This document shows positions 1 through 64,000 of a stretch of 64,000 nt of DNA, piece after piece. Source of the stretch: Thermoleophilaceae bacterium (GTDB lineage Bacteria > Actinomycetota > Thermoleophilia > Solirubrobacterales > Thermoleophilaceae). Under the pieces are notes generated by a model. It had not been told where the DNA came from, ran no database searches, and saw only the letters and a list, made by a program, of their open reading frames with translations. Position 1 is the stretch's first letter. Each line of letters begins with the position of its first letter. The translations under genes and the position numbers were made by a program. Location: assembly GCA_025928265.1 (NCBI GenBank), contig JAICJV010000002.1, positions 1 through 64,000 on the forward strand, given 5' to 3'.

Positions 1-410
<410 letters not shown>

Positions 411-412
411 GC

Positions 413-775
413 TCAGCGACGAGCCACGATATTGCGCAGCTCGCCGCAGTGGGTCGCGGCGTCCGAGAGCGCACCTCCCATCTGCGCCACCAGGCGCGCC
501 GTGTCGAGTTGCTCGGCCCGGCTTCCCGGGTGCGTCGCGTTGTGCGGATCGACCTGTTCCAGCAGCGGGCCCCGCAGCTCCGCCAGCGAGGCACCGACGG
601 AATCCAGCGTGGCCTCGAGCGCGGCGAGCACGGCGAGGCTGTCGCCCCGCGTCGACGCGGCCGCAATGGCGCGTCGCAGCGCCTGCGCGGCGTCCAGCAG
701 CTCGGCCGCCGCGACGCACGGGTCGCGCTGGTCGGGGGCGGCCTGCGGGGGTTCTGCTGTCGGGACGATGCTCAT
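413..775 (-). CDS. hypothetical protein, Ala/Leu-rich helical
   Basis: I do not recognise this protein of about 120 residues. It is Ala/Leu-rich and probably all-helical, with a central run of [17 protein letters not shown] type, and has no signal peptide or clear motif. The ATG at 775 is preferred because a TGAGG sequence sits just before it; an in-frame GTG at 796 would add seven residues. It ends 2 nt before the ATG of the UvrA-like gene, which suggests one transcript. Whether the protein works with the UvrA-like ATPase is not shown by the sequence. Confidence 0.5.
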
Positions 776-836
776 GGCCTCACTGTGGCGGCTCACGAGC
801 CTGCGCTCAATGGGTCCGAAGGTGCATTCGGCGCCG

Positions 837-1007
837 TTATCGGCCGTAGCTCTTCGTGCGGCGCCGGCGCAACAGCGCGCACGAGAGGTGGATCGCCACG
901 CCGGCGATCACGATGCGGTCGCGCTCCGTCGTCATCCGGCCGCACGCCGCGCAGCGCTCGTCCTTCTCCGTGCGACTCTCGCGGCGGACCCTCTCGTATC
1001 GCGCCAT
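837..1007 (-). CDS. small CxxC protein
   Basis: A 56-residue basic protein with a CAAC pair at residues 19-22 and a third Cys at 43 in HLSC. The CxxC...HxxC spacing resembles a small zinc-binding fold, but the family is not recognised. The ATG at 1007 was chosen because the residues upstream look like non-coding translation. It is transcribed divergently from the acyl-CoA ligase gene, with an intergenic region of about 110 bases between them that must hold both promoters. It could be spurious. Confidence 0.4.
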
Positions 1008-1120
1008 GGGCCATACCGTGCCCGATTGTTGGCGCATCGGAAATGCATCGAAATAACCATTCGGCGAAATACACACTGAGGCCCACTGACGCTCCCGGCG
1101 CGGTCGCCCAAGATGGCCGC

Positions 1121-2893
1121 ATGAACCCGACTTCGACACGCACGGCAGCGGACGTCGCGGCCGCCGGGCACACGCTGAGCCGGTCCCTGCTCGACACCCT
1201 CGACCTCCATCACGGCGTGGCCGCGCGCTTCCACGACGGCAGTGGCTGGAGCGAGCTGCGCTACTCGCAGATCGCCGAACAGGCGCGCCGCCTGGCCCGC
1301 GGGCTGATCCGGCTCGGCGTGGAACCGGGCGACCGCGTGGCGATCCTCTCCGACACCCGCGTCGAGTGGACGCTTGCCGACCTCGCCGCGCTGTTCGCCG
1401 GCGCGGTCGTCGTGCCCGTCTACCAGACGAACTCGGCCGGCGAGTGCGAGCACGTTCTCGCGGACTCCGGCGCGCGCGTCGTCTTCTGTGAGGACGACGC
1501 GCAGGTCGAGAAGATCGCGCCGTTGCTCGGCCGCCTTCCGCAGCTCGAGCACGTGATCACGTTCGGCGTCCGCCGCTCGCCGGCGATCGAGCTCGAGGAC
1601 CTCGCCCGTGCGGGAGGAGCCGTGCCCGACGGCGAGCTCGACGCGCGCGCCGACGCGGTGCGTCCCGACGACCCCTGCACGATCGTCTACACGTCCGGCA
1701 CGACCGGGGCTCCGAAGGGCTGCGTTCTCACCCACGCCAACGTCCGCTCGAACATCGACATGATCGAACGGCGCATCCGGTTCGACGCCGAGGAGAACGT
1801 CATCTACCTCTGGCTGCCGCTCGCGCACGTGCTGGCGCGGATCGTGCAGCTGCTCGCGCTCGACCAGGGCGCGACGCTCGCGTACTGGCGCCGCGACACG
1901 GCGCTCCTGCTCGACGACGTCGCCGAGCTGCAACCGACGCACCTCCCGTCGGTGCCGCGCGTCTTCGAGAAGATCTACGCGGCCGCGACCGCCGGCGCGT
2001 CGAACAGCCGGCCGCGGCGCATGCTGCTCGACTGGGCGATCGGCGTCGGACGCCGCGCGCAGGCCGCGCGCGAGAGGGCGCGACCGCTGGGCGTGGGCCT
2101 GGCGGCCCAGCACCGGCTGGCCGATCGTCTCGTCCTGCGCCGCATCAGGCGGGTCTTCGGCGATCGCCTGCAGTTCGCGGTCACCGGCGCCGCGCCGGTC
2201 GACCCGGACATCCTGCGCTTCTTCCATGCAGCCGGCGTCTACGTGCTCGAGGGCTACGGGATGACCGAGACGACCGCGGTCGCCGCCGTCAACACGATCG
2301 ACGAGCTCCGCTTCGGCACTGTCGGCAGGCCGCTGCCCGGCTGCTCGGTTCGCATCGCTCCGGATGGCGAGCTGCTCGTGAAGGGCCCGCACGTCTTCTC
2401 CGGCTACCACGACGCGCCCGACGCGACCGCCGAGGTGATCGATGACGACGGCTGGCTCGCCACCGGCGACCTCGCGCGACAGGACGACGACGGCTACCTG
2501 ACGATCACCGGGCGCAAGAAGGACCTGATCATCACCTCGAGCGGCAAGAACGTGACGCCCGCGAGCATCGAGAACGCGTTGCAGCAGCAGCGCTGGATCT
2601 CGCACGCGGTCGTGTACGGCGACCGCCGCCCGTACCTCACCGCGCTGATCGCGCTCGAGCCCGACGCGCCGGCGTCGGACCCGCGCATCCGCGAGGAGAT
2701 CCAGCGGAGCGTCGACGAGGTGAACGCGCGCTTCGCGGCAATCGAGCAGGTCAAGCGCTTCGCGCTGCTCGACCGCGACCTGTCCGAGGAAGCGGGCGAG
2801 CTGACCCCCACCGCGAAGGTCAAGCGGCAGGTCGTCTACGAGCGCCACCGCGACCGCCTCGACGCGCTCTACGGCGAGCGGACGCCGGCGTAA
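1121..2893 (+). CDS. long-chain acyl-CoA synthetase (AMP-forming)
   Basis: This enzyme activates a fatty or other carboxylic acid to its acyl-CoA by way of an acyl-AMP intermediate. The 590-residue product has the hallmarks of the FadD15-like branch of the ANL superfamily: the P-loop YTSGTTGAPKG at residues 190-200, the GYGMTE motif at 378-383, a TGD motif and the hinge ITGRKKDLIITSSGKNVTP near the C-terminus. Length is normal for the family. The ATG at 1121 starts a sensible N-terminus, and translation further upstream looks non-coding. A strong hairpin directly after the stop codon probably ends the transcript. The substrate cannot be read from the sequence. Confidence 0.9.
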   Translation: MNPTSTRTAADVAAAGHTLSRSLLDTLDLHHGVAARFHDGSGWSELRYSQIAEQARRLARGLIRLGVEPGDRVAILSDTRVEWTLADLAALFAGAVVVPVYQTNSAGECEHVLADSGARVVFCEDDAQVEKIAPLLGRLPQLEHVITFGVRRSPAIELEDLARAGGAVPDGELDARADAVRPDDPCTIVYTSGTTGAPKGCVLTHANVRSNIDMIERRIRFDAEENVIYLWLPLAHVLARIVQLLALDQGATLAYWRRDTALLLDDVAELQPTHLPSVPRVFEKIYAAATAGASNSRPRRMLLDWAIGVGRRAQAARERARPLGVGLAAQHRLADRLVLRRIRRVFGDRLQFAVTGAAPVDPDILRFFHAAGVYVLEGYGMTETTAVAAVNTIDELRFGTVGRPLPGCSVRIAPDGELLVKGPHVFSGYHDAPDATAEVIDDDGWLATGDLARQDDDGYLTITGRKKDLIITSSGKNVTPASIENALQQQRWISHAVVYGDRRPYLTALIALEPDAPASDPRIREEIQRSVDEVNARFAAIEQVKRFALLDRDLSEEAGELTPTAKVKRQVVYERHRDRLDALYGERTPA

Positions 2894-2922
2894 CCGGGCC
2901 GCGGCGCATGCCGCGGCCCGGT
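2893..2922 (+). terminator. perfect 13-bp GC hairpin after the acyl-CoA synthetase
   Basis: Positions 2893-2905 are perfectly complementary to 2910-2922, with the loop GCAT. It begins at the last base of the stop codon and has no T-tract. GC-only hairpins of this kind are common terminators in high-GC actinobacteria. The next gene is convergent, so it may serve both strands. Confidence 0.7.
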
Positions 2923-2943
2923 GACCTCAGAATCGGGCCGGCA

Positions 2944-3753
2944 TCAGCAGCTGGTGGCCCAGCTGCACGTGTTGAACCCGTCCGTCGTGCTGTTCGGCGC
3001 CGACGGCGCGCCGATGACGTTGCCGTTCGAGTCGATCAGCTGCATCTCCTCGGACGACTTCAGGCCGGCGTTCTGGCCGTTGGTCGTTCCCCTGGTGAAC
3101 GGTGTCGTCGTCAGGTTCGGCAGTGTCGCGAGCCCCGCGTCCGTCCCGATGAGGAGCGGCGTCTCCGAGATCCACTCGGCCGTCGCGTGGGTCGACGTGT
3201 AGGGCACGGTCTGCGAGAACGACTCACCTCGCGTCACGTCCTTCAGCGTGATCGTCCACACGTTCGAGTTCGGCACCACCTCGGCGATGCTCGCCGACAT
3301 GTGGTCGCCGGGTGACACGGTCATGCTGATGTTGAGCGAGGGGACCGGGATGATCTCCCACCAGGCCGAGTAGGACGCCTTGCCCGAGCTGTCCACGTCC
3401 TGCTCGGTGCCGGTCTGGATCAGGGTGTTGTCGCCTGCGGTGCAGCCCGCGTCGATACAGCCGCCGCCGATGCCGATCCACGTGGACGAGCTCTCGGCCT
3501 GGCCCTTCGTGTGCTGGGTCGCCGTCGGGACGATCCAGTCACCGGTGATCGAGTTGAACAGCTTGCCGCCCTGTTCGAGCGTGCCCTGGTTGTAGCCGAA
3601 CCAGTTGTTGCTCTGGTTCGTGTGGAACCGCGTCTTCGCGATATGCACGAACTGGCCGTGCGCGAGCGGTTTGGCGCTGGCTACCGCGGCCGTGGCCAGA
3701 AGGGCCAGCGCGGCGAAAGCGAGCGTGGCGCTGAGACGCCGAATCGAGCTCAT
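2944..3753 (-). CDS. secreted G1-family (eqolisin-type) glutamic peptidase
   Basis: A 269-residue exported protein with a clear Sec signal peptide ending near residue 27 (ASA). The rest fits the beta-sandwich G1/A4 peptidase family: TWIGIGGG at 91-98, LIQTGTE at 111-117, AWWEIIP at 130-136 and AEWISE at 192-197. In characterised members a Gln and a Glu form the catalytic pair; the Gln of LIQTG and a Glu of AEWISE are the natural candidates here. The start is the ATG at 3753, with GGAGG upstream; the reading frame extends further but without signal-peptide character. It probably degrades protein outside the cell. Bacterial members are less studied, so the activity is inferred. Confidence 0.75.
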   Translation of the reverse strand: MSSIRRLSATLAFAALALLATAAVASAKPLAHGQFVHIAKTRFHTNQSNNWFGYNQGTLEQGGKLFNSITGDWIVPTATQHTKGQAESSSTWIGIGGGCIDAGCTAGDNTLIQTGTEQDVDSSGKASYSAWWEIIPVPSLNISMTVSPGDHMSASIAEVVPNSNVWTITLKDVTRGESFSQTVPYTSTHATAEWISETPLLIGTDAGLATLPNLTTTPFTRGTTNGQNAGLKSSEEMQLIDSNGNVIGAPSAPNSTTDGFNTCSWATSC

Positions 3754-3833
3754 CAATTCCCTGCCTCCAGAGGGGTGCCCGTGCGGGCCCGGGCATGGGG
3801 GTACCTGATCCTCTGCCTCCCGCCCCTCGCTTG

Positions 3834-3863
3834 TCCCCACTTCGGGGGAATCTCATGATGAGA
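3834..3863 (-). promoter_or_regulatory. two adjacent dyads upstream of the G1 peptidase
   Basis: TCCCC/GGGGA (3834-3838 with 3845-3849) is followed directly by the near-palindrome TCTCATGATGAGA (3851-3863). They lie 81-110 nt upstream of the peptidase start and about 50 nt before the divergent membrane-protein gene. They could be operator sites; no regulator can be named. Confidence 0.3.
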
Positions 3864-3898
3864 GAATTGCCACCTTGCGTAACCGATTTCAGGCCGGG

Positions 3899-3904
3899 TA
3901 GGCT
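3899..3904 (+). promoter_or_regulatory. -10-like hexamer TAGGCT, leaderless type
   Basis: TAGGCT ends 11 nt before the ATG at 3916. There is no Shine-Dalgarno sequence in between. Confidence 0.4.
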
Positions 3905-3915
3905 CACCTCTCCCG

Positions 3916-4224
3916 ATGACCGCCCGAGTCAGACAAGCGGCCGGAAGCAAGCTCATGCCCGCATGCCTGTTCGTCACATGCGCGCTGTTCGCGGCCGGCG
4001 CCGTCCCGGCTGCCAGGAACGGCTCGGCGCTGCTGGGTGCAATGGCGCTCGTGGGCGTGTTCATGGCGCTCGGTGGCCTCGTGGCCTGGGTTCTGCACGC
4101 GGATCGCACCGCCGCCCTGCGCGAGCGGCTCGCCGATCCCATACACGTCTCGAACTGGTGGCCCGACTTCGAACGGCAGTTCTGGCGCTACCTCGATGAC
4201 CGCCTCGGCGACGAGCGCGCGTGA
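3916..4224 (+). CDS. small membrane protein, unknown function
   Basis: A 102-residue protein with two predicted membrane helices, at about residues 14-32 (ACLFVTCALFAAGAV region) and 38-60 (LLGAMALVGVFMALGGLVAW), and a charged C-terminal tail ending in DRLGDERA. I do not recognise a family. Its stop overlaps the GTG start of the next gene (GTGA), so the two are translationally coupled and may act together. A -10-like hexamer lies 11 nt upstream. Confidence 0.65.
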   Translation: MTARVRQAAGSKLMPACLFVTCALFAAGAVPAARNGSALLGAMALVGVFMALGGLVAWVLHADRTAALRERLADPIHVSNWWPDFERQFWRYLDDRLGDERA

Positions 4225-5138
4225 GCGGGCCCTGGCCGTCGCTGAACTACGCAGCCTGGAGCGACACGTGCGACACGCTTCACGGGCACACGCAGGTGCT
4301 CGGCAAGCTGGCCGTCGCGCTCGCGCCGCCTGAGCCGCAGCTCCAGCACGCCGCGCTCCGGCTGACCGCCCGTGGCTGGGAGACGCTCCCCCTCCCCGCG
4401 CCCGAGGGCTCCGGCGCACTGGTCGTCACACTCGACCTCCATGCCCACGAGGCGGTGGTCGAGCACAGCGACGGCCGCTCGGAGCGCGTCGCGCTCACGC
4501 CGGACCGGCCGGTGGGCGAGGTCACGCGGGCGGTCCTGGCCGCCCTCCGGTCGCTCGTCGGGCCGGTCGAGATCGACCCGACGCCGCAGGAGGTCTGGTG
4601 GAGCGTGCCGCTCGACGAGGACCACGAGCACGCCACCTACGACATCGAGGCGGTCGACTCCTACTTCGCCGTCGCCACCCGAGCCGCGTTGGTGCTGGCG
4701 GCGTACCGGGCGCCGTATCGCGGACGGTCGACGCAGGTCAACGCGTGGTGGGGGTCGTTCGACCTGGGAGTGGGCCTCTTCTCGGGGACGCCCGCCGATC
4801 CGCCGGCGGACGACTTCATCACGCGCAACTCGGCGGACGCGGAGTACATCGGCGTGGGCTGGTGGCCAGGCGACCCGCGCTACGGCAAGGCGGCGTTCTA
4901 CGCATACGCCCATCCCGCTCCCCCGGGGTTCGCGGAGGCCGACCTCCCTGCTCCGGGGCGCTGGGACGAGGCGCTCGGCGAATACGTGCTCGACTGGGAC
5001 GACCTGGTCGCGACGCGGGACCCGCAGCAGACCGCGCTCGCCTTCGCCCGATCGGCCTTTCTCCACGGATGCGAGGTGTGCGGGTGGGACCCGGCGCTGG
5101 CCGGCAGCGCGAAGGGCAGCCCGCCGCCCGTCGTGTGA
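4221..5138 (+). CDS. DUF5996 family protein
   Basis: This 305-residue cytoplasmic protein fits the DUF5996 family. Its features are the N-terminal WPSLNYAAWSDTCDTLH, the LHMWTQ-like stretch near residues 15-30, the central NAWWGSFDL and a C-terminal YAYAHPAPPGF segment with conserved Trp and His residues. The biochemical role is unknown. The GTG start at 4221 overlaps the stop of the small membrane protein gene, giving a two-gene operon. Two Cys near the C-terminus (CEVCGWD) could bind a metal or form a disulfide. Confidence 0.75.
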   Translation: MSGPWPSLNYAAWSDTCDTLHGHTQVLGKLAVALAPPEPQLQHAALRLTARGWETLPLPAPEGSGALVVTLDLHAHEAVVEHSDGRSERVALTPDRPVGEVTRAVLAALRSLVGPVEIDPTPQEVWWSVPLDEDHEHATYDIEAVDSYFAVATRAALVLAAYRAPYRGRSTQVNAWWGSFDLGVGLFSGTPADPPADDFITRNSADAEYIGVGWWPGDPRYGKAAFYAYAHPAPPGFAEADLPAPGRWDEALGEYVLDWDDLVATRDPQQTALAFARSAFLHGCEVCGWDPALAGSAKGSPPPVV

Positions 5139-5139
5139 C

Positions 5140-5145
5140 TACAGT
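5140..5145 (+). promoter_or_regulatory. -10-like hexamer TACAGT, leaderless type
   Basis: TACAGT ends 7 nt before the ATG at 5153. It overlaps the last base of the upstream gene's end region, and no ribosome-binding site fits between it and the start. Confidence 0.45.
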
Positions 5146-5152
5146 TAGTTGC

Positions 5153-5797
5153 ATGCACATCGAAATCTGGTCCGACCTCGTCTGCCCGTACTGCTACATC
5201 GGCAAGCGGAACTTCGAGACCGCGCTCGCGCGCTTCGAGCATCGCGACGAAGTCGAGGTCAGCTGGCGCAGCTTCCAGCTCGCGCCTGATCTGCCACGCG
5301 ACGTCGAAGGCGATGTGCACGACTATCTCGCTGCGAAGTACGGTGGCGGTCGCGAGCGCGCGAAGGAAATGAACGCGCGTGTCACCGAGACGGCGGCCGC
5401 GGCGGGGCTCACCTACAACCTCGACTCGGCGGTGCTCGGCAACACCTTCGACGCCCACCGCGTCACGCATCTCGCCGCGCGGCACGGGCTGCAGGACGAG
5501 GCCGAGGAGCGCCTCTTCCGCGCCTACTTCACCGAGTCCGAGCATCTGGCCGACCCCGAGACGCTGGTTCGTCTCGCGTCAGAGATCGGTCTCGATCCCG
5601 GCGAGGTCCGCACGATGCTCGCCGGCGACGAGTTCGCCGACGCGGTGCGCGCCGACATCCAGGCCGCTCACGAGATGGGGATCAGCGGCGTGCCCACGTT
5701 CGTCGTTGATCGCCGCTACGCGATCACCGGCGCACAGCCGCCCGAGCTCATCCTGCGCGCGCTCGAGCAGATCGCTGCCGTGCGCGACGCCGCCTAG
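5153..5797 (+). CDS. DsbA family oxidoreductase, FrnE type
   Basis: A 214-residue cytoplasmic thioredoxin-fold protein with an inserted helical domain. The active site is CPYC at residues 12-15 (SDLVCPYCYIGKR), and the cis-Pro loop is GISGVPTFVVDRRYAITGAQ near residue 180. This is the FrnE/2-hydroxychromene-2-carboxylate isomerase-like branch, which handles dithiol-disulfide exchange without a signal peptide. The start at 5153 is supported by the MHIEIWSDLVCPYC opening. The stop codon directly abuts the stop codon of the convergent ferritin gene. A role in thiol redox balance is likely; the substrate is unknown. Confidence 0.88.
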   Translation: MHIEIWSDLVCPYCYIGKRNFETALARFEHRDEVEVSWRSFQLAPDLPRDVEGDVHDYLAAKYGGGRERAKEMNARVTETAAAAGLTYNLDSAVLGNTFDAHRVTHLAARHGLQDEAEERLFRAYFTESEHLADPETLVRLASEIGLDPGEVRTMLAGDEFADAVRADIQAAHEMGISGVPTFVVDRRYAITGAQPPELILRALEQIAAVRDAA

Positions 5798-6334
5798 TCA
5801 CAGCGCGCCGCCGGCCGCGGGCGGCGCCGACGGGTCGGCCTCGCCTCCCCCGGCGGGATGCTCGCGCGCGACGTACTCCTCGAGCGTCATCGGGAAGTCG
5901 CGCACACGCTCGGCCACGTCGAGCAGCGCCGACATCGTGGCCTCCTCCTCGACCTGCTCCTTGAGGAACCACTGGATGAACTGCTCGCTGCGGAAGTCGT
6001 TCTCCTCGCGCGCGACGGCAGTCAGCTCGTTGATCCGGGCGCTCACGGATCGCTCCTGCTCGAGCGCGAGGCGAATCGGCTCGACGTGGTCGGAGAACTC
6101 GCCGCGCGGTGCGTCGACGGCGCCGAACCGGACCTCGCGTCCGGTGTCGAGCAGGTAGCGGGCCATCATCATCGCGTGGTTGCGCTCCTCGACCGCCTGG
6201 GCGTAGAAGAAGCCGGCGAGCCGCGGCAGCGTCTGCGCGTCGTAGGCGATCGCGATCGCCGCGTACTGGTGCGACGCCGCCAGCTCGGCGGTGATCTGCT
6301 CGTTGAGGGCGGTCACGAAGCGGTCGGCGGGCAT
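5798..6334 (-). CDS. ferritin (FtnA-like iron storage protein)
   Basis: A 178-residue four-helix ferritin that oxidises and stores iron in a 24-mer shell. Ferroxidase-centre residues are visible in QITAELAASHQYAAIAIAYD, in the EERNHAMMMARY helix and in the later FIQWFLKEQVEEE helix. The C-terminus carries a short Pro/Ala tail (GGGEADPSAPPAAGGAL) beyond the core, which is common in actinobacterial homologues. The ATG at 6334 has TAGCTT 8 nt upstream, so the mRNA is probably leaderless. It converges on the DsbA-like gene with no gap. Confidence 0.9.
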   Translation of the reverse strand: MPADRFVTALNEQITAELAASHQYAAIAIAYDAQTLPRLAGFFYAQAVEERNHAMMMARYLLDTGREVRFGAVDAPRGEFSDHVEPIRLALEQERSVSARINELTAVAREENDFRSEQFIQWFLKEQVEEEATMSALLDVAERVRDFPMTLEEYVAREHPAGGGEADPSAPPAAGGAL

Positions 6335-6342
6335 GGCCGCGC

Positions 6343-6348
6343 AAGCTA
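6343..6348 (-). promoter_or_regulatory. -10-like hexamer TAGCTT for the ferritin gene
   Basis: On the minus strand TAGCTT ends 8 nt before the ATG at 6334, with no Shine-Dalgarno sequence between. Confidence 0.45.
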
Positions 6349-6384
6349 ACAGGCCGGACCGGCGCGCGAAGATAAGAGCCCTGC

Positions 6385-6390
6385 TACTTT
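6385..6390 (+). promoter_or_regulatory. -10-like hexamer TACTTT, leaderless type
   Basis: TACTTT ends 9 nt before the ATG at 6400. Confidence 0.4.
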
Positions 6391-6399
6391 GCCGCCCGC

Positions 6400-7794
6400 A
6401 TGGGGTACGTGCGCGGATCCATCGCGATCGCGCTCGCAGCCGCGATCGCCCTTCTGGCGGCGCCGCTCGCGTCCGCGGACAGGTCGGGACCCGACTGGGT
6501 CTCGTCGGACAACGTCCAGTACCTCGGCTCGATCAAGCAGGACGTCGGGCTGACCACCGGCGCGAAGGTCGTGGGCAACCGCCTGTTCGTCACGAGCGGC
6601 AAGAACATCACGATCTACGACATCTCGAAGCCCGAGACTCCGCGCACGCTCGGCTCGATGAAGCTGAACGTGGCGTGGGAGAACGAGGAGGTGCCGACCA
6701 ACGGCAAGGTGCTGGCGGTGGCGAGCGACTTCTACTCGCTCCAGCCGAGCTGCCTCGCGGGTCTTTCCCCCACCGGGTGCGTCCAGTTCTTCGACGTGCG
6801 CGACCCGTCGAACATCAGGGAGGTCGGCACGGTCCCGATCCCGAACCACACGGCCGAGTGCGTGCTCGACTGCCAGTGGTTCTACGGCCGCGCCGGCACG
6901 ATCATCGACGCCCGCGGGATCCTCGACGGCCGCGCCCCCACCGTGGCCGGCGACTGGATCGACGAGCTCAGGGCGCAGGGCATCGACTCGAAGAGCTGCC
7001 ACCACATCCGCGAGATCCGCCCGGGTGTGCTGCTCACCGCCTGCCGGCCGTTCGCGGTGATCACCGTCAACCCGAAGGACGCGCCCGGTGCCTCGCCGCA
7101 GCACCCGAAGGTGCTCTACCACGGCGATTCGGACGCGTTCGTCCACTCGGCGCGCTGGCCGCGCCAGGGCAGGGACAGGTTCCTGCTGGTCGGCGGCGAG
7201 ACCAATTTCACCGGCCGCTGCGACGGCGCCAACGGCGAGTTCCGCACCTACAGCGCCGACGCCGTCAATCGCGGCAGGTCGCGCACCTTCAACGGCCCGC
7301 TCGCCCACCTCCAGCCCGCCGGCAACGGCACCTACGTCGACGGCAAGCCGCCGATCAACCACCTCGGCTGCTCGGTGCACTGGTTCCAGGAGCACGCGAG
7401 CTTCCGCAACGGCGGGCTCGTCGCGCTCTCGGAGTACGAGGACGGCGTGCGCTTCCTCCAGGTCAAGCCCGACGGCAAGATCGTCGAGCAGGGCTTCTTC
7501 GCGGCACTGGGTGGCTCGTCGTCATCGCCGAAGTGGGCGCCGAAGGGCGACGTCGTGTACTCGCTCGACTACGACCGCGGGATCGACATCATCCGCTGGA
7601 AGGGCAGCCACTACGTGCCGAAGGCGAAGGGCAGGGGCATGAGACGCGAGCGCGGGAAGGTCCGCGGGACGCGCGGGCGCTCGAAGCTCCCGGCGCTCGA
7701 TGCACGCCAGTCAGCCGCCCACGCGAGCCTCGCGAACACGCTGCGATCCCAGGGCTGGTCGCCCGGAATCTGCCGGCTTGCAGCGACGTCCTGA
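6400..7794 (+). CDS. secreted LVIVD-type beta-propeller protein
   Basis: A 464-residue exported protein with an N-terminal signal peptide (residues 1-26, ending ASA). It contains repeats of the type seen in LVIVD proteins: KNITIYDISKPETPRTLGS near residue 70 and CVQFFDVRDPSNIREVGTV near 125, then longer blades up to about residue 405. Such propellers are usually surface scaffolds or lyase-like enzymes; no catalytic motif is evident. The last 60 residues are basic and low in structure (KAKGRGMRRERGKVRGTRGRS). It stands alone between the ferritin gene and the riboswitch-controlled hydrolase. Confidence 0.75.
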   Translation: MGYVRGSIAIALAAAIALLAAPLASADRSGPDWVSSDNVQYLGSIKQDVGLTTGAKVVGNRLFVTSGKNITIYDISKPETPRTLGSMKLNVAWENEEVPTNGKVLAVASDFYSLQPSCLAGLSPTGCVQFFDVRDPSNIREVGTVPIPNHTAECVLDCQWFYGRAGTIIDARGILDGRAPTVAGDWIDELRAQGIDSKSCHHIREIRPGVLLTACRPFAVITVNPKDAPGASPQHPKVLYHGDSDAFVHSARWPRQGRDRFLLVGGETNFTGRCDGANGEFRTYSADAVNRGRSRTFNGPLAHLQPAGNGTYVDGKPPINHLGCSVHWFQEHASFRNGGLVALSEYEDGVRFLQVKPDGKIVEQGFFAALGGSSSSPKWAPKGDVVYSLDYDRGIDIIRWKGSHYVPKAKGRGMRRERGKVRGTRGRSKLPALDARQSAAHASLANTLRSQGWSPGICRLAATS

Positions 7795-7867
7795 CCGCGC
7801 TCCCACGGAAATTTCCCAGCAAACCGGCGCAACCTTTTAGGCTGAAGCGGTATACATAGCTCCTGAA

Positions 7868-8022
7868 GACACACATCTGCCGAATCCCCGGCGCACGTCG
7901 GCGGGGAACGGGGGAACCACTGTGGCCCAGGCCACTTGGGGCGAATCGCCGCCGTAGTGCGGCGTAGCGCATCTCTTTCAGCGCGAGCCCGTCAGCTCAC
8001 CTCGTAGGCAGGCGAAAGAGAA
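7868..8022 (+). ncRNA. c-di-AMP riboswitch (ydaO-yuaA class)
   Basis: The 5' leader of the cell-wall hydrolase gene has the recognisable conserved blocks of the ydaO class in order: GCCGAATCC near 7879, GGGGAACGGGGGAACCA at 7902-7918, TGGGGCGAATC near 7938 and the 3' block of GAGCCCGTCAGCTCACCTCGTAGGC at 7984-8008. The class binds cyclic di-AMP and often controls peptidoglycan hydrolase and potassium transport genes, so the downstream NlpC/P60-like gene is a typical target. Boundaries are approximate. A likely -10 (TATACAT) lies near 7851. No T-tract terminator is seen, so control may be at translation initiation or by a non-canonical terminator. Confidence 0.88.
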
Positions 8023-8032
8023 AGGGTGTGCG

Positions 8033-9979
8033 GTGCAGTTTCAGAGCCGCGATCTCGCGTCACGCGAGATCTGGGAGCGTTCGCTGGAACGCTCGATACG
8101 TCGTCGTGAGCTCCTAGCGTCGGGGCGCAAGCAGGAAGGCAGGCGCAAGCGCGCGTCGCTGGCTGTCAGCGCGGCCGTTGCGGCTTCGCCGTTCCTTCCG
8201 TCGGTCGCGTCTGCGACGAACTCACCGGGCAAGCGCGACGCCAAGAAGGCGGCGCCGAAGCGCCACGACGAGCAGCGCGCCGACCGCATCCTGCTCCAGC
8301 GCGGCAGCACCCAGCCCGGAGTCGTCACCGTCCAGCGTGCTCTGCACGTGACCGTGGATGGGATCTACGGCCCCATCACCGAGAACGCCGTCAAGACGTT
8401 CCAGCGCCGGATGATGCTGCCGGCCACGGGCAAGGTCGACGTGGCCACCTGGCTGCGCCTGTTCCCGAGCGACACCGTCCTCTACCAGGAGGGCACCGCA
8501 ACGCACGCGGCCGAGTGGGCTGCTGTGACGGTCCCGCGTCCGAAGGCCTCGGCCTCGTCCGCCTCGGCCGATCCGTCGATGCACTACGCGTCGCTCATGA
8601 CGCGGGTCAAGTCCGGCTCGCACGCCAAGGCGTCGGACGATGCGCACAACGGCCGCTCGCACGGCCTCGCCGCGGTTCGCGACAACGGCGGCGTCCGCGC
8701 CGGCGCTCCCACGTCCCCGAACGTCCATGTCGAGACCGGTGGCGACGGCTCGTCGGCGCCGAGCGTGTCGATCCCGGGCCCGCGGAGCTCTGCGCCGTCG
8801 GCGCCGTCCGGTGACGCCGGTCCCGTGCCGGTGCCGTCCGGCAAGGGCTCGATGTCGCAGATGATCGCGGCGATGATCGCCAAGGCGAACGACATCGACG
8901 CGCACCACTACCGCTACCAGTGGGGCGGCGGCCACAACTCGAGCTTCTCGGGGCCGTACGACTGCTCCGGGGCGGTGTCGGCGGTACTGCACGCCGCCGG
9001 ACTGATCTCGTCGCCGAAGGTCTCGGGCGACTTCATGCACTGGGGCGCCCCCGGCCGCGGCGCGGTGACGATCTACGCGAACCCCTCGCACGTGTACATG
9101 TCGATCAACGGCAAGTTCTTCGGCACCTCGTACGCGAACCCGGGTGGCGGCGCGGGCTGGTTCAACGGCTCCGCTCGCTCAGGCTTCACCGTCGTGCACG
9201 TGCCGTTCGAGGCGATGCGCGCGGCCGCGCGGGCTGCGCAGAAGCACCCCGCCCGCGCTCATGCCGCGTCGAAGACCAAGGTGAAGCGGTCGAAGGCCAA
9301 GCGCCACCCGAGCAGCAGCGGCACGACCGCGCGCGAGCACGCCGCGCCGCAGCCGGCGGCTCCGCCGCCGTCGAGCAACGGCGGTGCGGCGGCGCCGCAG
9401 CAGCAGCCGGCTCCGGCTCAGCAGCAGCAGGCGGCGCCTCAGCAGCAGCAGGCGGCGCCACAGCAGCAGGCCGCTCCGCAGCAGCAGCCGGCTCAGGAGA
9501 CGCAGACGCAGAGTGCTCCGGCCCCGGCGCAGAGTGAGACGCAGACGCAGAGTGCTCCGGCTCAGACGCAGCCGGCCCCTGCTCCGGCCCCTGCTCCGGC
9601 CCCTGCTCCGGCGCCCGCCCCGGCTCCCGCTGCGGCCCCTGCGCCGCAGCAGAGCCAGCCGGCTCCGGCTCCGGTTGCCACTCCGGCTCCGGCCCCCGCG
9701 CCTGCGCCGCAGGCGGCTCCGGCCCCGGCTCCGGCTCCGGCTCCGGCCCCTGCGCCGCAGCAGAGCCAGCCGGCCCCGGCTCCGGCCGCCACTCCGGCCC
9801 CGGCGCCCGCAGCACCTGCTGCCCCCGCCGCCCCCGCGGCGCCCGCCGCGGCTCCTGCCACCGAGCAGGCGTCGACCACGGCGGACGCGGCAGCCGGCGA
9901 CGCGAGCGCCACGGCGCAGACCGCCGCCTCGGCGAGCGCCGACACCGCCGCCGTGGCTCCGGCCGTCCCGGCGGGCTGA
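8033..9979 (+). CDS. secreted peptidoglycan hydrolase: PG-binding domain plus NlpC/P60-like domain
   Basis: A 648-residue exported cell-wall enzyme that starts at GTG 8033, 11 nt after the riboswitch. An Arg-rich N-terminal region precedes a membrane-export segment (ASLAVSAAVAASPFLPSVASA, about residues 41-62). A PG_binding_1 domain follows at about 90-150 (VTVDGIYGPITENAVKTFQRR). The NlpC/P60-like domain covers about 280-390, with catalytic Cys311 in YDCSGAVSAVLHAAGL and His353 in PSHVYMSI. The last 240 residues are a Pro/Ala/Gln-rich wall-spanning tail. It probably cleaves peptide cross-links during growth, under c-di-AMP control. Confidence 0.85.
   Translation: MQFQSRDLASREIWERSLERSIRRRELLASGRKQEGRRKRASLAVSAAVAASPFLPSVASATNSPGKRDAKKAAPKRHDEQRADRILLQRGSTQPGVVTVQRALHVTVDGIYGPITENAVKTFQRRMMLPATGKVDVATWLRLFPSDTVLYQEGTATHAAEWAAVTVPRPKASASSASADPSMHYASLMTRVKSGSHAKASDDAHNGRSHGLAAVRDNGGVRAGAPTSPNVHVETGGDGSSAPSVSIPGPRSSAPSAPSGDAGPVPVPSGKGSMSQMIAAMIAKANDIDAHHYRYQWGGGHNSSFSGPYDCSGAVSAVLHAAGLISSPKVSGDFMHWGAPGRGAVTIYANPSHVYMSINGKFFGTSYANPGGGAGWFNGSARSGFTVVHVPFEAMRAAARAAQKHPARAHAASKTKVKRSKAKRHPSSSGTTAREHAAPQPAAPPPSSNGGAAAPQQQPAPAQQQQAAPQQQQAAPQQQAAPQQQPAQETQTQSAPAPAQSETQTQSAPAQTQPAPAPAPAPAPAPAPAPAPAAAPAPQQSQPAPAPVATPAPAPAPAPQAAPAPAPAPAPAPAPQQSQPAPAPAATPAPAPAAPAAPAAPAAPAAAPATEQASTTADAAAGDASATAQTAASASADTAAVAPAVPAG
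9394..9871 (+). repeat. Pro/Ala/Gln low-complexity coding repeats
   Basis: Inside the hydrolase gene, QQQ(A)APQ-type units (9394-9500) are followed by QTQSAP units and long PA dipeptide runs (9570-9870). The block QQSQPAPAP occurs twice, about 120 nt apart. Such tracts typically vary in length between strains and may be misassembled. Confidence 0.8.
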
Positions 9980-9995
9980 ACGAGATCCGCTCCGT

Positions 9996-10026
9996 GAGCG
10001 CGGGCGCGGCCTAGCCGCGCCCGCGC
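9996..10026 (+). terminator. perfect 14-bp GC hairpin after the cell-wall hydrolase
   Basis: 9996-10009 pairs perfectly with 10013-10026 around the loop CTA. It lies 16 nt after the stop codon and has no T-tract. Its last base is also the first base of the hexamer proposed as the P450 -10 element. Confidence 0.75.
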
Positions 10027-10031
10027 TACGG
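10026..10031 (+). promoter_or_regulatory. -10-like hexamer TACGGT, leaderless type
   Basis: TACGGT ends 11 nt before the GTG at 10043, directly after the terminator hairpin. Confidence 0.4.
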
Positions 10032-10042
10032 TTTCCGGCACG

Positions 10043-11371
10043 GTGTCAACCGAGCCGGCACTGCCTCCCGGGCCACGCTTCACGCCCCTCACGACGGCGC
10101 AGTTCGCGCGTCGCCCGCTCGACACGCTGCGTCGCTGGCACCGGCGCTACGGCGACGTCTTCACGGTGCGCCTGCTCGGCTTCGGGACCGGCGTCTACGT
10201 CGCCGATCCGGATGCGATCCGCGAGCTCTTCACCGGCAACCAGTCGGACCTGCTGGCGGGCGAGGCGAACTCGATACTCGAGCCGGTCGTGGGCAAGCAC
10301 TCGGTGCTGGTGCTCGACGGCCCGGAGCACCTGCGCCAGCGACGGTTGCTGCTGCCGCCCTTCCACGGGTCGCGCGTAGCGGCGTTCCGCTCGACGGTGC
10401 GCGAGGTGGCCGAGCGTGAGGTCGCGCGCTGGTCGCCCGGTGAGCGGCTCGTGTTGCGTCAGCGCATGCGCGCGCTCACGTTCGAGGTCATCTGCCGCGC
10501 GGTCTTCGGCGTCACCGATCCGGCGCGAGTGGAGCGGATGCGGCGCGCGCTGAGCGCCGTCATCGATTCGAGCCCGGTCCTGATGGCGTCGGCGACGCTG
10601 CGCAGGGACCTCGGTCCGCTCAGCCCCGGCGGCCGCTTCGCCCGGCGCCTGCGCGCGGCGGATGCGCTGCTCTACGAGGAGATCGCACAGCGGCGCGGCG
10701 AGCCCGACCTCGAGGAGCGGTCCGACGTTCTGTCGCTGCTTTTGTGCGCACGCGACGACGAGGGCCGCGCGATGACCGACGCCGAGCTGCGCGACGAGCT
10801 CTTCACGATGCTCGCGGCCGGCCACGAGACCACCGCCACCGGTCTGACGTTCGCGCTCGAGCTGCTGCTGCGCAACCCCGCGAAGCTGGAGCGGCTGCGC
10901 GAGACCGGCGACGAGCGCTACGCAAACGCCGTGGGCAAGGAGACGCTGCGGGTCCGGCCCGTGATCGACGCGGCCGAGCGCACGCTCGCTGCGCCGCGCG
11001 ACGTCGCCGGCCGGCGGTTGCCGGCAGGCATCAAGGTCTACCCCGGGATCGCCCTCGTCCACTACCGCGAGGACCTCTATCCCGAGCCGGACGAGTTCCG
11101 GCCCGAGCGCTTTCTCGACGACGGCGCCGAGTCCTACGCCTGGCTTCCGTTCGGCGGTGGCATCCGCCGCTGCATCGGGGCGGCCCTGGCCGAGCTCGAG
11201 ATGTCCGAGGTGCTTCGCGTGATCGCGTCGAGTGTGGACCTCGAGCCCGTGCGCGACACGCCGGACCCCGTCGTGCTGCGCGGGATCACACTCGTGCCGA
11301 AGCACGGCGTTCCGGTGCTGGTCGGCGCGAAGCGCGCGTCCGTGTCCGGCGCAGCGGTCGTCACCGGCTGA
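10043..11371 (+). CDS. cytochrome P450
   Basis: A 442-residue heme monooxygenase. All core motifs are present: the I-helix oxygen-binding AGHETT, the K-helix ExxR in KETLR, the PERF motif in FRPERF, and the heme loop FGGGIRRCIGAAL with Cys377 as the thiolate ligand. The N-terminus has no membrane anchor, so it is soluble and needs separate redox partners, none of which are nearby. The overall pattern (PPGPR opening, LLLRNPAKLERL) resembles CYP families of actinobacteria that act on lipids or terpenes; the substrate is unknown. The GTG at 10043 is preceded by a -10-like hexamer rather than a ribosome-binding site. Confidence 0.93.
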   Translation: MSTEPALPPGPRFTPLTTAQFARRPLDTLRRWHRRYGDVFTVRLLGFGTGVYVADPDAIRELFTGNQSDLLAGEANSILEPVVGKHSVLVLDGPEHLRQRRLLLPPFHGSRVAAFRSTVREVAEREVARWSPGERLVLRQRMRALTFEVICRAVFGVTDPARVERMRRALSAVIDSSPVLMASATLRRDLGPLSPGGRFARRLRAADALLYEEIAQRRGEPDLEERSDVLSLLLCARDDEGRAMTDAELRDELFTMLAAGHETTATGLTFALELLLRNPAKLERLRETGDERYANAVGKETLRVRPVIDAAERTLAAPRDVAGRRLPAGIKVYPGIALVHYREDLYPEPDEFRPERFLDDGAESYAWLPFGGGIRRCIGAALAELEMSEVLRVIASSVDLEPVRDTPDPVVLRGITLVPKHGVPVLVGAKRASVSGAAVVTG

Positions 11372-11372
11372 G

Positions 11373-11378
11373 TACGCT
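11373..11378 (+). promoter_or_regulatory. -10-like hexamer TACGCT, leaderless type
   Basis: TACGCT ends 8 nt before the ATG at 11387 and starts 2 nt after the P450 stop. Confidence 0.4.
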
Positions 11379-11386
11379 CCCGCGGC

Positions 11387-12703
11387 ATGCGCACGCGGAC
11401 CGTCGCCGTCGCGTTGGCGCTCGCCGTCATCGCCATCGCCGCACTACCCGCGGTCGCGCTCGGCTCCGCCTCCCCCCTGCACGTCGACTCGCGCACGCAG
11501 CTCTCCCCCCGCCTCAGCGAGCTCACGATGTCGACGCCCGCGCTCGATTTCCCGGCGAAGGTCCGCATCCTGCTGCCCGACGGCTACGCGAGTCACCCGA
11601 AGAAGCGCTACCCCGTGCTCTACCTGCTGCACGGGTCGTTCGACACCTCGGCGTCGTGGACCGACAAGGGCGACGCCGAGCGCCTCACCGCCGGCCTGCC
11701 GCTGATCGTGGTGATGCCGCCGGCCGCGGGCACGGGCAACGCCGGCGGCTGGGCGAGCGACTGGTGGAACGAGGGCCGCGGCGGCCCGCCGCGCTGGGAG
11801 ACGTTCACGATCGACCAGCTGATTCCCTGGGTCGACGCGAACTTCCGCACGCTCCCGCGCCGTGGAGAGCGCGCGATCGCGGGCCTCTCGATGGGCGGCT
11901 TCAGCTCGATGAGCTACGCGGTGCGCCACCCGGACAGGTTCGTCGCCGCGGCGTCGTTCTCGGGCGCAGTCGACACGAACGACCCGGAGGGCTGGCCTGT
12001 GATCGGGGGCGAGGCGCTTGCCGACGGCGGCGCGACGCCCGACTCGATCTGGGGCCCGCGCGCGACGCGCGAGCTGTGGTGGCGCGCGCACAACCCCTGG
12101 GATCTGGCCGCGAACCTCGGCGGGATGACGCTCTCGATCCGTACAGGCAACGGCAAGCAGTCGGGCTTCGAGACCGACCCGATCGAGGCCGCGGTGCACA
12201 CGATGAGCCTCGCGCTCCACCAGCGGCTCGACTCCTTCGGCATTCCCCACGTGTGGGACGACTACGGCGAGGGCACCCACAGCTGGCCGTTCTGGCAGCG
12301 TGATCTGAAGCTCGAGCTGCCGCGCATAATGCAGGCGTTCGCGCAGCGCAGCGCTCGGCGAGCGTTCACGTACACCTCGGCGGACGCGACGTTCGCCGTC
12401 TACGGGTGGCGCGTGGCGATGCATCGCACGGCAGCCGAGTTCGCGACGCTCGCGGACGCGTCAGCGCGCGGATTCGAGCTGCGCGGGAGCGGCTCGGGCA
12501 CCGTGCGGACGGCGCGCCGCTATCGGCCCCGTGCGCGCTACCGCGTGACGATCGGCTCGGTTCGCCGGACCATGCGCGCCGGCCGGAGCGGGCGGCTGAA
12601 TGTAGACGTGCCGCTGGGCCCGCCGAACGCGCTCCAGCAGTTCACGCCGGGTGTGTCCACGCCCGTCTTCACCACGCGAGTGTCGGTGCGCCGCACGCGT
12701 TAG
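11387..12703 (+). CDS. secreted esterase of the antigen 85/esterase D type
   Basis: A 438-residue exported alpha/beta hydrolase with a signal peptide (about residues 1-27). The catalytic core spans about 30-315, with RYPVLYLLHGSFDTSASW as the oxyanion strand, GLSMGGFSS as the nucleophile elbow (Ser168) and a distal HVWDDYGEGTHSWPFW segment holding the likely catalytic His. Family members include mycolyltransferases and feruloyl or formyl esterases. About 110 residues follow as a separate basic domain (RARYRVTIGSVRRTMRAG), probably a surface-associated module. Its stop overlaps by 4 nt that of the convergent gene. Confidence 0.82.
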   Translation: MRTRTVAVALALAVIAIAALPAVALGSASPLHVDSRTQLSPRLSELTMSTPALDFPAKVRILLPDGYASHPKKRYPVLYLLHGSFDTSASWTDKGDAERLTAGLPLIVVMPPAAGTGNAGGWASDWWNEGRGGPPRWETFTIDQLIPWVDANFRTLPRRGERAIAGLSMGGFSSMSYAVRHPDRFVAAASFSGAVDTNDPEGWPVIGGEALADGGATPDSIWGPRATRELWWRAHNPWDLAANLGGMTLSIRTGNGKQSGFETDPIEAAVHTMSLALHQRLDSFGIPHVWDDYGEGTHSWPFWQRDLKLELPRIMQAFAQRSARRAFTYTSADATFAVYGWRVAMHRTAAEFATLADASARGFELRGSGSGTVRTARRYRPRARYRVTIGSVRRTMRAGRSGRLNVDVPLGPPNALQQFTPGVSTPVFTTRVSVRRTR

Positions 12704-14694
12704 CGGTGGTGCTTCTTCTTCGCGGCGGGTTTGATCGTGAGCTTCGCCGTGATCTTCTTGTTCGCGGCGGTGGCGCCGTCACGGCTTGTGATCGTGAGCT
12801 TCACGCGCAGTCTGTTGTGCTTGTTGATGTAGCGCCGCGCCTTCGCGGTCACGCGGATCTTCACCTTGCCCGTCCTGCCGGGCTTGATCCTGAACTTGTG
12901 GGAGCCGACCTTCAGGACCTTCGCGCGCGGCCGCCTGGCGGCCGCATGCACGGCTGACGCGCTGACGAGCGACGCGGTCCCCGAGCACGCTGTCGCGGAG
13001 TCGGCCGGGCACGTGACCCGGATGACGAGGTTGCCGTGACGGTCCAGCCGGAGCGTGTGGGCACCGCGGAAGCGCGCGCCATGGAACACATGTGGCGGGC
13101 TGGCCGACACCCGCGCGACCGAATGGCTGGTGCTGGCAGACGTGCCGTACCTATTCGTGACGGTCGCCGTCACCGTGTTGGCGCCCGGGTTGAGCGGGAT
13201 GTCGGCACTCCAGTTGCCGCCCGAGTCGACGCTGGCCGAGTGGCCGTTCACGCTCACCCCGAGCGTGTCGCCCGAGCTGTCGGAGGCCGTGCCAGTCACG
13301 TGCGTCGCCGCCGCGGTGGTCGACGACCCGTCGGCAGGTGAGGTGATCGCGATGTGCGGCATGAAGCCGGCCTCGGCGGCGTGTGCGGACGCGGTGATCC
13401 CGGACAGCGTGTCGCCAACGGCGAACGACCAGCCGAGCCACATCGGCGACGATGGGTCGATGGTCTTTCGATAGGCGAGCTCAAGACCCGATTGGGCATC
13501 GGAAGTGCCCTGCGTGATCCTCACCGACTCGGGCGCTGCAGCCCACGTGACCGCCCCCTGGACACCCGCGAGCGTGCCCTCGGGGGATGCCAGGTCGTTC
13601 TTGCCGTACATCGAGCCGGGCCCGGCGGGTGGCGCCGCGACCGGGTCGCCCGCCGCGTAAGGCTGGTAGCTCGAGCCGATCCACGGGAAGAGGAGCCCGC
13701 CGCTCGAGTTCAACTGAGCGAACTCCTGCTCCGAGAGTGCGTCGATGTCGTGGACGTTCCCGTCGGTGGCGCTGAAGCGCTGGATGACCGACGTGGTGCT
13801 CGCGTCGCTGTTCTGCGAGATCCACGTATCGAGCTGGACGCCGGTATCCGCGAAGTCCGAGCAGTTGCCGGGGTTAGCGGGGTAGGGATCGGCACCGGTC
13901 ACGTCGCAGCGGACGATGTGCTCCACATAGTGCACCGTGAGGTCGCCGGTCGCCTGGTCGTACGTGAACGCCGGCGTCGCGAGCGCCGGGAAGTGCGCAG
14001 CGTTCTTGTTCACGGTTTGTGCGTCCGCCGGCAGGTAGGCGTTCCGGCGGTCGATCACGAGCTCCGAGCGCGTCGGCGAGTGCCCGCCGTTGTTCACGTC
14101 GAAGAACGCGGCGTTGCAGTACAGCGAGTCGTTGCTGATATCGAAGGTCACCGGATCGAGGACATCCCCGTCGTAGATGGTGCAGGCGCCCGCGCTGTCA
14201 TAGGTCCACGCTCCGCCGCTCTTGATGTTGCCGACCTGGAAGTCAATCGCCGGGTTCGCCGGGTTGTCGTCGATGAACTTCGTCTGGCGATAGCCGGGAA
14301 GGATGATCGGGCCCTCGAACGGCGATGTGTCGCTCGGTCGCTGCGTCAACGGGTCTGTTCCCGGTGGCACAGCGCGGAGGATGCACGGGAGACTCGGGAC
14401 GTCCGAGACGGAGATGTCCGCCTGGAACGTCCCGCTCGAGGCCGCCACCGTGGCGAGTACCTGCGCGCCGCCATTCGGGAAGATGCACGAGATGTCGACG
14501 TTCGTGCCCGTGCCCGTCGATGTCCCGGCGACGTGCAGTTTCACGGACGAATCGGCGTCCTGGTTGTCCAGCGGGTGCGACAGGTTCGCGGGCGTCGTGA
14601 TCTGCGTCGCGGTGAAGTCGGCCGACGCTGTTCCGGCGAATGACAGAGCTGCCGCGCTGACCGCCGCCGCTACAAGCATCCGTGCCGGTCTCAC
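12700..14694 (-). CDS. large secreted surface protein with an Ig-like domain
   Basis: A 664-residue exported protein whose N-terminal 450 residues are unrecognised. A bacterial Ig/glucodextranase-B-like domain sits at about residues 470-545 (ITSPADGSSTTAAATHVTG and NPGANTVTATVTNRYG), and a basic C-terminal beta domain ends in KPAAKKKHHR. The GTG at 14694 is the best start, giving VRPARM followed by a signal peptide that ends GTASA. Translation upstream of it is basic and would overlap the divergent gene. The role is likely structural or adhesive at the cell surface. Confidence 0.7.
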   Translation of the reverse strand: MRPARMLVAAAVSAAALSFAGTASADFTATQITTPANLSHPLDNQDADSSVKLHVAGTSTGTGTNVDISCIFPNGGAQVLATVAASSGTFQADISVSDVPSLPCILRAVPPGTDPLTQRPSDTSPFEGPIILPGYRQTKFIDDNPANPAIDFQVGNIKSGGAWTYDSAGACTIYDGDVLDPVTFDISNDSLYCNAAFFDVNNGGHSPTRSELVIDRRNAYLPADAQTVNKNAAHFPALATPAFTYDQATGDLTVHYVEHIVRCDVTGADPYPANPGNCSDFADTGVQLDTWISQNSDASTTSVIQRFSATDGNVHDIDALSEQEFAQLNSSGGLLFPWIGSSYQPYAAGDPVAAPPAGPGSMYGKNDLASPEGTLAGVQGAVTWAAAPESVRITQGTSDAQSGLELAYRKTIDPSSPMWLGWSFAVGDTLSGITASAHAAEAGFMPHIAITSPADGSSTTAAATHVTGTASDSSGDTLGVSVNGHSASVDSGGNWSADIPLNPGANTVTATVTNRYGTSASTSHSVARVSASPPHVFHGARFRGAHTLRLDRHGNLVIRVTCPADSATACSGTASLVSASAVHAAARRPRAKVLKVGSHKFRIKPGRTGKVKIRVTAKARRYINKHNRLRVKLTITSRDGATAANKKITAKLTIKPAAKKKHHR

Positions 14695-14807
14695 GTGACG
14701 GACCCTAAGCCCGCCCTCCTCGTGGCGCGTGAGGACTCTCTTAGGGTAGCCCCGGATCATCCTCCGGGAGGACGCTGCGGCGGCGCGACGGGCGGACCGT
14801 GACATGC

Positions 14808-16694
14808 ATGCGTCCCCTCCTCGTCATAGCCCTCGTCGGCGGCTGCCTCGCCGTCGTCGCCCCCGCGTTCGCCGGCACCTACTGCGTCCACCAGTCCGGC
14901 TCGTGTCCCGCCGGCAGCACCGACTCGGGTGCGGATCTGCAGAGCGCGCTCGACAGCGCGGCGGGCACGAGCGCTCCCGACACGATCGACATCGGGCCCG
15001 GCTCGTACACGCGGTCCGGCGGCTTCACCTACGACTCGGCCAACGCGGTCGACGTGATCGGCGCAGGCCGGACGCAGACGACCATCAGGGGACAGGACGC
15101 GAACAAGGCGGCCATCAAGTTCGGCCCCACCGCCTCCCCCTCGTCGTCGATCTCACAGCTGGCGGTGCAGGCAGCGGGTCAGCAGGGCGCGATCGGGATC
15201 CTTATGACCGGCGGCACCGTGCGCGAGGTCGACGTGACCTCGGATCCCGCGATCGCGTTCGGCGGCACCGGCGTTGGGCTGAACGCAGCCACGCTGCGGA
15301 ACTCGCATGTCGAGATGACCTCGGACGACCCTGGGTACGTCAATGGAGTCAATGTCGGCGCCAGCGGCTCGAGCGAAATTGACGACAGCACGATCAGCTC
15401 GCCGTACCAGGGAGTCACCTCGAACGGCGCGCTCACGATCCACCGCGCGCGAATCAGCGGCTTCTACGGAGTCGGCGAGGAAGGCGCGGCGCTGACCATC
15501 GACGACTCACTCGTGATCACGACGCCCCTGGGCCCCAACCCGACCCCGTTCGGGCTGCTCGTCGGTACGACATACGGCCCTCAGGCGTCGGCGAACGTCC
15601 AGAACACAACGATCGTGAATGCCGCATCAGGCGGATACGGCATCGACGCCGATACGGAAGGTCCGAACAGCGGCACGGAGATCGACCTGAACAACTCGAT
15701 CGTGTGGGGGTTCGGCACGACGTACATTGCGCGTCACCAGCAGGACCAGGGCACGTCCTATGCCACTGTGATCCCCGCCCACGACGATGTGAACGGCGAT
15801 ACCAACGGCATCTCCGGCTCCGACATGCGCAGCGTCGACCCGGACTTCGTGGACGCGGCGCACGGCGACTACCACCTGCGCTTCGACTCGCCGCTGATCG
15901 ACGTTTCGTCGTTCACCTTCCCGACCGAGTCGTCCACCGACCTCGACGGGAACCCGCGCACCGTGGACGTGAAGTCGAACGGCACGCCGCGCGACATCGG
16001 CGCCTACGAGTACCAGCACCGTGCGCCCGTCGTGGCCGCGAGCGTGAGCCCGTCGCACGGCGCGTCCGGCCAGGTCTTCACATTCGACGGCAGCGCATCA
16101 TCCGACCCCGACGACGGCGACTCGATCGTGTCCTACGACTGGTCGTTCGACAACGGCGCCCATGCCACGGGTCCCATTGTCTCCATGCCGTTCACGAGCA
16201 CCGGCACGCACACCGGCACGCTCACGGTCACCGACTCGACCGGGCTCCAGTCCACGCGCAGCGTGTCCGTGACGGTCGATCCTCCCGCGTCTCAGCAGGA
16301 GACCACCGGGACCGTCAAGCTGAGCGGCAGGCCGCACTCCAACGGCAAGACGATCAGTCTCACGATCGTCTGTAGCGGCGGCCCCTGCAACGGCACGTTC
16401 GCGGGCACGACCACCGAGCAGCTCCACAACGGCTCGATCGTCGGGCTGCAGAAGCGCGCGAAGCACAAGAAGAAGAGGGTCGGGATCGGCTCGAAGAGGT
16501 TCTCCCTCGCGGCTGGTCAGAAGAAGACGATCACGCTCACGATCAACTCGCGCGGGCGCGCGCTGCTGCGCCGCTTCCACCACCTCCCCACCGCGCTCAC
16601 CGTCGCGCTCGAGCAGCCGAACGGGAAGCTGAAGGTGGCCTCGCACAAGCGCCTGACCGTGAAGCCGGCGAAGAAGCACAAGAAGCGCAAGTAG
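14808..16694 (+). CDS. secreted parallel beta-helix protein with PKD domain
   Basis: An exported protein of about 628 residues. The signal peptide ends at AFA, followed by a right-handed beta-helix region (about residues 25-400) with repeated short strands such as TTIRGQDANKAAIKFG, typical of pectate-lyase-like surface proteins. A PKD domain follows at about 408-500 (FTFDGSASSDPDDGDSIVSYDWSF), then a basic C-terminal domain ending KKHKKRK. ATG 14808 is preferred; an in-frame GTG at 14799 adds three residues. No catalytic residues are evident, so carbohydrate binding or adhesion is more likely than enzymatic activity. Confidence 0.75.
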   Translation: MRPLLVIALVGGCLAVVAPAFAGTYCVHQSGSCPAGSTDSGADLQSALDSAAGTSAPDTIDIGPGSYTRSGGFTYDSANAVDVIGAGRTQTTIRGQDANKAAIKFGPTASPSSSISQLAVQAAGQQGAIGILMTGGTVREVDVTSDPAIAFGGTGVGLNAATLRNSHVEMTSDDPGYVNGVNVGASGSSEIDDSTISSPYQGVTSNGALTIHRARISGFYGVGEEGAALTIDDSLVITTPLGPNPTPFGLLVGTTYGPQASANVQNTTIVNAASGGYGIDADTEGPNSGTEIDLNNSIVWGFGTTYIARHQQDQGTSYATVIPAHDDVNGDTNGISGSDMRSVDPDFVDAAHGDYHLRFDSPLIDVSSFTFPTESSTDLDGNPRTVDVKSNGTPRDIGAYEYQHRAPVVAASVSPSHGASGQVFTFDGSASSDPDDGDSIVSYDWSFDNGAHATGPIVSMPFTSTGTHTGTLTVTDSTGLQSTRSVSVTVDPPASQQETTGTVKLSGRPHSNGKTISLTIVCSGGPCNGTFAGTTTEQLHNGSIVGLQKRAKHKKKRVGIGSKRFSLAAGQKKTITLTINSRGRALLRRFHHLPTALTVALEQPNGKLKVASHKRLTVKPAKKHKKRK

Positions 16695-16706
16695 CTGCGC
16701 TGCCGA

Positions 16707-19148
16707 TCAGCGGTGGTGCACGCGCCGCGTCCTGGGACGGCTCTTCCTGCAGCCCCTGTAGGTGCGCGTGCTCACGAGCGACGAGCCGCCGCTCTGGCGG
16801 GCCACGATCTTCACCTTGAACTTGCGCTGCGGCAGGCGCTTGAGCGTCACGCGCACGATGTTCTTCCCGCGCCGGTGGATGATCCGCTTGCCGTTGATGT
16901 ACACGCGGACGTCCACGACCCGAGCGCGCCGCGCGTGGTGCAGCCGGAAGCTGAACTTGCGGCGGTCGACGCACGCGCGCTTGGGCAGCAGCGCGCCGCA
17001 CCCGGTCACCACCACGTCCGTCGGGCCGTCGGAGCTCAGGTTCACCTTCGGGTTGCAGCCCACGCGTGCACGCCGGGCGTTCACCGTGACCGACCGGAGG
17101 TTCTTCGCCTTCACGTCGAGCTGGTCCGCCTTCGGGATCGACGGCGTCGCGCCCCAGGCAAGGGTTCGGCGCGTGTACGGCAGCGGGCCATGCGAGCCGC
17201 CGTTCAGCGTGCCCGCGCTGAACGCCGGCGCGAGCTTCGGCGGATCGCCCTTGCCGAAGCCGTGTGAGAGCACGTCGACGCTTGCGGCCGACCCGCCGCT
17301 CCGTGGCGTCACGCCCGACAGCCAGTACGCATGATCGGTGGGCCCGGTGCCGGCCGTCTGCGCGCTCGGGTCATCCACGTACGTCACGTGTGCGGGGTTG
17401 CGATCGACGGTCGCCGAGCCCAGGAAGGCGACGGCCGGGCCGAACTCGTCGTTGTTGCCGATCGTGATGTGGCCGGCGGGCGCGAAGTCCCAATGGTCGT
17501 AGCGGATGCCCGCGGTCGTGGCGTTGAGGAACGCCTCCTCGCTCATCTCGGGCCCGACGAGCTCGTCCGGCAGCCCGTACCAGGCCATCACCGGGATGTT
17601 GCGCAGGGCGGTGAACGACGCGGCGTTCGTCGGCGGCCCCACGATCGGGAACGCGCGCGCCCACAGGTCGGGCCAGCGCGTGGCGAGCTCGTATGTGCCC
17701 TCGCCGCCCATCGAGTAGCCGCTCACGTCGGTCAGCGCGGGGTTCAGGCTGTAGTGCCGCGCGACGTCCGCCCACATCTCGAACACGTCCGCCTCGGCAT
17801 AGCTCTTGTAGCTGCCGTCCGGCCCGCGCCCCTCCGGCGACGCCAGAATCGAGCCGCTGCCGCGCTCGCCCATCTCCTCCGCCTCGTGGCTGCCCAGGAA
17901 TTCGTTGTAGTTCGCCGACAGCCCGTGCATGCTCACCACGAGGCCGTAGCCCTTCGCCGGCACCGGCTGCGACGGCACGTACAGCGCGTACGGCTGGAGC
18001 CGGCCGAGGTAGCGGCCCGTGCACTCCTTCGCGGTGCTGGTCAGGCATTTGACGTTGTAGTCGATGCCCTGGCCGAAGTCGTAGCGGCTCGCGAAGATCC
18101 GGTCGATGTGGCCGGTCTTGGGCACGCCGCTGTCGTCCGCCGTGCCGCGCGCGAGCTTGCCGAAGTCGACCTCGGCGCTGAACTGCGAGACGTCGCCGGA
18201 GGCGAGCACGTCGCCCTGGCGCCGCTCGCGCCACCACGACCCGTCCAGCTTCACCCCCGCACCGCCCTCGACGATCGTGTTGGCGCCGCCGGGCGAGTAG
18301 ATCTTGGGCACCGGCTCCTGCGTGCGGAACGCCATGTTGAACAGCGCGGGCGAGCCGGGCGCCGCGCCGCCGGGCTGCGTGGCGCTGCGTGTCAGGGCGG
18401 GCTTCAGGTAGGTGCCGGCGCTGCCGTCCCACAGACCGACGCCTGCCTCCATGCGCACGGTCGACGTGCCGGGATCCCATGCCGCGTGTGGCACGCGCAC
18501 GTCGAACTGGCGGCGCGTCATGTCCACGGTCGCTGTCGGCGCGGGCGACAGCACCGCGCCCGTCGTGGCATCGGTGAGTGTCGCCGTGGTGCCGTGCACC
18601 GTCAGGAACAGCTGCGCGGGTGAGGTCACTCCTGCGCCGTCGGGCCACGGGTGCGGCACCGGCGAGTCGCCGAGCGCGATCGTGAACGCGACCCTGTTCG
18701 GGTCCTTCAGCGTGTTCAGCGTGACCCGGAACGCGGTCTCGGTCGCGAGCGGCTTCACGCGCAGCTCGACGAGGTCGGCGGCGTTGTTCGCGTAGACCGG
18801 GTCGCTCGGGTAGTCGAGCGTGCCGTGCTTCGGCGAGAACAGCTGCTCGACCTCGTTGAACGGGTCGGCCGGATCCTCGGTGCCCGTGGCGCCGTGGTCG
18901 TCGTAGAGGAAGTCCTGGTAGAGGAACTCCCCGGAGCGGTACGCCTCGGCCCCCGAGACGAGGATCGGCTTCGCCTTCCAGACGCCGGTGTTCTGGAGTT
19001 GCGGCGCGTCGACCGCGGGCGCGTACAGGATGTCCGGGCCGGGCCGCGCGCCGGACCCGACGCGCGGGAGCGAGCTGGAGGCCGCGCCGGCCGCCGGCGC
19101 CGTGACGAGCAGCGCGCCGGCGGCGACCGCGAGGAGCCGCCGGACTAT
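16707..19148 (-). CDS. large secreted alpha/beta hydrolase with C-terminal Cys-framed module; ATA start
   Basis: An exported hydrolase of about 813 residues. The esterase/peptidase core (about 390-600) has VVSMHGLSANYNEFLG and the nucleophile elbow GYSMGGEGT, resembling S9 or PHB-depolymerase-like enzymes. The C-terminal 75-residue module (16749-16973) begins CVDRRKFSFR and ends TYRGC, as in the hydrolase at 24672-26516. No ATG, GTG or TTG lies near the evident signal peptide (VRRLLAVAAGALLVTAPAAGA). The only well-placed candidate is the ATA at 19148, whose last two bases overlap the TAG stop of the upstream gene (ATAG). The two genes are then an operon with coupled translation. Confidence 0.75.
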   Translation of the reverse strand: MVRRLLAVAAGALLVTAPAAGAASSSLPRVGSGARPGPDILYAPAVDAPQLQNTGVWKAKPILVSGAEAYRSGEFLYQDFLYDDHGATGTEDPADPFNEVEQLFSPKHGTLDYPSDPVYANNAADLVELRVKPLATETAFRVTLNTLKDPNRVAFTIALGDSPVPHPWPDGAGVTSPAQLFLTVHGTTATLTDATTGAVLSPAPTATVDMTRRQFDVRVPHAAWDPGTSTVRMEAGVGLWDGSAGTYLKPALTRSATQPGGAAPGSPALFNMAFRTQEPVPKIYSPGGANTIVEGGAGVKLDGSWWRERRQGDVLASGDVSQFSAEVDFGKLARGTADDSGVPKTGHIDRIFASRYDFGQGIDYNVKCLTSTAKECTGRYLGRLQPYALYVPSQPVPAKGYGLVVSMHGLSANYNEFLGSHEAEEMGERGSGSILASPEGRGPDGSYKSYAEADVFEMWADVARHYSLNPALTDVSGYSMGGEGTYELATRWPDLWARAFPIVGPPTNAASFTALRNIPVMAWYGLPDELVGPEMSEEAFLNATTAGIRYDHWDFAPAGHITIGNNDEFGPAVAFLGSATVDRNPAHVTYVDDPSAQTAGTGPTDHAYWLSGVTPRSGGSAASVDVLSHGFGKGDPPKLAPAFSAGTLNGGSHGPLPYTRRTLAWGATPSIPKADQLDVKAKNLRSVTVNARRARVGCNPKVNLSSDGPTDVVVTGCGALLPKRACVDRRKFSFRLHHARRARVVDVRVYINGKRIIHRRGKNIVRVTLKRLPQRKFKVKIVARQSGGSSLVSTRTYRGCRKSRPRTRRVHHR

Positions 19149-20656
19149 GAGCAGCCCCCGACTCCCGCGATGTCGTTGTTCGTCACGAGCTTGCCCCTCT
19201 GCGTGTGGAAGCCGTAGCCCGAGCAGAAGTAGAAGCTCAGGCGGTCGGCGCGCTTCAGCGTGACAGCCTGCCACTTCCCGCCTGCCCGCGGCTCGAGGTA
19301 CTTGAACCGGCTGGCCAGCAGCCGCTTGTCGGCGCTGCCCTGGTGCTTGAGGTACTTGTCGAGCCACGCCTGCGTGTAGTAGCTCGCCACGTCCTGGCCG
19401 TAGCGGCTCGCGGGCAGCGCGAAGTTGATGTCGGTGTACTCGAGGTGAGTCGAGGCGCGCGGCACGATCACCATCGAGTCCCTGCCGGACTTGCGCCACG
19501 GCAGGAAGCCGGTCTTCTCCTCACGCTGCGGGTCGGGCGCCTTGTCCAGGCCCGTCGGCGTCGGCGTGATCGACGAGCCGCCCATCATCCAGTACGGCTC
19601 GACGTTGAAGCCGTACTCGGACTGGATGCCCATCCCCGGGACGACGGCCTTTGCGGTGTTCTCGCCGGCGAACGAGCTCCCCGGGCCGGTGAGCTTGTCG
19701 AGCGCGACGGTGGTCTCCACGCGCCTGTCGATCCCCTGCACGTACGACACGGCGAAGGCGCCGAGCGAGTGGCCGATGATCGCCAGCTTGTTCGTGCGGC
19801 CGGGCGTGACCGACTTGCGGTCCCTGCGCCGGTCGAGCAGCTTCCAGAACGGGTTGAACGAGTTGACCTTCGCCGAGCCCGCGTGCGGGTTCTTGTACCT
19901 GTGCCTCGGGGTCGACTCCATGAAGTCGGTCGCGTCGATCGTCCCGTAGACGAAGTTGGCCTGCTGCTGGAACGGGACGCCCGGGCAGCCGCTCTGCTCC
20001 TGCCCCTGCGGCTGCGCGGTCGGGTCGCACCACGGCAGGTCCGCCATCGGGCCGAGGTGCGGGAACGTCTCGCTCGTCCCCTGCCCCTGGACGTCGTAGG
20101 TGAGCACCACGTAGCCGCGCTCCGCCAGGTCCTCGGCGAGCCACGCGTACATCCCCTCGGAGCCCTGGATCGAGCCGGTGGTGATCACCACGGCCGGGAA
20201 CGGGCCCTTCAGCTTCCTGTGCGTGTACGGGTCGCGCGCGCCCGGCAGCGGCCTGTAGACGTCGCCGTGCAGCAGCGCGCCGTAGCGGTTGGTGAAGGCG
20301 ATCCGCTGGCGGATGCCGCGGGTGCCGGACCACTGCGCGCGGTACGGGTTGCCCTGGTTCCAGCCCGGCACGATCTGGCCGGGATCGAGGATCGGACGGG
20401 TTGGGTTGTCGGCCTGCTCCGCGACCTGCTGGAGGTAGGCGTCGTTGGTGCCGCCGGGGACTGCCTGGATGTAGTCCGGGCTGAGCTGGCCGTCGGGAGC
20501 GGTCTGACGTCCGTACGCGTCGCGCATGTTCTGCATGTCGCGCTGGATGTACTCCGGCGACCCGGGCGCCGGCCCCGCGGCCTGCGCGGTCGCTGCTGTC
20601 GCCGCTGCCAGCGCGGCGCATGTGATTGCCGCGGCCAGCTTCGTCACGTCGAACAT
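19145..20656 (-). CDS. secreted alpha/beta hydrolase
   Basis: A 503-residue exported hydrolase. The signal peptide covers about residues 1-27 (ending AQA). The core contains PFPAVVITTGSIQGSEGMYAW as the oxyanion strand, YDVQGQGTSE, and the nucleophile motif GHSLGAFAV. A C-terminal region with AGGKWQAVTLKRADRLSFYFCSGYGF ends in paired Cys (VGGCS). The substrate is not evident; a dienelactone-hydrolase or peptidase-like enzyme is possible. Its stop TAG overlaps the proposed ATA start of the following hydrolase gene, so the two are likely co-expressed. Confidence 0.75.
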   Translation of the reverse strand: MFDVTKLAAAITCAALAAATAATAQAAGPAPGSPEYIQRDMQNMRDAYGRQTAPDGQLSPDYIQAVPGGTNDAYLQQVAEQADNPTRPILDPGQIVPGWNQGNPYRAQWSGTRGIRQRIAFTNRYGALLHGDVYRPLPGARDPYTHRKLKGPFPAVVITTGSIQGSEGMYAWLAEDLAERGYVVLTYDVQGQGTSETFPHLGPMADLPWCDPTAQPQGQEQSGCPGVPFQQQANFVYGTIDATDFMESTPRHRYKNPHAGSAKVNSFNPFWKLLDRRRDRKSVTPGRTNKLAIIGHSLGAFAVSYVQGIDRRVETTVALDKLTGPGSSFAGENTAKAVVPGMGIQSEYGFNVEPYWMMGGSSITPTPTGLDKAPDPQREEKTGFLPWRKSGRDSMVIVPRASTHLEYTDINFALPASRYGQDVASYYTQAWLDKYLKHQGSADKRLLASRFKYLEPRAGGKWQAVTLKRADRLSFYFCSGYGFHTQRGKLVTNNDIAGVGGCS

Positions 20657-20680
20657 CGTCCCCCCGTCACAAGAGCAATT

Positions 20681-20700
20681 GCGGGGATGACATACCCCGC
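20681..20700 (-). terminator. hairpin between the M28-like peptidase and hydrolase genes
   Basis: GCGGGG (20681-20686) pairs with CCCCGC (20695-20700) around an 8-nt loop. It lies between two genes on the minus strand and could terminate the upstream M28-like transcript or act in the leader of the downstream gene. Confidence 0.45.
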
Positions 20701-20717
20701 CGGGCGGTGTGCAACAC

Positions 20718-22397
20718 CTAAGCGTGCTGTTGCAGACGTGGGCCGCACCGCTGCTCCTTCGGTTGTGCGCTCGACGGCTCGATGTTCCCCTTGGGCGCCG
20801 GTGCCCCCAGCAGCGGGTCGCCGGCGCGGAGGTCCTTCGCGCTCACCCCGTCGAGTGCCACCGTGAGGTCGGCCAGGAATGCGATCTGACGGGCAGCGAT
20901 GTGGGCGTCGAACTTCTCCATCTCGCCGCTGTCGCTGATCGTGAGCAGGTACTCCGGACCGGCGATCGCGCCGATCTCGGGAATCCCGGCCTGGTAGAAC
21001 GGGCCGCCGACGCCGAACTGGACCGGCGGCCGCAGGAGCGCGGTGCGCGGCAGGTCGTGCTTGACGACGGCGTCGCGCGTGAGGTCGAACATCTTGCCCT
21101 GGCTCGTCCAGATCGCGAACAGCTCGGCGCGGCCCGTCGGCCGGTAGCCGCGGCTCGTCGTGTCGTTCCACTCGGTGCAGCCGAGGTGCTCGACGGTCAG
21201 CGCCGCCGCGGCGCGCTTCACGAGGTCGCCGTGGGCGTCGATCCACCCCTGTGCCTGCGGCAGGTCGTTGCTCATATGGCCGGGCCAGGCGGCGAACACA
21301 AGCGTGCGCTTCGGGCGGCGCCGTCCCCGCTGCCGCGCGAAATAGCGCGCCAGGTGCACGAACGCCACTCCCCCGTTCTCCTCGACGAAGCCCTGGCCGT
21401 CGGTGTGCGTGTTGAAGATGACGGCCTCCTTGCTCTCGCCCGGCAGCACCGCGGTGACGGTCGGAGTCGGCACCGTCCTGCGCGTGGCGGTGAGCGTCAG
21501 GCGCGCCTTCGGCCTGGTCGCGGCGAGCGTGCGCAGCCTGCGGCCGCTGTCGCGGTCCACGTACAGCGCGGGCACGTCCTCGTTCTGCCACTCGAACGGG
21601 ATGTACTGACCGCGCAGCGCGTCGTAGGAGGCGTCCACGATCAGCACCACGCCCGCCACTCCCATGGCCGCGAACTCGCTCAGCGGCATGGCGAGGCCGG
21701 GGTGGATCCACAGGCGCTTGTAGTCGGAGATCGCGAGGTCGGCGAGCGTCTCGCCCTGGCCGTTGTAGTAGGTGAGCAGCGGCGCGAACGCGCCCGCCAT
21801 CGTGGGCAGCGGCGCGCCGATGTCCACCAGCAGGATGCTGCCCTGCGGCGAGCCGGCGATCGTGCCCGGCAGCGCCTTCGCCCACGAGGCGACGTCGTCC
21901 GGGTAGCGCTCGAGCGCCGCCTGGAGCGACCCGAGGTCGGTGCCGTTCAGGCTCGGCGGCGGAAGCGCACCGCCGTAGACGAGCGGGCCGGCCACCCCTC
22001 CCGCCGGCGTCTCCTTCGACCGCGGGAAGTACGTGCCCACGCGCGCCGGTCCGGCGCCCGGGCCGTCGAGCAGGTCGAGGCCGAAGCGGCCGACCTCCCA
22101 GCGGCTCGTCTCATACACGTCGCACGGCAAGAGCTCGCAGCCGGCCTTCTTGAACTCCCGCTCGACCCAACCGATAAAGCGGTTATGCGCAGCGTTGCCG
22201 GTCAGCCGGGGCCCGAAGTCCACCATGCGCTGGACGTCCGCGCGGATCTGCCGCGCTGTGGGAAGAGCGCGTCGCGAATGGCGGCGGGCTGCGGCCGCGG
22301 AGATTCCGAGCTGGCTCGCGAGCGTCAGCGATCCCGCGCCTATCGCCGCGCGCTCCAGCAGCATTCGCCGCGTAAGTCCCTCGTCGAACGTCCCCAC
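20718..22397 (-). CDS. secreted M28-like metallopeptidase family protein
   Basis: A 559-residue exported protein. The N-terminus TRRMLLERAAIGAGSLTLASQLG looks like a twin-arginine-type signal. An N-terminal M28 part with FGPRLTGNAAHNRFIGWVEREF is followed by a PA-like insertion (residues about 130-290), then AVIFNTHTDGQGFVEENGG, which carries the first His-x-Asp metal pair. The later HLGCTEW takes the place of the usual Glu/Asp region. Several ligands are not obvious, so the metal site may be altered and the activity is uncertain. The start overlaps the proposed N-terminal extension of the divergent esterase gene. Confidence 0.7.
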   Translation of the reverse strand: MGTFDEGLTRRMLLERAAIGAGSLTLASQLGISAAAARRHSRRALPTARQIRADVQRMVDFGPRLTGNAAHNRFIGWVEREFKKAGCELLPCDVYETSRWEVGRFGLDLLDGPGAGPARVGTYFPRSKETPAGGVAGPLVYGGALPPPSLNGTDLGSLQAALERYPDDVASWAKALPGTIAGSPQGSILLVDIGAPLPTMAGAFAPLLTYYNGQGETLADLAISDYKRLWIHPGLAMPLSEFAAMGVAGVVLIVDASYDALRGQYIPFEWQNEDVPALYVDRDSGRRLRTLAATRPKARLTLTATRRTVPTPTVTAVLPGESKEAVIFNTHTDGQGFVEENGGVAFVHLARYFARQRGRRRPKRTLVFAAWPGHMSNDLPQAQGWIDAHGDLVKRAAAALTVEHLGCTEWNDTTSRGYRPTGRAELFAIWTSQGKMFDLTRDAVVKHDLPRTALLRPPVQFGVGGPFYQAGIPEIGAIAGPEYLLTISDSGEMEKFDAHIAARQIAFLADLTVALDGVSAKDLRAGDPLLGAPAPKGNIEPSSAQPKEQRCGPRLQQHA

Positions 22398-23264
22398 CCG
22401 CGCAGGCGATTCTGGCGGATCGGCCTGGCCGTTGCGTCAGTCGCGCTCGCGCTGGCGCCCGCAGCCGGCGCGCGCGTGACGGTCCTCGACGGGATCGCCT
22501 ACGGGACAGGGCGGGTCGAGTCGCCGTGGCCGCAGAGCGCGGACCTGAAGCTCGACCTCTACAGCCCTGCCAAGCGGTTGAAGCGGCCGCGGCCGGTGGT
22601 GATCCTCGTCCACGGTGGCGGGTTCACGATGGGCAACCAGCGCGACCACAATCTCGTGCGCATCGCAAAGGCCCTGGCCGCCAGGGGGATCGTCGCGGCG
22701 AGCATCGACTACCGCCTGCTCGGGGCGCAGCCGGTGCTGTCGAGCCGCGTCGCGCCGCTCGCGAAGGCGCTCCCGGATGTGCCGCTCGCAACTGGGGTTA
22801 TGGCAGCCGTCGACGACACGCTCACTGCCAGCTCTTATCTCCGCGCGCATGCGCGGAAGCTGAACATCGACATGAAGCGCCTCGGCCTGGTGGGCTCGTC
22901 GGCAGGCGCGATCACCGTCGACCAGGTGGCGTACGCGCTCGACGATCACGGCATCAAGGGGCCGAAGGCCCGCTTCGTCGCCAGCCTGTGGGGCGGCATC
23001 CTGGTCCAGCCCGGCGCGAGCCAGCTCGAGCGCGGCGAGCCGGCGCTGTTCGCGGTGCATGGCGACGCAGACCGCAGCGTGTCGGTCGCGCTCGACGACC
23101 AGCTCGTGGCGCGCGCTCATGCAAAGCACGTGCCGGCGGAGTACCACCGCATCCCGGGCGGAACGCACGGCTACGACGGCACGCAGTTCTTCACGCGCAA
23201 GGTCGCGGGCGACGAGACGTCATTCGACCGCCTCCTCAGCTTCGCGAAGAAGCGGCTGCGCTGA
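22278..23264 (+). CDS. secreted carboxylesterase/alpha-beta hydrolase, start uncertain
   Basis: The reliable part (22476-23264) is a compact alpha/beta hydrolase of about 260 residues with HGGGFTMGNQRDHN as the oxyanion loop, GSSAGAITV as the nucleophile elbow, and VHGDADRSV and GGTHGYDG for the acid and His. A hydrophobic segment just upstream (IGLAVASVALALAPAAGA) looks like a signal peptide. No ATG, GTG or TTG lies between 22281 and 22475, so the listed ATG at 22278 gives a long basic N-terminus that overlaps the divergent M28-like gene by 120 nt. A non-canonical start near 22400 or a sequence error is possible. Confidence 0.65.
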   Translation: MAAGCGRGDSELARERQRSRAYRRALQQHSPRKSLVERPHPRRRFWRIGLAVASVALALAPAAGARVTVLDGIAYGTGRVESPWPQSADLKLDLYSPAKRLKRPRPVVILVHGGGFTMGNQRDHNLVRIAKALAARGIVAASIDYRLLGAQPVLSSRVAPLAKALPDVPLATGVMAAVDDTLTASSYLRAHARKLNIDMKRLGLVGSSAGAITVDQVAYALDDHGIKGPKARFVASLWGGILVQPGASQLERGEPALFAVHGDADRSVSVALDDQLVARAHAKHVPAEYHRIPGGTHGYDGTQFFTRKVAGDETSFDRLLSFAKKRLR

Positions 23265-23571
23265 GGTCTTCGACCGCCTGGTAGCCCGCGCCGCGCACGG
23301 TGCGGATCAGCTCGGGACGGCCGAGCTTGCGCCGCAGCTGCGCCACGTGCACGTCCACCGTGCGCGTGCCGCCGGGAAACGCGCCACCCCAGATCCGGTC
23401 GAGCAACTCGTCGCGCGTAACCACGGCCCCCGCGTTCTCGAGCAGCGCGTCGAGCAGGGCGAACTCCTTCGGCGTGAGCACGACAGGCTCACCCCCGACC
23501 TCGACCTCATGTGCCGCCCGCCGCAGCACGACATCACCCGCTGCGAGCGGGGGCTCTCCCAGGCTCCCCAT
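23236..23571 (-). CDS. stand-alone OmpR/PhoB-type winged-helix DNA-binding protein
   Basis: A 111-residue protein made of one winged-helix domain of the response-regulator output type: VVLTPKEFALLDALLENAGAVVTRDELLDRIWG, then TRTVDVHVAQLRRKLG and IRTVRGAGYQ. There is no receiver domain, so it is not a phosphorylation-controlled regulator in itself. The last 29 nt overlap the end of the convergent esterase gene. Targets are unknown; the neighbouring secreted-hydrolase genes are candidates. The ATG at 23571 gives a short leader; the domain is complete. Confidence 0.75.
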   Translation of the reverse strand: MGSLGEPPLAAGDVVLRRAAHEVEVGGEPVVLTPKEFALLDALLENAGAVVTRDELLDRIWGGAFPGGTRTVDVHVAQLRRKLGRPELIRTVRGAGYQAVEDLSAAASSRS

Positions 23572-23651
23572 CCGCTGTGTAGATCACGCGAAGCGCGCCG
23601 AAGTCGCGGAAAATCGTTCGTGCGAATGACGCGCTGCGGTGCGGCGCGACG

Positions 23652-23657
23652 TAGCGT
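23652..23657 (+). promoter_or_regulatory. -10-like hexamer TAGCGT, leaderless type
   Basis: TAGCGT ends 6 nt before the GTG at 23664. Confidence 0.4.
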
Positions 23658-23663
23658 CGACAC

Positions 23664-24362
23664 GTGATCGCGCGACGGAGCCAGGGTCTCGTAGCCGGAT
23701 TGACCCTCCTCCTGATCGCCGCCGTGCCCGCCGCCGGCGAGAAGTTCAAGCCCGGCTCGCTGCGGCTCACGCCCGACACGACTCACGCCGCCTCGAAGCT
23801 CGTGGTGAACGCGGGGTTCGACCAGAAGGCGGGCGCGCGCCTGCGGGCCTACAACGTGGACATCGCGCGCGGCTTCCGGTTCGACCCGCGCGCGGTCGCG
23901 AAGCGCTGCACGATCCAGCAGGCGCAGAGCTCGACCTGTCCCGCGGCCAGCCGGATCGGCAGCGGCAGCTCGAAGGTCACGATCGCCGGCAAGCGCTCCA
24001 CGTTCGGCGTCGACTTCTACCTCACGCCGCCGCAGCAGCACGGCGACATCGCGGGACTCGTCCTGTCCGTGCACCAGGCCGGAAGCGCGAACGGGTTCTC
24101 GCTGATCGGGCGGATGGTCCGGCTCAGGCACGGCCCCTACGGCCTCGAGCTTCGCTTCGCGGACGCCGGCAGGCAGCTGCCGCCGAACATCGACGTGCAG
24201 CTCAACCGGATCCACGCCACGATCGGCGCCCGGCGCGCCGGGCACAGCCTGTTGACGACGCCGCGCACGTGCAGCGGGAACGGCTGGCCGTTCCGGCTCA
24301 TCGTGGCCTACTCGACCGGCACCGAGACCTACTCCGGTCCGGCCGCCTGCTCGGCGCGTTAG
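23664..24362 (+). CDS. secreted protein of unknown function
   Basis: A 232-residue exported protein with a signal peptide ending near residue 25 (PAAG). The mature part has KPGSLRLTPDTTHAASKLVV and CTIQQAQSSTCPAASRIGSG near residues 80-100, a TPRTCSGNGWPFRLIVAY block, and two Cys pairs likely to be disulfides. It resembles beta-rich secreted proteins common in Solirubrobacterales, for which no function is known to me. It starts at GTG 23664, with a -10-like hexamer immediately upstream, and its stop overlaps that of the convergent CsoR gene by 4 nt. Confidence 0.65.
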   Translation: MIARRSQGLVAGLTLLLIAAVPAAGEKFKPGSLRLTPDTTHAASKLVVNAGFDQKAGARLRAYNVDIARGFRFDPRAVAKRCTIQQAQSSTCPAASRIGSGSSKVTIAGKRSTFGVDFYLTPPQQHGDIAGLVLSVHQAGSANGFSLIGRMVRLRHGPYGLELRFADAGRQLPPNIDVQLNRIHATIGARRAGHSLLTTPRTCSGNGWPFRLIVAYSTGTETYSGPAACSAR

Positions 24363-24655
24363 CGCCGCATGAAGCGGGCCATCGCCTCCATGAGCTCGCC
24401 CATCTGACCCTCGCGCTCGTCGGCGTCCGCGTGCGCGACGCAGTGCTTCACGTGCCCGTCGAGCAGGCCGAGCGCCACCTTGTCGAGCGCCGCCTCGATC
24501 GCCGCGATCTGCACGAGGATGTCGGGGCACGGCCGGTCGTCGTCGACCATCCGCTGGACGCCGCGTACCTGCCCCTCGATGCGGCGCAGCCGCTTGTGAA
24601 GCTGATCCTTGGTCGCGGTGTAGCCGCGCGTGGTTGCCGCCGTCTCTGTCGCCAT
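24359..24655 (-). CDS. csoR: CsoR-type copper-sensing repressor
   Basis: A 98-residue all-helical regulator of the CsoR/RcnR family (DUF156). The Cu(I) ligand set of CsoR is intact: Cys43 in RPCPDIL, then His68 and Cys72 in GHVKHC. The family signature RLRRIEGQVRGVQRMV is present at residues 22-37. Copper binding releases such repressors from GC-rich operators. The usual partners (CopZ, a copper ATPase) are not in the window. A TACCC-N5-GGGTA dyad 11 nt upstream of its ATG suggests autoregulation. The upstream gene on the same strand encodes a hydrolase with a His-rich tail. Confidence 0.9.
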   Translation of the reverse strand: MATETAATTRGYTATKDQLHKRLRRIEGQVRGVQRMVDDDRPCPDILVQIAAIEAALDKVALGLLDGHVKHCVAHADADEREGQMGELMEAMARFMRR

Positions 24656-24666
24656 GCTCTCCAGTC

Positions 24667-24681
24667 TACCCCTACCGGGTA
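24667..24681 (-). promoter_or_regulatory. candidate CsoR operator TACCC-N5-GGGTA
   Basis: A perfect 5-bp inverted repeat with a 5-nt spacer sits between csoR and the upstream hydrolase gene, overlapping that gene's stop codon. The TACCC/GGGTA half-sites match the form of known CsoR-family operators. Confidence 0.6.
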
Positions 24682-26516
24682 TGGTGGCGGTGGTGGTGGC
24701 CGCGCCTGATCCTGGTGTGCGGCTTGCCCTTCAGGCACCCGCGGTAGGTCCGCACGCTGATCACGCGCTGACCCCTCACGGTGCGCGCGACGATCTTCAC
24801 CCGGAACAGCCCCTGCGGGAGGCGCTTGATCCGAACGTGCGTCACACGATGCCCATGCACGCGCTTGCGCAGCTTGCCGTTCACGTAAACGCGGACGCTC
24901 ACGACGCGCTTGCGGTGCTGGTGGATCCGGAAGCTGAACTTGCGCCGGTCGACGCACTTGCGCGGCGCCGAGTCGCCGCGGGCCGTGGCGGCGCTCACGG
25001 TCGGCACCGACAGCCCGATGCTCTTGAAGTCCACGCTGCCGGCCTCGCGTTGCGCGAAGTAGACGCTCGAGCCGTCGGTGATCTGTAGCTCGTACGCCGA
25101 TGCCGGCGTGGCGGTGAGCGCGATCCCCTCGATCGGCAGCGACAGCGTGTGCTCGTTGCCGTCGAGCGTCAAAGGCACGGGCGTCACGACGGGTCCCACC
25201 ACCTGGTTCGCCTTGGTATCGACGAGCTGCGCGTACACGCGCGCGTCGGGATTGGGCGCCGTGCCGGAGTAGTCGAGCGTGAGCGTGGGCTCGCCGACAA
25301 GCTGGGTCGGCGCCTTCACGGCCGGCAGCGGCACGTTGACGGCGTTCGTTCCGGGTCCCGCCGTGATCAGCGCGCCGGACGTGTCGCCCGCGACCAGCGG
25401 CAGCGTGCCCGCCCCGCTCGCCTTGAGCGGCGGCCCCTGCGGCAGCGGATAGGCGCTCGCGGCGTGCATGACGCCGTCCTGCGAGACCCACTCGAAGCCG
25501 GGTCCGGTGGCGACCGAGCGGTTGCCCTTCAGCCAGCGGTCCATCCAGCGCAGCGTCTCGTGCAGCACGACCTGCTTGTCGGGACCGGGATCCGTGTTGC
25601 ACTGCCCGTGCGCGACGTCGTCCGCGGTGAGGCTTCCGCAGAACCAGACCATCTTCAGCGGCACCCCGTTTGCGCGCACGAGCCCGTAGTTCTCGATCGC
25701 CTCGTGGAGGGTGAAGAGCGTGTCGCTCGTGGACTGCGTGATGAGCGTGGGCACGTGGATTCGCTTGACGAGGTCGCCCGGCCCGCGCGAGGCGAAGAAG
25801 TCCTGGTCGGCCTTCGTGAACTCGCCGGTGGCAAGCCCGTCGAGCAGCGCCTGGTTGGCGTGCGGGTCCTGCTGGCGGCCGAACTGGAAGCCGTTCGGCT
25901 GGCCGGTCGCGCCGCCGGTGATCCCGGGGACGGTCGTCCCCTCCACGCCGAGGCCGAAGAGCAGCGAGCCCCAGCCGCCCTTCGTGGTGTTGCTCTTGTC
26001 GAGGCTCGTGATGAGCGAGTTCCACGAGATCGACGGCGCGATGACATCCACGCGATCGTCGGTCGCGGCGGTGACCCACTCGATTCCTCCGCCGTAGCTC
26101 GCTCCCGCCATGCCGAGCCGCGGGTCGCCCGGCTTGTCCAGCTGGACCTCCGGCTGCTTGGCGAGCATGTCGATGAGCGCGGAGGCGTCGCGTGCCTCGT
26201 AGTCCGGCGAGTCGATCTCCACGTTGCCGCCGGAGTCGCCGAAGCCGCGCGGATCCCACGTGAGCACGTTGTAGCCGGCGTCGAGCAGCGCCTTCACGTT
26301 CGTGTCGCTGTCGCTCGCGCGCCCGGACGAGTAGCCGGGACCCACCATCACCGTGGGTGTGCGCCGGCCCGCCTTCAGCCCGTGTGCCGGGAAGAACGAG
26401 TAGACGATCCTGGTGCCGTCGAACGAGGTGATCACACCGTCGCGCGCCTGGGCGGCGGTCGCGAAGGTGAGGGCGAGCAGCAGCGCCGCCGCCCCTGAGG
26501 CCAGGATCCGCTTCAC
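24672..26516 (-). CDS. secreted X-Pro dipeptidyl-peptidase (S15)/CocE-like hydrolase with His-rich tail
   Basis: A 614-residue exported hydrolase. The signal peptide covers about residues 1-24 (ending AQA). The S15 core includes TWDPRGFGDSGG, the nucleophile elbow GMAGASYGGGIEW and IHVPTLITQSTSDTLF. A beta-sandwich domain follows (about 380-530), as in CocE/NonD proteins. The C-terminus carries the 74-residue module running from CVDRRKFSFR to TYRGC (24735-24956), shared with the hydrolase at 16707-19148, and ends in GHHHRHHTR. The His-rich tail next to csoR hints at metal exposure outside the cell, but that is inference. The start is GTG 26516. Confidence 0.82.
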   Translation of the reverse strand: MKRILASGAAALLLALTFATAAQARDGVITSFDGTRIVYSFFPAHGLKAGRRTPTVMVGPGYSSGRASDSDTNVKALLDAGYNVLTWDPRGFGDSGGNVEIDSPDYEARDASALIDMLAKQPEVQLDKPGDPRLGMAGASYGGGIEWVTAATDDRVDVIAPSISWNSLITSLDKSNTTKGGWGSLLFGLGVEGTTVPGITGGATGQPNGFQFGRQQDPHANQALLDGLATGEFTKADQDFFASRGPGDLVKRIHVPTLITQSTSDTLFTLHEAIENYGLVRANGVPLKMVWFCGSLTADDVAHGQCNTDPGPDKQVVLHETLRWMDRWLKGNRSVATGPGFEWVSQDGVMHAASAYPLPQGPPLKASGAGTLPLVAGDTSGALITAGPGTNAVNVPLPAVKAPTQLVGEPTLTLDYSGTAPNPDARVYAQLVDTKANQVVGPVVTPVPLTLDGNEHTLSLPIEGIALTATPASAYELQITDGSSVYFAQREAGSVDFKSIGLSVPTVSAATARGDSAPRKCVDRRKFSFRIHQHRKRVVSVRVYVNGKLRKRVHGHRVTHVRIKRLPQGLFRVKIVARTVRGQRVISVRTYRGCLKGKPHTRIRRGHHHRHHTR

Positions 26517-26576
26517 GCCGCCTTCGCTACCCGCTCAGGGCGGCAACCTAACTTGCGCGGACCGAGTATTCGCGGT

Positions 26577-26590
26577 ACGGTCATTACCGT
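26577..26590 (+). promoter_or_regulatory. dyad ACGGT-CATT-ACCGT before the glycosyltransferase gene
   Basis: A perfect 5-bp inverted repeat lies 24 nt upstream of the ATG at 26615, in the divergent gap between the S15-like hydrolase and the glycosyltransferase. It is a possible operator or a chance repeat. Confidence 0.25.
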
Positions 26591-26614
26591 GAAAACTGAG
26601 GCGCAGGGGATCGG

Positions 26615-27856
26615 ATGACTCGCATCCTCGTCTACACGTCGCCGGCCCGCGGCCACCTCTACCCCATCGTGCCGACCCTCCTGCAGCTCCAGGCGCGCGG
26701 CCACACCATCGCGCTGCGCACGCTGTCGGCGGACGTGGCGCGCATGAGCGAGCTCGGGTTCGCCGCCGCGGCGATCGATCCCGCGGTCGAGGCCCTGCAG
26801 GCCGACGACTTCAAGGGGCGCACCCCGATCGCCCGCCTGCGGCGCGCCGTCGACACATTCACGGCGCGGGCCCCCTTCGAGCTCGAGGACGTGCGTCGTG
26901 CGATCACGGAGGAGAGTCCCGGCGCCCTCCTGATCGACGCGAACAGCTGGGGCGCATCGACGATCGCGGAGGCCTCCGGGCTGCCGTGGGCGCACTGGAT
27001 GCCGTACCTGCTCCCGTTGCCGTCGCGCGGCGCGCCGCCCTGGGGACCTGGGCTCAAGCCAGGCCGGGGCCCGGTTGTGGCGGCACGCGACCATCTGCTG
27101 GGCGCGGTCATCCGCCGCACGTTCAATCGCGCTGGTGTTCCGCCTCTCAACGCCGTCCGGGCTCGTGCCGGCGTGCCGCCTGTCCGCGACACGGTGGCGC
27201 TGTTCACGCGCTCGCCGCTGATGCTCTACCTCACGGCCGGAGCGATGGAGTACGACCGCCCGGACTGGCCCGACTCGATCCGGATGGTGGGACCGGGGCT
27301 CTGGGAGCCGGACGGCCAGACGGCACCAGAGTGGCTCGACGACGGCGACCAGCGGCCACTCGTGCTCGTCACCATCTCGAGCGAGTTCCAGGACGACGCC
27401 AGGCTGGTGGCAACCGCACTCGAAGCTCTCCGCGACGAGCCGGTGCGGGTGGTGGCCACCACGCTCGACACCGACCCCGCGACCTTCGACGTGCCGGACA
27501 ACGCCCGCGTGGAGCGCTTCCTCCCCCACGGGCCGCTGCTCGACCGCGCCGCGTGCGTCGTCTGCCACGGCGGCATGGGGATCACGCAGAAGGCGCTCGC
27601 GCGCGGCGTGCCCGTCTGCATCGTGCCGTTCGGGCGCGACCAGCTCGAGACCGCGCGCCGCGTCGAGCTCGCCGAAGCCGGCACGCGCCTGCCGGCACAG
27701 AGACTGAATCCGAGCCGGCTGCGCGCGGCCGTCCGGCAGGCGATGGATCGCGCCGCCGGCGCCCGGCGCATGGCTGAGGCGTTCGAGCGCGCGGGCGGCG
27801 CCGGCGCTGCCGCGGACGCGTTCGAGTCGCTGTTGCGTTCGCCTAGTCACGTCTAG
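26615..27856 (+). CDS. glycosyltransferase, UGT/MGT type (GT1-like)
   Basis: A 413-residue GT-B enzyme. The N-terminal acceptor domain opens with RILVYTSPARGHLYPIVPTLLQL. The C-terminal donor domain has the signature CHGGMGITQKALARGVPVCIVPFGRDQ near residues 322-350, matching the nucleotide-sugar binding motif of macrolide and flavonoid glycosyltransferases. It would move a sugar onto a small hydrophobic acceptor such as a natural product, lipid or xenobiotic. No biosynthetic cluster is adjacent, so detoxification by glycosylation is as likely as biosynthesis. Start context is GGGGATCGG before the ATG. Confidence 0.88.
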   Translation: MTRILVYTSPARGHLYPIVPTLLQLQARGHTIALRTLSADVARMSELGFAAAAIDPAVEALQADDFKGRTPIARLRRAVDTFTARAPFELEDVRRAITEESPGALLIDANSWGASTIAEASGLPWAHWMPYLLPLPSRGAPPWGPGLKPGRGPVVAARDHLLGAVIRRTFNRAGVPPLNAVRARAGVPPVRDTVALFTRSPLMLYLTAGAMEYDRPDWPDSIRMVGPGLWEPDGQTAPEWLDDGDQRPLVLVTISSEFQDDARLVATALEALRDEPVRVVATTLDTDPATFDVPDNARVERFLPHGPLLDRAACVVCHGGMGITQKALARGVPVCIVPFGRDQLETARRVELAEAGTRLPAQRLNPSRLRAAVRQAMDRAAGARRMAEAFERAGGAGAAADAFESLLRSPSHV

Positions 27857-27877
27857 CGCTGCGCCCAGATACAGGGC

Positions 27878-27883
27878 TACGCT
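27878..27883 (+). promoter_or_regulatory. -10-like hexamer TACGCT for the sensor kinase gene
   Basis: TACGCT ends 10 nt before the ATG at 27894, or 4 nt before an alternative GTG at 27888. Confidence 0.35.
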
Positions 27884-27893
27884 GTCGGTGAGG

Positions 27894-29294
27894 ATGGCCT
27901 CACTCACCCACCTGTCTGGCCGGGACTGGCTGACGGGGACCGCCGTCGCCGTGGTTGCCGTGACCGTCACGACACTGGCGGTGTTCGCGTTGCGCGACAT
28001 CGCGCCGGTCACCTCGCTCGGCGTCGTCTACCTGCTGGCGGTCCTGCTGGTGGCGTCGCGGTGGGGCATCTGGCTCGGGATTGCCACCGCGATCGCGAGC
28101 GCCGCCGCATTCAACTGGTTCCACCTCCCGCCCACCGGGCACTTCAGCATCGCCAAGGGCGAGAACTGGGTGGCGCTGGTCGTCTTCCTGGTCACGGCAA
28201 TCGTGGCCAGCCACCTCGCGGAGCGCGCGCGGACCCGGACGAGCGAGGCCGAACAGCGCCGGGGCGAGGCCGATCTTGCCGCCGAAATGGCGCGCGTGCT
28301 GCTTCGCGGCAATGAGCTGACCCCGAGTCTGTCCGACGCCGCTCGGGGCCTCGCCGTCGCGCTCGACCTGCCGTCGGCCTCGATCGAGCTCGGCGCGCAC
28401 GCGAGTGACGATCGCAACGTTGCGTTCCCGTTGCGCGAAGGTTCCGCGCAGATTGGCACGCTGCTGGTCGCGCGCGACGTGCCCGAGGCCACGCTTACGC
28501 GGGCGCGGGAGCGCGTGGTGCCAGCCCTCGAGGCGCTGCTCGCGGCGGCGCTCGAGCGCGACCGTCTGCTGGCCGACGTGGTCGAGACTGCGGCGTTGCG
28601 TCGTAGCGACGTGGTCAAGACCGCACTGCTGCGCGCGGTTTCGCACGACCTGCGCTCGCCGCTCACGGCGATCCTCGCGGCCGCGGACCCACTCGACGAC
28701 GGCCACATCGACGCGGCGGAGCGGCACGAGCTCGCCGCCGTCGTTCGCGACGAGGGCAACAGGCTCTCGCGACTGATCGACAACCTGCTCGACCTCACGC
28801 GCCTCGAAGCGGGGGCGGCTGATCCGCGTCCGGACTGGGTGTCGCTCGACGAGGTATTCGTCGCCGCCGTCGACGATGCCGGGCTGCTTCCCGAGCGCGT
28901 TCAGATCCAGGTGCGTGATGACGTACCGCTGGTTCGCGCCGACGCCGCCCAGCTCCAGCGCGCGATTAGCAACCTGCTGTCGAACTCCGCGCGCTACGCG
29001 CCCGAGCATCCGGTGCTGGTGCGGGCATGGCCTCTGCACAACCGCGTGGTCGTCCGCGTGATCGACCGTGGTCCCGGCATCCCACCCGGCGAGCGCGAGC
29101 ACGTCTTCGAGCCGTTCTACCGCACCGGCAGCGACAGGGCGGCGCACCGGGGCTCGGGGCTCGGCCTCGCGATCGCGCGCGGGTTCGTGGAGGCGAACCG
29201 CGGCCGCATCTGGGTAGAGTCGCTGCCCGGCCAGAGCACGAGCTTCGTGATCGAACTGCCGCTCGAACCGGTCCCGGCGAGAGCTCCCGCGTGA
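27894..29294 (+). CDS. sensor histidine kinase, KdpD-like (DUF4118)
   Basis: A 466-residue membrane kinase. Four transmembrane helices within residues 14-110 form a DUF4118 (KdpD-type) sensor segment, followed by a coil and a short GAF-like stretch. The HisKA domain has the phospho-acceptor His251 in LLRAVSHDLRSPLTAI, and the HATPase domain has N-box ISNLLSNSARYAPEHP and G1-box DRGPGIP. The large N-terminal KdpD/USP part of full KdpD is absent, so it is a shortened form. The gene overlaps the response regulator by 4 nt (GTGA). K+ or ion-strength sensing is inferred from DUF4118 alone. Confidence 0.88.
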   Translation: MASLTHLSGRDWLTGTAVAVVAVTVTTLAVFALRDIAPVTSLGVVYLLAVLLVASRWGIWLGIATAIASAAAFNWFHLPPTGHFSIAKGENWVALVVFLVTAIVASHLAERARTRTSEAEQRRGEADLAAEMARVLLRGNELTPSLSDAARGLAVALDLPSASIELGAHASDDRNVAFPLREGSAQIGTLLVARDVPEATLTRARERVVPALEALLAAALERDRLLADVVETAALRRSDVVKTALLRAVSHDLRSPLTAILAAADPLDDGHIDAAERHELAAVVRDEGNRLSRLIDNLLDLTRLEAGAADPRPDWVSLDEVFVAAVDDAGLLPERVQIQVRDDVPLVRADAAQLQRAISNLLSNSARYAPEHPVLVRAWPLHNRVVVRVIDRGPGIPPGEREHVFEPFYRTGSDRAAHRGSGLGLAIARGFVEANRGRIWVESLPGQSTSFVIELPLEPVPARAPA

Positions 29295-29977
29295 GCCCGC
29301 CGCGCCGTCGTGTCCTCGTCGTGGACGACGAATCGCAGATCCTGCGCGCGCTGCGCATGGTGCTGCGTGACGCGGGCTTCGAGGTCGACCCGGCGGCGAC
29401 CGCGGGCGCGGCACTCGACGTCGCCGCACTGCGACCTCCGGACGCCGCCATCGTGGACCTGGTGCTGCCCGACGGCGACGGCGTGGAGGTCACGCGCGAG
29501 CTGCGCAAATGGTCGCATGCGCCGATCCTCGTGCTGTCCGCCGTCGGTGACGAGGACCAGAAGGTGCGCGCCCTCGACGCGGGCGCCGACGACTACGTGA
29601 CGAAGCCATTCGGCCCGCGCGAGCTGGTGGCGCGGCTCGAGGCGGCGCTGCGGCGGGCGACCGTTGGACCGAGCGGCGAGCCGGTCATGCACGCGGACGG
29701 TCTGGAGGTGGACATCGCCTCGCATGTGGTGCGCGTCGCCGGAGACGACGTGCACCTCACCCCCACCGAGTTCGACCTGCTCGTCGCGCTCATGCGCCAC
29801 CCAGGTCGACTGCTCACGCACGGCGCTCTGCTCACCGAGGTTTGGGGCCCGGGCTATGTCGACGACGTGGCGGTGCTGCGCACGCACGTGGCCAACCTGC
29901 GCCGCAAGATCGACCCGGACGGCACACGACGCTACATCCGCACTGACGCCGGAATCGGCTACCGCTTCGCGAGCTGA
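29291..29977 (+). CDS. KdpE-like response regulator
   Basis: A 228-residue OmpR-family regulator. The receiver domain has acidic residues VVDDE at 10-14, phospho-acceptor Asp56 in IVDLVLPDGDG and the conserved Lys in DDYVTKPFG. The winged-helix output domain covers about 130-225 (LTPTEFDLLVALMRHPGRLLTH, VLRTHVANLRRKID, YIRTDAGIGYRF). The GTG start overlaps the kinase stop, so the two proteins are made together as a two-component pair. The adjacent APC permease is the obvious candidate target. Confidence 0.92.
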   Translation: MSPPRRRVLVVDDESQILRALRMVLRDAGFEVDPAATAGAALDVAALRPPDAAIVDLVLPDGDGVEVTRELRKWSHAPILVLSAVGDEDQKVRALDAGADDYVTKPFGPRELVARLEAALRRATVGPSGEPVMHADGLEVDIASHVVRVAGDDVHLTPTEFDLLVALMRHPGRLLTHGALLTEVWGPGYVDDVAVLRTHVANLRRKIDPDGTRRYIRTDAGIGYRFAS

Positions 29978-30004
29978 GAGCGCTCTTCACGACATCTTGA
30001 CGCC

Positions 30005-30029
30005 GCGCGCCGCGATCTCCACGGCGCGC
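30005..30029 (+). promoter_or_regulatory. 8-bp hairpin between the response regulator and permease genes
   Basis: GCGCGCCG (30005-30012) pairs perfectly with CGGCGCGC (30022-30029) around a 9-nt loop, 28 nt after the regulator stop and 27 nt before the permease GTG. It could end the kinase-regulator transcript or be a regulatory dyad. Confidence 0.4.
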
Positions 30030-30043
30030 TGACACCGCCGGCT

Positions 30044-30049
30044 TAGCGT
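30044..30049 (+). promoter_or_regulatory. -10-like hexamer TAGCGT for the permease gene
   Basis: TAGCGT ends 7 nt before the GTG at 30057. It implies a promoter separate from the kinase-regulator operon. Confidence 0.4.
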
Positions 30050-30056
30050 CGGGCGC

Positions 30057-31985
30057 GTGGCTCGAGTCGTAGAGCGCGGCCTGCGCCGCACGGTCGGCGT
30101 GCCTGGGTTGTTCGCAACCGCGTATGGCAACGTCGGCTCGTCGATCTACTACGCGCTCGGCATCGTCGCGGCGCACGCGCTCGGGCTCACGCCGGTCGTC
30201 TTCATCCTCGCCGGCGGCCTGTTCGCCCTTACCGCCAAGACCTACGCCGAAGGGGCGTCGATGTACCCGGAGGCGGGCGGCTCGTCGTCGTTCGCACGGC
30301 ATGCGTTCAACGAGGTTGCCTCGTTCCTAGCGGGTTGGGCGCTCACGCTCGACTACATCATCACCGTCGCGATCAGCGCGTTCTTCGTGCCGCACTACCT
30401 CGGCGCGTTCTGGCCCGCGCTGAAGCACAACCCGGGGGACATCGTCGGCGGCGCGATCGTGATCGTGGTGCTCGTGGCGCTCAACATCCGCGGGCTCAAG
30501 GAGTCGGCAAAGCTCAACGTCTTCCTCGCGATCACGGACCTGGTCACACAGGTGATGCTGGTCGTGGTCGGCGCGATCCTCGTGTTCAACCCGTCCGTGC
30601 TGGTGGACCAGGTGCACCTGGGCACCGTGCCGAGCTGGCGCGAGGTCATCTTCGCCCTGTCGATCTCGATGGTGGCCTACACGGGGATCGAGACGGTCTC
30701 CAACATGGCCGAGGAGGCGCGCGACCCGGGCCGCGACGTCCCGCGCACCGTCAACTACGTGCTCGTCGCGGTCCTCGGCATCTTCGCGGGCATCTCGATC
30801 ATCTCGCTCGTGGCGATGCCGGTCACGCACGACGCAGCCGGCCACTACTCCACCGCGCTCGGCACGACGTACGTGAACGACCCCGTGCTCGGGATCGTGA
30901 ACAACATCGGGCTCGGCCACACGATCACGACGGTGCTGCGCTACTACGTCGGCATCCTGGCCGCCACGATCCTGCTGATCGCCACCAACGCGGGACTGAT
31001 CGGGATCTCGCGGCTGTCATGGTCGCTGGCCGAGCATCGTCAGCTGCCCGGGGTATTCGCGCGGCTGCACTCGCGCTACCGCACGCCGTGGTTCACGCTC
31101 ACGTTCTTCTCGGCGATCGCGGTGCTGCTGCTGATCCCGGGCAAGACCGACTTCCTTGGCAATCTCTACAGCTTCGGGGCGATGCTGTCGTTCACGACGG
31201 CGCACGTGTCGATCGTCGCGCTGCGCTACCGGCAGCCGGATCGCGAACGTCCCTATCGCGCGCCGTGGAACGTGCGTTTTCGTGGTCGCGAATTGCCGCT
31301 GAGCGCCGTACTCGGCGGCGTTGGAACGTTCGCCGCGTGGGTGTCGGTCGTGGTGCTCCACGACGAGGCGCGGCTCGTGGGCATCCCGTGGATGGTGCTC
31401 GGCCTCGCGGGCTACGTCCTCTACCGCCGCCGTTCGGGCCTCGACCTGACGACGCCGGTGCGCCTCGAGCACAAACCGCGGCCGGCCGACTTCGCAGAGC
31501 TCTCCTACCGGTCGGCGCTCGTGCCGATCTTCGGCAGCGACGTGGACGCGCACGCGCTGCGGGCCGCGGCGAAGCTCGTCGGCGACGACGCCACGGTGGA
31601 CGCGGTCTACGTGGTGCAGGTGCCGCAGCAGCTGTCGCTGGGCGCCGGGATGAAGGAGGAGGAGCGGCTGGGCCGCGCGGTCCTCGACGCGGCACGCGTG
31701 CAGGGCCGGAGACTGAACCTCAACGTGCGGACCGCGCTCATACGCACGCGCAACCCCGGCGCCGCGCTGGTCGAGGAGGCCGAGCGGCGCGGCTCGGATG
31801 TTGTCTTCCTGAGCACAGTGCACGCGCCTGCGTCGGAGTACCAAGCGCTCGGGCCCACCAGCAGCTACCTGCTCGCGCGCCGCCCATGCCGCATAGTTGT
31901 GGAGACCGCGCCGAACGGGAACGGTCACGCGACCTCGGGCGCACCCCCCGTGAGATCGAAGACCGGCGTGGCCTCGGGCACCTGA
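30057..31985 (+). CDS. APC-superfamily permease with C-terminal USP-like domain
   Basis: A 642-residue integral membrane transporter. About 12 hydrophobic segments lie within residues 15-450, opening with GLFATAYGNVGSSIYYALGIVAAHALG, an APC-type unwound first helix. Residues about 480-620 form a soluble domain resembling universal stress proteins (RSALVPIFGSDVDAHALRAAAK...LARRPCRIVVE). This build fits amino-acid or potassium APC carriers with a cytoplasmic regulatory domain. Its place next to a KdpDE-like pair favours K+ uptake, but the substrate is not proven. Its last 61 nt overlap the end of the convergent nitrilase-like gene. Confidence 0.85.
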   Translation: MARVVERGLRRTVGVPGLFATAYGNVGSSIYYALGIVAAHALGLTPVVFILAGGLFALTAKTYAEGASMYPEAGGSSSFARHAFNEVASFLAGWALTLDYIITVAISAFFVPHYLGAFWPALKHNPGDIVGGAIVIVVLVALNIRGLKESAKLNVFLAITDLVTQVMLVVVGAILVFNPSVLVDQVHLGTVPSWREVIFALSISMVAYTGIETVSNMAEEARDPGRDVPRTVNYVLVAVLGIFAGISIISLVAMPVTHDAAGHYSTALGTTYVNDPVLGIVNNIGLGHTITTVLRYYVGILAATILLIATNAGLIGISRLSWSLAEHRQLPGVFARLHSRYRTPWFTLTFFSAIAVLLLIPGKTDFLGNLYSFGAMLSFTTAHVSIVALRYRQPDRERPYRAPWNVRFRGRELPLSAVLGGVGTFAAWVSVVVLHDEARLVGIPWMVLGLAGYVLYRRRSGLDLTTPVRLEHKPRPADFAELSYRSALVPIFGSDVDAHALRAAAKLVGDDATVDAVYVVQVPQQLSLGAGMKEEERLGRAVLDAARVQGRRLNLNVRTALIRTRNPGAALVEEAERRGSDVVFLSTVHAPASEYQALGPTSSYLLARRPCRIVVETAPNGNGHATSGAPPVRSKTGVASGT

Positions 31986-33259
31986 GCCACTCCCACGGCG
32001 GCGCTGCCCGAGCCCACCGCGATCGACGTGCCCACGGGCGTCGGCGTTCCCAGCAGCGTGGCCATCACCAGGCTGTTGGCCACCACCACCGTGGCGCCGG
32101 TCGAGTCGCTGTAGGACTCGGCCCGCGCGCGCTCCCAGCGGCGGTCCTTCGTCGGCCGCGCGAACACCGGGACGAGCAGCAGCGAGATGCCGTGGCGGCA
32201 GAGCGGTCCCGCGAGCGCCGGCAGCCGCGCCAGGTCCTCGCACACCAGCACCGCCAGGCGCACGCCGCCGGCCTCCAGCACCGTCACGCGCTCACCCGGC
32301 GTGAGGTCCTCGTCGATAGGCGCGGGGAGTCTGTCCTTCAGTCCCCACAGCTCGAGGTCCCCGGGGCTGAAGTTGAACGGGAACACCTTCCGCTGTCGCG
32401 CCACCGCCTCGCCCGTCTGCGCGTCGAGCAGCACCGCGGTGTTGGTGGGCGGATCGCTGCCCTCGACGTCGCCCGTCCCGACGAGCACGAGGCGCAGCGC
32501 GCTCTCCCCCGCGCCCGCGCGCTCCGACAGGGCGTCGCGCCAGCGGTCGAGCAGTCCCGGCGAGAGGCACAACTCGGGCGCGACGCCGATCACCGCGCCC
32601 GCCGCGTCGAAGCCGGCGATCACACGGTCGATGCGCTCGCGCGTTGCGTCGCCGCCGTTCGGACCGATTCGGTAGAAGTGCAGGTTGCGCCGCTCCACCA
32701 CGTGCCACTCGAGCTCATCGGGGTCGGCGATCAGCGGCGTGGTGGCGATCCGCAGCCCGTTCTCCCGGTCGGGGCGCGACAGCCGCGCCCACGACGGAAG
32801 CACCGCGTGGTCGCACGCGTCCCAGTCGAGCGCCGGCACGCGAACGACAGACGCGAGCGCGTCGTGCACGTCGTCGGGCAGCTGGCCGCGGCGACCGCCC
32901 GTCGCAAAGCGCGGCAGCAGCGCGCCCGCCACCGCACCGCTGTCAAGCCGGCCGCTGCGGGCGTACCGCGCCGCGATTGGGCGCAGCGGCTCCGGAGGCA
33001 CGCCGCCCAGCAACGGGTTCGCGTGCGCGAGCGCGCGGTCGAGCCCGCGCACCACGGCGTATGCCGCCTCGTCGTCGCCCACCGGGACCTCGCCCAGCGT
33101 TCCGGCGAGCGCATCGGCCTCCACCTGCCGGGATATCCGCGTGAGCTCGTCGTCGCCCTCCCAGGCCTCGACCGAGGTTCGGAACGCGGAGCGCGAGATC
33201 GTGTCGAACACCCAGCAGAGCAGGTCCGCCGGGTCCGATACTTGACTAATACTTGACAT
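31925..33259 (-). CDS. nitrilase-superfamily (carbon-nitrogen hydrolase) protein
   Basis: A 444-residue protein with an unusual N-terminal helical extension of about 200 residues before a nitrilase-fold domain. The Glu-Lys-Cys triad is readable: Glu in GVAPELCLSPG, Lys in RQRKVFPFN and Cys in LVCEDLARLP. Members hydrolyse nitriles or amides. The ATG at 33259 lies within a direct repeat that looks like an operator, so a later start such as GTG near 33210 cannot be excluded. It is divergent from a double-HTH regulator 20 nt away, which probably controls it. Confidence 0.75.
   Translation of the reverse strand: MSSISQVSDPADLLCWVFDTISRSAFRTSVEAWEGDDELTRISRQVEADALAGTLGEVPVGDDEAAYAVVRGLDRALAHANPLLGGVPPEPLRPIAARYARSGRLDSGAVAGALLPRFATGGRRGQLPDDVHDALASVVRVPALDWDACDHAVLPSWARLSRPDRENGLRIATTPLIADPDELEWHVVERRNLHFYRIGPNGGDATRERIDRVIAGFDAAGAVIGVAPELCLSPGLLDRWRDALSERAGAGESALRLVLVGTGDVEGSDPPTNTAVLLDAQTGEAVARQRKVFPFNFSPGDLELWGLKDRLPAPIDEDLTPGERVTVLEAGGVRLAVLVCEDLARLPALAGPLCRHGISLLLVPVFARPTKDRRWERARAESYSDSTGATVVVANSLVMATLLGTPTPVGTSIAVGSGSAAVGVAQVPEATPVFDLTGGAPEVA
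33238..33257. promoter_or_regulatory. tandem direct repeat ATACTTGAC, operator candidate
   Basis: ATACTTGAC occurs at 33238-33246 and again at 33249-33257, a period of 11 bp or about one helical turn. It lies in an AT-rich island at the divergent starts of the nitrilase-like gene and the regulator. TTGAC also resembles a -35 element on the plus strand. Confidence 0.5.
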
Positions 33260-33279
33260 CCGCGTACTCTCGCCTGTTG

Positions 33280-34338
33280 ATGACCACTGTCTCGCCTGAG
33301 ACCCGGGACGCGCAAGAGGTCGACGCGCTTGCGCTGGAGCTTGTCGACGCGATCCTCGCCGCCGACGCCGATGCACTGCGCGCGAAGCTCGCGGAGCTCC
33401 GGTCGGCTCGCAGCGAGGCCGTGACCGGGCTCATCTCCACGGCGCAGTGGGCGCTCGAGCGGCTTCCCTCTTCCGAGCCCGTTGCTCACGGCACGCAGGC
33501 ATGGCGCTTCCTGTCCGAGCTCCGCGGCGGCGGCAGGGGCAGCGGCGAGCTGCGGGCCCTGCTCGGTGTGGACGAGACGCAGGTGAGCCGCACCGGACGG
33601 CGGCTGCTCGACGCGGGGCTGGTGACGCGGCGCAAGCTCGGCCGCAGCGTGTCATGGGAGCTGAGCCCGCTCGGGCAGCGCGCGCTCGAACAGGCCGGCA
33701 CCGCCCCGCGCCCCGGTGCGCCCGGGACCGACGTGGAATGGTGGCGCGAGGTGATCCGCAATGCATGGCGGGCGCCGGGCCACGACTCGGGCGATCCCGT
33801 CACCGATCGCATCCTCGACGCCGCCTACGACCTCCACAACCAGAAGGGCATCCTCGAGACCACGTGGCAGGACATCGCCGAGTCGGCGGGTGTTTCCGTC
33901 GCCGAGGTCGATGCGCGCTTTGCGACCGTCGAGGATCTGGTGCCGGCGTGTGGCGGCCTGTCGCTGAGCAGGGTCCAGCTCCCACCGCCCGAGCACGCCG
34001 GCGAGCTGTTCGAGGGCCAGGACCGAGACGAACGGCGGCGCACGCTCGTCTCCACGCTGTTCGGCATGTACGACCGCGGCGCCGCGGACTTCCGGCTGAT
34101 GCGCCGCGAGAGCGAGCGCCTGTCGATCGTCGCGCACGCGCGCGCAGCCGCAGAGGAGGCACGCGACGCGCTGATCGCGGTGGCATTGGCGCCCGACGAC
34201 GACGCCGGGTCGGTCGCGCTCGTGCGCTCGTTCACCGACCTGGGCATGTGGGAAGGGTTCCGCGCCGGCGGAGTGCCGGATGGCCAGGTCGCGGACCTGA
34301 TCGAAGCCGCCCTCGCGCGCAGCGCCGAGCGTCTCTAG
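33280..34338 (+). CDS. double-HTH transcriptional regulator (winged helix plus TetR-like)
   Basis: A 352-residue regulator. The first DNA-binding domain is at about residues 72-142, a winged helix of MarR/ArsR style (AWRFLSELRGGGRGSGELRALLGVDETQVSRTGRRLLDAG is one continuous domain). The second, at about 175-225, is a TetR-type HTH (DPVTDRILDAAYDLH...TTWQDIAESAGVSVAEVDARFA) followed by a helical domain suited to ligand binding. Two HTHs in one chain is uncommon. The gene is divergent from the nitrilase-like gene with an 11-bp-period repeat between them. Its end overlaps the convergent GntR gene by 4 nt. Confidence 0.75.
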   Translation: MTTVSPETRDAQEVDALALELVDAILAADADALRAKLAELRSARSEAVTGLISTAQWALERLPSSEPVAHGTQAWRFLSELRGGGRGSGELRALLGVDETQVSRTGRRLLDAGLVTRRKLGRSVSWELSPLGQRALEQAGTAPRPGAPGTDVEWWREVIRNAWRAPGHDSGDPVTDRILDAAYDLHNQKGILETTWQDIAESAGVSVAEVDARFATVEDLVPACGGLSLSRVQLPPPEHAGELFEGQDRDERRRTLVSTLFGMYDRGAADFRLMRRESERLSIVAHARAAAEEARDALIAVALAPDDDAGSVALVRSFTDLGMWEGFRAGGVPDGQVADLIEAALARSAERL

Positions 34339-34937
34339 GCGGACGCGGGACGCGGCCTCGCCGCACGCCGGCGACCGCGTGCAGGCGCGGGCGCGGGCGC
34401 CTCCGCCCCCATCGCCGCGCGCAGCGACGCCAGCAGCCCGACCAGGTCGTCGCGCATGGCGTCGAGTTGCTCGAGGCGCTCGACGAGCTCGTTGCGTATG
34501 TCGGCCAGCTCGGCATCGCTGAGCACGCGCGCTCCGCCACGTCGCGTCGACTTCCGCGGCGGCGAGAGGTGGACGCTCAGCTGTGCCTCGAGCGCCGAGA
34601 TCTGCTCCTTCAGGTCCTCGCGCGAGGGGTGCGCGCCGCTCGCATACACGCGCGCCGCGACCGCCGCCGGGTCGAGCTGCGGCACCTTCCCGGAGACGAA
34701 CGTCCCGCGACCGTGCTGCGTGGAGACGAAGCCCTCGCCCTCGAGCCGGTCGTACACGGACCGCACCGTGTTCACGTTCACCCCCGCCGCCTCCGCGAGC
34801 CGCCGGACGCTGGGCAGCTGCTCGCCAGGCTGCAGCCGCCCGTTCACGATCAGCGCCTGCACCTGCCACGCGAGCTGTGTGCCGAGCGGCACGTCGCCGT
34901 CACGGTTGAGCTGGAACCACGCGGAGTCCACGGCCAC
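34335..34937 (-). CDS. GntR-family repressor (YtrA-like)
   Basis: A 200-residue regulator. The N-terminal GntR winged helix covers residues 1-75 (PLGTQLAWQVQALIVNGRLQPGEQLPSVRRLAEAAGVNVNTVRSVYDRLEGEGFV is the continuous domain). A coiled-coil-like region follows and then a short basic tail ending RGRRRAARPRPASA. No large effector domain is present, as in YtrA-type proteins, which usually control ABC transporters. The GTG at 34937 is supported by GGAG 8 nt upstream. Two tandem 18-bp repeats directly upstream probably form its own operator. Confidence 0.85.
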   Translation of the reverse strand: MAVDSAWFQLNRDGDVPLGTQLAWQVQALIVNGRLQPGEQLPSVRRLAEAAGVNVNTVRSVYDRLEGEGFVSTQHGRGTFVSGKVPQLDPAAVAARVYASGAHPSREDLKEQISALEAQLSVHLSPPRKSTRRGGARVLSDAELADIRNELVERLEQLDAMRDDLVGLLASLRAAMGAEAPAPAPARGRRRAARPRPASA

Positions 34938-34938
34938 A

Positions 34939-34980
34939 TGGTACTCCACTGTGCTACGCAACTGGTACACCACTGTGCTA
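34939..34980. promoter_or_regulatory. tandem 18-bp repeats upstream of gntR, operator candidate
   Basis: TGGTACTCCACTGTGCTA (34939-34956) recurs at 34963-34980 with one mismatch, a period of 24 bp. Each copy holds CACTGTGCTA. The repeats touch the GntR start and lie about 50 nt before the PQQ-propeller gene, so they could serve both. Confidence 0.6.
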
Positions 34981-35030
34981 GTGTGCCGACACAGGGGCAG
35001 TATTTCGGGAGGCAGACAGGGGAGTAGGAC

Positions 35031-36663
35031 ATGCGGGGTATCTGGGTCGCGGCTGCCGCCGTCGCGGCGGCGTCGCTGAGCGCACCGGCGGGCGCGCTCG
35101 CGGACTGGCCGGTGTATGGACACGATCTGGCGAATTCGCGGAACGCAGGTCCCGCGGGTCCGCCGCGAAGCGAGGCCGGGTCGCTCACGCGAGCGTGGAC
35201 CTTCAATTCGCCGACGGGCGACTTCACCGGCACCCCGGTCGTGGCGGGTGGCGTGCTCGTGGCCGGCAACAACGGCGGCTGGGTCTACGCGCTCGACGCC
35301 GTCACCGGCAAGGTGCGCTGGTCGCGCGACCTCGGCTCCCCCATCAACGGGAGCGCCGCCATCGACGGCAACACCGCGTTCGTCCCGGTCGCAAAGCCGG
35401 GCGCGCCGCGGCTCGTGGCGCTCTCCCTGGAGGACGGATCGGTTCGCTGGAGCAGCATTCTCATCAACCAGGCGAGCGCATCGGTCTACGGGAGCCCGAC
35501 CTTCTGGCGTGGGAGCGTGTACATCGGCACCTCCGGCCCGAACACCGACGACACGCGTGCGCGCGGGAGCGTGGTCGCGCTCGACGAGTCGAGCGGCGCG
35601 ATCCGCTGGCAGACGTTCATGGTGCCGCCGGACCGCGATGGCGCGGCCGTGTGGAGCACGCCGGCGATCGATCCCGCGACGGGGCGCCTCTACGTGGGCA
35701 CCGGCAACAACTACCACCCGCCCACCACCAACATGGAGGACTCGATCGTGGCCCTCGACGCGGCCGACGGGCACGTGGTCGGCCACTACCAGGCCACGAA
35801 GGACGACAGCTTCGCCGGCGGCGACAACCCCGCCGGCGGACCGGACTTCGACTTCGGCGCCTCGCCCAACCTCTTCACGGGCGCCCACGGTGAGCAGTTC
35901 GTCGGCGAAGGTCAGAAGTCGGGCACGTACTGGGCGGTCGACCGCGCGACCATGCAGCCGGTCTGGAGCGCGAACGTCGGCCCGGGCGGGCCGCTCGGCG
36001 GCATCCTCGGATCGACCGCCTTCGACGGCGAGCGCATCTACGGCGGCGACACGCTCGACGGCCAGGTGTTCGCGCTGGGGCGCGACGGCTCGATCAGCTG
36101 GCAAATCCGCCGACCCCGGCGGATTGCACACCGGCCCGGCGACGATCGCGGGCGGCGTGCTCTACAACATCGACCCGAGCGGCGTGCTTGACGTTCGCGA
36201 CCCGGCGACGGGTCTGATCCTGGGCAAACTGCCGCTGGGCAACCCCGCTCTTGGCGGAGTCAGCGCGGCCGGCAGCGCCATCTACGTGGCGGTCGGGACG
36301 GGGCCACTGCCGCAACCCGCTCCGCAGAGCGACAACCCGGGCTCGATCGTCGCGTTCGGCGACACCTCGAGGTCGGCTGGGTCGCCGAACTCCGGACCGG
36401 CCGTGTCACGCGCGCGGCTGCGCGTGGTCGTGCGGCCGCGCCGCGTGCATGTCCGCCGCCGCGCCGTGCTGCGCTTCCGCGCCACCCGCGCGGGCCGGCC
36501 GGTCCGCGGCGTAAAGGTGCGCGTCGGTCGAAAGCGCGGACGCACGAAGCACAACGGCCGCGTGACGATCCGGCTCCGCTTCCACCGTGCCGGCACCCGC
36601 TTCGCGCACGCCGGCGCCCGCGGCATGCGAGGAACCCGAGTGAGGATCGAGGTGATCCGATGA
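35031..36663 (+). pseudogene. secreted PQQ-type beta-propeller protein, frameshifted
   Basis: The intact form would be a 543-residue exported protein: signal peptide to about residue 24, then pyrrolo-quinoline-quinone-enzyme-like propeller blades (GWVYALDAVTGKVRWSRDLG and similar), then a basic beta domain (RLRVVVRPRRVHVRRRAVLRF). It resembles polyvinyl-alcohol-dehydrogenase-like propellers without the cytochrome part. One extra C at 36107-36108 shifts the frame after SISWQ; removing it restores ...IADPGGLHTGPATIAGG. Upstream is a good ribosome-binding site (GGGGAGTAGGAC before the ATG). Sequencing error and true mutation are both possible; a 9-bp inverted repeat surrounds the site. Confidence 0.8.
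36104..36125. repeat. perfect 9-bp inverted repeat at the frameshift site
   Basis: AATCCGCCG (36104-36112) and CGGCGGATT (36117-36125) flank the loop ACCC. Without the extra C the left arm would be imperfect, so the insertion exactly completes the palindrome. Confidence 0.85.
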
Positions 36664-36699
36664 CGCGCCACTCGGCGACACCATGCCGGCACCGGCGCG

Positions 36700-37253
36700 T
36701 CAGGCGGTAGCCGGGGCCTTCACCGACGCGACGTAGCCGCGCACGTCGGCGGCCGGCCCGCTGTACGCCTCGCCGAGCGTCTCCTCTACCGCGGCCATGT
36801 ACCTCCTCGGCCCAGGCCGGGAAGTCGTAGTCGATCGCCCGCAGGAACTCGAGCGTGGCCGCCAGCCGGATGTCGGCGATCGTCGGGTGGTCGCCGCCGA
36901 TGAACCGCCTGCCGTCGAGGAAGAACGAGTGGTACGCGTCGAGCGGCATCGCGATCGCCGCCTCGGCGGCCTTTGGCCGCCTTCGCCTTCACCTCGTCGC
37001 CGGCGTCGGAGGTGGCCACCTCGCCCGCGTCCGGCGGGTCGTGCAGCGTCGGATATGTGGCGCGCGCCACGAGCGGATACAGCGTGCCGATCAGGGGGGT
37101 GAGCAGCGCCGGGTCCTTCATGACCAAGTCGGGCGCGTCCTTCTTGCCCCAGACGTCGCGTTCCTCGAAGTCGAGTCCGGCGGCACGGACGAATACGCGA
37201 GCGCTGAGGTTGTTCACGCTCGGAGTCAGGATGCTCAACGTGTTCGCAGCCAC
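36700..37253 (-). pseudogene. glutathione S-transferase family protein, two frameshifts
   Basis: Rejoined, the three segments give a 183-residue GST-like protein. The N-terminal thioredoxin-like part starts at GTG 37253 (NTLSILTPSVNNLSARVFVRAAGLDFEERDVWG is its continuous start). The helical C-terminal part has SFFLDGRRFIGGDHPTIADIRLAATLEF, and the natural end is ...GYVASVKAPATA. Extra bases are one T in the TTT at 36972-36974 and one C in the CC at 36802-36803 (plus-strand view). Both are single additions in tiny homopolymers. It follows the VOC gene by a few bases, so the two were one operon. Confidence 0.8.
36965..36981. repeat. 7-bp inverted repeat with TTT loop at a GST frameshift
   Basis: GGCGGCC (36965-36971) and GGCCGCC (36975-36981) enclose the TTT that holds the extra base of the first GST frameshift. 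Confidence 0.75.
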
Positions 37254-37254
37254 G

Positions 37255-37866
37255 TCATCCTCCCGCTGTCGGGGCGCTCGCGCGCCCGTATGGGTCCTTA
37301 GGAGATCGGTCGTCGGAAAGCGACTCGCGGGATCGCCCGACTAGCGCCTCGATGGCGTCCGCCAGGTGGATCGGCGCGATGTTGTAGTCGCCGCACTCCA
37401 CCCGGATCTTGTGCGCCTCGAGCAGCACCTCGGCGTGCGTGAAGCCGTGCGGCGGCTCGAAGCGGTACGAGGCCAGCTCGATCAAGAGGCCGAGCGGATC
37501 CTTGAAGTAGATGGAGTCCATGAAGCCGCGGTCCTTCACCCCGCTGTGGTGGATGTCGCGCTCGTCGAGCCGCTCCACCGCCTGGCGGAAGGTGGCCTGC
37601 GACAGCGCGAACGCGAGGTGGTGCACGCAGCCCGGATCGGTGGGTGTGCGCTCCGGGTCGGGCACGCGCTCCTCGTTGGTGAACACGGTGATCAGGCGGC
37701 CGTCGCCGGGGTCGAAGTAGAGATGGCTCTCCGACGCGTTGTCGAGGTTGGGCTGCTCGAACACGAACGGCATGCCGAGCAGGCCCTCCCAGAAGTCGAT
37801 CGACGTCTGCCGGTCCGCGCCCACGATCGTGATGTGGTGAACGCCCTGACTCTGAAGTTTTCGCAT
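37255..37866 (-). CDS. VOC-family (glyoxalase/extradiol dioxygenase-like) protein
   Basis: A 203-residue cytoplasmic metalloprotein of the vicinal-oxygen-chelate fold. It opens with GVHHITIVGADRQTSIDFWEGLLGMPFV, and a second half contains CVHHLAFALSQATFRQAVERL and SIYFKDPLGLLIELASY. The His residues of VHHI and VHHL and the Glu of LIELA are the expected metal ligands. Ring-cleaving dioxygenases and glyoxalases share this pattern. The ATG at 37866 overlaps the ancestral stop of the ligase remnant upstream (TGATG), which shows that it was once translationally coupled to an aromatic-acid CoA ligase. It is intact although both neighbours are damaged. Confidence 0.82.
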   Translation of the reverse strand: MRKLQSQGVHHITIVGADRQTSIDFWEGLLGMPFVFEQPNLDNASESHLYFDPGDGRLITVFTNEERVPDPERTPTDPGCVHHLAFALSQATFRQAVERLDERDIHHSGVKDRGFMDSIYFKDPLGLLIELASYRFEPPHGFTHAEVLLEAHKIRVECGDYNIAPIHLADAIEALVGRSRESLSDDRSPKDPYGRASAPTAGG

Positions 37867-38127
37867 CACGTCCTCCGCTCGACGAGCCTCGACTTCTATT
37901 CGCTCCGCTCCAGGCTTCCCCACGGCACGAGATCGACGTCCGTCTGCACGAGGAGTACGTCGCGCAGCCGCGCGCGGATCGCCTCGCCGAGCGCATCGTC
38001 CGCGGACCGCGCTCGCGCGAGCTCGACGCTCACGGGAAGCGGCGGGTCCTGCTTCACGCCCGCGGCGGGGGCGGCGTCGTCGCGCGCCAGCTGCTCGTCC
38101 CACGGGAGCCGCTCAGGGTTCGTACTC
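37866..38127 (-). pseudogene. 3' remnant of a phenylacetate-CoA-ligase-like gene
   Basis: Minus-strand translation between the VOC start and the citrate-synthase-family stop reads NPERLPWDEQLARDD, later LRDVLLVQTDVDLVPWGSLERSE, then a TAG at 37896-37898, then KSRLVERRT and a TGA that overlaps the VOC ATG. LVPxGSLxRSEYKSRLV is the expected C-terminal end of phenylacetate-CoA-ligase-like enzymes, so TAG replaces a Tyr codon. The catalytic domains are missing, and the fragment abuts the end of the citrate-synthase-family gene directly, as if joined by a deletion. No start codon of its own is convincing. Confidence 0.65.
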
Positions 38128-38856
38128 GATCGCCTCCTCGGCGGCTGCCGCCATCCGGAAGCCGATCGGCTGTCGCTGCTCCTCGGCGAGATGGGCGAGC
38201 AGGCTCGCGGTGCGCGCGAGGATCGGGATCGACTTGACCGCGGTCGCGGGGAAGCCCAGGTCGAGCATGACCGCGGCGATCGGCATCGACACGTTCATCG
38301 TGAGCGGCTTGCCCCAGACCTCGGCAGCGGCGGAGCGGTACGCGCGCGCGAGCTCCACGTGGCGGCCGCTGACGCCGTGCTCGTCGGCCAGCTCGAGGAT
38401 GCGCTCGGCGCGCGGGTCGAGCGGCTTGTGCACCGGGTGGCCGAAGCCCGGCAGGCGCCGGCCCGACTCCTTCGTGCGGCGCGCGATCGCGACCGGATCG
38501 CCCTCCTGCGAGAGCAGCTTCGCGCACTCGTCGGCCGTGCCGAGGATCACCGGGCCGCAGCCGAGGATCCCCGCTGCCACGGCGCCGTGGAGCGAGCCCG
38601 GGTCGGCCGCCAGCGTCATCCGGGCCGTCACGTTGGTCGGCATCATCCCGTGCTCGGCGATCGCCACCAGCAGCAGGTCGAGGAAGAAACGCTGCTGGTC
38701 GCTCGGCTCCTCGCCCGTGAGCAGCAGGTGGAAGTACTCCGTGAAGCTCAGGCGGCCCATCAGGTCGCCGGTGAGGTCGCGGCCGCGCACCTCCACGCGG
38801 TCGGGATAGGCATGAGCGATGTGGCTGGCCGGGGCCGCGGCCTTGCCGATCTGCAT
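38113..38856 (-). CDS. citrate-synthase-family protein (citryl-CoA lyase-like)
   Basis: A 247-residue short member of the citrate synthase superfamily, well below the 370-430 residues of citrate synthase. Conserved pieces are LTGDLMGRLSFTEYFHLLLTGEEP, AEHGMMPTNVTARM, GAVAAGILGCGPVILG and LPGFGHPVHKPLDPRA, which carries the catalytic His region. The Asp region is in IAAVMLDLGF. Short actinobacterial forms like this are usually labelled citryl-CoA lyase; the reaction here is inferred. A -10-like TAGCTT lies 8 nt upstream of the ATG. The 3' end joins a ligase remnant, so the last residues may have been altered by a deletion. Confidence 0.8.
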   Translation of the reverse strand: MQIGKAAAPASHIAHAYPDRVEVRGRDLTGDLMGRLSFTEYFHLLLTGEEPSDQQRFFLDLLLVAIAEHGMMPTNVTARMTLAADPGSLHGAVAAGILGCGPVILGTADECAKLLSQEGDPVAIARRTKESGRRLPGFGHPVHKPLDPRAERILELADEHGVSGRHVELARAYRSAAAEVWGKPLTMNVSMPIAAVMLDLGFPATAVKSIPILARTASLLAHLAEEQRQPIGFRMAAAAEEAIEYEP

Positions 38857-38864
38857 CGAGCCGG

Positions 38865-38870
38865 AAGCTA
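38865..38870 (-). promoter_or_regulatory. -10-like hexamer TAGCTT for the citrate-synthase-family gene
   Basis: On the minus strand TAGCTT ends 8 nt before the ATG at 38856. It lies within the last codons of the MarR gene region. Confidence 0.4.
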
Positions 38871-39230
38871 CGGCGCGGTCGTACGCGTGTCAACTATCGC
38901 GCCGCGCTCGAGCATCTCGACGAGATGCGCCTGAGCCCCGCGCAGCAGACGGACGCCCTTCGGCGTCAGCTCGATCAGCGACGCGCGCGCGTCGTGCGGA
39001 TCGGGCCTCCGGCGAACGTGCCCCGCGCTCTCGAGCCCGTCGACCAGCGCGACCGCCGACGGTCCGCTGATCTCCACCGCGCCTGCGAGCTGCCCCAGCC
39101 GCAGCGGCTCGGCGCGCAGCGCGCGCAGCGCGTTGAACTGGCGCATCGTGAGCCCGTGGCGTTCGAGCTCGACGCGGATGCGCCGCCCCAGCGTGAGCAC
39201 CCGCTCGAGCAGCTCCTCGCCGTCAGACAT
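38868..39230 (-). CDS. MarR-family regulator
   Basis: A 120-residue winged-helix repressor. The core includes LTMRQFNALRALRAEPLRLGQLA, EISGPSAVALVDGLESAGHVRRRPDPHDARASLIELTP (continuous recognition helix plus wing) and a dimerising C-terminal helix. The DPHDAR wing is typical of the family. It is divergent from an ABC exporter operon with only 19 nt between the starts, in which a GGTAGCCTACC dyad lies. It therefore most likely represses that exporter in response to a small lipophilic ligand. Confidence 0.88.
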   Translation of the reverse strand: MSDGEELLERVLTLGRRIRVELERHGLTMRQFNALRALRAEPLRLGQLAGAVEISGPSAVALVDGLESAGHVRRRPDPHDARASLIELTPKGVRLLRGAQAHLVEMLERGAIVDTRTTAP

Positions 39231-39247
39231 ATTGGTAGCCTACCTAA
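39231..39247. promoter_or_regulatory. MarR operator candidate between marR and the ABC exporter
   Basis: GGTAG-C-CTACC (39234-39244), with flanking TT and TAA, fills the 19-nt gap between the two divergent starts. Occupancy would block both genes. Confidence 0.55.
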
Positions 39248-39249
39248 CG

Positions 39250-40047
39250 ATGTCGGCTACCGCGGTTTCCGTCGACGACCTGGTGGTCCGCTTCGGCGAC
39301 TTCACGGCGGTCGGCGGCATCTCGTTCTCGGTCGAGGCGGGCGGCGTCTTCGGGCTGCTCGGCCCGAACGGGGCCGGCAAGACCACGACGCTCCGGGTGC
39401 TCACCACGCTCCTCCCTCCCACGAGCGGCGCGGCGACCGTGGCGGGCTACGACGTGCGGCGCTCCGGGCTCGAGGTGCGCGCGTCGATCGGCTACGTGCC
39501 ACAGGCGCTGTCGGCCGACGGCGCGCTCACCGCCGCCGAGAACCTCGACTTCTACGCGCAGGTCACGGGCGTGCCGCGTGCAGCCCGGCGCGAGCGGATC
39601 GCGGCGGCGGTCGAGGCCATGGAGCTCGATGCGATGCTGCCGCGCCTCGCGCGCGAGCTGTCGGGCGGGATGCTGCGCCGGCTCGAGATCGCGACCGCGC
39701 TCCTGAACGAGCCGCGGGTGCTGTTCCTCGACGAGCCCACGGTGGGGCTCGACCCGCGCGCCCGCGCGCTCGTGTGGGACCGGCTGCACGCGCTGCGCGA
39801 CCGCGCCGGCACCACGCTCGTCGTCACCACGCACCTGATGGAGGAGGCGGAACGGCACTGCGAGGAGCTGGCGATCCTGGATCGCGGACGCGTGGTCGAG
39901 ACCGGCGCGCCCGCCGACATCAGCGCGCGCTACGGCGACGTGAACCTGGAGGAGGTCTTCACCACCGTGACCGGCAAGGCGATCGAGGAAGGAGGGCGCC
40001 TGCGCGATGTCCGCTCCCAGCGTCGCATGGCCCGCCGGCTCGGCTGA
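39250..40047 (+). CDS. ABC transporter ATP-binding protein (ABC-2/DrrA type)
   Basis: A 265-residue ATPase subunit that powers an exporter. Walker A is GPNGAGKTT at about residue 38, the signature motif is LSGGMLRRLEIA, Walker B is VLFLDEPTVGLD, and the switch His is in VTTHLMEEAERH. The overall pattern matches multidrug and polyketide exporters of the DrrA group, though its C-terminal domain is short. Its 3' end overlaps the permease gene by 41 nt, giving tightly coupled translation. Control by the divergent MarR protein is likely. Confidence 0.93.
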   Translation: MSATAVSVDDLVVRFGDFTAVGGISFSVEAGGVFGLLGPNGAGKTTTLRVLTTLLPPTSGAATVAGYDVRRSGLEVRASIGYVPQALSADGALTAAENLDFYAQVTGVPRAARRERIAAAVEAMELDAMLPRLARELSGGMLRRLEIATALLNEPRVLFLDEPTVGLDPRARALVWDRLHALRDRAGTTLVVTTHLMEEAERHCEELAILDRGRVVETGAPADISARYGDVNLEEVFTTVTGKAIEEGGRLRDVRSQRRMARRLG

Positions 40048-40843
40048 GCGCCCGGCCGCGCTCAGCGGCAACGCCGTCACCCGCATCTGGGCGGGCAGCG
40101 CGGCGATGGCGCGGGCCGAGCTGCGCAAGCTGCGCCACGATCACGTCGACATCTTCACCCGCTCGGTGCAGCCGCTTCTGTGGCTGTTCGTGTTCGGCAC
40201 CGCGCTGCACAACACGCGCGCGCTCACCCTTGGCAGCCTCGACTACCGCGCGTATCTCGCGCCCGGTGTGATGGCGCAGGCCGCCCTCTTCATCGCGATC
40301 TTCTTCGGCCTCGCCGTCATCTGGGAGCGCGATGTGGGCCAGCTCCAGCGTCTCCTGGCCACGCCCCTCCCCCGCACCGCCATCGTGCTCGGCAAGGCAA
40401 CCGGCGCCGGGGTGCGCGCGCTCGTGCAGTCGCTGCTGCTGCTTGTGGTCCTGGCGATCGCGCAGATCGGGATCCGCTGGAACGTGTTCGGCGTCGTGGG
40501 CGCGCTCGCCCTCCTCGTGCTGGGCACGGCGTCGTTCGCGTGCCTGTCGATGCTGATCGCCGCGGGCGTGCGCACCCGCGAGCGCTTCATGGGCATCGGC
40601 CAGCTCGTGATCATGCCGCTCTTCTTCGCCTCGAGTGCGCTCTACCCGCTGTCGATCATGCCCGGCTGGCTGCACGTGATCGCGCGCGTGAATCCGCTGA
40701 CCTACGAGGTTCAGGGGATGCGTCAGATGCTGCTGGGCGCGGGCGCATCGGGCGAGGTGTGGCTCGACTTCCTGGTGGTCGGCGGCTTCCTCGCGCTGAT
40801 GGTCGTGGCGGCCACGCGCGCGTACCCGCGGGCGATTCTGTAG
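40007..40843 (+). CDS. ABC-2 type transporter permease
   Basis: A 278-residue membrane subunit with six predicted helices. ABC-2 features are LYPLSIMPGWLHVIARVNPLTYEVQGMRQ near residues 210-240 and FTRSVQPLLWLFVFGTAL near 50. It pairs with the preceding ATPase (41-nt overlap) to form an exporter for drugs, lipids or polymers. Substrate is unknown. The ATG at 40007 gives a 30-residue cytoplasmic N-terminus. Confidence 0.9.
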   Translation: MSAPSVAWPAGSAERPAALSGNAVTRIWAGSAAMARAELRKLRHDHVDIFTRSVQPLLWLFVFGTALHNTRALTLGSLDYRAYLAPGVMAQAALFIAIFFGLAVIWERDVGQLQRLLATPLPRTAIVLGKATGAGVRALVQSLLLLVVLAIAQIGIRWNVFGVVGALALLVLGTASFACLSMLIAAGVRTRERFMGIGQLVIMPLFFASSALYPLSIMPGWLHVIARVNPLTYEVQGMRQMLLGAGASGEVWLDFLVVGGFLALMVVAATRAYPRAIL

Positions 40844-41146
40844 GGCTGCCCTGGTTCAAGGACAGGCTGTCGCGTAAATGCCGGCCGATGGGACGGAGGG
40901 GTGTGCGGAGTAAGGGCCGCTATACGGACCTAAGTCAGCACACCCCCCATCGCCAGAGCTCTCGTGCGGACCTCCGCTCGGGACGAGACGCAGCGGTGGG
41001 CGCCCTGGTGGAACGAGGAACGACCTGGGAGCGATCCGCATCGCCGCACCCGCCCAGCGGCGCGCCACTAAGGCGGTTGAGAGCTCGCACCTCGTCCGTA
41101 CACGTCGGGGATCCGCCCGCTCGGGACGACGAGCGCAGCGACTCGC
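40844..41146. other. 303-nt gap between convergent genes; hairpin only
   Basis: No convincing gene is seen between the permease stop and the MetF-like stop. The only clear structure is GGGGTGTGC (40898-40906) paired with GCACACCCC (40938-40946). Its 31-nt loop contains a weaker inner pairing around GCCGCTATACGG. It could be a bidirectional terminator or a small structured RNA. Confidence 0.45.
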
Positions 41147-41965
41147 CTAACGCCGGTGTGCCGGCATTCCACGCGCAGTGCGGAACGCAGCCGCGATCTC
41201 GCGGGTCGCCGCTTCGGCGCCGAGGGGATAGATGTGAAGGGCATCGACGCCCGGGATGCTCGCCAGTTCGGCGGCCAGCTCCGCCGCCAGGTCGAGTCCG
41301 TCGCCGAGGACGATTCGCCGATGAGCGACGTCCGGCAGCACGCAACCGGGCAGGCGACGCGCGCGGTCCGCCATGCGCTGGTTCCGCAGCAGCGCAAGGC
41401 CGGCATAGAACCGCACGCTGTCGAGCAGTCCCGCGGCGCGCTCGAAGAAGGTGCTCAAGACGCTGAGATCGAAGGTCATCTGCGACTGCACGAACTCCGC
41501 GCCGGCGTCGAGCTTGCGTTCGAGGAGCGCAAGCTCGCGGTCGAGGTCATCTGCGAACGGATTGACGACCGCACCGACCGCGATGTCCTGTGGCGCGGCC
41601 CATTCCTTGACACTTCGGATCAGAGCAGTTGCCGTGAGGTCTCCGACTCGTGGAACATCGTTCACGGGATCGCCTTGGACACACAGGACACCCTCGGCGC
41701 CAAGCGCCGCCGCCCCCACGACCTGAGACTGCAGCGCAAGCCGATTGCGGTCGCGGCAGGAAACGTGAACGACTGTCCTTACGCCCTGCTCCCGCGCCAG
41801 CGCCACCGCCGCGAGCGGCGACATGCGCGCCTCGCCCGCGTGGTTGTCGGTCAGCGCGACGAGGTCAACCGTGTCGGCCAACGTGGCGATCCGCTGACGC
41901 ACCCGCAACGCGTCCGGGCTCGTCGGAAGCGAGATCTCGGCCGATGTGAGAGCCGCCAACGGCAT
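41147..41965 (-). CDS. methylenetetrahydrofolate reductase-like protein
   Basis: A 272-residue TIM-barrel protein of the MTHFR (MetF) family, which reduces methylene-THF to methyl-THF with a flavin. Visible family features are an N-terminal strand with TSAEISLPTSP, DLVALTDNHAGEARMSPLAAV, VVHVSCRDRNRLALQSQVVGAAALGAEGVLCVQGDP and AEFVQSQMTFD. It is slightly shorter than E. coli MetF and lacks its N-terminal segment, as do several actinobacterial paralogues. The ATG at 41965 has TATGCT 9 nt upstream. It may act in C1 metabolism rather than in methionine synthesis. Confidence 0.82.
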   Translation of the reverse strand: MPLAALTSAEISLPTSPDALRVRQRIATLADTVDLVALTDNHAGEARMSPLAAVALAREQGVRTVVHVSCRDRNRLALQSQVVGAAALGAEGVLCVQGDPVNDVPRVGDLTATALIRSVKEWAAPQDIAVGAVVNPFADDLDRELALLERKLDAGAEFVQSQMTFDLSVLSTFFERAAGLLDSVRFYAGLALLRNQRMADRARRLPGCVLPDVAHRRIVLGDGLDLAAELAAELASIPGVDALHIYPLGAEAATREIAAAFRTARGMPAHRR

Positions 41966-41974
41966 CGCGCGCGC

Positions 41975-41980
41975 AGCATA
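41975..41980 (-). promoter_or_regulatory. -10-like hexamer TATGCT for the MetF-like gene
   Basis: On the minus strand TATGCT ends 9 nt before the ATG at 41965. Confidence 0.45.
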
Positions 41981-42037
41981 GGTCAGTCCGGACCGCGAAT
42001 ACCGCTCCGCGTCGACATCGGCGCTCTGACTGAGGCC

Positions 42038-42637
42038 CTACGGATGCCCGGGCGGGTGCGGTAGCGACTTGAGCGCCGAGCGCACCTTCGACTCGGGCAG
42101 CCCGAGCTGCTTGGCGAGCGCGCTCGCCAGGGTGTCGATCTTCTGCTGCCGGCGTGCCTCGTGCTGCGAGCGCTGCTTCGCGATGGCCGCGTCCACCTTC
42201 GCCCGGTCGATCCCGAGCGCGTCCGCGAGGTCCTGCGCGAACTGGTCCTGCTGCTGCTTGCGGACCTTCTGCAGCGCGGCCTCGAGCTTGGACGGCGACA
42301 CGCCGAGCGCGCTGGCAAGGCCGTCGAAGCCTGGACGGCCCCCGGGTCCGGGCCGGATGGCCATGAACGCGGCACGCAGCTTGGCCTCGGACACGCCGAG
42401 CTTCTGCGCGAGCGCCGAGACGTCCGGCCCGAAGCCGGGATGGCGGAACGCGCCGCGGAAGCGCATACCCGGCCCCGGCGGCGGACCGCCGTACGGGCCC
42501 GCGAGTGCCGGGCGCAGCGTCGCCGCGGACGCACCGCCGCCGCCCTCCTGGCTGCCGAGGGCGTAGGCGCCGGTCGCGAGGACGGCGCCGGCGATGACTG
42601 CTGCGGTGGTGCTCCTGCGATTTCTCATGGCCCGCAT
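42038..42637 (-). CDS. exported protein with helical LA-x2-LGV repeats
   Basis: A 199-residue protein with an N-terminal export segment (TTAAVIAGAVLATGAYALG) and a Gly/Pro-rich linker. Four repeats of a helical unit follow: VSALAQKLGVSEAKLRAAF, FDGLASALGVSPSKLEAAL, AQDLADALGIDRAKVDAAI and ASALAKQLGLPESKVRSAL. The repeats have a regular spacing of about 45 residues and may form a helical bundle. I do not recognise the family by name, although similar proteins occur in actinobacteria. An ATG at 42628 is an alternative start. A strong hairpin upstream separates it from the M19-like gene. Confidence 0.65.
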   Translation of the reverse strand: MRAMRNRRSTTAAVIAGAVLATGAYALGSQEGGGGASAATLRPALAGPYGGPPPGPGMRFRGAFRHPGFGPDVSALAQKLGVSEAKLRAAFMAIRPGPGGRPGFDGLASALGVSPSKLEAALQKVRKQQQDQFAQDLADALGIDRAKVDAAIAKQRSQHEARRQQKIDTLASALAKQLGLPESKVRSALKSLPHPPGHP

Positions 42638-42649
42638 GGTTGCGGGCGT

Positions 42650-42679
42650 GGCTGAGAAACAGCCGAGAGTTTCTCAGCC
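42650..42679 (-). terminator. perfect 11-bp hairpin at the end of the M19-like gene
   Basis: GGCTGAGAAAC (42650-42660) pairs with GTTTCTCAGCC (42669-42679) around an 8-nt loop. The stop codon of the M19-like gene (42674-42676) lies in one arm. No T-tract follows. Confidence 0.6.
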
Positions 42680-44200
42680 GCCGGCGCGTCGCCAGGTGTG
42701 CACGTAGGCCCCGGCCGAGTGGAAGAGCATGTCGAGGGCGCGCCTGCCGCCGGCGCGTCGCTGCGCGTCGGCCAGCAGGTCCGGGATGAGCCCGTAGTGC
42801 GCGACACCGTCCTTGTTCAGGTCGAACGTGCGGCTGCCGGTTCGCTCGCGCGTGAACTTGACCTTGCCGCGGAACGCCCGGAACGGGTAGTGCAGCGGCC
42901 GTGTCTTGGCGTCGGCGGCAGGACCCGGCATCGCGGCGAAGCCGCCGACATCTGTTGCGAGCCCCGGCTTGGCGGCGGCGCCGTACGCGCGGAACGCGAG
43001 CACCTTCTTCACGAGCGCGGCCGCGCCGTCGACCGTCGCGGAGGCGAAGCCGCCGAGCGCGTACAGTCGGCGGAGCTCCGACGGGTCCCACGAACCGCCC
43101 GTCCCGGTGTGGCTCGAGATCACGCCCGCGTAGTGGCGCTGCTCGGCAATGCTCAGCACCTGGTCGCGCGCGAGCTCACTCATGTGATCGACCTCGATCA
43201 GCATGTGCTGGTCCATCAGGCGACCGACCGCGTAGCTGCCCAGGTCGGTGAGCCCGCGCGTGTTGCACACCTTGCCGCCACCGGGCGTGACCTCCTCCCC
43301 CTGCCCCGGATGCGGGCACGGGCCGGTCTGGAACGGGAGGCCGGTCTGCGACATCTGCATCGTCCCGATGAAGCTGCCCTTGTCGCCACCCTCGAGTGCC
43401 GCGCCCGCCAGCGCGTTGTCGACCCAGTGGGCAATGAAGATCGTGCGCACGCCCTCGCTCTTGAAGTGAGCGATGCCGCGGTCGATGGCTGCGCGGTCGC
43501 AGTTCGGCTGGCCCAGGAACTCGCTGCATCCGAACGGGTCGGACGACTCGACGCCGATGATCACCGCGAGCCTGCCGCGCTTGATGACCCGCTCGGCCTG
43601 GCGCGAGTTGTAGACGAGCCGGAACCAGCCGTGGCCGCGCCCGCCGCTCTTCGCGTCGACGTAGCGCTGGAGCGCGCGCAGTTCCCTGATCTCGAGATCG
43701 ACCGTCGCCGTCTCGTCGCACGAGTGCGCGCGGCGCGGCTCGATCTTGCAGAGCGGCTCGTCCTCGACCGTCTGCGCCACCACCAGCCGCAGGCCGCCCA
43801 TCCACGCGCGCTGGAGCCAGCGGTAGTAGACCTGCTGGTGGGTGTAGGTGTCGAAGGTCGGCCAGCCCGAGAAGGTGGGCCAGCCGTGTGTGTCGTGCGT
43901 GCCGGCGGGGTTCCCCGCTCGGAGCAGGTTGCCGGTGATGTCGAGGCTGCCGTCGGAGCCGTGCACGTCGGCGTCGTGGCCGAGGGCGGCGGCGACGCCG
44001 TGCGGATCGAACGGCTTGCCCGAGATCACGAGACCGCCGGCGCGCTGGTCGGCGGTGATGTGCACGTGGGGGTCCGCGAAGCCGAGCAGCGAGCCGCGGA
44101 ACGGCTTGCCGCGCGCGTTCAGCCCGGCGTCGCGCGCGTTCGCGCCCGGCACGAAGGCAAGCGCCGCCAGGGCGACCGCAAGCGAGATCCAACCCCTCAT
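42674..44200 (-). CDS. secreted metal-dependent hydrolase, M19 dipeptidase-like
   Basis: A 508-residue exported protein. The signal peptide ends near residue 23 (NAR). The amidohydrolase-like barrel starts with GFADPHVHITAD, which carries a His-x-His metal motif. Further on are VVAQTVEDEPLC, AVIIGVESSDPFGCSEFLG, RTIFIAHWVDNALAG, MLIEVDHMSELARDQVL and YAGVISSHTGTGGSW. The order HxH...E...HxxN...H fits renal-dipeptidase-like (M19) enzymes, though it is longer than usual because of insertions. It probably acts on peptides or D-amino-acid dipeptides outside the cell. TATGCT lies 8 nt before the ATG. Confidence 0.7.
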   Translation of the reverse strand: MRGWISLAVALAALAFVPGANARDAGLNARGKPFRGSLLGFADPHVHITADQRAGGLVISGKPFDPHGVAAALGHDADVHGSDGSLDITGNLLRAGNPAGTHDTHGWPTFSGWPTFDTYTHQQVYYRWLQRAWMGGLRLVVAQTVEDEPLCKIEPRRAHSCDETATVDLEIRELRALQRYVDAKSGGRGHGWFRLVYNSRQAERVIKRGRLAVIIGVESSDPFGCSEFLGQPNCDRAAIDRGIAHFKSEGVRTIFIAHWVDNALAGAALEGGDKGSFIGTMQMSQTGLPFQTGPCPHPGQGEEVTPGGGKVCNTRGLTDLGSYAVGRLMDQHMLIEVDHMSELARDQVLSIAEQRHYAGVISSHTGTGGSWDPSELRRLYALGGFASATVDGAAALVKKVLAFRAYGAAAKPGLATDVGGFAAMPGPAADAKTRPLHYPFRAFRGKVKFTRERTGSRTFDLNKDGVAHYGLIPDLLADAQRRAGGRRALDMLFHSAGAYVHTWRRAGG

Positions 44201-44208
44201 CCCGACGC

Positions 44209-44214
44209 AGCATA
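44209..44214 (-). promoter_or_regulatory. -10-like hexamer TATGCT for the M19-like gene
   Basis: On the minus strand TATGCT ends 8 nt before the ATG at 44200. Confidence 0.4.
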
Positions 44215-44220
44215 AGCATC

Positions 44221-44247
44221 TGTCACAGCCGGCGTGGGTGACTCGTC
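44221..44247 (+). promoter_or_regulatory. ECF41-type promoter TGTCACA-N16-CGTC
   Basis: TGTCACA (44221-44227) and CGTC (44244-44247), 16 nt apart, match the known ECF41 promoter elements. They lie 30 nt before the start of the epimerase-ECF41 operon, so the sigma factor probably drives its own operon. Confidence 0.85.
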
Positions 44248-44276
44248 TCAGATTTGAAACGACGAGAGGAGACACG

Positions 44277-45218
44277 ATGAAGGTCCTGGTAGCAGGAGCA
44301 ACGGGAGCGCTGGGCAAGCAGCTCGTGCCACGGCTGGTTGCCGCCGGGCACGAGGTGAGCGGCACGACCCGCAGCGCCGCGAAGCGAGAGGCGCTCTTCG
44401 AGTCGGGTGCCCACCCGCTCGTGGCCGACATGCTCGATCCCGACCAGGTCGCGGAGGCCGTCGCGGAGGTCGCGCCGGACGTGATCGTGCACGAGCTCAC
44501 GTCGCTCTCGGGCGCGATGGACCTGCGCCACTTCGACCGCGACTTCGCCCTGACCAACAGACTGCGCACCGAGGCCACCGACCACCTTCTCGCGGCGGGC
44601 CGCGCCGTAGGCATCAAGCGGTTCGTCGCGCAGAGCTACGCGGGCTGGCCCTACGCACGCACCGGCGGGAGGGTCAAGACCGAGGACGACCCGCTCGACC
44701 CGACCCCCGTCGATGACATGCGGGAGTCGTTCGACGCCATCCGCCACCTCGAGGACGCGGTCACGGGCGCGAGCTGGACGGAGGGCATCGTCCTCCGCTA
44801 CGGCGGCTTCTACGGCCCGGGCACGTCGATGGCGCCGGACGGCGACCACGTGAAGATGATCCGTGAGCGCAAGTTCCCCGTCGTGGGCGACGGGGCGGGC
44901 GTCTGGTCGTTCGTGCACATCGAGGACGCCGCCGACGCGACGGTGCTCGCGGTCGAGCGCGGCAGGCGCGGCATCTACAACATCGTCGACGACGAGCCCG
45001 CTCCGGTGGCGGACTGGCTCCCGGCGATGGCGGCTGCGCTCGGCGGGAAGCCGCCGCGCCGCGTGCCGCGCTGGTTCGGACGGCTCGTCGCCGGCGAGGC
45101 GGCAACGGTCATGATGACGGAGGTGCGAGGAGCGTCGAACGCGAAGGCCAAGCGCGAGCTCGGCTGGGAGCCGCGCCACCCGACCTGGCGCCGCGAGGTC
45201 GCGGCGGTGGCAGCGTGA
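44277..45218 (+). CDS. NAD(P)-dependent epimerase/oxidoreductase linked to ECF41
   Basis: A 313-residue Rossmann-fold protein of the extended/atypical SDR group. The nucleotide-binding motif is GATGALGKQLV at residues 7-17; the later parts RFVAQSYAGWPYA and GIVLRYGGFYGPGTSM fit the NAD-dependent epimerase/dehydratase family. It has a good ribosome-binding site (AGAGGAG) before ATG 44277. Its stop overlaps the sigma factor start by 4 nt (GTGA). ECF41 genes are typically linked to a carboxymuconolactone decarboxylase, oxidoreductase or epimerase gene, and this is the oxidoreductase/epimerase version. Its substrate is unknown. Confidence 0.88.
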   Translation: MKVLVAGATGALGKQLVPRLVAAGHEVSGTTRSAAKREALFESGAHPLVADMLDPDQVAEAVAEVAPDVIVHELTSLSGAMDLRHFDRDFALTNRLRTEATDHLLAAGRAVGIKRFVAQSYAGWPYARTGGRVKTEDDPLDPTPVDDMRESFDAIRHLEDAVTGASWTEGIVLRYGGFYGPGTSMAPDGDHVKMIRERKFPVVGDGAGVWSFVHIEDAADATVLAVERGRRGIYNIVDDEPAPVADWLPAMAAALGGKPPRRVPRWFGRLVAGEAATVMMTEVRGASNAKAKRELGWEPRHPTWRREVAAVAA

Positions 45219-46141
45219 ACGCGTCGCGCGACCAGCTTCTCGACGAGCTGCGCCCCGTCGCGTTCGGGATCGCCTACCGGATGCTCGGCAGCGTGGCGGA
45301 GGCGGAGGACGTGGTGCAGGAATCGCTTCTCCGTCTCGACCGGGCGCTGGATGACGAGCGCGACCCGGTCGAGTCGCCGCGCGCGTACCTCGCCACCGTG
45401 GCGTCGCGGCTGTCGATCGATCAGCTTCGGTCGGCGCGTGCGCGGCGCGAGCGGTACGTGGGCGAGTGGCTGCCGGAGCCGCTCGTGACCGATCCCGAGC
45501 CCGGCCCGGATCAGCGCGTCGAAGAGGCCGAGTCCCTGTCGCTCGCGTTCCTCGTCCTGCTCGAGACACTGTCGCCGGAGCAGCGCGCGGCGCTCCTCCT
45601 CCACGATGTCTTCGACTACGGCTACGACGAGGTCGCGGAGATCGTCGGCAAGAGCGAGGACAACGCGCGGCAGCTGACCTCACGCGCGCGCCGGCACGTG
45701 CAGGAGCGGCGGCCACGCTTCGAGCCCTCGCGCGATCAGCGCGACGCGCTGGCCGAGCGCTTCTTCGCCGCGGCCAACGACGGCGATGTGGAGGCGCTCG
45801 AGGCGCTTCTGGCCGAGGACGTCGAGCTACACGGCGACGGCGGCGGCAAGGTGCCGGCGCTCGCCCGGATGCTGCGCGGCCGCGATCGTGTCGCCCGCAC
45901 GTTCATCGCGTGGGCGCGGCAGGGGCGGCGCATCGCGGGCACCTCGTTCCGGATCGTGCAGCTGAACGGCCACCCCGGCGCTCTCGTGTTCGACGCGAAC
46001 GGCCACGTGCTCGCCGCGATGGCACTCGACGTGGCGGACGGACGCGTGCAGGCGATCCGCTCCGTGGTGAACCCGGACAAGCTGGGCCACCTCGGAGCGG
46101 TCGCCGATGTGCGTGAGTACCTCGCCCGCCGCGATTCCTAG
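45215..46141 (+). CDS. ECF41-family sigma factor with SnoaL-like C-terminal domain
   Basis: A 308-residue sigma factor. Regions 2 and 4 cover residues 8-165 (YRMLGSVAEAEDVVQESLLRL, SPEQRAALLLHDVFDYGYDEVAEIV). The fused SnoaL-like domain at about 178-300 replaces an anti-sigma factor. The three ECF41 signatures are all present: WLPEP at 85-89, DGGGK at 208-212 and NPDKL at 286-290. In studied members the C-terminal domain both activates and inhibits the sigma factor. The GTG start overlaps the epimerase stop. A matching promoter precedes the operon. Confidence 0.95.
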   Translation: MNASRDQLLDELRPVAFGIAYRMLGSVAEAEDVVQESLLRLDRALDDERDPVESPRAYLATVASRLSIDQLRSARARRERYVGEWLPEPLVTDPEPGPDQRVEEAESLSLAFLVLLETLSPEQRAALLLHDVFDYGYDEVAEIVGKSEDNARQLTSRARRHVQERRPRFEPSRDQRDALAERFFAAANDGDVEALEALLAEDVELHGDGGGKVPALARMLRGRDRVARTFIAWARQGRRIAGTSFRIVQLNGHPGALVFDANGHVLAAMALDVADGRVQAIRSVVNPDKLGHLGAVADVREYLARRDS

Positions 46142-46641
46142 CGGGTCAGCGTCACGGGCGTCGTGCCGAAGATGCCCGTGATGGTCCGGCCGTCGTCGGA
46201 GATGATGCCGCTCAGTCCGACGTCCGGGTGGAGGCTTGCCTTGCCGCCCTGGGTGAAGCGCAGGAAGACCTGGTTGCCGGTCACGCTGCCACTGTCGATC
46301 TTGAAGGTGGGCGAGTCGCCGGACACGATCCGCGTGTAGGTGCCGGTGAACTTGTCGCGGTCCTGCGTCACGCTCAGCACCACCTGGTTGCCGATGACGG
46401 ACTGCTCGACGCCGGTCCACGTGCCGGTGATGTTGGCCGCAGTCGGCGCGGGCGGTGTCACGACGCCACCGCCGCCGCCACCGAGGTCGCCGCCGCCGCC
46501 CGGCAGCTGGAGGCCGCCGCCGCCACCACCGCCACCACCACCGCTGGTACCGCCGCCGCCCTTCGCGATCGCGCCCGGCGCGAACGCCGCCGCCGTGACG
46601 ACTGCGGTCGCAATCGCGACTCCCGTATGTAGCTTGCTCAT
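46138..46641 (-). CDS. secreted Gly-rich beta protein, unknown function
   Basis: A 167-residue exported protein. The signal peptide ends at AIA (residue 26), followed by a Gly-rich stretch (KGGGGTSGGGG, then GGGGDLGGGGGG) up to about residue 60 and a beta domain (ITGTWTGVEQSVIGNQVVLSVTQ, FTGTYTRIVSG, GLSGIISDDGRTITGIFG). The beta part resembles small lipocalin-like or META-like barrels, but no family can be named. It has GAGGGGAC upstream of the ATG. Its end overlaps the sigma factor gene by 4 nt, convergently. Confidence 0.65.
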   Translation of the reverse strand: MSKLHTGVAIATAVVTAAAFAPGAIAKGGGGTSGGGGGGGGGGLQLPGGGGDLGGGGGGVVTPPAPTAANITGTWTGVEQSVIGNQVVLSVTQDRDKFTGTYTRIVSGDSPTFKIDSGSVTGNQVFLRFTQGGKASLHPDVGLSGIISDDGRTITGIFGTTPVTLTR

Positions 46642-46985
46642 CTGCGTCCCCTCTGCGTTTGATGGTCCGACCGGCCCACCCGGTCATCCGCTTTATCCGT
46701 GACGGGCGGTCTGGCAGTAAATGGGACGTTGGTCGTAGGACCGCGGTGCGCTCCGCTCGAACCTGCTGCGGCCGTCGCGGCGATGCCGGATCGGCTGGGT
46801 AGGGTGGCGAGCGGGGCGAACGTCGGTTTCTCCCCCGCCGAAGGGGGAGTAATGGACGTTCACCTTCCGTCCCGCCCTCCCTACTTGCCAATCACGCAAG
46901 CTCGCATCCCGCCGCGCCGCGCGCCGTGCGGAGCTCCTACCAACAGGTGGTTCACCAAGGCGGCCCCCCGGGGTACCGCGCTACC
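46642..46985. other. 344-nt divergent intergenic region with a symmetric dyad
   Basis: No gene is supported here. It separates two divergent starts and should hold promoters for both. Its main feature is a nested dyad at 46819-46860, listed separately. Confidence 0.5.
46819..46860. promoter_or_regulatory. nested symmetric dyad, 42 bp
   Basis: AACGTC (46819-46824) pairs with GACGTT (46855-46860), and CTCCCCC (46830-46836) pairs with GGGGGAG (46843-46849) around the loop GCCGAA. The two stems are separated by exactly 5 nt on each side. Terminator, operator or leader RNA are all possible. Confidence 0.6.
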
Positions 46986-48008
46986 ATGCCGCCCGCCCCC
47001 AGGAAGCGCCTCACCGTCGCCGTCACCGGCCCAACAGGGACCTTCGGGTTCGGCCTCGTGCCGCTGCTGCAGTCCGATCGCCGCGTCGCGCACATCGTCG
47101 GGATCGCGCGGCGCCCCTTCGACCCCGCCGCGCAGGGCTGGACGAAGATGGAGTACCGCCGGGGTGACGTGCGTGACACCGAGGCGCTGAAGGATGCGTT
47201 CCAGGGCGCGGACGTGGTCGTGCACCTGGCGTTCATGATCACCGGCAACGCGTCGCGGTCGACCATTCGGGCCATCAACGTGGAGGGCACGCTCAACGCG
47301 TACCGAGCCGCCGCGGCCGCGGGCGCCAGACGCTTCGTGTACGCGTCGTCGGTGGCCGCGTACGGCTTCCACTCCGACAACCCGGTGGGGATGAAGGAGG
47401 ACTGGCCGGTCCGCCCCGCGGCGCATCTGTTCTACGCACAGGAGAAGGCGGAGCTCGAGCAGCTGCTGAGGGACGAGTCAGAGCAGCATCCGGAGCTCGA
47501 TCTGTACCTCCTGCGCCCGCCCATCGTGCTCGGTCCGCACGCGATGGGCGCAAAGGACGCGCTGCCCGGACCGGTCGCCGCGGTCGGCAAGCGGCTACTC
47601 GAGGTGGTCGGCCGGCTGCCCGTGCCGATCCTCGCCGTCACGCCCGACGCGCCCGTCCAGTTCATCCACGAGGACGACGTCGGCCAGGCGCTGCTCAAGT
47701 GCGTGGTCGGCGCGGGTCCGCCCGGCGCCTACAACATCGCCGGCGACGGCGTGCTCACCGGCAGCGACATCGCGCGCGAGCTCGGCCTCAAGCCCATCTC
47801 GATCCCCGCTCGCGCGCTGTATGCCGCCGCCGGCGCCGCGGCCTCACTGCCGAAGCCGTCGTTCACGCCGCCGGCCGTGGACTGGGTCGAGGCGATCAGC
47901 CACCCGGCGATCATGGACACGTCGAAGGCGCGCAGGGAGCTCGGCTGGTCGCCGAAGTACAGCGCGGTCGAGGCGCTCCGCGCGACGCTGCCGACGAACG
48001 ACAACTGA
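46986..48008 (+). CDS. NAD-dependent epimerase/dehydratase (extended SDR)
   Basis: A 340-residue extended SDR protein. The cofactor motif is TGPTGTFGFGL at residues 14-24, the catalytic Ser lies in VYASSVAAYG near 120, and the usual YxxxK is represented by FYAQEKAELEQ. Later motifs are YLLRPPIVLGPHAMG and FIHEDDVGQAL. Enzymes of this shape act on nucleotide sugars or steroid-like ketones. It starts at ATG 46986; the upstream sequence is unrelated. The gene stands alone, convergent with the acyl-CoA carboxylase subunit. Confidence 0.85.
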   Translation: MPPAPRKRLTVAVTGPTGTFGFGLVPLLQSDRRVAHIVGIARRPFDPAAQGWTKMEYRRGDVRDTEALKDAFQGADVVVHLAFMITGNASRSTIRAINVEGTLNAYRAAAAAGARRFVYASSVAAYGFHSDNPVGMKEDWPVRPAAHLFYAQEKAELEQLLRDESEQHPELDLYLLRPPIVLGPHAMGAKDALPGPVAAVGKRLLEVVGRLPVPILAVTPDAPVQFIHEDDVGQALLKCVVGAGPPGAYNIAGDGVLTGSDIARELGLKPISIPARALYAAAGAAASLPKPSFTPPAVDWVEAISHPAIMDTSKARRELGWSPKYSAVEALRATLPTNDN

Positions 48009-48011
48009 GGG

Positions 48012-49565
48012 TTACCACGTGTCGACGAAGCGGTGGCCGCGCGTGGGCTCCGCGGGCTGAGCCGCTGCGCGCAACGTCGAGGCGATCAGCCCGCGTGTCT
48101 CCGCCGGGTCGATCACGTCGTCGATCTCGAACAGCGTGGCTGCGTTCAGCGCCTTCGCGTTCTGCTCGGCCGCCGCAGTGAGCTCGCGCACCCGCTGCTC
48201 GCGTGCGGCGTCGTCGGGAAGCGCCTCGAGCTCCTTGCGCAGCGCCAGCTTCACCGCGCCCTCGAGGCCCATCGGACCCATGTGCGCGCTCGGCCACGCG
48301 ACGGTGAGCAGCGGCTCATGTGTGCTGCCGGCCATCATCGCCTGCCCGCCGAGGCCGTATCCGCGCCGCAGCACCACGGCGATGAACGGCACCCGCAGCG
48401 ACGCGCCCGCCACCAGCAGGCGCGATGTATGGCGCACGAGGCCGGTGGCCTCGGCCTGCGGGCCCACCATCATCCCGGGCGTGTCGACGAGTGAGACGAG
48501 CGGGATGCCGAACGCGTCGCACAGCTGCATGAAGCGCGCCGCCTTGTCGGCCGCGTCGCTCGTGATCGCGCCCGCCATGTAACGCGTGTCGTTGGCGACG
48601 AAGCCGACGGCGCGGCCGTCGATCCGCGCGAGCGCCGTGGCCATCTCGGGCGCGAACTTCTCGCGCAGGAACGTGGCCGACCCCTCGTCGGCGAGCGTCT
48701 CGATGATCGGCTTCACGTTGTACGCGCGGCGCTGGCGTTCGGGCACCATGTCGCGCAGGCGCGACTGGTCGGTCTCGACGGCGCTCGGCGTTGGCCCCTG
48801 GAAGTAGCCGAGCAGCTTCTTGGTGGCCGCAGTGGCCGTTGCCTCGTCGGGGACCAGGAGGTCGATCACGCCGTTGCGCGTCTGAACGTCGGCCGGCCCA
48901 ACGTCGTCGGGGTCCACCTTGCCGAGCCCGCCGCCCTCGATCATCGCCGGGCCGCCCATGCCGATCGAGACGTTCTCGGTGGCCACGATGAGGTCGGCGC
49001 AGCCGGCGATGACCGCGTTGCCCGCGAAGCAGCGGCCGGCGACCACCGCGATCCGCGGGACGAGCCCGGACAGCGACGCCCACAACGCGAACGCGCGCAC
49101 GTCGAGCGCCGAGACCACCGGGTGGTCGGTGTCGCCGGGACGCCCGCCGCCGCCTTCGGCGTAGAAGACGGTGGGCAGCCGCATGCGCTCGATCAGCTCG
49201 AACAGGCGGTCCTTCTTGAGGTGGCCGAACACGCCCTGCGTGCCCGCGAGGACGGTGTAGTCGTAGGAGAGCACGGCGCACGGACCGCCGTTCACGCTGG
49301 CTGTTCCGGCGACGAGGCCGTCCGCCGGGGTGCGGGCGATCAGGTCGTCGAGATCGCGCCGCGCGCGCTGTGCCGCGATCGCGAAGCGTCCGTACTCGAC
49401 GAACGAGCCGGGATCGACCAGGTCCTCGATGTTCTCGCGCGCGGTCCGCGCGCCGCTGCCGTGGCGGCGCTCCACCGCCTCCGGCCGCGCCGCGTCCTGC
49501 GTGAGCGCGCGTCGCTCCAGGACCTCGTCGAGGTCGTGGCGCTCGGGCTGTTCGTCGTTCGGCAC
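48012..49565 (-). CDS. acyl-CoA carboxylase carboxyltransferase subunit
   Basis: A 517-residue biotin-dependent carboxyltransferase, which moves the carboxyl group from carboxybiotin to an acyl-CoA. The two crotonase-like halves are visible: LIARTPADGLVAGTASVNG and YDYTVLAGTQGVFGHLKKDRLFELIERMRLP in the first, then GRAVGFVANDTRYMAGAITSDAADKAARFMQLCDAFGIPLVSLVDTPGMMVG and YGLGGQAMMAG in the second. The GTG at 49565 is used; an in-frame GTG at 49589 adds eight residues. The biotin carboxylase/BCCP partner is not in this window. Propionyl-, acetyl- or geranyl-type specificity cannot be read. Confidence 0.88.
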   Translation of the reverse strand: MPNDEQPERHDLDEVLERRALTQDAARPEAVERRHGSGARTARENIEDLVDPGSFVEYGRFAIAAQRARRDLDDLIARTPADGLVAGTASVNGGPCAVLSYDYTVLAGTQGVFGHLKKDRLFELIERMRLPTVFYAEGGGGRPGDTDHPVVSALDVRAFALWASLSGLVPRIAVVAGRCFAGNAVIAGCADLIVATENVSIGMGGPAMIEGGGLGKVDPDDVGPADVQTRNGVIDLLVPDEATATAATKKLLGYFQGPTPSAVETDQSRLRDMVPERQRRAYNVKPIIETLADEGSATFLREKFAPEMATALARIDGRAVGFVANDTRYMAGAITSDAADKAARFMQLCDAFGIPLVSLVDTPGMMVGPQAEATGLVRHTSRLLVAGASLRVPFIAVVLRRGYGLGGQAMMAGSTHEPLLTVAWPSAHMGPMGLEGAVKLALRKELEALPDDAAREQRVRELTAAAEQNAKALNAATLFEIDDVIDPAETRGLIASTLRAAAQPAEPTRGHRFVDTW

Positions 49566-49630
49566 GCGCGCATACTGCCACCTCCGCACCTATGCTTGGT
49601 CGCGGACCTCAAGGGGGGATCGAGATACAG

Positions 49631-50803
49631 ATGGCAGCGGAGTCGAACGGACGGCGCGCGCTGCCGCGGGTGCTCGTCACTGGGGGTGAGCACCCTGCGG
49701 GCCTCGCCGCACTTCGCGCGCTGGATCGAGCGGGCTTCGAGACGTGGGCAGCCGTGCAGTCGCGCGACAGCCTGGCCGCGCGCTCGCGTGCCGCCGCGGG
49801 CCTGATCGAGGTTCCCGACGCGCGCACACAGCCCGACGCCTGGGTCGAGGCGCTCGCGCGCGCGGCCGAGAGCCACGGCTTCGCCGCGGTCCTCCCCGGC
49901 ACCGAACCGGCGCTCCTCGCAATGGCGGGCCGCGAGGGCGCATTCCCCGACTCCGTCGCCGTGGGAAGCTCGCCGGAGTCCTCGTTGCGGCGCGCCACCG
50001 ACAAGATCGCGCTCGGCCTCTTGGCACTCCGCTCCGGGATGAACGCCCCGCCCACGCACGTGGTGTCGGCGGACGGCGAGATCGACGCCGAGGACGTCAC
50101 CTACCCGGCGATGGTCAAGCCGCTGCGGTCCGAGCTGTTCACCGATGGGCGCCTGCGGCGCTACGAGGCGAAGCGGGTGGAGTCGGAGCCCGAGCTTGTC
50201 GGGGCGCTGCAGGACTACCCGGACGGCACCGGCCTGGTTCAGCCCTACCTCGACGGGCGGCTGATCAGCGTGAACGGCGTCGCGTTCCGCGGCAAGCTCT
50301 ACGGCGCGAACCAGCACGTCGTGCATCGCGTCTGGCCCGACCGCTGCGGGCAGGCCGTGTTCGCCGAGACGATCCCGATGACGCCCGGACGCGATCAGCG
50401 CGTCGCCGACTTCATGACCGACCTCGGCTGGAACGGCGTCTTCAATCTTCAGCTGATCGAGCACGACGGCGGCGAGTACGTGATCGACCTGAACCCGCGC
50501 TTCTACGTGTCGCTGACGCTAGCGGTGGCGGCCGGAATGAACCTGCCCGCCATCTGGACGTCGCTTCTGCTGGACATGCCGGTGGCGACCAACGGCTACC
50601 GCCCGGGCATGCGCTTCCGTCAGGAGAAGGGTGACCCGCGCGCGATCCTGTGCGAGCTGCGCCGGGGCGAATACGCGGCGGCGCGCGACCTGCTGCCGCG
50701 CGCGAACACCGTGCATGCGCTGTTCTCGATCCGCGACCCGCGGCCCGGGCTGTCGATCGTGGGCGACGTGGTGTCCGCGCTCAGGCGCGCCGCGACCCGC
50801 TAA
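49631..50803 (+). CDS. ATP-grasp family enzyme
   Basis: A 390-residue protein of the ATP-grasp (carboxylate-amine ligase) superfamily. The N-terminal Rossmann-like part starts PRVLVTGGEHPAGLAALRALDRAGF. The nucleotide-binding half has RRATDKIALGLLALRSGM, YPAMVKPLRSELFTDGR (carrying the first ATP-binding Lys), GTGLVQPYLDGRLISVNG and the metal-binding VIDLNPRFYVSLTLAVAAGMNLP. Such enzymes join a carboxylate to an amine or thiol. Substrates are unknown. ATG 49631 is preceded by a GGGGGG-containing leader. The 3' end overlaps the convergent gene by 4 nt. Confidence 0.85.
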   Translation: MAAESNGRRALPRVLVTGGEHPAGLAALRALDRAGFETWAAVQSRDSLAARSRAAAGLIEVPDARTQPDAWVEALARAAESHGFAAVLPGTEPALLAMAGREGAFPDSVAVGSSPESSLRRATDKIALGLLALRSGMNAPPTHVVSADGEIDAEDVTYPAMVKPLRSELFTDGRLRRYEAKRVESEPELVGALQDYPDGTGLVQPYLDGRLISVNGVAFRGKLYGANQHVVHRVWPDRCGQAVFAETIPMTPGRDQRVADFMTDLGWNGVFNLQLIEHDGGEYVIDLNPRFYVSLTLAVAAGMNLPAIWTSLLLDMPVATNGYRPGMRFRQEKGDPRAILCELRRGEYAAARDLLPRANTVHALFSIRDPRPGLSIVGDVVSALRRAATR

Positions 50804-51597
50804 CCGAACGTCGAGCGCACCTCGGACAGGCCGCGGCGCGACAGGTCGAGGTAGCCATACGTCCCGTCCGCGAGCAGGTCGCGCAGCGCCTCGGTGGCGG
50901 CCCCGTAGGAGGCGAAGGCGAGCGCGCCGCCGACCGAGATTCGCCTGACGCCCGCCGCGCCCAGCTCGCCGACCGGTGGCACGCCCGGGATCGCGAGCAC
51001 GTTCACCGGCCGGTCGACCGACTCCACGACACTGCGGATGTCCTCGATGCTCGACAGCCCGGGCGCGAACAGCACGTCGGCGCCCGCCTCCTGGAACGCC
51101 TGCAGCCGCGCGATCGTGTCGGACAGGTCGGGCCGGCCGTGCAGGAAGTTCTCGCTGCGGGCCGTGAGCACGATTCGCCCGGATGCCGCCTCGGCAGCCG
51201 CGCGCACCCGCTCGACCGCGTGGTCGAACTCGTAGATCGGGTCGTCTTTCCGTCCCGTCGAGTCCTCGATCGAGCAGCCGGCCAGGCCGCTGCCCGTGGC
51301 CAGCCGGACCGTCTCGGCCACACCCTCCGCGTCATCGGCAAAGCCGTTCTCGAAGTCCGCCGACACCGGCACCCCGACCGCGGCCGCGAGCGCGCCGGCG
51401 TGCGCGAGCGCCTCGTCACGCGTTACCTGCCCGTCGAGCCTCCCGAGCGTGGCGGCGTGGCCGCTGCTGGTGGTGGCGATCGCCTCGACGCCGGCCGCCT
51501 CGAACAGCCTCGCCGACCCGAGATCCCACGCGTTCGCCATGACGAGCGGGCGCTCCTGCCGATGCAACTCGAGAAAGCGTCGCGCCTTGTCCGGCAT
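50800..51597 (-). CDS. isocitrate lyase/PEP mutase family protein
   Basis: A 265-residue TIM-barrel enzyme of the PEP mutase/isocitrate lyase superfamily. Visible parts are LVMANAWDLGSARLFEAAGVEAIATTSSGHAATLG, VPVSADFENGFADD (metal-binding Asp/Glu), CSIEDSTGRKDDPIYEFDHAVERVRAA, VLTARSENFLHGR and ADVLFAPGLSS. The family includes oxaloacetate decarboxylases, methylisocitrate lyases and PEP mutases; the catalytic lyase loop KKCGH is absent, favouring a decarboxylase or hydrolase role. TAGGCT lies 6 nt before the ATG, so a leaderless mRNA is likely. Confidence 0.87.
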   Translation of the reverse strand: MPDKARRFLELHRQERPLVMANAWDLGSARLFEAAGVEAIATTSSGHAATLGRLDGQVTRDEALAHAGALAAAVGVPVSADFENGFADDAEGVAETVRLATGSGLAGCSIEDSTGRKDDPIYEFDHAVERVRAAAEAASGRIVLTARSENFLHGRPDLSDTIARLQAFQEAGADVLFAPGLSSIEDIRSVVESVDRPVNVLAIPGVPPVGELGAAGVRRISVGGALAFASYGAATEALRDLLADGTYGYLDLSRRGLSEVRSTFG

Positions 51598-51603
51598 GGC
51601 GCC

Positions 51604-51609
51604 AGCCTA
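51604..51609 (-). promoter_or_regulatory. -10-like hexamer TAGGCT for the PEP mutase-family gene
   Basis: On the minus strand TAGGCT ends 6 nt before the ATG at 51597. Confidence 0.45.
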
Positions 51610-53001
51610 CCTGCCCCTCACCTGCCTCAGGAAGGGCATCAGGAACCGGACGAAGTCGTTCTTCGGATACGCCGAGTTCGGGTCGTTGTGCGCATACGTG
51701 CTCGAGCGGTCGACGAGGATCACGTTGCTCGTCGGAATCCGCGACTGCTGCGCCAGCGTGCTGGCCGCATCGAGCACGCGCTGGCCGCCGAGAGCGGCAC
51801 CGAACGCGTAGATGTGCATCCGCCGCGGCAGGTCCTTGCCGTGCGTCGCGCGCACGCCGAGAACCGCCTGCGCGTCGTTCCTGTTGCCGTCCGCGACGGC
51901 GCCGGCGTCGATCGAGAGCCGCATTGGGTGGTACCACGCGGTCCCATCAAGGCCCTTCAGCCCCCAGCCGGTGAACATGTCCGCGTAGCGCTTGACCGGC
52001 GTGAGCGCGCCGTCCCGGACCCAGCCGCGTGGGTCGCCGCTGGCGGCCAGGTGGCCGAGGTGGGCCTGCGCCAGACGCAGCGACGAGGGCGAGGTGGCGG
52101 GATCGAACGCATAGGCGTAGCCGGCCCGGTTGGTCGCGTCGACCGGCGGGCGGATGTTCGACGGAACGCCCGCCCAATCGGTGAATATCGAGCGCTGATT
52201 CGGGGCCCGCTCGGCCGCGCCGCCACCCACGAGGTTGAAGAACCCGGTGAAGGGCGCCGGGATGCCGCCGACGGTGAGCCACGGCGAGCTCTGCTGCAGG
52301 CTCTGGAGGGAGTCACGCGCGGCCGGCGCGGTGACCGGCGTCGGGCTGCTGCCTCCGTCGATGAAGACGAGGCCCGCGAGCCCGCGGGCGCCCGGCCTGC
52401 CGTTGAAGTCCCATGTGGCGTACGCCGTGGTGATCGTGCCGCCGAGCGAGTGGCCGCCGAGCACGACCGTGCGGCCTCCCCTCTTCGCGAGCTGCACGAC
52501 GCGGTTGAGGTCGCCGATCTCGGTCTTCAGACCCCACTTGCGCGCGAACCCGACCTGCGAGTCCGGCACCGGGTGCACGTGCTTCTTGACGCTCGCGTCG
52601 GTGGTCCACTTCAGGTAGTAGTCGAACAGCTGCGCCGTGGTGGCCTTTCCTGCCTTGAACCGGTTGAGCATCGAGTGGTCCTCGAGGAGGTTCTCGCGCC
52701 GCTCGACCGACCACACCTGCCAGCCCTTCGCCTGCTTCGCGATCGTCCGCGCGAGTGGCGCGAAGTAGGCGGCGCTCGCCGACGTGCCCGGGTTGAGCAC
52801 CAGGATGTTGCGCGCCTTCTTCGGCCCGATCTTGAGGATCCCGACGCGGTCGTACTTGGCCGGGGTGCCTGGCGACTTGACGCCCTTGATGCGCTGGAAC
52901 GACGTGGCGGCAGACGCCGACCCCGGCACGAGCAGAAGCGCCATGGCCAGCGCGACTATGAGTGCTGCCGAGCGCAAGGGGTGCCGGCCACTCTTGCACA
53001 C
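51607..53001 (-). CDS. secreted alpha/beta hydrolase
   Basis: A 464-residue exported hydrolase starting at GTG 53001 (CKSGRHPLRSAALIV, signal peptide ending SASA near residue 31). The core has NILVLNPGTSASAAYFAPLA as the oxyanion strand, VVLGGHSLGGTITTAY with the nucleophile Ser, and LAGLVFIDGG. Residues 160-330 form a large helical cap. The C-terminus SSTYAHNDPNSAYPKNDFV could supply the catalytic His. It lies 7 nt downstream of the ABC permease gene, so it may belong to the exporter operon. The substrate is unknown. Confidence 0.75.
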   Translation of the reverse strand: MCKSGRHPLRSAALIVALAMALLLVPGSASAATSFQRIKGVKSPGTPAKYDRVGILKIGPKKARNILVLNPGTSASAAYFAPLARTIAKQAKGWQVWSVERRENLLEDHSMLNRFKAGKATTAQLFDYYLKWTTDASVKKHVHPVPDSQVGFARKWGLKTEIGDLNRVVQLAKRGGRTVVLGGHSLGGTITTAYATWDFNGRPGARGLAGLVFIDGGSSPTPVTAPAARDSLQSLQQSSPWLTVGGIPAPFTGFFNLVGGGAAERAPNQRSIFTDWAGVPSNIRPPVDATNRAGYAYAFDPATSPSSLRLAQAHLGHLAASGDPRGWVRDGALTPVKRYADMFTGWGLKGLDGTAWYHPMRLSIDAGAVADGNRNDAQAVLGVRATHGKDLPRRMHIYAFGAALGGQRVLDAASTLAQQSRIPTSNVILVDRSSTYAHNDPNSAYPKNDFVRFLMPFLRQVRGR

Positions 53002-53008
53002 GGCGGGG

Positions 53009-53782
53009 CTAGACCTGCGCCTGGTAGGCCCGGAACGCGCGCGTCGCGAGCACCAGGCAGGCGAGCGCGAACGCGACAAGCAGGCCGCAGTAGCCGAGCA
53101 CGGTCGCCCAGTCGGGGCCCGCACCCACGGCCTCGCGTCCGGCGCGGATGGCCCAGTCCACGGGGTTGTAGTCCGACACGCTCCTGATCCAGTCCGGCAT
53201 CAGGCTGGCCTGCATGAACGCGGTCGACAGGAACGTGAGCGGCAACTGCAGGAACGTGACGGCGCCGATCAGGCTCTCCTCCTTGCGCGCGACGAGCGCG
53301 AGCGCGTTCGACAGCGCGGCGAAGCCGGTGCCGAGCAGCGCGGCCGCCACGATCAGCGCCACGACACCGAGCGGACCGCCGGGGAACGTCACGCCCGTGA
53401 TCAGCGCCAGCCCGATGATGATCACCGACTGGATCGCGAGCTGGACGAGGTTCATCCCCACGCGGCCGGCGATCAGCGGCCAGCGCATGATCGGCAGGAC
53501 GAGGAAGCGGTCGGTCACGCCACGGTCGAGGTCGTCGATCGTCGACATGCCGCTCCAGCCGCTCGAGAAGAACGCGGTCATCACGAGCACGCCCGGGACG
53601 AGGTACTGCTTGTAGTCGCCGCCGTGGAATCCCGGAATGTCGACCACGCGCTCGAACAGCGCGCCGAAGAGCAGCAGCCAGATGACCGGCTGCACGAGCG
53701 TGACGGCGATGAACCACGGCTGGCGCCAGAGGCGCAGCAGGTCGCGGACACAGAGCGCCCAGGTGTCGGCTACGGCGGTCAT
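53009..53782 (-). CDS. ABC-2 type transporter permease (DrrB-like)
   Basis: A 257-residue membrane subunit with six predicted helices. It contains the DrrB-like PVIWLLLFGALFERV near residue 33, a central FLVLPIMRWPLIAGR cytoplasmic loop and the late SVSDYNPVDWAIRAGREAV segment. It overlaps the ATPase gene by 4 nt and precedes a secreted hydrolase gene by 7 nt. Together with the ATPase it forms an exporter likely to move drugs or lipids. Confidence 0.9.
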   Translation of the reverse strand: MTAVADTWALCVRDLLRLWRQPWFIAVTLVQPVIWLLLFGALFERVVDIPGFHGGDYKQYLVPGVLVMTAFFSSGWSGMSTIDDLDRGVTDRFLVLPIMRWPLIAGRVGMNLVQLAIQSVIIIGLALITGVTFPGGPLGVVALIVAAALLGTGFAALSNALALVARKEESLIGAVTFLQLPLTFLSTAFMQASLMPDWIRSVSDYNPVDWAIRAGREAVGAGPDWATVLGYCGLLVAFALACLVLATRAFRAYQAQV

Positions 53783-54756
53783 CGTCCTGCCTCCTTGTTC
53801 TCGGTGGGCTTCTCCGCCTCGGCTGCCGCGAACGAGCGGCCGGCGTAGCGGAGGTAGACGTCGTCGAGCGACGGGCGGGCGACCCTCACGGACGCCACCG
53901 GGATCGCGTGCGCATCGAGCGCCGCGAGCACGGCCGGCACCGCCCGCGCGCCGTCCGCGGCGCGCGCGTGCAGTCGACGGCCGTCGACGCTCACCGCGCT
54001 GAGCCCACCCACCCCGCTTAGCGCGGCATGCACGTTGCCGTTCGCCTCCACGCCGTCGAGCTCGACCTGCACGGAGTCGCCATCGAGCGCGGCCTTCAGC
54101 TCATCCGGCGCGCCGCTCGCGACGACGCGCCCGCGGTCGACGATCGCCAGCGACGAGGCGAGCCTGTCGGCCTCCTCGAGGTAATGCGTAGTCAGCAGGA
54201 TCGTGAGTCCCTCGTCGCGCTGGAGGCGTGAAATCTCCGTCCACATCGCGGCACGCACCTCCGGGTCCAGCCCGGTCGTGGGCTCGTCGAGGAACAGCAC
54301 CTTGGGGCGGTGCACGAGGCCGATCGCGATGTCGAGCCGCCTCTGCATGCCGCCCGAGTAGCCACGCGTCACGCGGCCGGCGGCATCGGCGAGCCCGAAC
54401 TCCTCGAGGAGCGCCTCGGCCCGCGAGGAGAGCTCGCGCCCGCGCATGCCCTGGAGCCGACCTTGCAGCATCAGGTTCTCGCGACCGGTCAGATCGATGT
54501 CAACGCCGGACTTCTGCGCCACCACGCCGATCGTCCGCCGCACCCGCCTCGCGTCGCGGGCCACGTCGAAGCCCGCGACGCGCGCCTCGCCTCCGTCTGC
54601 TCGCGCGAGTGTTGTGAGCACCTTCACGGCGGTGGACTTGCCGGCGCCGTTCGGTCCCAGCAGCCCGAAGATCGCGCCCTCGGGCACCTCGAAGGAGAGG
54701 CCGTCCAGCGCGCGAACCTCGCCGTAGCCCTTCTTCAGGTCGTTGGCCTGTATCAC
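53779..54756 (-). CDS. ABC transporter ATP-binding protein (DrrA-like)
   Basis: A 325-residue ATPase of the daunorubicin-resistance (DrrA) group. Walker A is GPNGAGKST at about residues 36-44, the signature is YSGGMQRRLDIA, Walker B is VLFLDEPTTGLDP, and LTTHYLEEADRLA holds the switch His. A C-terminal DUF4162-like regulatory domain is present at about 225-310. It starts at GTG 54756 with an AGGAGG ribosome-binding site 4 nt upstream. A divergent MarR gene with a dyad-rich gap suggests drug-inducible export. Confidence 0.93.
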   Translation of the reverse strand: MIQANDLKKGYGEVRALDGLSFEVPEGAIFGLLGPNGAGKSTAVKVLTTLARADGGEARVAGFDVARDARRVRRTIGVVAQKSGVDIDLTGRENLMLQGRLQGMRGRELSSRAEALLEEFGLADAAGRVTRGYSGGMQRRLDIAIGLVHRPKVLFLDEPTTGLDPEVRAAMWTEISRLQRDEGLTILLTTHYLEEADRLASSLAIVDRGRVVASGAPDELKAALDGDSVQVELDGVEANGNVHAALSGVGGLSAVSVDGRRLHARAADGARAVPAVLAALDAHAIPVASVRVARPSLDDVYLRYAGRSFAAAEAEKPTENKEAGR

Positions 54757-54772
54757 GGTTCCTCCTATAATC

Positions 54773-54803
54773 TCTCGACGGAAAGATATCTTACGAATCG
54801 AGA
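54773..54803. promoter_or_regulatory. MarR operator region with nested dyads
   Basis: TCTCGA (54773-54778) and TCGAGA (54798-54803) flank the perfect palindrome AAGATATCTT (54783-54792). It is an AT-rich island between the divergent exporter and MarR genes. Confidence 0.6.
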
Positions 54804-54810
54804 TATTCGG

Positions 54811-55281
54811 ATGTCAAGACGTTCGAAGCAAGAACTGATCGAGGAGCTCATGTTCGAGTACCGCGCCTCGCAGTCGGCCGTCGACGAGATGGACGACGCG
54901 GCGTGCCGGGCCCTCGGCATCAACCGGACGGATGGGCGCTGCCTGGACGTGATCGATCGCGAGGGACCTGTCACCGCCGGGCGCGTGGCCGAGGCCAGCG
55001 GCTTGACGACGGCTGCGGTCACGGCGGTGCTCGATCGGCTCGAGAGGGCCGGCCTCGCCCAGCGTGTGCGCGATGCTCATGACCGCCGCCGGGTGCTCGT
55101 GGAGACGACGCCGCTCGCCCGCAGGCGCGGCGAGCAGATCTACGGTCCGATGGCCGAGGCGAGCAAGGAGCTGTCGCGCTACTCGATCGCGGAGCTGGAG
55201 CTGCTCCGCGACTTCAGCCGCCGCGCGAAGGAGGTCAACCAGAAGCGCGCGGCCGAGGTCCGCGGTATGAGCTTCGACTAG
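54811..55281 (+). CDS. MarR-family regulator
   Basis: A 156-residue winged-helix regulator with the family layout: a helical start ELIEELMFEYRASQSAVDEMDD, DNA-binding domain with GPVTAGRVAEASGLTTAAVTAVLDRLERAGL, wing VRDAHDRRRVLVE, and a long C-terminal dimerisation helix. It is divergent from the DrrAB-like exporter with a nested dyad between the starts, so it most likely represses that operon until a ligand binds. The last 4 nt overlap the convergent Cys-rich gene. Confidence 0.88.
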   Translation: MSRRSKQELIEELMFEYRASQSAVDEMDDAACRALGINRTDGRCLDVIDREGPVTAGRVAEASGLTTAAVTAVLDRLERAGLAQRVRDAHDRRRVLVETTPLARRRGEQIYGPMAEASKELSRYSIAELELLRDFSRRAKEVNQKRAAEVRGMSFD

Positions 55282-55457
55282 GCTCGCGCGGCCTTCCGCG
55301 CCTTCTTGGGCGGCTTGCCGTCGAACACGAAGCGCCGCTTGCTCACCCGCTCGGCGTAGCCCATCGCCGCCAGGCGCTTGCACACCACCGGACAGCGCTT
55401 GCAGCGCGGCTTGTCCTTGCAGCAGCGCTTCTTGGCCTTCAGCTCGACGGTCGCCAC
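55278..55457 (-). CDS. small Cys-rich basic protein
   Basis: A 59-residue protein with a Cys cluster CCKDKPRCKRCPVVC at about residues 11-25, followed by KRLAAMGYAERVSKRRFVF and a Lys/Ala-rich tail. The five Cys suggest zinc or iron-sulfur binding. The GTG at 55457 is preferred; an in-frame ATG at 55496 overlaps the preceding gene. It lies just downstream of the HbpS-like gene and probably belongs to the same transcript as the rhodanese-CBS gene. The family is not recognised. Confidence 0.65.
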   Translation of the reverse strand: MATVELKAKKRCCKDKPRCKRCPVVCKRLAAMGYAERVSKRRFVFDGKPPKKARKAARA

Positions 55458-55467
55458 TCGGGCGACG

Positions 55468-55872
55468 CTACCGCAGCACGGACTCGATGGCCGCACGCAC
55501 CACGGCTTCGTCCTCCTGGCCGCTGGCGCCCGAGGCTCCCATCGCCCCGGCCGGCTCGCCGTCGATCTCGATCGGCAGCCCGCCGATCTGCGGCGTGTAG
55601 CGGCCGTGCGTGGCCGTGCTGATCGCGCCGGCGAAGGCGATCAGGTCCTTCGCCTTGTCGCCCTGTGCGGAGCTGGGCGCCCTGTACGCAGCAGCGGTCC
55701 ACGCTTTCCCGAGCGCAACCTCCGGGGTGATCCAGTCGGCGCCGTCCATGCGGGCGATCGCCACCACGTGGCCGGCGGCGTCCACCACCGCGAACGCCAG
55801 CTTCAGGTCCTGGTTGCGCGCCTCGGCCTCGGCGGCGTCGATCAGGCGCCGGGCTGTGTCGATCGTGAGCAT
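55468..55872 (-). CDS. GlcG/HbpS-type heme-binding family protein
   Basis: A 134-residue member of the GlcG/HbpS family. Conserved parts are LTIDTARRLIDAAEAEARNQDLKLAFAVVDAAGHVVAIARMDGA, then ALGKAWTAAAYRAPSS, then GGLPIEIDGEPAGAMGASGASGQEDEAVVRAA (the Gly-rich C-terminal signature). HbpS binds heme and takes part in redox sensing; GlcG lies in glycolate operons. No signal peptide is present, so this copy is cytoplasmic. Its ATG overlaps the stop of the rhodanese-CBS gene (TGATG), which shows translational coupling. Confidence 0.85.
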   Translation of the reverse strand: MLTIDTARRLIDAAEAEARNQDLKLAFAVVDAAGHVVAIARMDGADWITPEVALGKAWTAAAYRAPSSAQGDKAKDLIAFAGAISTATHGRYTPQIGGLPIEIDGEPAGAMGASGASGQEDEAVVRAAIESVLR

Positions 55873-56543
55873 CAGCCCCCCAGTGCCCGCCGTTTGACGA
55901 CTCCAATCAGCTTCCCCTCGGGCGTCGAGACGAGGGCGGTCTTCAGCCCCTTGTCGTCGAGCTTCTGCCGCAGCTCGTGCACGTCCTGGTCGGGACGCAC
56001 CGTCGAGGGCCCCGGGTCCATCAGCGCCTCTGCCGTGCCCGAGCCCGCGTCCTCGATCGCGCTGCGGCGCAGGCGGCCGAGGATCGTGCCGTCGTTCGCG
56101 AGCACGATGGCGAATCCGTACGGCGACGCCTCGATCCGCTCGCGCACCTCGGTCGCGTCATCGGACAGCGCGCAGGTGACCACATCGCTCTGCGCGAAGT
56201 GGCCGACGCGCTTGTCCCCCGCGCGCTCGCCCTCGACGGGCTGCATGCGGGCGAGCCAGTCGACCTTGCCCATGACGTAGTCGTACACGTGCTCGAAGCC
56301 GAGCGTTTCGAGCCGGCACGCGGCTCGCGGACTGAGGTCTCAGAGGGCGTCCCAGCAGTACACGACCACCGGGTCGCTGCGCGAGAGCTGCGCCGTGGTG
56401 TCGGCCTCCAGCTCCTTCAGCGGGATGTTGATCGCGCCTGGAAGGTGGAGCTCGCGGTAGTCCTCCTCGGGGAGCACCTCCACGAGCTGCGCGCTGTCCG
56501 CGAGCAGTGGGACGAGCTCTTCGTATCCGATCGGCTCCGACAT
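55872..56543 (-). CDS. rhodanese-CBS protein with in-frame TGA (candidate selenoprotein)
   Basis: Read through one TGA at 56340-56342, this is a 223-residue protein. Residues 1-100 are a rhodanese domain (PIGYEELVPLLADSAQLVEV, DYRELHLPGAINIPLKEL, VVVYCWDAL-TGA-DLSPRAACRLETLGF) with the catalytic-type Cys at 63 and TGA at 68. Residues about 110-223 hold two CBS motifs (VVTCALSDDATEVRERIE and STVRPDQDVHELRQKL). Both halves are in the same frame with normal codon use. As far as I know, related actinobacterial proteins have Cys at the TGA position. A perfect hairpin begins 12 nt after the TGA. Alternatives are a nonsense mutation or a base error. Confidence 0.65.
56309..56327 (-). promoter_or_regulatory. 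SECIS-like hairpin after the in-frame TGA
   Basis: On the minus strand CGAGCCG pairs perfectly with CGGCTCG around the 5-nt loop CGTGC, with G as the second loop base. The stem starts 12 nt and the loop 19 nt after the TGA, as expected for bacterial SECIS elements, which lie within the coding region. Confidence 0.45.
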
Positions 56544-56550
56544 CCACGCG

Positions 56551-56556
56551 AATGTA
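56551..56556 (-). promoter_or_regulatory. -10-like hexamer TACATT for the rhodanese-CBS operon
   Basis: On the minus strand TACATT ends 7 nt before the ATG at 56543. Confidence 0.4.
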
Positions 56557-56582
56557 CATCCCCGCCCACCCCGGCGCTTACG

Positions 56583-58502
56583 ATGCGCACGATGGCTCGC
56601 GTCGCGTCACCCGCCGCGGTGCGGGTGCCGGTCCGCTCCGGGCACACGCCGCAGCAGGCGCTGCTGGCCGTGCGGGAGGACGAGCACCCGTTCGCGCTCA
56701 TCGGCCAGTGGGCCGGCGGTGGCGCGATCGTGGGGTCACGGCCGGTGGAGGTGGCGTGTGCGGATGCCGACCCGTTCGAGCTGCTCGACGGCCGGCCGCC
56801 GGTGGACGCCGCTGTGGATGGCGTGGTGGGCGGTGGCTGGTTCGGGTGGCTCGGGTACGGCCTGGGCGGGCGTGTCGAGCGATTGCCTCCCCCGCCCCCG
56901 CGACCCGTGGCGCTGCCGCCGTTCTGGCTCGCGTTCTACGACCACGTGCTCCGGCTCGACGCCTCCGGGCAGTGGTGGTTCGAGGCACTCGACCCCGCGC
57001 GTGGCGACGACCGCCTGCCGGAGCTGGCCGAGCGGCTGGCAGCACGGCCGCCGGCGCCGCGGCGGTTCTCCTGTGGCGCGTTCGTCTCGCGGCCGGGGCG
57101 AGCGGCCCATGCCGCTGCGGTGCGCGAGTGCACGCGCTACATCGCGGCCGGGGACCTGTACCAGGCCAACATCTGCACGCGGCTCGAGGGCGCGATCGAA
57201 GGCGAGCCGCTCGACCTGTTCGCGCGGGCGTCCGCGGAGCTGCGGCCTCCGTACGCCGCCTACCTCGAGGGGCCGTGGGGTGCTGTCGCGAGCATGTCGC
57301 CCGAGCTGTTCCTGCGCCGCAGCGGGCGCGAGGTGATCACACGGCCGATCAAGGGCACCGCGCCGCGCGCGACCGGCGCCGCCGCGCTTGCCGGCTCCGA
57401 GAAGGACGTGGCCGAGAACGTGATGATCGTCGACCTGATGCGCAACGACCTGGGCCGCACCTGCGCGATCGGGTCGGTGCGCACGGAGGCGATCGCGAGG
57501 CCCGAGCCGCACCCGGGCATCTGGCACCTGGTCTCGGAGGTGCGCGGGACGCTGCCCGGCGACGCGGGCGACGGCGACCTCGTGCGCGCGGCCTTCCCCC
57601 CCGGGTCGGTGACCGGGGCGCCGAAGATCAAGGCGATGGAGGTGATCGCGACGCTCGAGTCGACCGGGCGCGAGGCGTACACCGGCGCGATCGGGTTCGC
57701 GAGCCCGCTTGCGGGGCTCGAGCTGAACGTGGCCATCCGGACGTTCGAGGTCCGCGGCGCCCGTGTCTGGCTCGGCGCGGGCGGCGGCGTGGTGGCCGAC
57801 TCTGATCCCGAGCTCGAGTACGAGGAGTGCCTCGACAAGGTGCGGCCGCTCGTGACGGCGATCGGCAGCTCGCTCGCGCCCGAGGCACAGACACCGGCCG
57901 CGGCGATCGCGCCCACGCGCCTCCCCCGTCCCGACCCCGCGCTGGGCGTATTCGAGACCGCGCTGGTGGAAGGCGGCATTGCGCTCGAGCTCGACGGGCA
58001 CCTCGAGCGGCTGGCCCGTTCGCTGCGCGAGCTCTACGGCGAACAGCCCGACGCGGACCTGCGCGCACGCGCGCGTGAGGCCGCCGCGGGATGCGGTGGC
58101 CGGGCGCGGCTGAGAATCAGCTTCCGCCCGGCGGAGGGCTTCGTCGTCGAGACCCAGCCGCTGCGGCCTCCCGAGGCGGCCACGAAGCTCGTCCCGCTCG
58201 TCGTGCCGGGCGGCCTGGGCGAGCACAAGTGGAACGACCGCCGGCTCGTGAACTCCGTCGACGGCGAGGCGCTCATCCTCGACCTGACCGGCGAGGTGCT
58301 GGAGGCCGGCGCCGGGGCGATCGTGCTGCGCGAGGGCGAGCGGCTCGTGAGCCCGCCCGCCGACGGGCGCATCCTGCCGAGCGTCACGCTGGCGACGCTC
58401 CCCGGAGTCGTGCGCGAGCCGGTCGCCTTCGAGCGGCTCGCCGCAGCCGACGAGCTCCTCGTGGTGAGCGCCGTTCGACGGCGTCAGCCCGCCGTGCTCT
58501 GA
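56583..58502 (+). CDS. pabBC: fused aminodeoxychorismate synthase component I and lyase (PabB-PabC)
   Basis: A 639-residue bifunctional enzyme for p-aminobenzoate, a folate precursor. Residues about 1-450 form PabB (chorismate-binding; RYIAAGDLYQANICTRLEG, MSPELFLRRSGREVITRPIKGTAPR with the catalytic Lys, and GSVTGAPKIKAMEVIATLE). Residues about 475-639 form PabC, a PLP-dependent class IV aminotransferase-fold lyase (LGVFETALVEGGIALELDGHLERLARS, GEHKWNDRRLVNS with the likely PLP Lys). The glutaminase PabA is not nearby. The start may be ATG 56583 or ATG 56592. The fusion order is well known in bacteria. Confidence 0.9.
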   Translation: MRTMARVASPAAVRVPVRSGHTPQQALLAVREDEHPFALIGQWAGGGAIVGSRPVEVACADADPFELLDGRPPVDAAVDGVVGGGWFGWLGYGLGGRVERLPPPPPRPVALPPFWLAFYDHVLRLDASGQWWFEALDPARGDDRLPELAERLAARPPAPRRFSCGAFVSRPGRAAHAAAVRECTRYIAAGDLYQANICTRLEGAIEGEPLDLFARASAELRPPYAAYLEGPWGAVASMSPELFLRRSGREVITRPIKGTAPRATGAAALAGSEKDVAENVMIVDLMRNDLGRTCAIGSVRTEAIARPEPHPGIWHLVSEVRGTLPGDAGDGDLVRAAFPPGSVTGAPKIKAMEVIATLESTGREAYTGAIGFASPLAGLELNVAIRTFEVRGARVWLGAGGGVVADSDPELEYEECLDKVRPLVTAIGSSLAPEAQTPAAAIAPTRLPRPDPALGVFETALVEGGIALELDGHLERLARSLRELYGEQPDADLRARAREAAAGCGGRARLRISFRPAEGFVVETQPLRPPEAATKLVPLVVPGGLGEHKWNDRRLVNSVDGEALILDLTGEVLEAGAGAIVLREGERLVSPPADGRILPSVTLATLPGVVREPVAFERLAAADELLVVSAVRRRQPAVL

Positions 58503-58544
58503 TCGTCTGGACAGCCGCGCCGCCCTGCGGGAACATCAAGGGCG

Positions 58545-60143
58545 ATGCAGGTACGCGTCCGTCTCGGTTCGGGCATCGCGCGTTTCGCCCCTGCCCCGCT
58601 GCTCACACTCGAGCTGCCGGACGGCTGCGACGTGGAGGGCGCGTTCGGCGAGATCGGTACGCGCTACCCCGACCTCGCCCCCGCCCTGCGCTCGGCCCTG
58701 CCGGTGGTGCGGGGACGCCACGTCCTGCCGACCGACTCGCTGAACAGCGGCGACGAGATCGCCCTCCTGCTGCCCGTCTCGGGCGGCGCCCAGCACGAAC
58801 AAGGAGCTCGCATGGCCATTGAAGACGCCCCGACCACCGTAGGCGCCGCGCGCCAGACCGTCCTCGTCGACACGTTCACGAACGGCCTGCTTGGCCCCGA
58901 GGTGCCGATGCTGGGGCCCGTCGCCGACGGCGGCCACATCGTGTGGAACTCGACGCCCGGCTGCTGGGGCCCGATGATCACGCCGTCGATCCGCGGCGGC
59001 CACGAGGTGGCGCAGCCGGTGGCCGTCGCCGGTGCGCGCGTGGGCGACGCGATCGCGATCCGGATCAAGGACATCGAGGTGACGTCGATCGCGACGGCGT
59101 CGGGCAACGACCAGCCGATGGAGGGCCGCTTCAACGGCGACCCGTACTGCGCGGCGGTGTGCCCGGGTTGCGGGACCGAGTGGCCCGAGACGCGCGTGGA
59201 GGGCATCGGCCCCGAGTCGATCCGCTGCGTGAACTGCGGCGCCGACGCCACCCCCTTCACCTTCACGAACGGCTACACGATCGCGTTCGACGACCTGCAC
59301 ACGGTCGGCGTCACGGTCCCGAGGGAGGCGGCGGAGGCGTACGCCCGCGATGCGGCGCGGGCGGCCGCGCTTCCGGACAACTCGGTGCAGCACCCGATCC
59401 TGGGCTTCGCGCCGCACGACATCGTCGCGCTGGCCACGCGGCTGCGCCCGTTCATGGGCCAGCTCGGCACCTCGCCGTCGAAGACGATCCCGGACTCGCA
59501 CAACGCCGGCGACTTCGGCTCGTTCCTCGTGGGCGCGCCGCACCGCTACGCGCTCACGCCGGAGGAGCTCGAGCAGCACCGCACCGACGGCCACCTCGAC
59601 ATCGACGCCGTGCGGCCGGGCGCGGTGCTCGTCTGCCCGGTGAAGATCGACGGCGGCGGCGTGTACCTCGGCGACATGCACGCGCTCCAGGGCGACGGCG
59701 AGATCGCCGGTCACACGTGCGACGTGGCGGGGACCGTCACGCTCCAGGTGGAGGTGCTGAAGGGCCTCGCGCTGGACGGCCCGGTCCTGTTCCCCAACGA
59801 GGAGGATCTCCCCTACCTCGCGCGGCCGCTGTCGGCCGACGAGCGCACGCGCGCGCTCGCCCTCGCGCGGCGCCACGGAATGGACGAGCTGGAGGATTCG
59901 CTCCCGGTGTCGGTCGTCGGCAGCGGGCCGGACCTGAACAGCGCCACCGACAACGGGCTCGCGCGGGCGGCGGAGCTGTTCGGCATGACCGTGCCGGAGG
60001 TGATGAACCGCGCGACCATCGCCGGCGCGATCGAGATCGGCCGCCATCCCGGCGTCGTGCAGGTCACATTCCGCGTGCCGGCCGACCGGCTCGAGGAGCG
60101 CGGCCTGCTCGGGTACGCCGCGGAGCTGTACTCGTCGTCCTAG
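58545..60143 (+). CDS. MoaD-like domain fused to acetamidase/formamidase
   Basis: A 532-residue protein with two parts. Residues 1-80 resemble MoaD/ThiS ubiquitin-like sulfur carriers and end in LLLPVSGG, the canonical C-terminal Gly-Gly. Residues about 89-532 are an acetamidase/formamidase (FmdA/AmdA) enzyme (GCWGPMITPSIRGGHEVAQPV, CPGCGTEWPETRVEG with a zinc-type CxxC and matching CVNCG, SHNAGDFGSFLVGAP). An ATG at 58812, preceded by AAGGAG, could start the amidase alone. The two parts are in one frame with no stop, so they are either fused or expressed in both forms. Confidence 0.82.
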   Translation: MQVRVRLGSGIARFAPAPLLTLELPDGCDVEGAFGEIGTRYPDLAPALRSALPVVRGRHVLPTDSLNSGDEIALLLPVSGGAQHEQGARMAIEDAPTTVGAARQTVLVDTFTNGLLGPEVPMLGPVADGGHIVWNSTPGCWGPMITPSIRGGHEVAQPVAVAGARVGDAIAIRIKDIEVTSIATASGNDQPMEGRFNGDPYCAAVCPGCGTEWPETRVEGIGPESIRCVNCGADATPFTFTNGYTIAFDDLHTVGVTVPREAAEAYARDAARAAALPDNSVQHPILGFAPHDIVALATRLRPFMGQLGTSPSKTIPDSHNAGDFGSFLVGAPHRYALTPEELEQHRTDGHLDIDAVRPGAVLVCPVKIDGGGVYLGDMHALQGDGEIAGHTCDVAGTVTLQVEVLKGLALDGPVLFPNEEDLPYLARPLSADERTRALALARRHGMDELEDSLPVSVVGSGPDLNSATDNGLARAAELFGMTVPEVMNRATIAGAIEIGRHPGVVQVTFRVPADRLEERGLLGYAAELYSSS

Positions 60144-60146
60144 CCT
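60141..60146 (+). promoter_or_regulatory. -10-like hexamer TAGCCT, leaderless type
   Basis: TAGCCT ends 7 nt before the GTG at 60154. It starts at the stop codon of the amidase gene. A weak GAGAGGG also lies just before the GTG. Confidence 0.3.
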
Positions 60147-60153
60147 TGAGAGG

Positions 60154-60555
60154 GTGAGCGAAGAGCCGCGCAAGAAGAGGGTCTGGGTCCTCGACACGGA
60201 GACGAAGGGCACCGGCGCCGAGGTGGTGCCGCTCGACGGTCGCAAGGCGGTCGAGGGACACGGTGCGATCGTCGTGCAGCCGAAGCAGAAGCGCGAGAAG
60301 CCGCCCGAGCCGAAGCTGCCGCGCAAGTTCAGGGTCGTGGACGTGATGACCGGCCGCGCCCTGGCCGACGGCGCCGACGCTCGCACGACCGTGCGACTGC
60401 TCGAGGGCATCCGCAGCCCCGTCGACGTGAGCATCCAGGTGTGGGAGGAGAAGGCCGGCCGCTGGCAGCAGCTGTCGCGGCGCGAGTCGCGGATGCTGTG
60501 GTCGATGCGCGGCCGGGCTAGCGGCGCTTCCAGTTCCGCCCCAGCAGACGGCTGA
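60154..60555 (+). CDS. hypothetical charged protein
   Basis: A 133-residue cytoplasmic protein that I do not recognise. The N-terminus is lysine-rich (SEEPRKKRVWVLDTETKGTGAEVVPL), the middle has KQKREKPPEPKLPRKFRVVDVMTGRALADGADARTTVRLLEGIRSPVDVSIQVWEEK in one block, and the C-terminus is low complexity. The RVVDVMTGRALADGA part suggests a small beta domain. It starts at GTG 60154. Its 3' end overlaps the convergent PRC-like gene by 38 nt. Homologues are probably widespread in the lineage but uncharacterised. Confidence 0.6.
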   Translation: MSEEPRKKRVWVLDTETKGTGAEVVPLDGRKAVEGHGAIVVQPKQKREKPPEPKLPRKFRVVDVMTGRALADGADARTTVRLLEGIRSPVDVSIQVWEEKAGRWQQLSRRESRMLWSMRGRASGASSSAPADG

Positions 60556-60853
60556 GACGGCCCGCGCCGGGGTTCGCGCTGTACTCCGGCGCGCCCGGCA
60601 CGTACGGCTGCAGTCGCTGCGCCTGCTCGCCGTCGATCGACAGCGTCACGCGTCGCTCGGCGATCCGCGTGACCTCCGGCGCGTCCACGAACAGGTCGCC
60701 GCGCTCGGACCGCACGACGATGCCGTCGAATATCTGCTCACGCTCGTTCTCGAGCACGCGATCGACGCGTCCCACCTCGATGCCGTCAACCGTCACCACC
60801 GGGACACCGGGCTCGAGCAGCTTGTAGGAGATCGCGTAGCCGTCGTCGTTCAT
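60518..60853 (-). CDS. PRC-barrel-like protein
   Basis: A 111-residue protein with a beta-barrel of PRC type at about residues 8-80 (VVTVDGIEVGRVDRVLENEREQIFDGIVVRS, LFVDAPEVTRIAERRVTLSID). PRC-barrel proteins act in RNA processing or in surface and stress responses; many stand-alone versions have unknown roles. TAGGCT lies 9 nt before the ATG at 60853. The last 38 nt overlap the convergent gene, so one of the two may be shorter than annotated at its C-terminus. Confidence 0.7.
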   Translation of the reverse strand: MNDDGYAISYKLLEPGVPVVTVDGIEVGRVDRVLENEREQIFDGIVVRSERGDLFVDAPEVTRIAERRVTLSIDGEQAQRLQPYVPGAPEYSANPGAGRLSRLLGRNWKRR

Positions 60854-60862
60854 CCACGGAAG

Positions 60863-60868
60863 AGCCTA
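60863..60868 (-). promoter_or_regulatory. -10-like hexamer TAGGCT for the PRC-like gene
   Basis: On the minus strand TAGGCT ends 9 nt before the ATG at 60853. Confidence 0.4.
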
Positions 60869-60935
60869 GGCCAGGCCACGGGCGGCGCATAAGAGACCTC
60901 TTGCGAAACGGCGAGACCGCGTGCAGGATGGCGCA

Positions 60936-61145
60936 ATGAAAATCATGCTCCGCGTAATCGCGGTTCTCTTCGTCCTGATCGCGGCGCTGTTGATCGGCAT
61001 CGTGATCTCGATCGGGCTCGATCCCGACACCGACCTTCGCGTCCCCGTGGCGATCGGCTACGTCATCGGCGGATGCGCGCTGATCTGGCTGGCCCAGTGG
61101 CTGTGGCGCCGCCCCGGCCGCGCGGCCGCCGGCCCCGCAGCCTGA
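60936..61145 (+). CDS. small two-helix membrane protein
   Basis: A 69-residue protein with two membrane helices, at about residues 3-25 (MLRVIAVLFVLIAALLIGIVISI region) and 38-55 (AIGYVIGGCALIWLAQWLW), and a basic tail. No family is recognised. ATG 60936 has AGGATGG upstream, and an in-frame ATG 15 nt earlier lacks a clear signal. The gene lies directly before leucyl-tRNA synthetase and may share no function with it. Confidence 0.55.
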   Translation: MKIMLRVIAVLFVLIAALLIGIVISIGLDPDTDLRVPVAIGYVIGGCALIWLAQWLWRRPGRAAAGPAA

Positions 61146-61160
61146 CTCGAATCGCGCTCT

Positions 61161-61192
61161 GCGGCGGGCCCGGTTCGCGCCAGGCCCGTCGC
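61161..61192 (+). promoter_or_regulatory. imperfect hairpin before leuS
   Basis: GCGGCGGGCC (61161-61170) pairs with GGCCCGTCGC (61183-61192) in 9 of 10 positions around a 12-nt loop. It follows the small membrane gene and precedes the leuS -10-like hexamer, so a terminator for the upstream gene is the simplest view. Confidence 0.35.
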
Positions 61193-61198
61193 TAGAGT
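61193..61198 (+). promoter_or_regulatory. -10-like hexamer TAGAGT, leaderless type
   Basis: TAGAGT ends 6 nt before the GTG at 61205. Confidence 0.4.
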
Positions 61199-61204
61199 GC
61201 GGCT

Positions 61205-64000
61205 GTGGCCATCCGCCCCGCGGAAAGCTCTCCCACGCACCGATACAGCGCCGAGCTCGCGAACGCGATCGAGGAGAAGTGGCTCGCGCGCTGGGATGAG
61301 CGAAAGACCTATTACACGCCCAATCCGAAGGGCGATCTGAGCGAGCCGAACCACGAGCGCGCGTCGCTGCCGCCGTTCTACACGCTCGACATGTTCCCCT
61401 ACCCCAGCGGGTCCGGCCTCCACGTCGGCCACCCGCTCGGCTACATCGGCACAGACATCTTCGCGCGCTTCATGCGGATGGCCGGCTTCAACGTCCTGCA
61501 CGCGATGGGCTACGACGCGTTCGGCCTGCCCGCCGAGCGCTATGCCGTCGACACGGGCCAGCATCCCGAGGTCACGACGCGCGAGAACATCGCGAACATG
61601 GGCCGCCAGCTGCACCGGCTGGGCCTGGGCCACGACCCGCGCCGCGGCGTGGCGACCACCGACATCAGCTTCTACCGCTGGACGCAGTGGATCTTCCTGC
61701 AGATCTACAACTCGTGGTACGACGCCGACGCGGATCGCGCGCGGCCGATCGAGGAGCTGGTTGCGGACCTTGACGGCGGGCGGCGCGAGACGGTGCCCGG
61801 GCGCGCGGATCGAGCCTGGGCCGAGCTGTCCGAGGCCGAGCGCGCGAAGGCGATCGACGGCGTGCGGCTCGCCTATCTCGACGAGGTCACGGTCAACTGG
61901 TGCCCCGCCCTCGGCACGGTGCTCGCCAACGAGGAGGTGACGCCGGACGGGCGCAGCGAGATCGGCAACTTCCCGGTCTACCGGCGCCCGCTCAAGCAGT
62001 GGATGATGCGCATCACCGCCTACGCCGAGCGGCTGCTCGACGACCTCGACAAGCTCGACTGGCCGGAGTCGCTGAAGGCGATGCAGCGCAACTGGATCGG
62101 CCGCAGCGTCGGTGCGCGCGTGGAGTTCGACGTGGATCTCGAGGGCGCGGAGCCGCTGCACGTCTTCACGACGCGGCCCGACACGCTGTTCGGCGTCACG
62201 TTCGCGGTCGTCGCGCCGGAGCACCCGCTGCTCGACGGCGAGCTGCCGGTGCAGTACCGCGACGAGCTGCCGGCCATCTGGAAGGGCGCGGGCCAGGACA
62301 TCGACGGGGTGCCGCCCGGTGGGTTCCACTCGCCCGCGCGCGCGGTCGAGGCATACCGGCGGCGGTCGGAGCGCCGCAGCGACCGCCAGCGCCAGGCCGA
62401 CGTCGAGTCCACCACCGGCCTCTACACGGGCCTCGACGCGATCCACCCGCTCACCGGCGAGCACGTGCCGATCTTCGTCGCCGACTACGTGCTCATGCAG
62501 TACGGCAGCGGCGCCGTGATGGGCGTCCCGGCGCACGACGACCGCGACTTCCGCTTTGCACGGCGCTTCGAGCTGCCGATCAAGCAGGTCGTGCAGGCGC
62601 CGGATGGCCGGCCTTCCGACGAGGCGTACACGGGCCACGGCGAGTCGATCAACTCCGGCGGGCTCACCGACGGCATCTCGAGCCGGGAGGCGGCGGCCAA
62701 GATCATCGACGAGCTCGAGAAGATCGGGAAGGGGCACCGCCAGATCGCGTACAAGCTGCGCGACTGGCTGTTCTCGCGTCAGCGCTACTGGGGCGAGCCG
62801 TTCCCGATCGTCTACGACGAGAACGGCGACGCGCATGCGCTGCCCGAGTCGATGCTGCCGGTCGAGTTGCCCGAGCTGGAGGACTTCGCGCCGGTCGTCT
62901 CCGACGAGAACGACGACAGCGATCCGGTCCCGCCGCTCGCGCGCGCGACCGACTGGGTGCACGTCGAGCTCGACCTCGGCGACGGCCCCAGGCGCTACCG
63001 GCGCGAGGTCAACACGATGCCGCAGTGGGCCGGCTCGTGCTGGTACTACCTGCGCTACCTCGACCCGACCGACGAGCAGTACCTCGCCGACCCGGAGATC
63101 GAGCGCTACTGGATGGAGCACGGCGACCCCGGCGGCGTGAACCTCTACGTGGGCGGCGTCGAGCACGCGGTGCTGCACCTGCTCTACGCGCGCTTCTGGC
63201 ACAAGGTCCTGTTCGACCTCGGCCACGTGAGCACGCCGGAGCCGTTCCAGAAGCTCTTCAACCAGGGCTACGTGCAGGCGGCGGCGTTCACCGACGAGCG
63301 CGGCTTCTATGTCGATGCCGCTCGGGTGGAGGAGCGCGACGGGCAGTTCTCGTTCGAGGGCTCACCGGTCACGCGCAGCTACGGGAAGATGGGCAAGAGC
63401 CTGAAGAACAGCGTCACGCCCGACGACGTGATCTCCGAGTACGGCGCCGACGCGTTGCGGCTCTACGAGATGTTCCTCGGGCCGCTCGACCAGGACCGCC
63501 CGTGGGAGACGCAGGGCATCACGGGCGTTTCGCGCTTCCTCCAGCGCGTGTGGCGCTACGTGGTCGACGAGGAGACGGGCGTGCCGCGGGTCACCGAGGA
63601 AGACGCGCCGATCGAGGTGCAGCGGGTGCTGCACCGGCGCGTTGCCGACGTGCGGCGCGACATCGAGCGGATGCACTTCAACACGGCGATCTCGTCGCTG
63701 ATGGAGCTGAGCAACGAGCTGCGCGCGGCCGACGACGGGTCCGGCGTGCCGCGTCAGGCCGCCGAGTGGCTGGTGCTGGCGCTGGCGCCGTTCGCACCGC
63801 ACATGTGCGAGGAGCTGTGGGAGCGCCTCGGCCACGGCGACTCGATCGTGTTCGCCTCGTTCCCCGAGCCCGACCCCGAGCTGACGGCCGTGCAGACGGT
63901 CTCCGTGGCGGTGCAGGTGAACGGCAAGGTGCGCGGCGTGGCCGACGTGCCGGCGGGCTCCGACAACGAGACGCTCGAGGCGGCCGCGCGCGAGCTGCCG
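61205..64000 (+). CDS. leuS: leucyl-tRNA synthetase, 3' end missing
   Basis: The first 932 residues of leucyl-tRNA synthetase, which charges tRNA-Leu. The class I HIGH motif is PYPSGSGLHVGHPLGY near residue 65. The CP1 editing domain is complete, with TTRPDTLFGVTFAVVAPEHPL near 330 and GSGAVMGVPAHDDRDFRF near 440. The KMSKS loop is KMGKS in YGKMGKSLKNSVTPDDV near 725. The anticodon-binding domain and the start of the C-terminal domain (VAVQVNGKVRG) are present. The GTG at 61205 is followed by ESSPTHRYSAELANAIEEKW. The gene runs off the right edge by a short distance. Confidence 0.97.
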   Translation, partial: MAIRPAESSPTHRYSAELANAIEEKWLARWDERKTYYTPNPKGDLSEPNHERASLPPFYTLDMFPYPSGSGLHVGHPLGYIGTDIFARFMRMAGFNVLHAMGYDAFGLPAERYAVDTGQHPEVTTRENIANMGRQLHRLGLGHDPRRGVATTDISFYRWTQWIFLQIYNSWYDADADRARPIEELVADLDGGRRETVPGRADRAWAELSEAERAKAIDGVRLAYLDEVTVNWCPALGTVLANEEVTPDGRSEIGNFPVYRRPLKQWMMRITAYAERLLDDLDKLDWPESLKAMQRNWIGRSVGARVEFDVDLEGAEPLHVFTTRPDTLFGVTFAVVAPEHPLLDGELPVQYRDELPAIWKGAGQDIDGVPPGGFHSPARAVEAYRRRSERRSDRQRQADVESTTGLYTGLDAIHPLTGEHVPIFVADYVLMQYGSGAVMGVPAHDDRDFRFARRFELPIKQVVQAPDGRPSDEAYTGHGESINSGGLTDGISSREAAAKIIDELEKIGKGHRQIAYKLRDWLFSRQRYWGEPFPIVYDENGDAHALPESMLPVELPELEDFAPVVSDENDDSDPVPPLARATDWVHVELDLGDGPRRYRREVNTMPQWAGSCWYYLRYLDPTDEQYLADPEIERYWMEHGDPGGVNLYVGGVEHAVLHLLYARFWHKVLFDLGHVSTPEPFQKLFNQGYVQAAAFTDERGFYVDAARVEERDGQFSFEGSPVTRSYGKMGKSLKNSVTPDDVISEYGADALRLYEMFLGPLDQDRPWETQGITGVSRFLQRVWRYVVDEETGVPRVTEEDAPIEVQRVLHRRVADVRRDIERMHFNTAISSLMELSNELRAADDGSGVPRQAAEWLVLALAPFAPHMCEELWERLGHGDSIVFASFPEPDPELTAVQTVSVAVQVNGKVRGVADVPAGSDNETLEAAARELP

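Follow-up and report, generated by a model that had tools for sequence, protein, structure and literature searches.

A reading frame on the reverse strand of the Thermoleophilaceae contig analysed here (the window; 64,000 nt) joins a rhodanese domain to a pair of CBS domains and contains a TGA codon well before its end. This raises the question whether the codon terminates translation or is decoded as selenocysteine (Sec), as an earlier note made from the letters alone had proposed. The comparative evidence is strong, and we conclude that the UGA at 56342-56340 is very probably decoded as Sec, yielding a 223-residue selenoprotein predicted to consist of a rhodanese domain and a CBS pair.

The interrupted rhodanese-CBS reading frame

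The start codon ATG at 56543, the in-frame TGA and the terminal TGA at 55874-55872 were all verified directly in the sequence (Table 1). The rhodanese and CBS halves share one frame, and the TGA at 56342-56340 is its sole interruption, so that the extent and frame given in the earlier note were confirmed on the letters. In the read-through protein (P0001), both domains scored above their Pfam cut-offs: the Rhodanese-like domain PF00581 at 33-118 (E 1e-11, 45.6 bits, gathering threshold 22.2) and one repeat of the CBS domain PF00571 at 192-240 (E 1.3e-9, 38.7 bits, gathering threshold 24). A second CBS repeat is visible in the structure model and in the matches to CBS pairs in the PDB.

Table 1 Features of the rhodanese-CBS locus within the window.
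Feature	Position	Strand	Remarks
Predicted selenoprotein gene, rhodanese domain and CBS pair	55872..56543	-	223 aa, one of them Sec (U68); terminal TGA 55874-55872
In-frame UGA, predicted Sec68 codon	56340..56342	-	five residues past rhodanese Cys63 (YC-WDAL-U-DLSPRAA); TGA in 75 distinct homologues, TGC/TGT in 20
Cys63 codon, Cys of the rhodanese catalytic loop	56355..56357	-	position computed from the TGA
Putative bSECIS hairpin, CGAGCCG(CGTGC)CGGCTCG	56309..56327	-	inside the coding sequence; 7 bp, 5-nt loop
Separate CBS-domain ORF expected from standard gene callers	55872..56288	-	GTG start, 138 aa; artefact of taking UGA as a stop
HbpS-like (PF03928) gene	55468..55872	-	ATG overlaps the selenoprotein stop codon

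AlphaFold2, run on 69 sequences, gave a model of the read-through product in which one rhodanese domain is joined to a CBS pair (pLDDT 95). The UGA falls in the rhodanese active-site loop, right before a conserved helix (DxSxRAA) that belongs to the same domain. Conservation runs unbroken across the UGA in the aligned homologues, with Cys63, Sec68, Asp69 and Arg73 among the invariant residues. The rhodanese motif had been thought to continue over the TGA; the conservation on both sides and the single rhodanese domain found by Pfam and in the model bear this out. The CBS half resembles CBS pairs in the PDB, several of which were solved with adenine nucleotides.

The UGA might instead be an ordinary stop separating two genes, one for a truncated rhodanese and one for a CBS protein, whose translation is either independent or coupled. 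The RefSeq annotation of Pseudonocardia plasmids is drawn in this manner: it cuts the gene exactly at the UGA into two coding sequences (L215, NZ_AP018921.1, 6992-7660; L216, NZ_CP053565.1, 438-1103). Such a boundary would lie within the rhodanese active-site loop, ahead of the conserved DxSxRAA helix, whereas the Cys-containing homologues form one open frame. The UGA copies, moreover, have a conserved hairpin specific to them (see below), and we consider two separate genes highly improbable.

The ATG of the HbpS-like gene overlaps the stop codon of the selenoprotein gene, and the two are probably co-translated. In the sister genome of the same genus, a 134-aa gene follows at the equivalent place. 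Elsewhere in the window, at 7868-8025 on the forward strand, lies a c-di-AMP riboswitch (ydaO/yuaA, RF00379, 86.5 bits), the one feature of the window to reach the Rfam gathering threshold.

Conservation of the UGA codon and of the hairpin

When the read-through protein was searched against 101 related genomes, 11 full-length homologues emerged, counting that of the window. In ten of them precisely this codon is TGA, and in the remaining one (G087) it is TGT. The set was widened by a class-wide profile search and by a search of named genomes, in which a scan with a single sequence gave no matches and an alignment query afterwards returned 80 loci. This query turns Sec into Cys and its ratio of UGA to Cys forms is thus biased; the fairer sample is the class-wide profile search, where nearly all full-length matches have UGA. 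Among 95 distinct full-length homologues, the codon in the Sec68 column is TGA in 75 and TGC or TGT in 20, with no other codon present. The Cys expected at this column in related proteins agrees with the alignment, which holds only Cys or UGA. An in-frame UGA that aligns with Cys and recurs in several organisms, the pattern by which bacterial selenoproteins are recognised, is what we find here.

The family occurs in Actinomycetota, Chloroflexota, Thermomicrobiota and Dormibacterota, and only three changes between Sec and Cys are required on a maximum-likelihood tree built from 69 members. Hosts of the UGA form include isolates of Actinomycetospora, Pseudonocardia, Micromonospora and Haloechinothrix, as well as plasmids finished as complete sequences; Actinomycetospora cinnamomea DSM 45771 and Pseudonocardia autotrophica are two such carriers. 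Some genomes have two UGA-form copies (L171, around 273 on the reverse and 6192 on the forward strand; L136 and L137, from the same MAG).

This distribution bears on the reading of the TGA as a nonsense mutation of a Cys codon, either real, in a pseudogene, or false, through a sequencing or assembly error. The codon is one base away from TGC and TGT, and the assembly of the window (G000) is a fragmented MAG, 73% complete. For the family, however, this reading is refuted by the recurrence of the TGA, which is found at the corresponding codon of 75 distinct genes belonging to several phyla; as the UGA form is present in cultured isolates and complete plasmids, neither assembly error nor a decaying gene offers an explanation. 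The protein is also conserved on either side of the TGA and the hairpin is retained only alongside it, which leaves a mutation or error scarcely credible.

The stem of this hairpin begins 12 nt after the TGA and its loop 19 nt after it. The earlier description of a perfect 7-bp stem with the 5-nt loop CGTGC proved accurate in coordinates, pairing, loop and spacing. Bacterial SECIS elements are expected to have a G as the first or second nucleotide of the loop, with a U after it, and a distance of 16-37 nt between UGA and loop (PMC13188914). With its loop CGTGC, 19 nt from the UGA, the window hairpin agrees with this rule, in keeping with the placement claimed for it. An Rfam search with the hairpin returned no matching family and no known SECIS family.

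The hairpin region is ungapped, so that UGA and Cys genes could be compared base by base. All six inner pairs are intact in 72 of the 75 UGA genes, compared with one of the 20 Cys genes. At the third codon positions +20, +23, +29 and +32, the entropy is 0.35, 0, 0.10 and 0 bits in the UGA genes versus 1.14, 1.14, 0.97 and 0.93 bits in the Cys genes. These positions are thus nearly frozen in the former and free in the latter, although the Cys set is smaller and taxonomically narrower. For the pair +20/+28, a compensatory change from C-G to U-A was observed in five genes; pairing amounted to 95.8%, against 17-46% in controls with slid partners. The hairpin was thus kept specifically with the UGA codon.

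Selenocysteine machinery in the host genomes

The MAG containing the window encodes a tRNA-Sec (selC, 68.7 bits), called by ARAGORN as tRNA-SeC with the anticodon tca and identical over 93/93 nt to that of a genome of the same genus (G001). It also has selD (380 bits, a score above the cut-off). Both genes sit on other contigs, outside the window. Rfam detected no tRNA-Sec in the window, and for tRNA-Sec and selA the earlier statement that the machinery is not there was correct. selA and selB were not found in the whole 73%-complete MAG, so that a check of the genome for the Sec machinery succeeded for tRNA-Sec and selD and failed for these two genes. In the same-genus genome, the UGA gene, selA and selB side by side, selC and selD are all present; a search of the window MAG for the flanks of its selA-selB pair gave only short, scattered matches. 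The alpha subunit of formate dehydrogenase, as a second Sec gene, was not found in the window MAG or in the sister genome.

Across the 101 relatives, SelA or a strong selC was detected in 9 of the 10 genomes with a UGA gene and in 27 of the 91 others. The exception (G046), a 96%-complete bin with a UGA copy, yielded no SelA and no strong selC; the copy may lie on a misbinned contig or may have been acquired without its machinery. In 50 further genomes, strong SelA matches were present in 26/30 UGA hosts and 13/20 Cys hosts, a contrast not significant alone (p = 0.09) because many Cys-form Nonomuraea, Microbispora and Streptomyces have SelA. SelA was present in all seven UGA-form named isolates checked.

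A non-standard tRNA that reads the UGA as Cys or some other residue, with no selenium involved, would fit with Cys as the sole substitute at the UGA column and with the failure to find selA and selB in the window MAG. The same MAG, however, encodes selD along with a canonical tRNA-Sec, the UGA copies conserve a SECIS-type hairpin, SelA is encoded in most UGA-bearing genomes, and the very same gene terminates with TGA as an ordinary stop. Together, these observations make such a tRNA very unlikely. In the decoding as Sec that we favour, tRNA-Sec and SelB would insert the residue at the UGA, directed by the hairpin downstream.

Relation to known families and possible function

Sec68 lies five residues after the rhodanese Cys and not in its place. 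Five forms of rhodanese selenoprotein appear in a 2026 catalogue, namely UxxS, UxxG, CxU, UxxG and UxxxxU (PMC13188914); the combination of CxxxxU and a CBS pair is absent from the list, and nowhere does that review mention CBS. Forms 1, 2 and 4 (UxxS, UxxG; PMC13188914) share the rhodanese fold and are likewise predicted Sec proteins, but the Sec is placed differently in their motifs. The rhodanese-related (seleno)protein NF041203 (form 3, CxU) resembles the window protein in that Cys is retained and Sec added nearby. Its Sec, however, follows two residues after the Cys instead of five and its 126-position model is without CBS domains; at 17.4 bits (cut-off 115), the window protein is not a member. 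TsoB (NF045694, form 5) is a rhodanese with UxxxxU, a motif shared by two Chloroflexi homologues in which the Cys63 codon, as well as the +5 codon, is TGA (L191, 226-909; L195, 5023-5673). The 572-position TsoB model differs in having a DsbD-like part, whereas in the window protein position 0 is Cys and a CBS pair stands in for that part; at 20.6 bits (cut-off 805), the protein falls outside that family. The best structural match to the rhodanese half, and one of the best by sequence, is BH2092 (PDB 3nhv/3o3w). Its motif, YCWGPAC, places Cys residues where the window protein has Cys63 and Sec68, with the same spacing of five; BH2092 differs in having Cys instead of Sec and in lacking the CBS pair.

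In an NCBIfam scan, which takes in the published models of Haft and Gwadz 2023 and Haft and Tolstoy 2025, no model covered the rhodanese-CBS family and the rhodanese selenoprotein models scored far below cut-off. A literature search for selenoprotein, rhodanese and CBS domain, partial in its coverage and thus compatible with an earlier description, found no paper, and rhodanese is not mentioned in the deep-Sep paper. Since the same domain with a different Sec site is treated as a different subfamily in the selenoprotein literature (PMC9312934), the rhodanese-CBS family is apparently a new and undescribed rhodanese selenoprotein subfamily.

A gene for a DF-family (seleno)protein, MerB or a MerR/ArsR-type regulator ends 2-15 nt before the start of the rhodanese-CBS gene at many UGA loci, and at some MerA is encoded in the same cluster. 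Representative MerA and MerB neighbours were identified by NCBIfam models above cut-off. DF, MerA or MerB is encoded within ~6 kb at 25 of 54 UGA loci compared with 2 of 17 Cys loci (Fisher p 0.011, ignoring shared ancestry). On the P. autotrophica plasmid pPA12743CP, for example, the RefSeq order is MerR, alkylmercury lyase, a hypothetical gene, a "rhodanese-like" CDS and a "CBS domain" CDS, the last two being the rhodanese-CBS gene divided at its UGA. DF is the commonest neighbour; when present, its gene usually occurs once per genome and often adjoins the rhodanese-CBS gene. No in-frame UGA was found in the conserved domain of the DF-family neighbours, as a selenoprotein pair would require. 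The DF family (NF049942) and the Sao organometallic selenoproteins, of which SaoL is MerB-like, resemble the rhodanese-CBS family as selenium-linked families in soft-metal contexts, but are unrelated to it in sequence. The UGA copy of the 96%-complete bin (L124, G046:C280) adjoins MerB, DF, ArsR and a P-type ATPase. Upstream of the gene at three mer-linked Pseudonocardiaceae loci (L143, L146 and L151), a conserved protein of 170-210 aa is encoded, with a weak DUF1440 match below cut-off.

Beside the window copy there are no mer genes; it overlaps the HbpS-like gene instead, and no DF-family gene was found in its MAG. The mer link is also missing at many Chloroflexi loci. A role in mercury handling is weaker for the window copy than for the family because of this neighbour and the MAG without a DF-family gene, so that the mercury hypothesis applies at the level of the family.

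Cys63 and Sec68 may function as a pair, since Cys63 too is exchanged for Sec in the two Chloroflexi members. The most likely chemistry would then be that of a thiol/selenol pair, Cys63-x4-Sec68, in the active-site loop, which could form a selenenylsulfide or chelate soft electrophiles, for instance Hg(II), RHg+ or a (per)sulfide/(per)selenide; the CBS pair could sense an adenine nucleotide or dimerise the protein.

We give an even chance to a selenoprotein with a general function in thiol redox or in persulfide and sulfur trafficking, the mer link then reflecting stress genes that hitch-hike on the same islands. The rhodanese fold is nearest to BH2092 with its same Cys+5 motif, and the position of the window copy and many Chloroflexi copies away from mer genes, like the MAG without a DF gene, agrees with such a function. 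Hitch-hiking accounts less well for the many loci where 2-15 nt separate the gene start from a preceding DF or MerB gene, and for a DF gene that is usually single-copy and often adjacent. The function that we prefer for the family, handling of organomercurials or other soft metals, is suggested tentatively. Its most specific version is more doubtful: mercury or organomercury would be captured at a rhodanese site of the Cys-x4-Sec (or Sec-x4-Sec) type, which a nucleotide-sensing CBS pair gates, and passed on to MerB/MerA.

The family is widespread and includes the four culturable genera named above, in which these predictions can be tested. Its products are mis-predicted where RefSeq splits the gene in complete Pseudonocardia plasmids. 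The affinity of selenium for mercury far exceeds that of sulfur, and the neighbourhood raises the testable question whether selenium is part of the organomercurial defence in some soil bacteria. If true, the capture of mercury by the rhodanese site would represent a selenium-based step of bacterial mercury detoxification.
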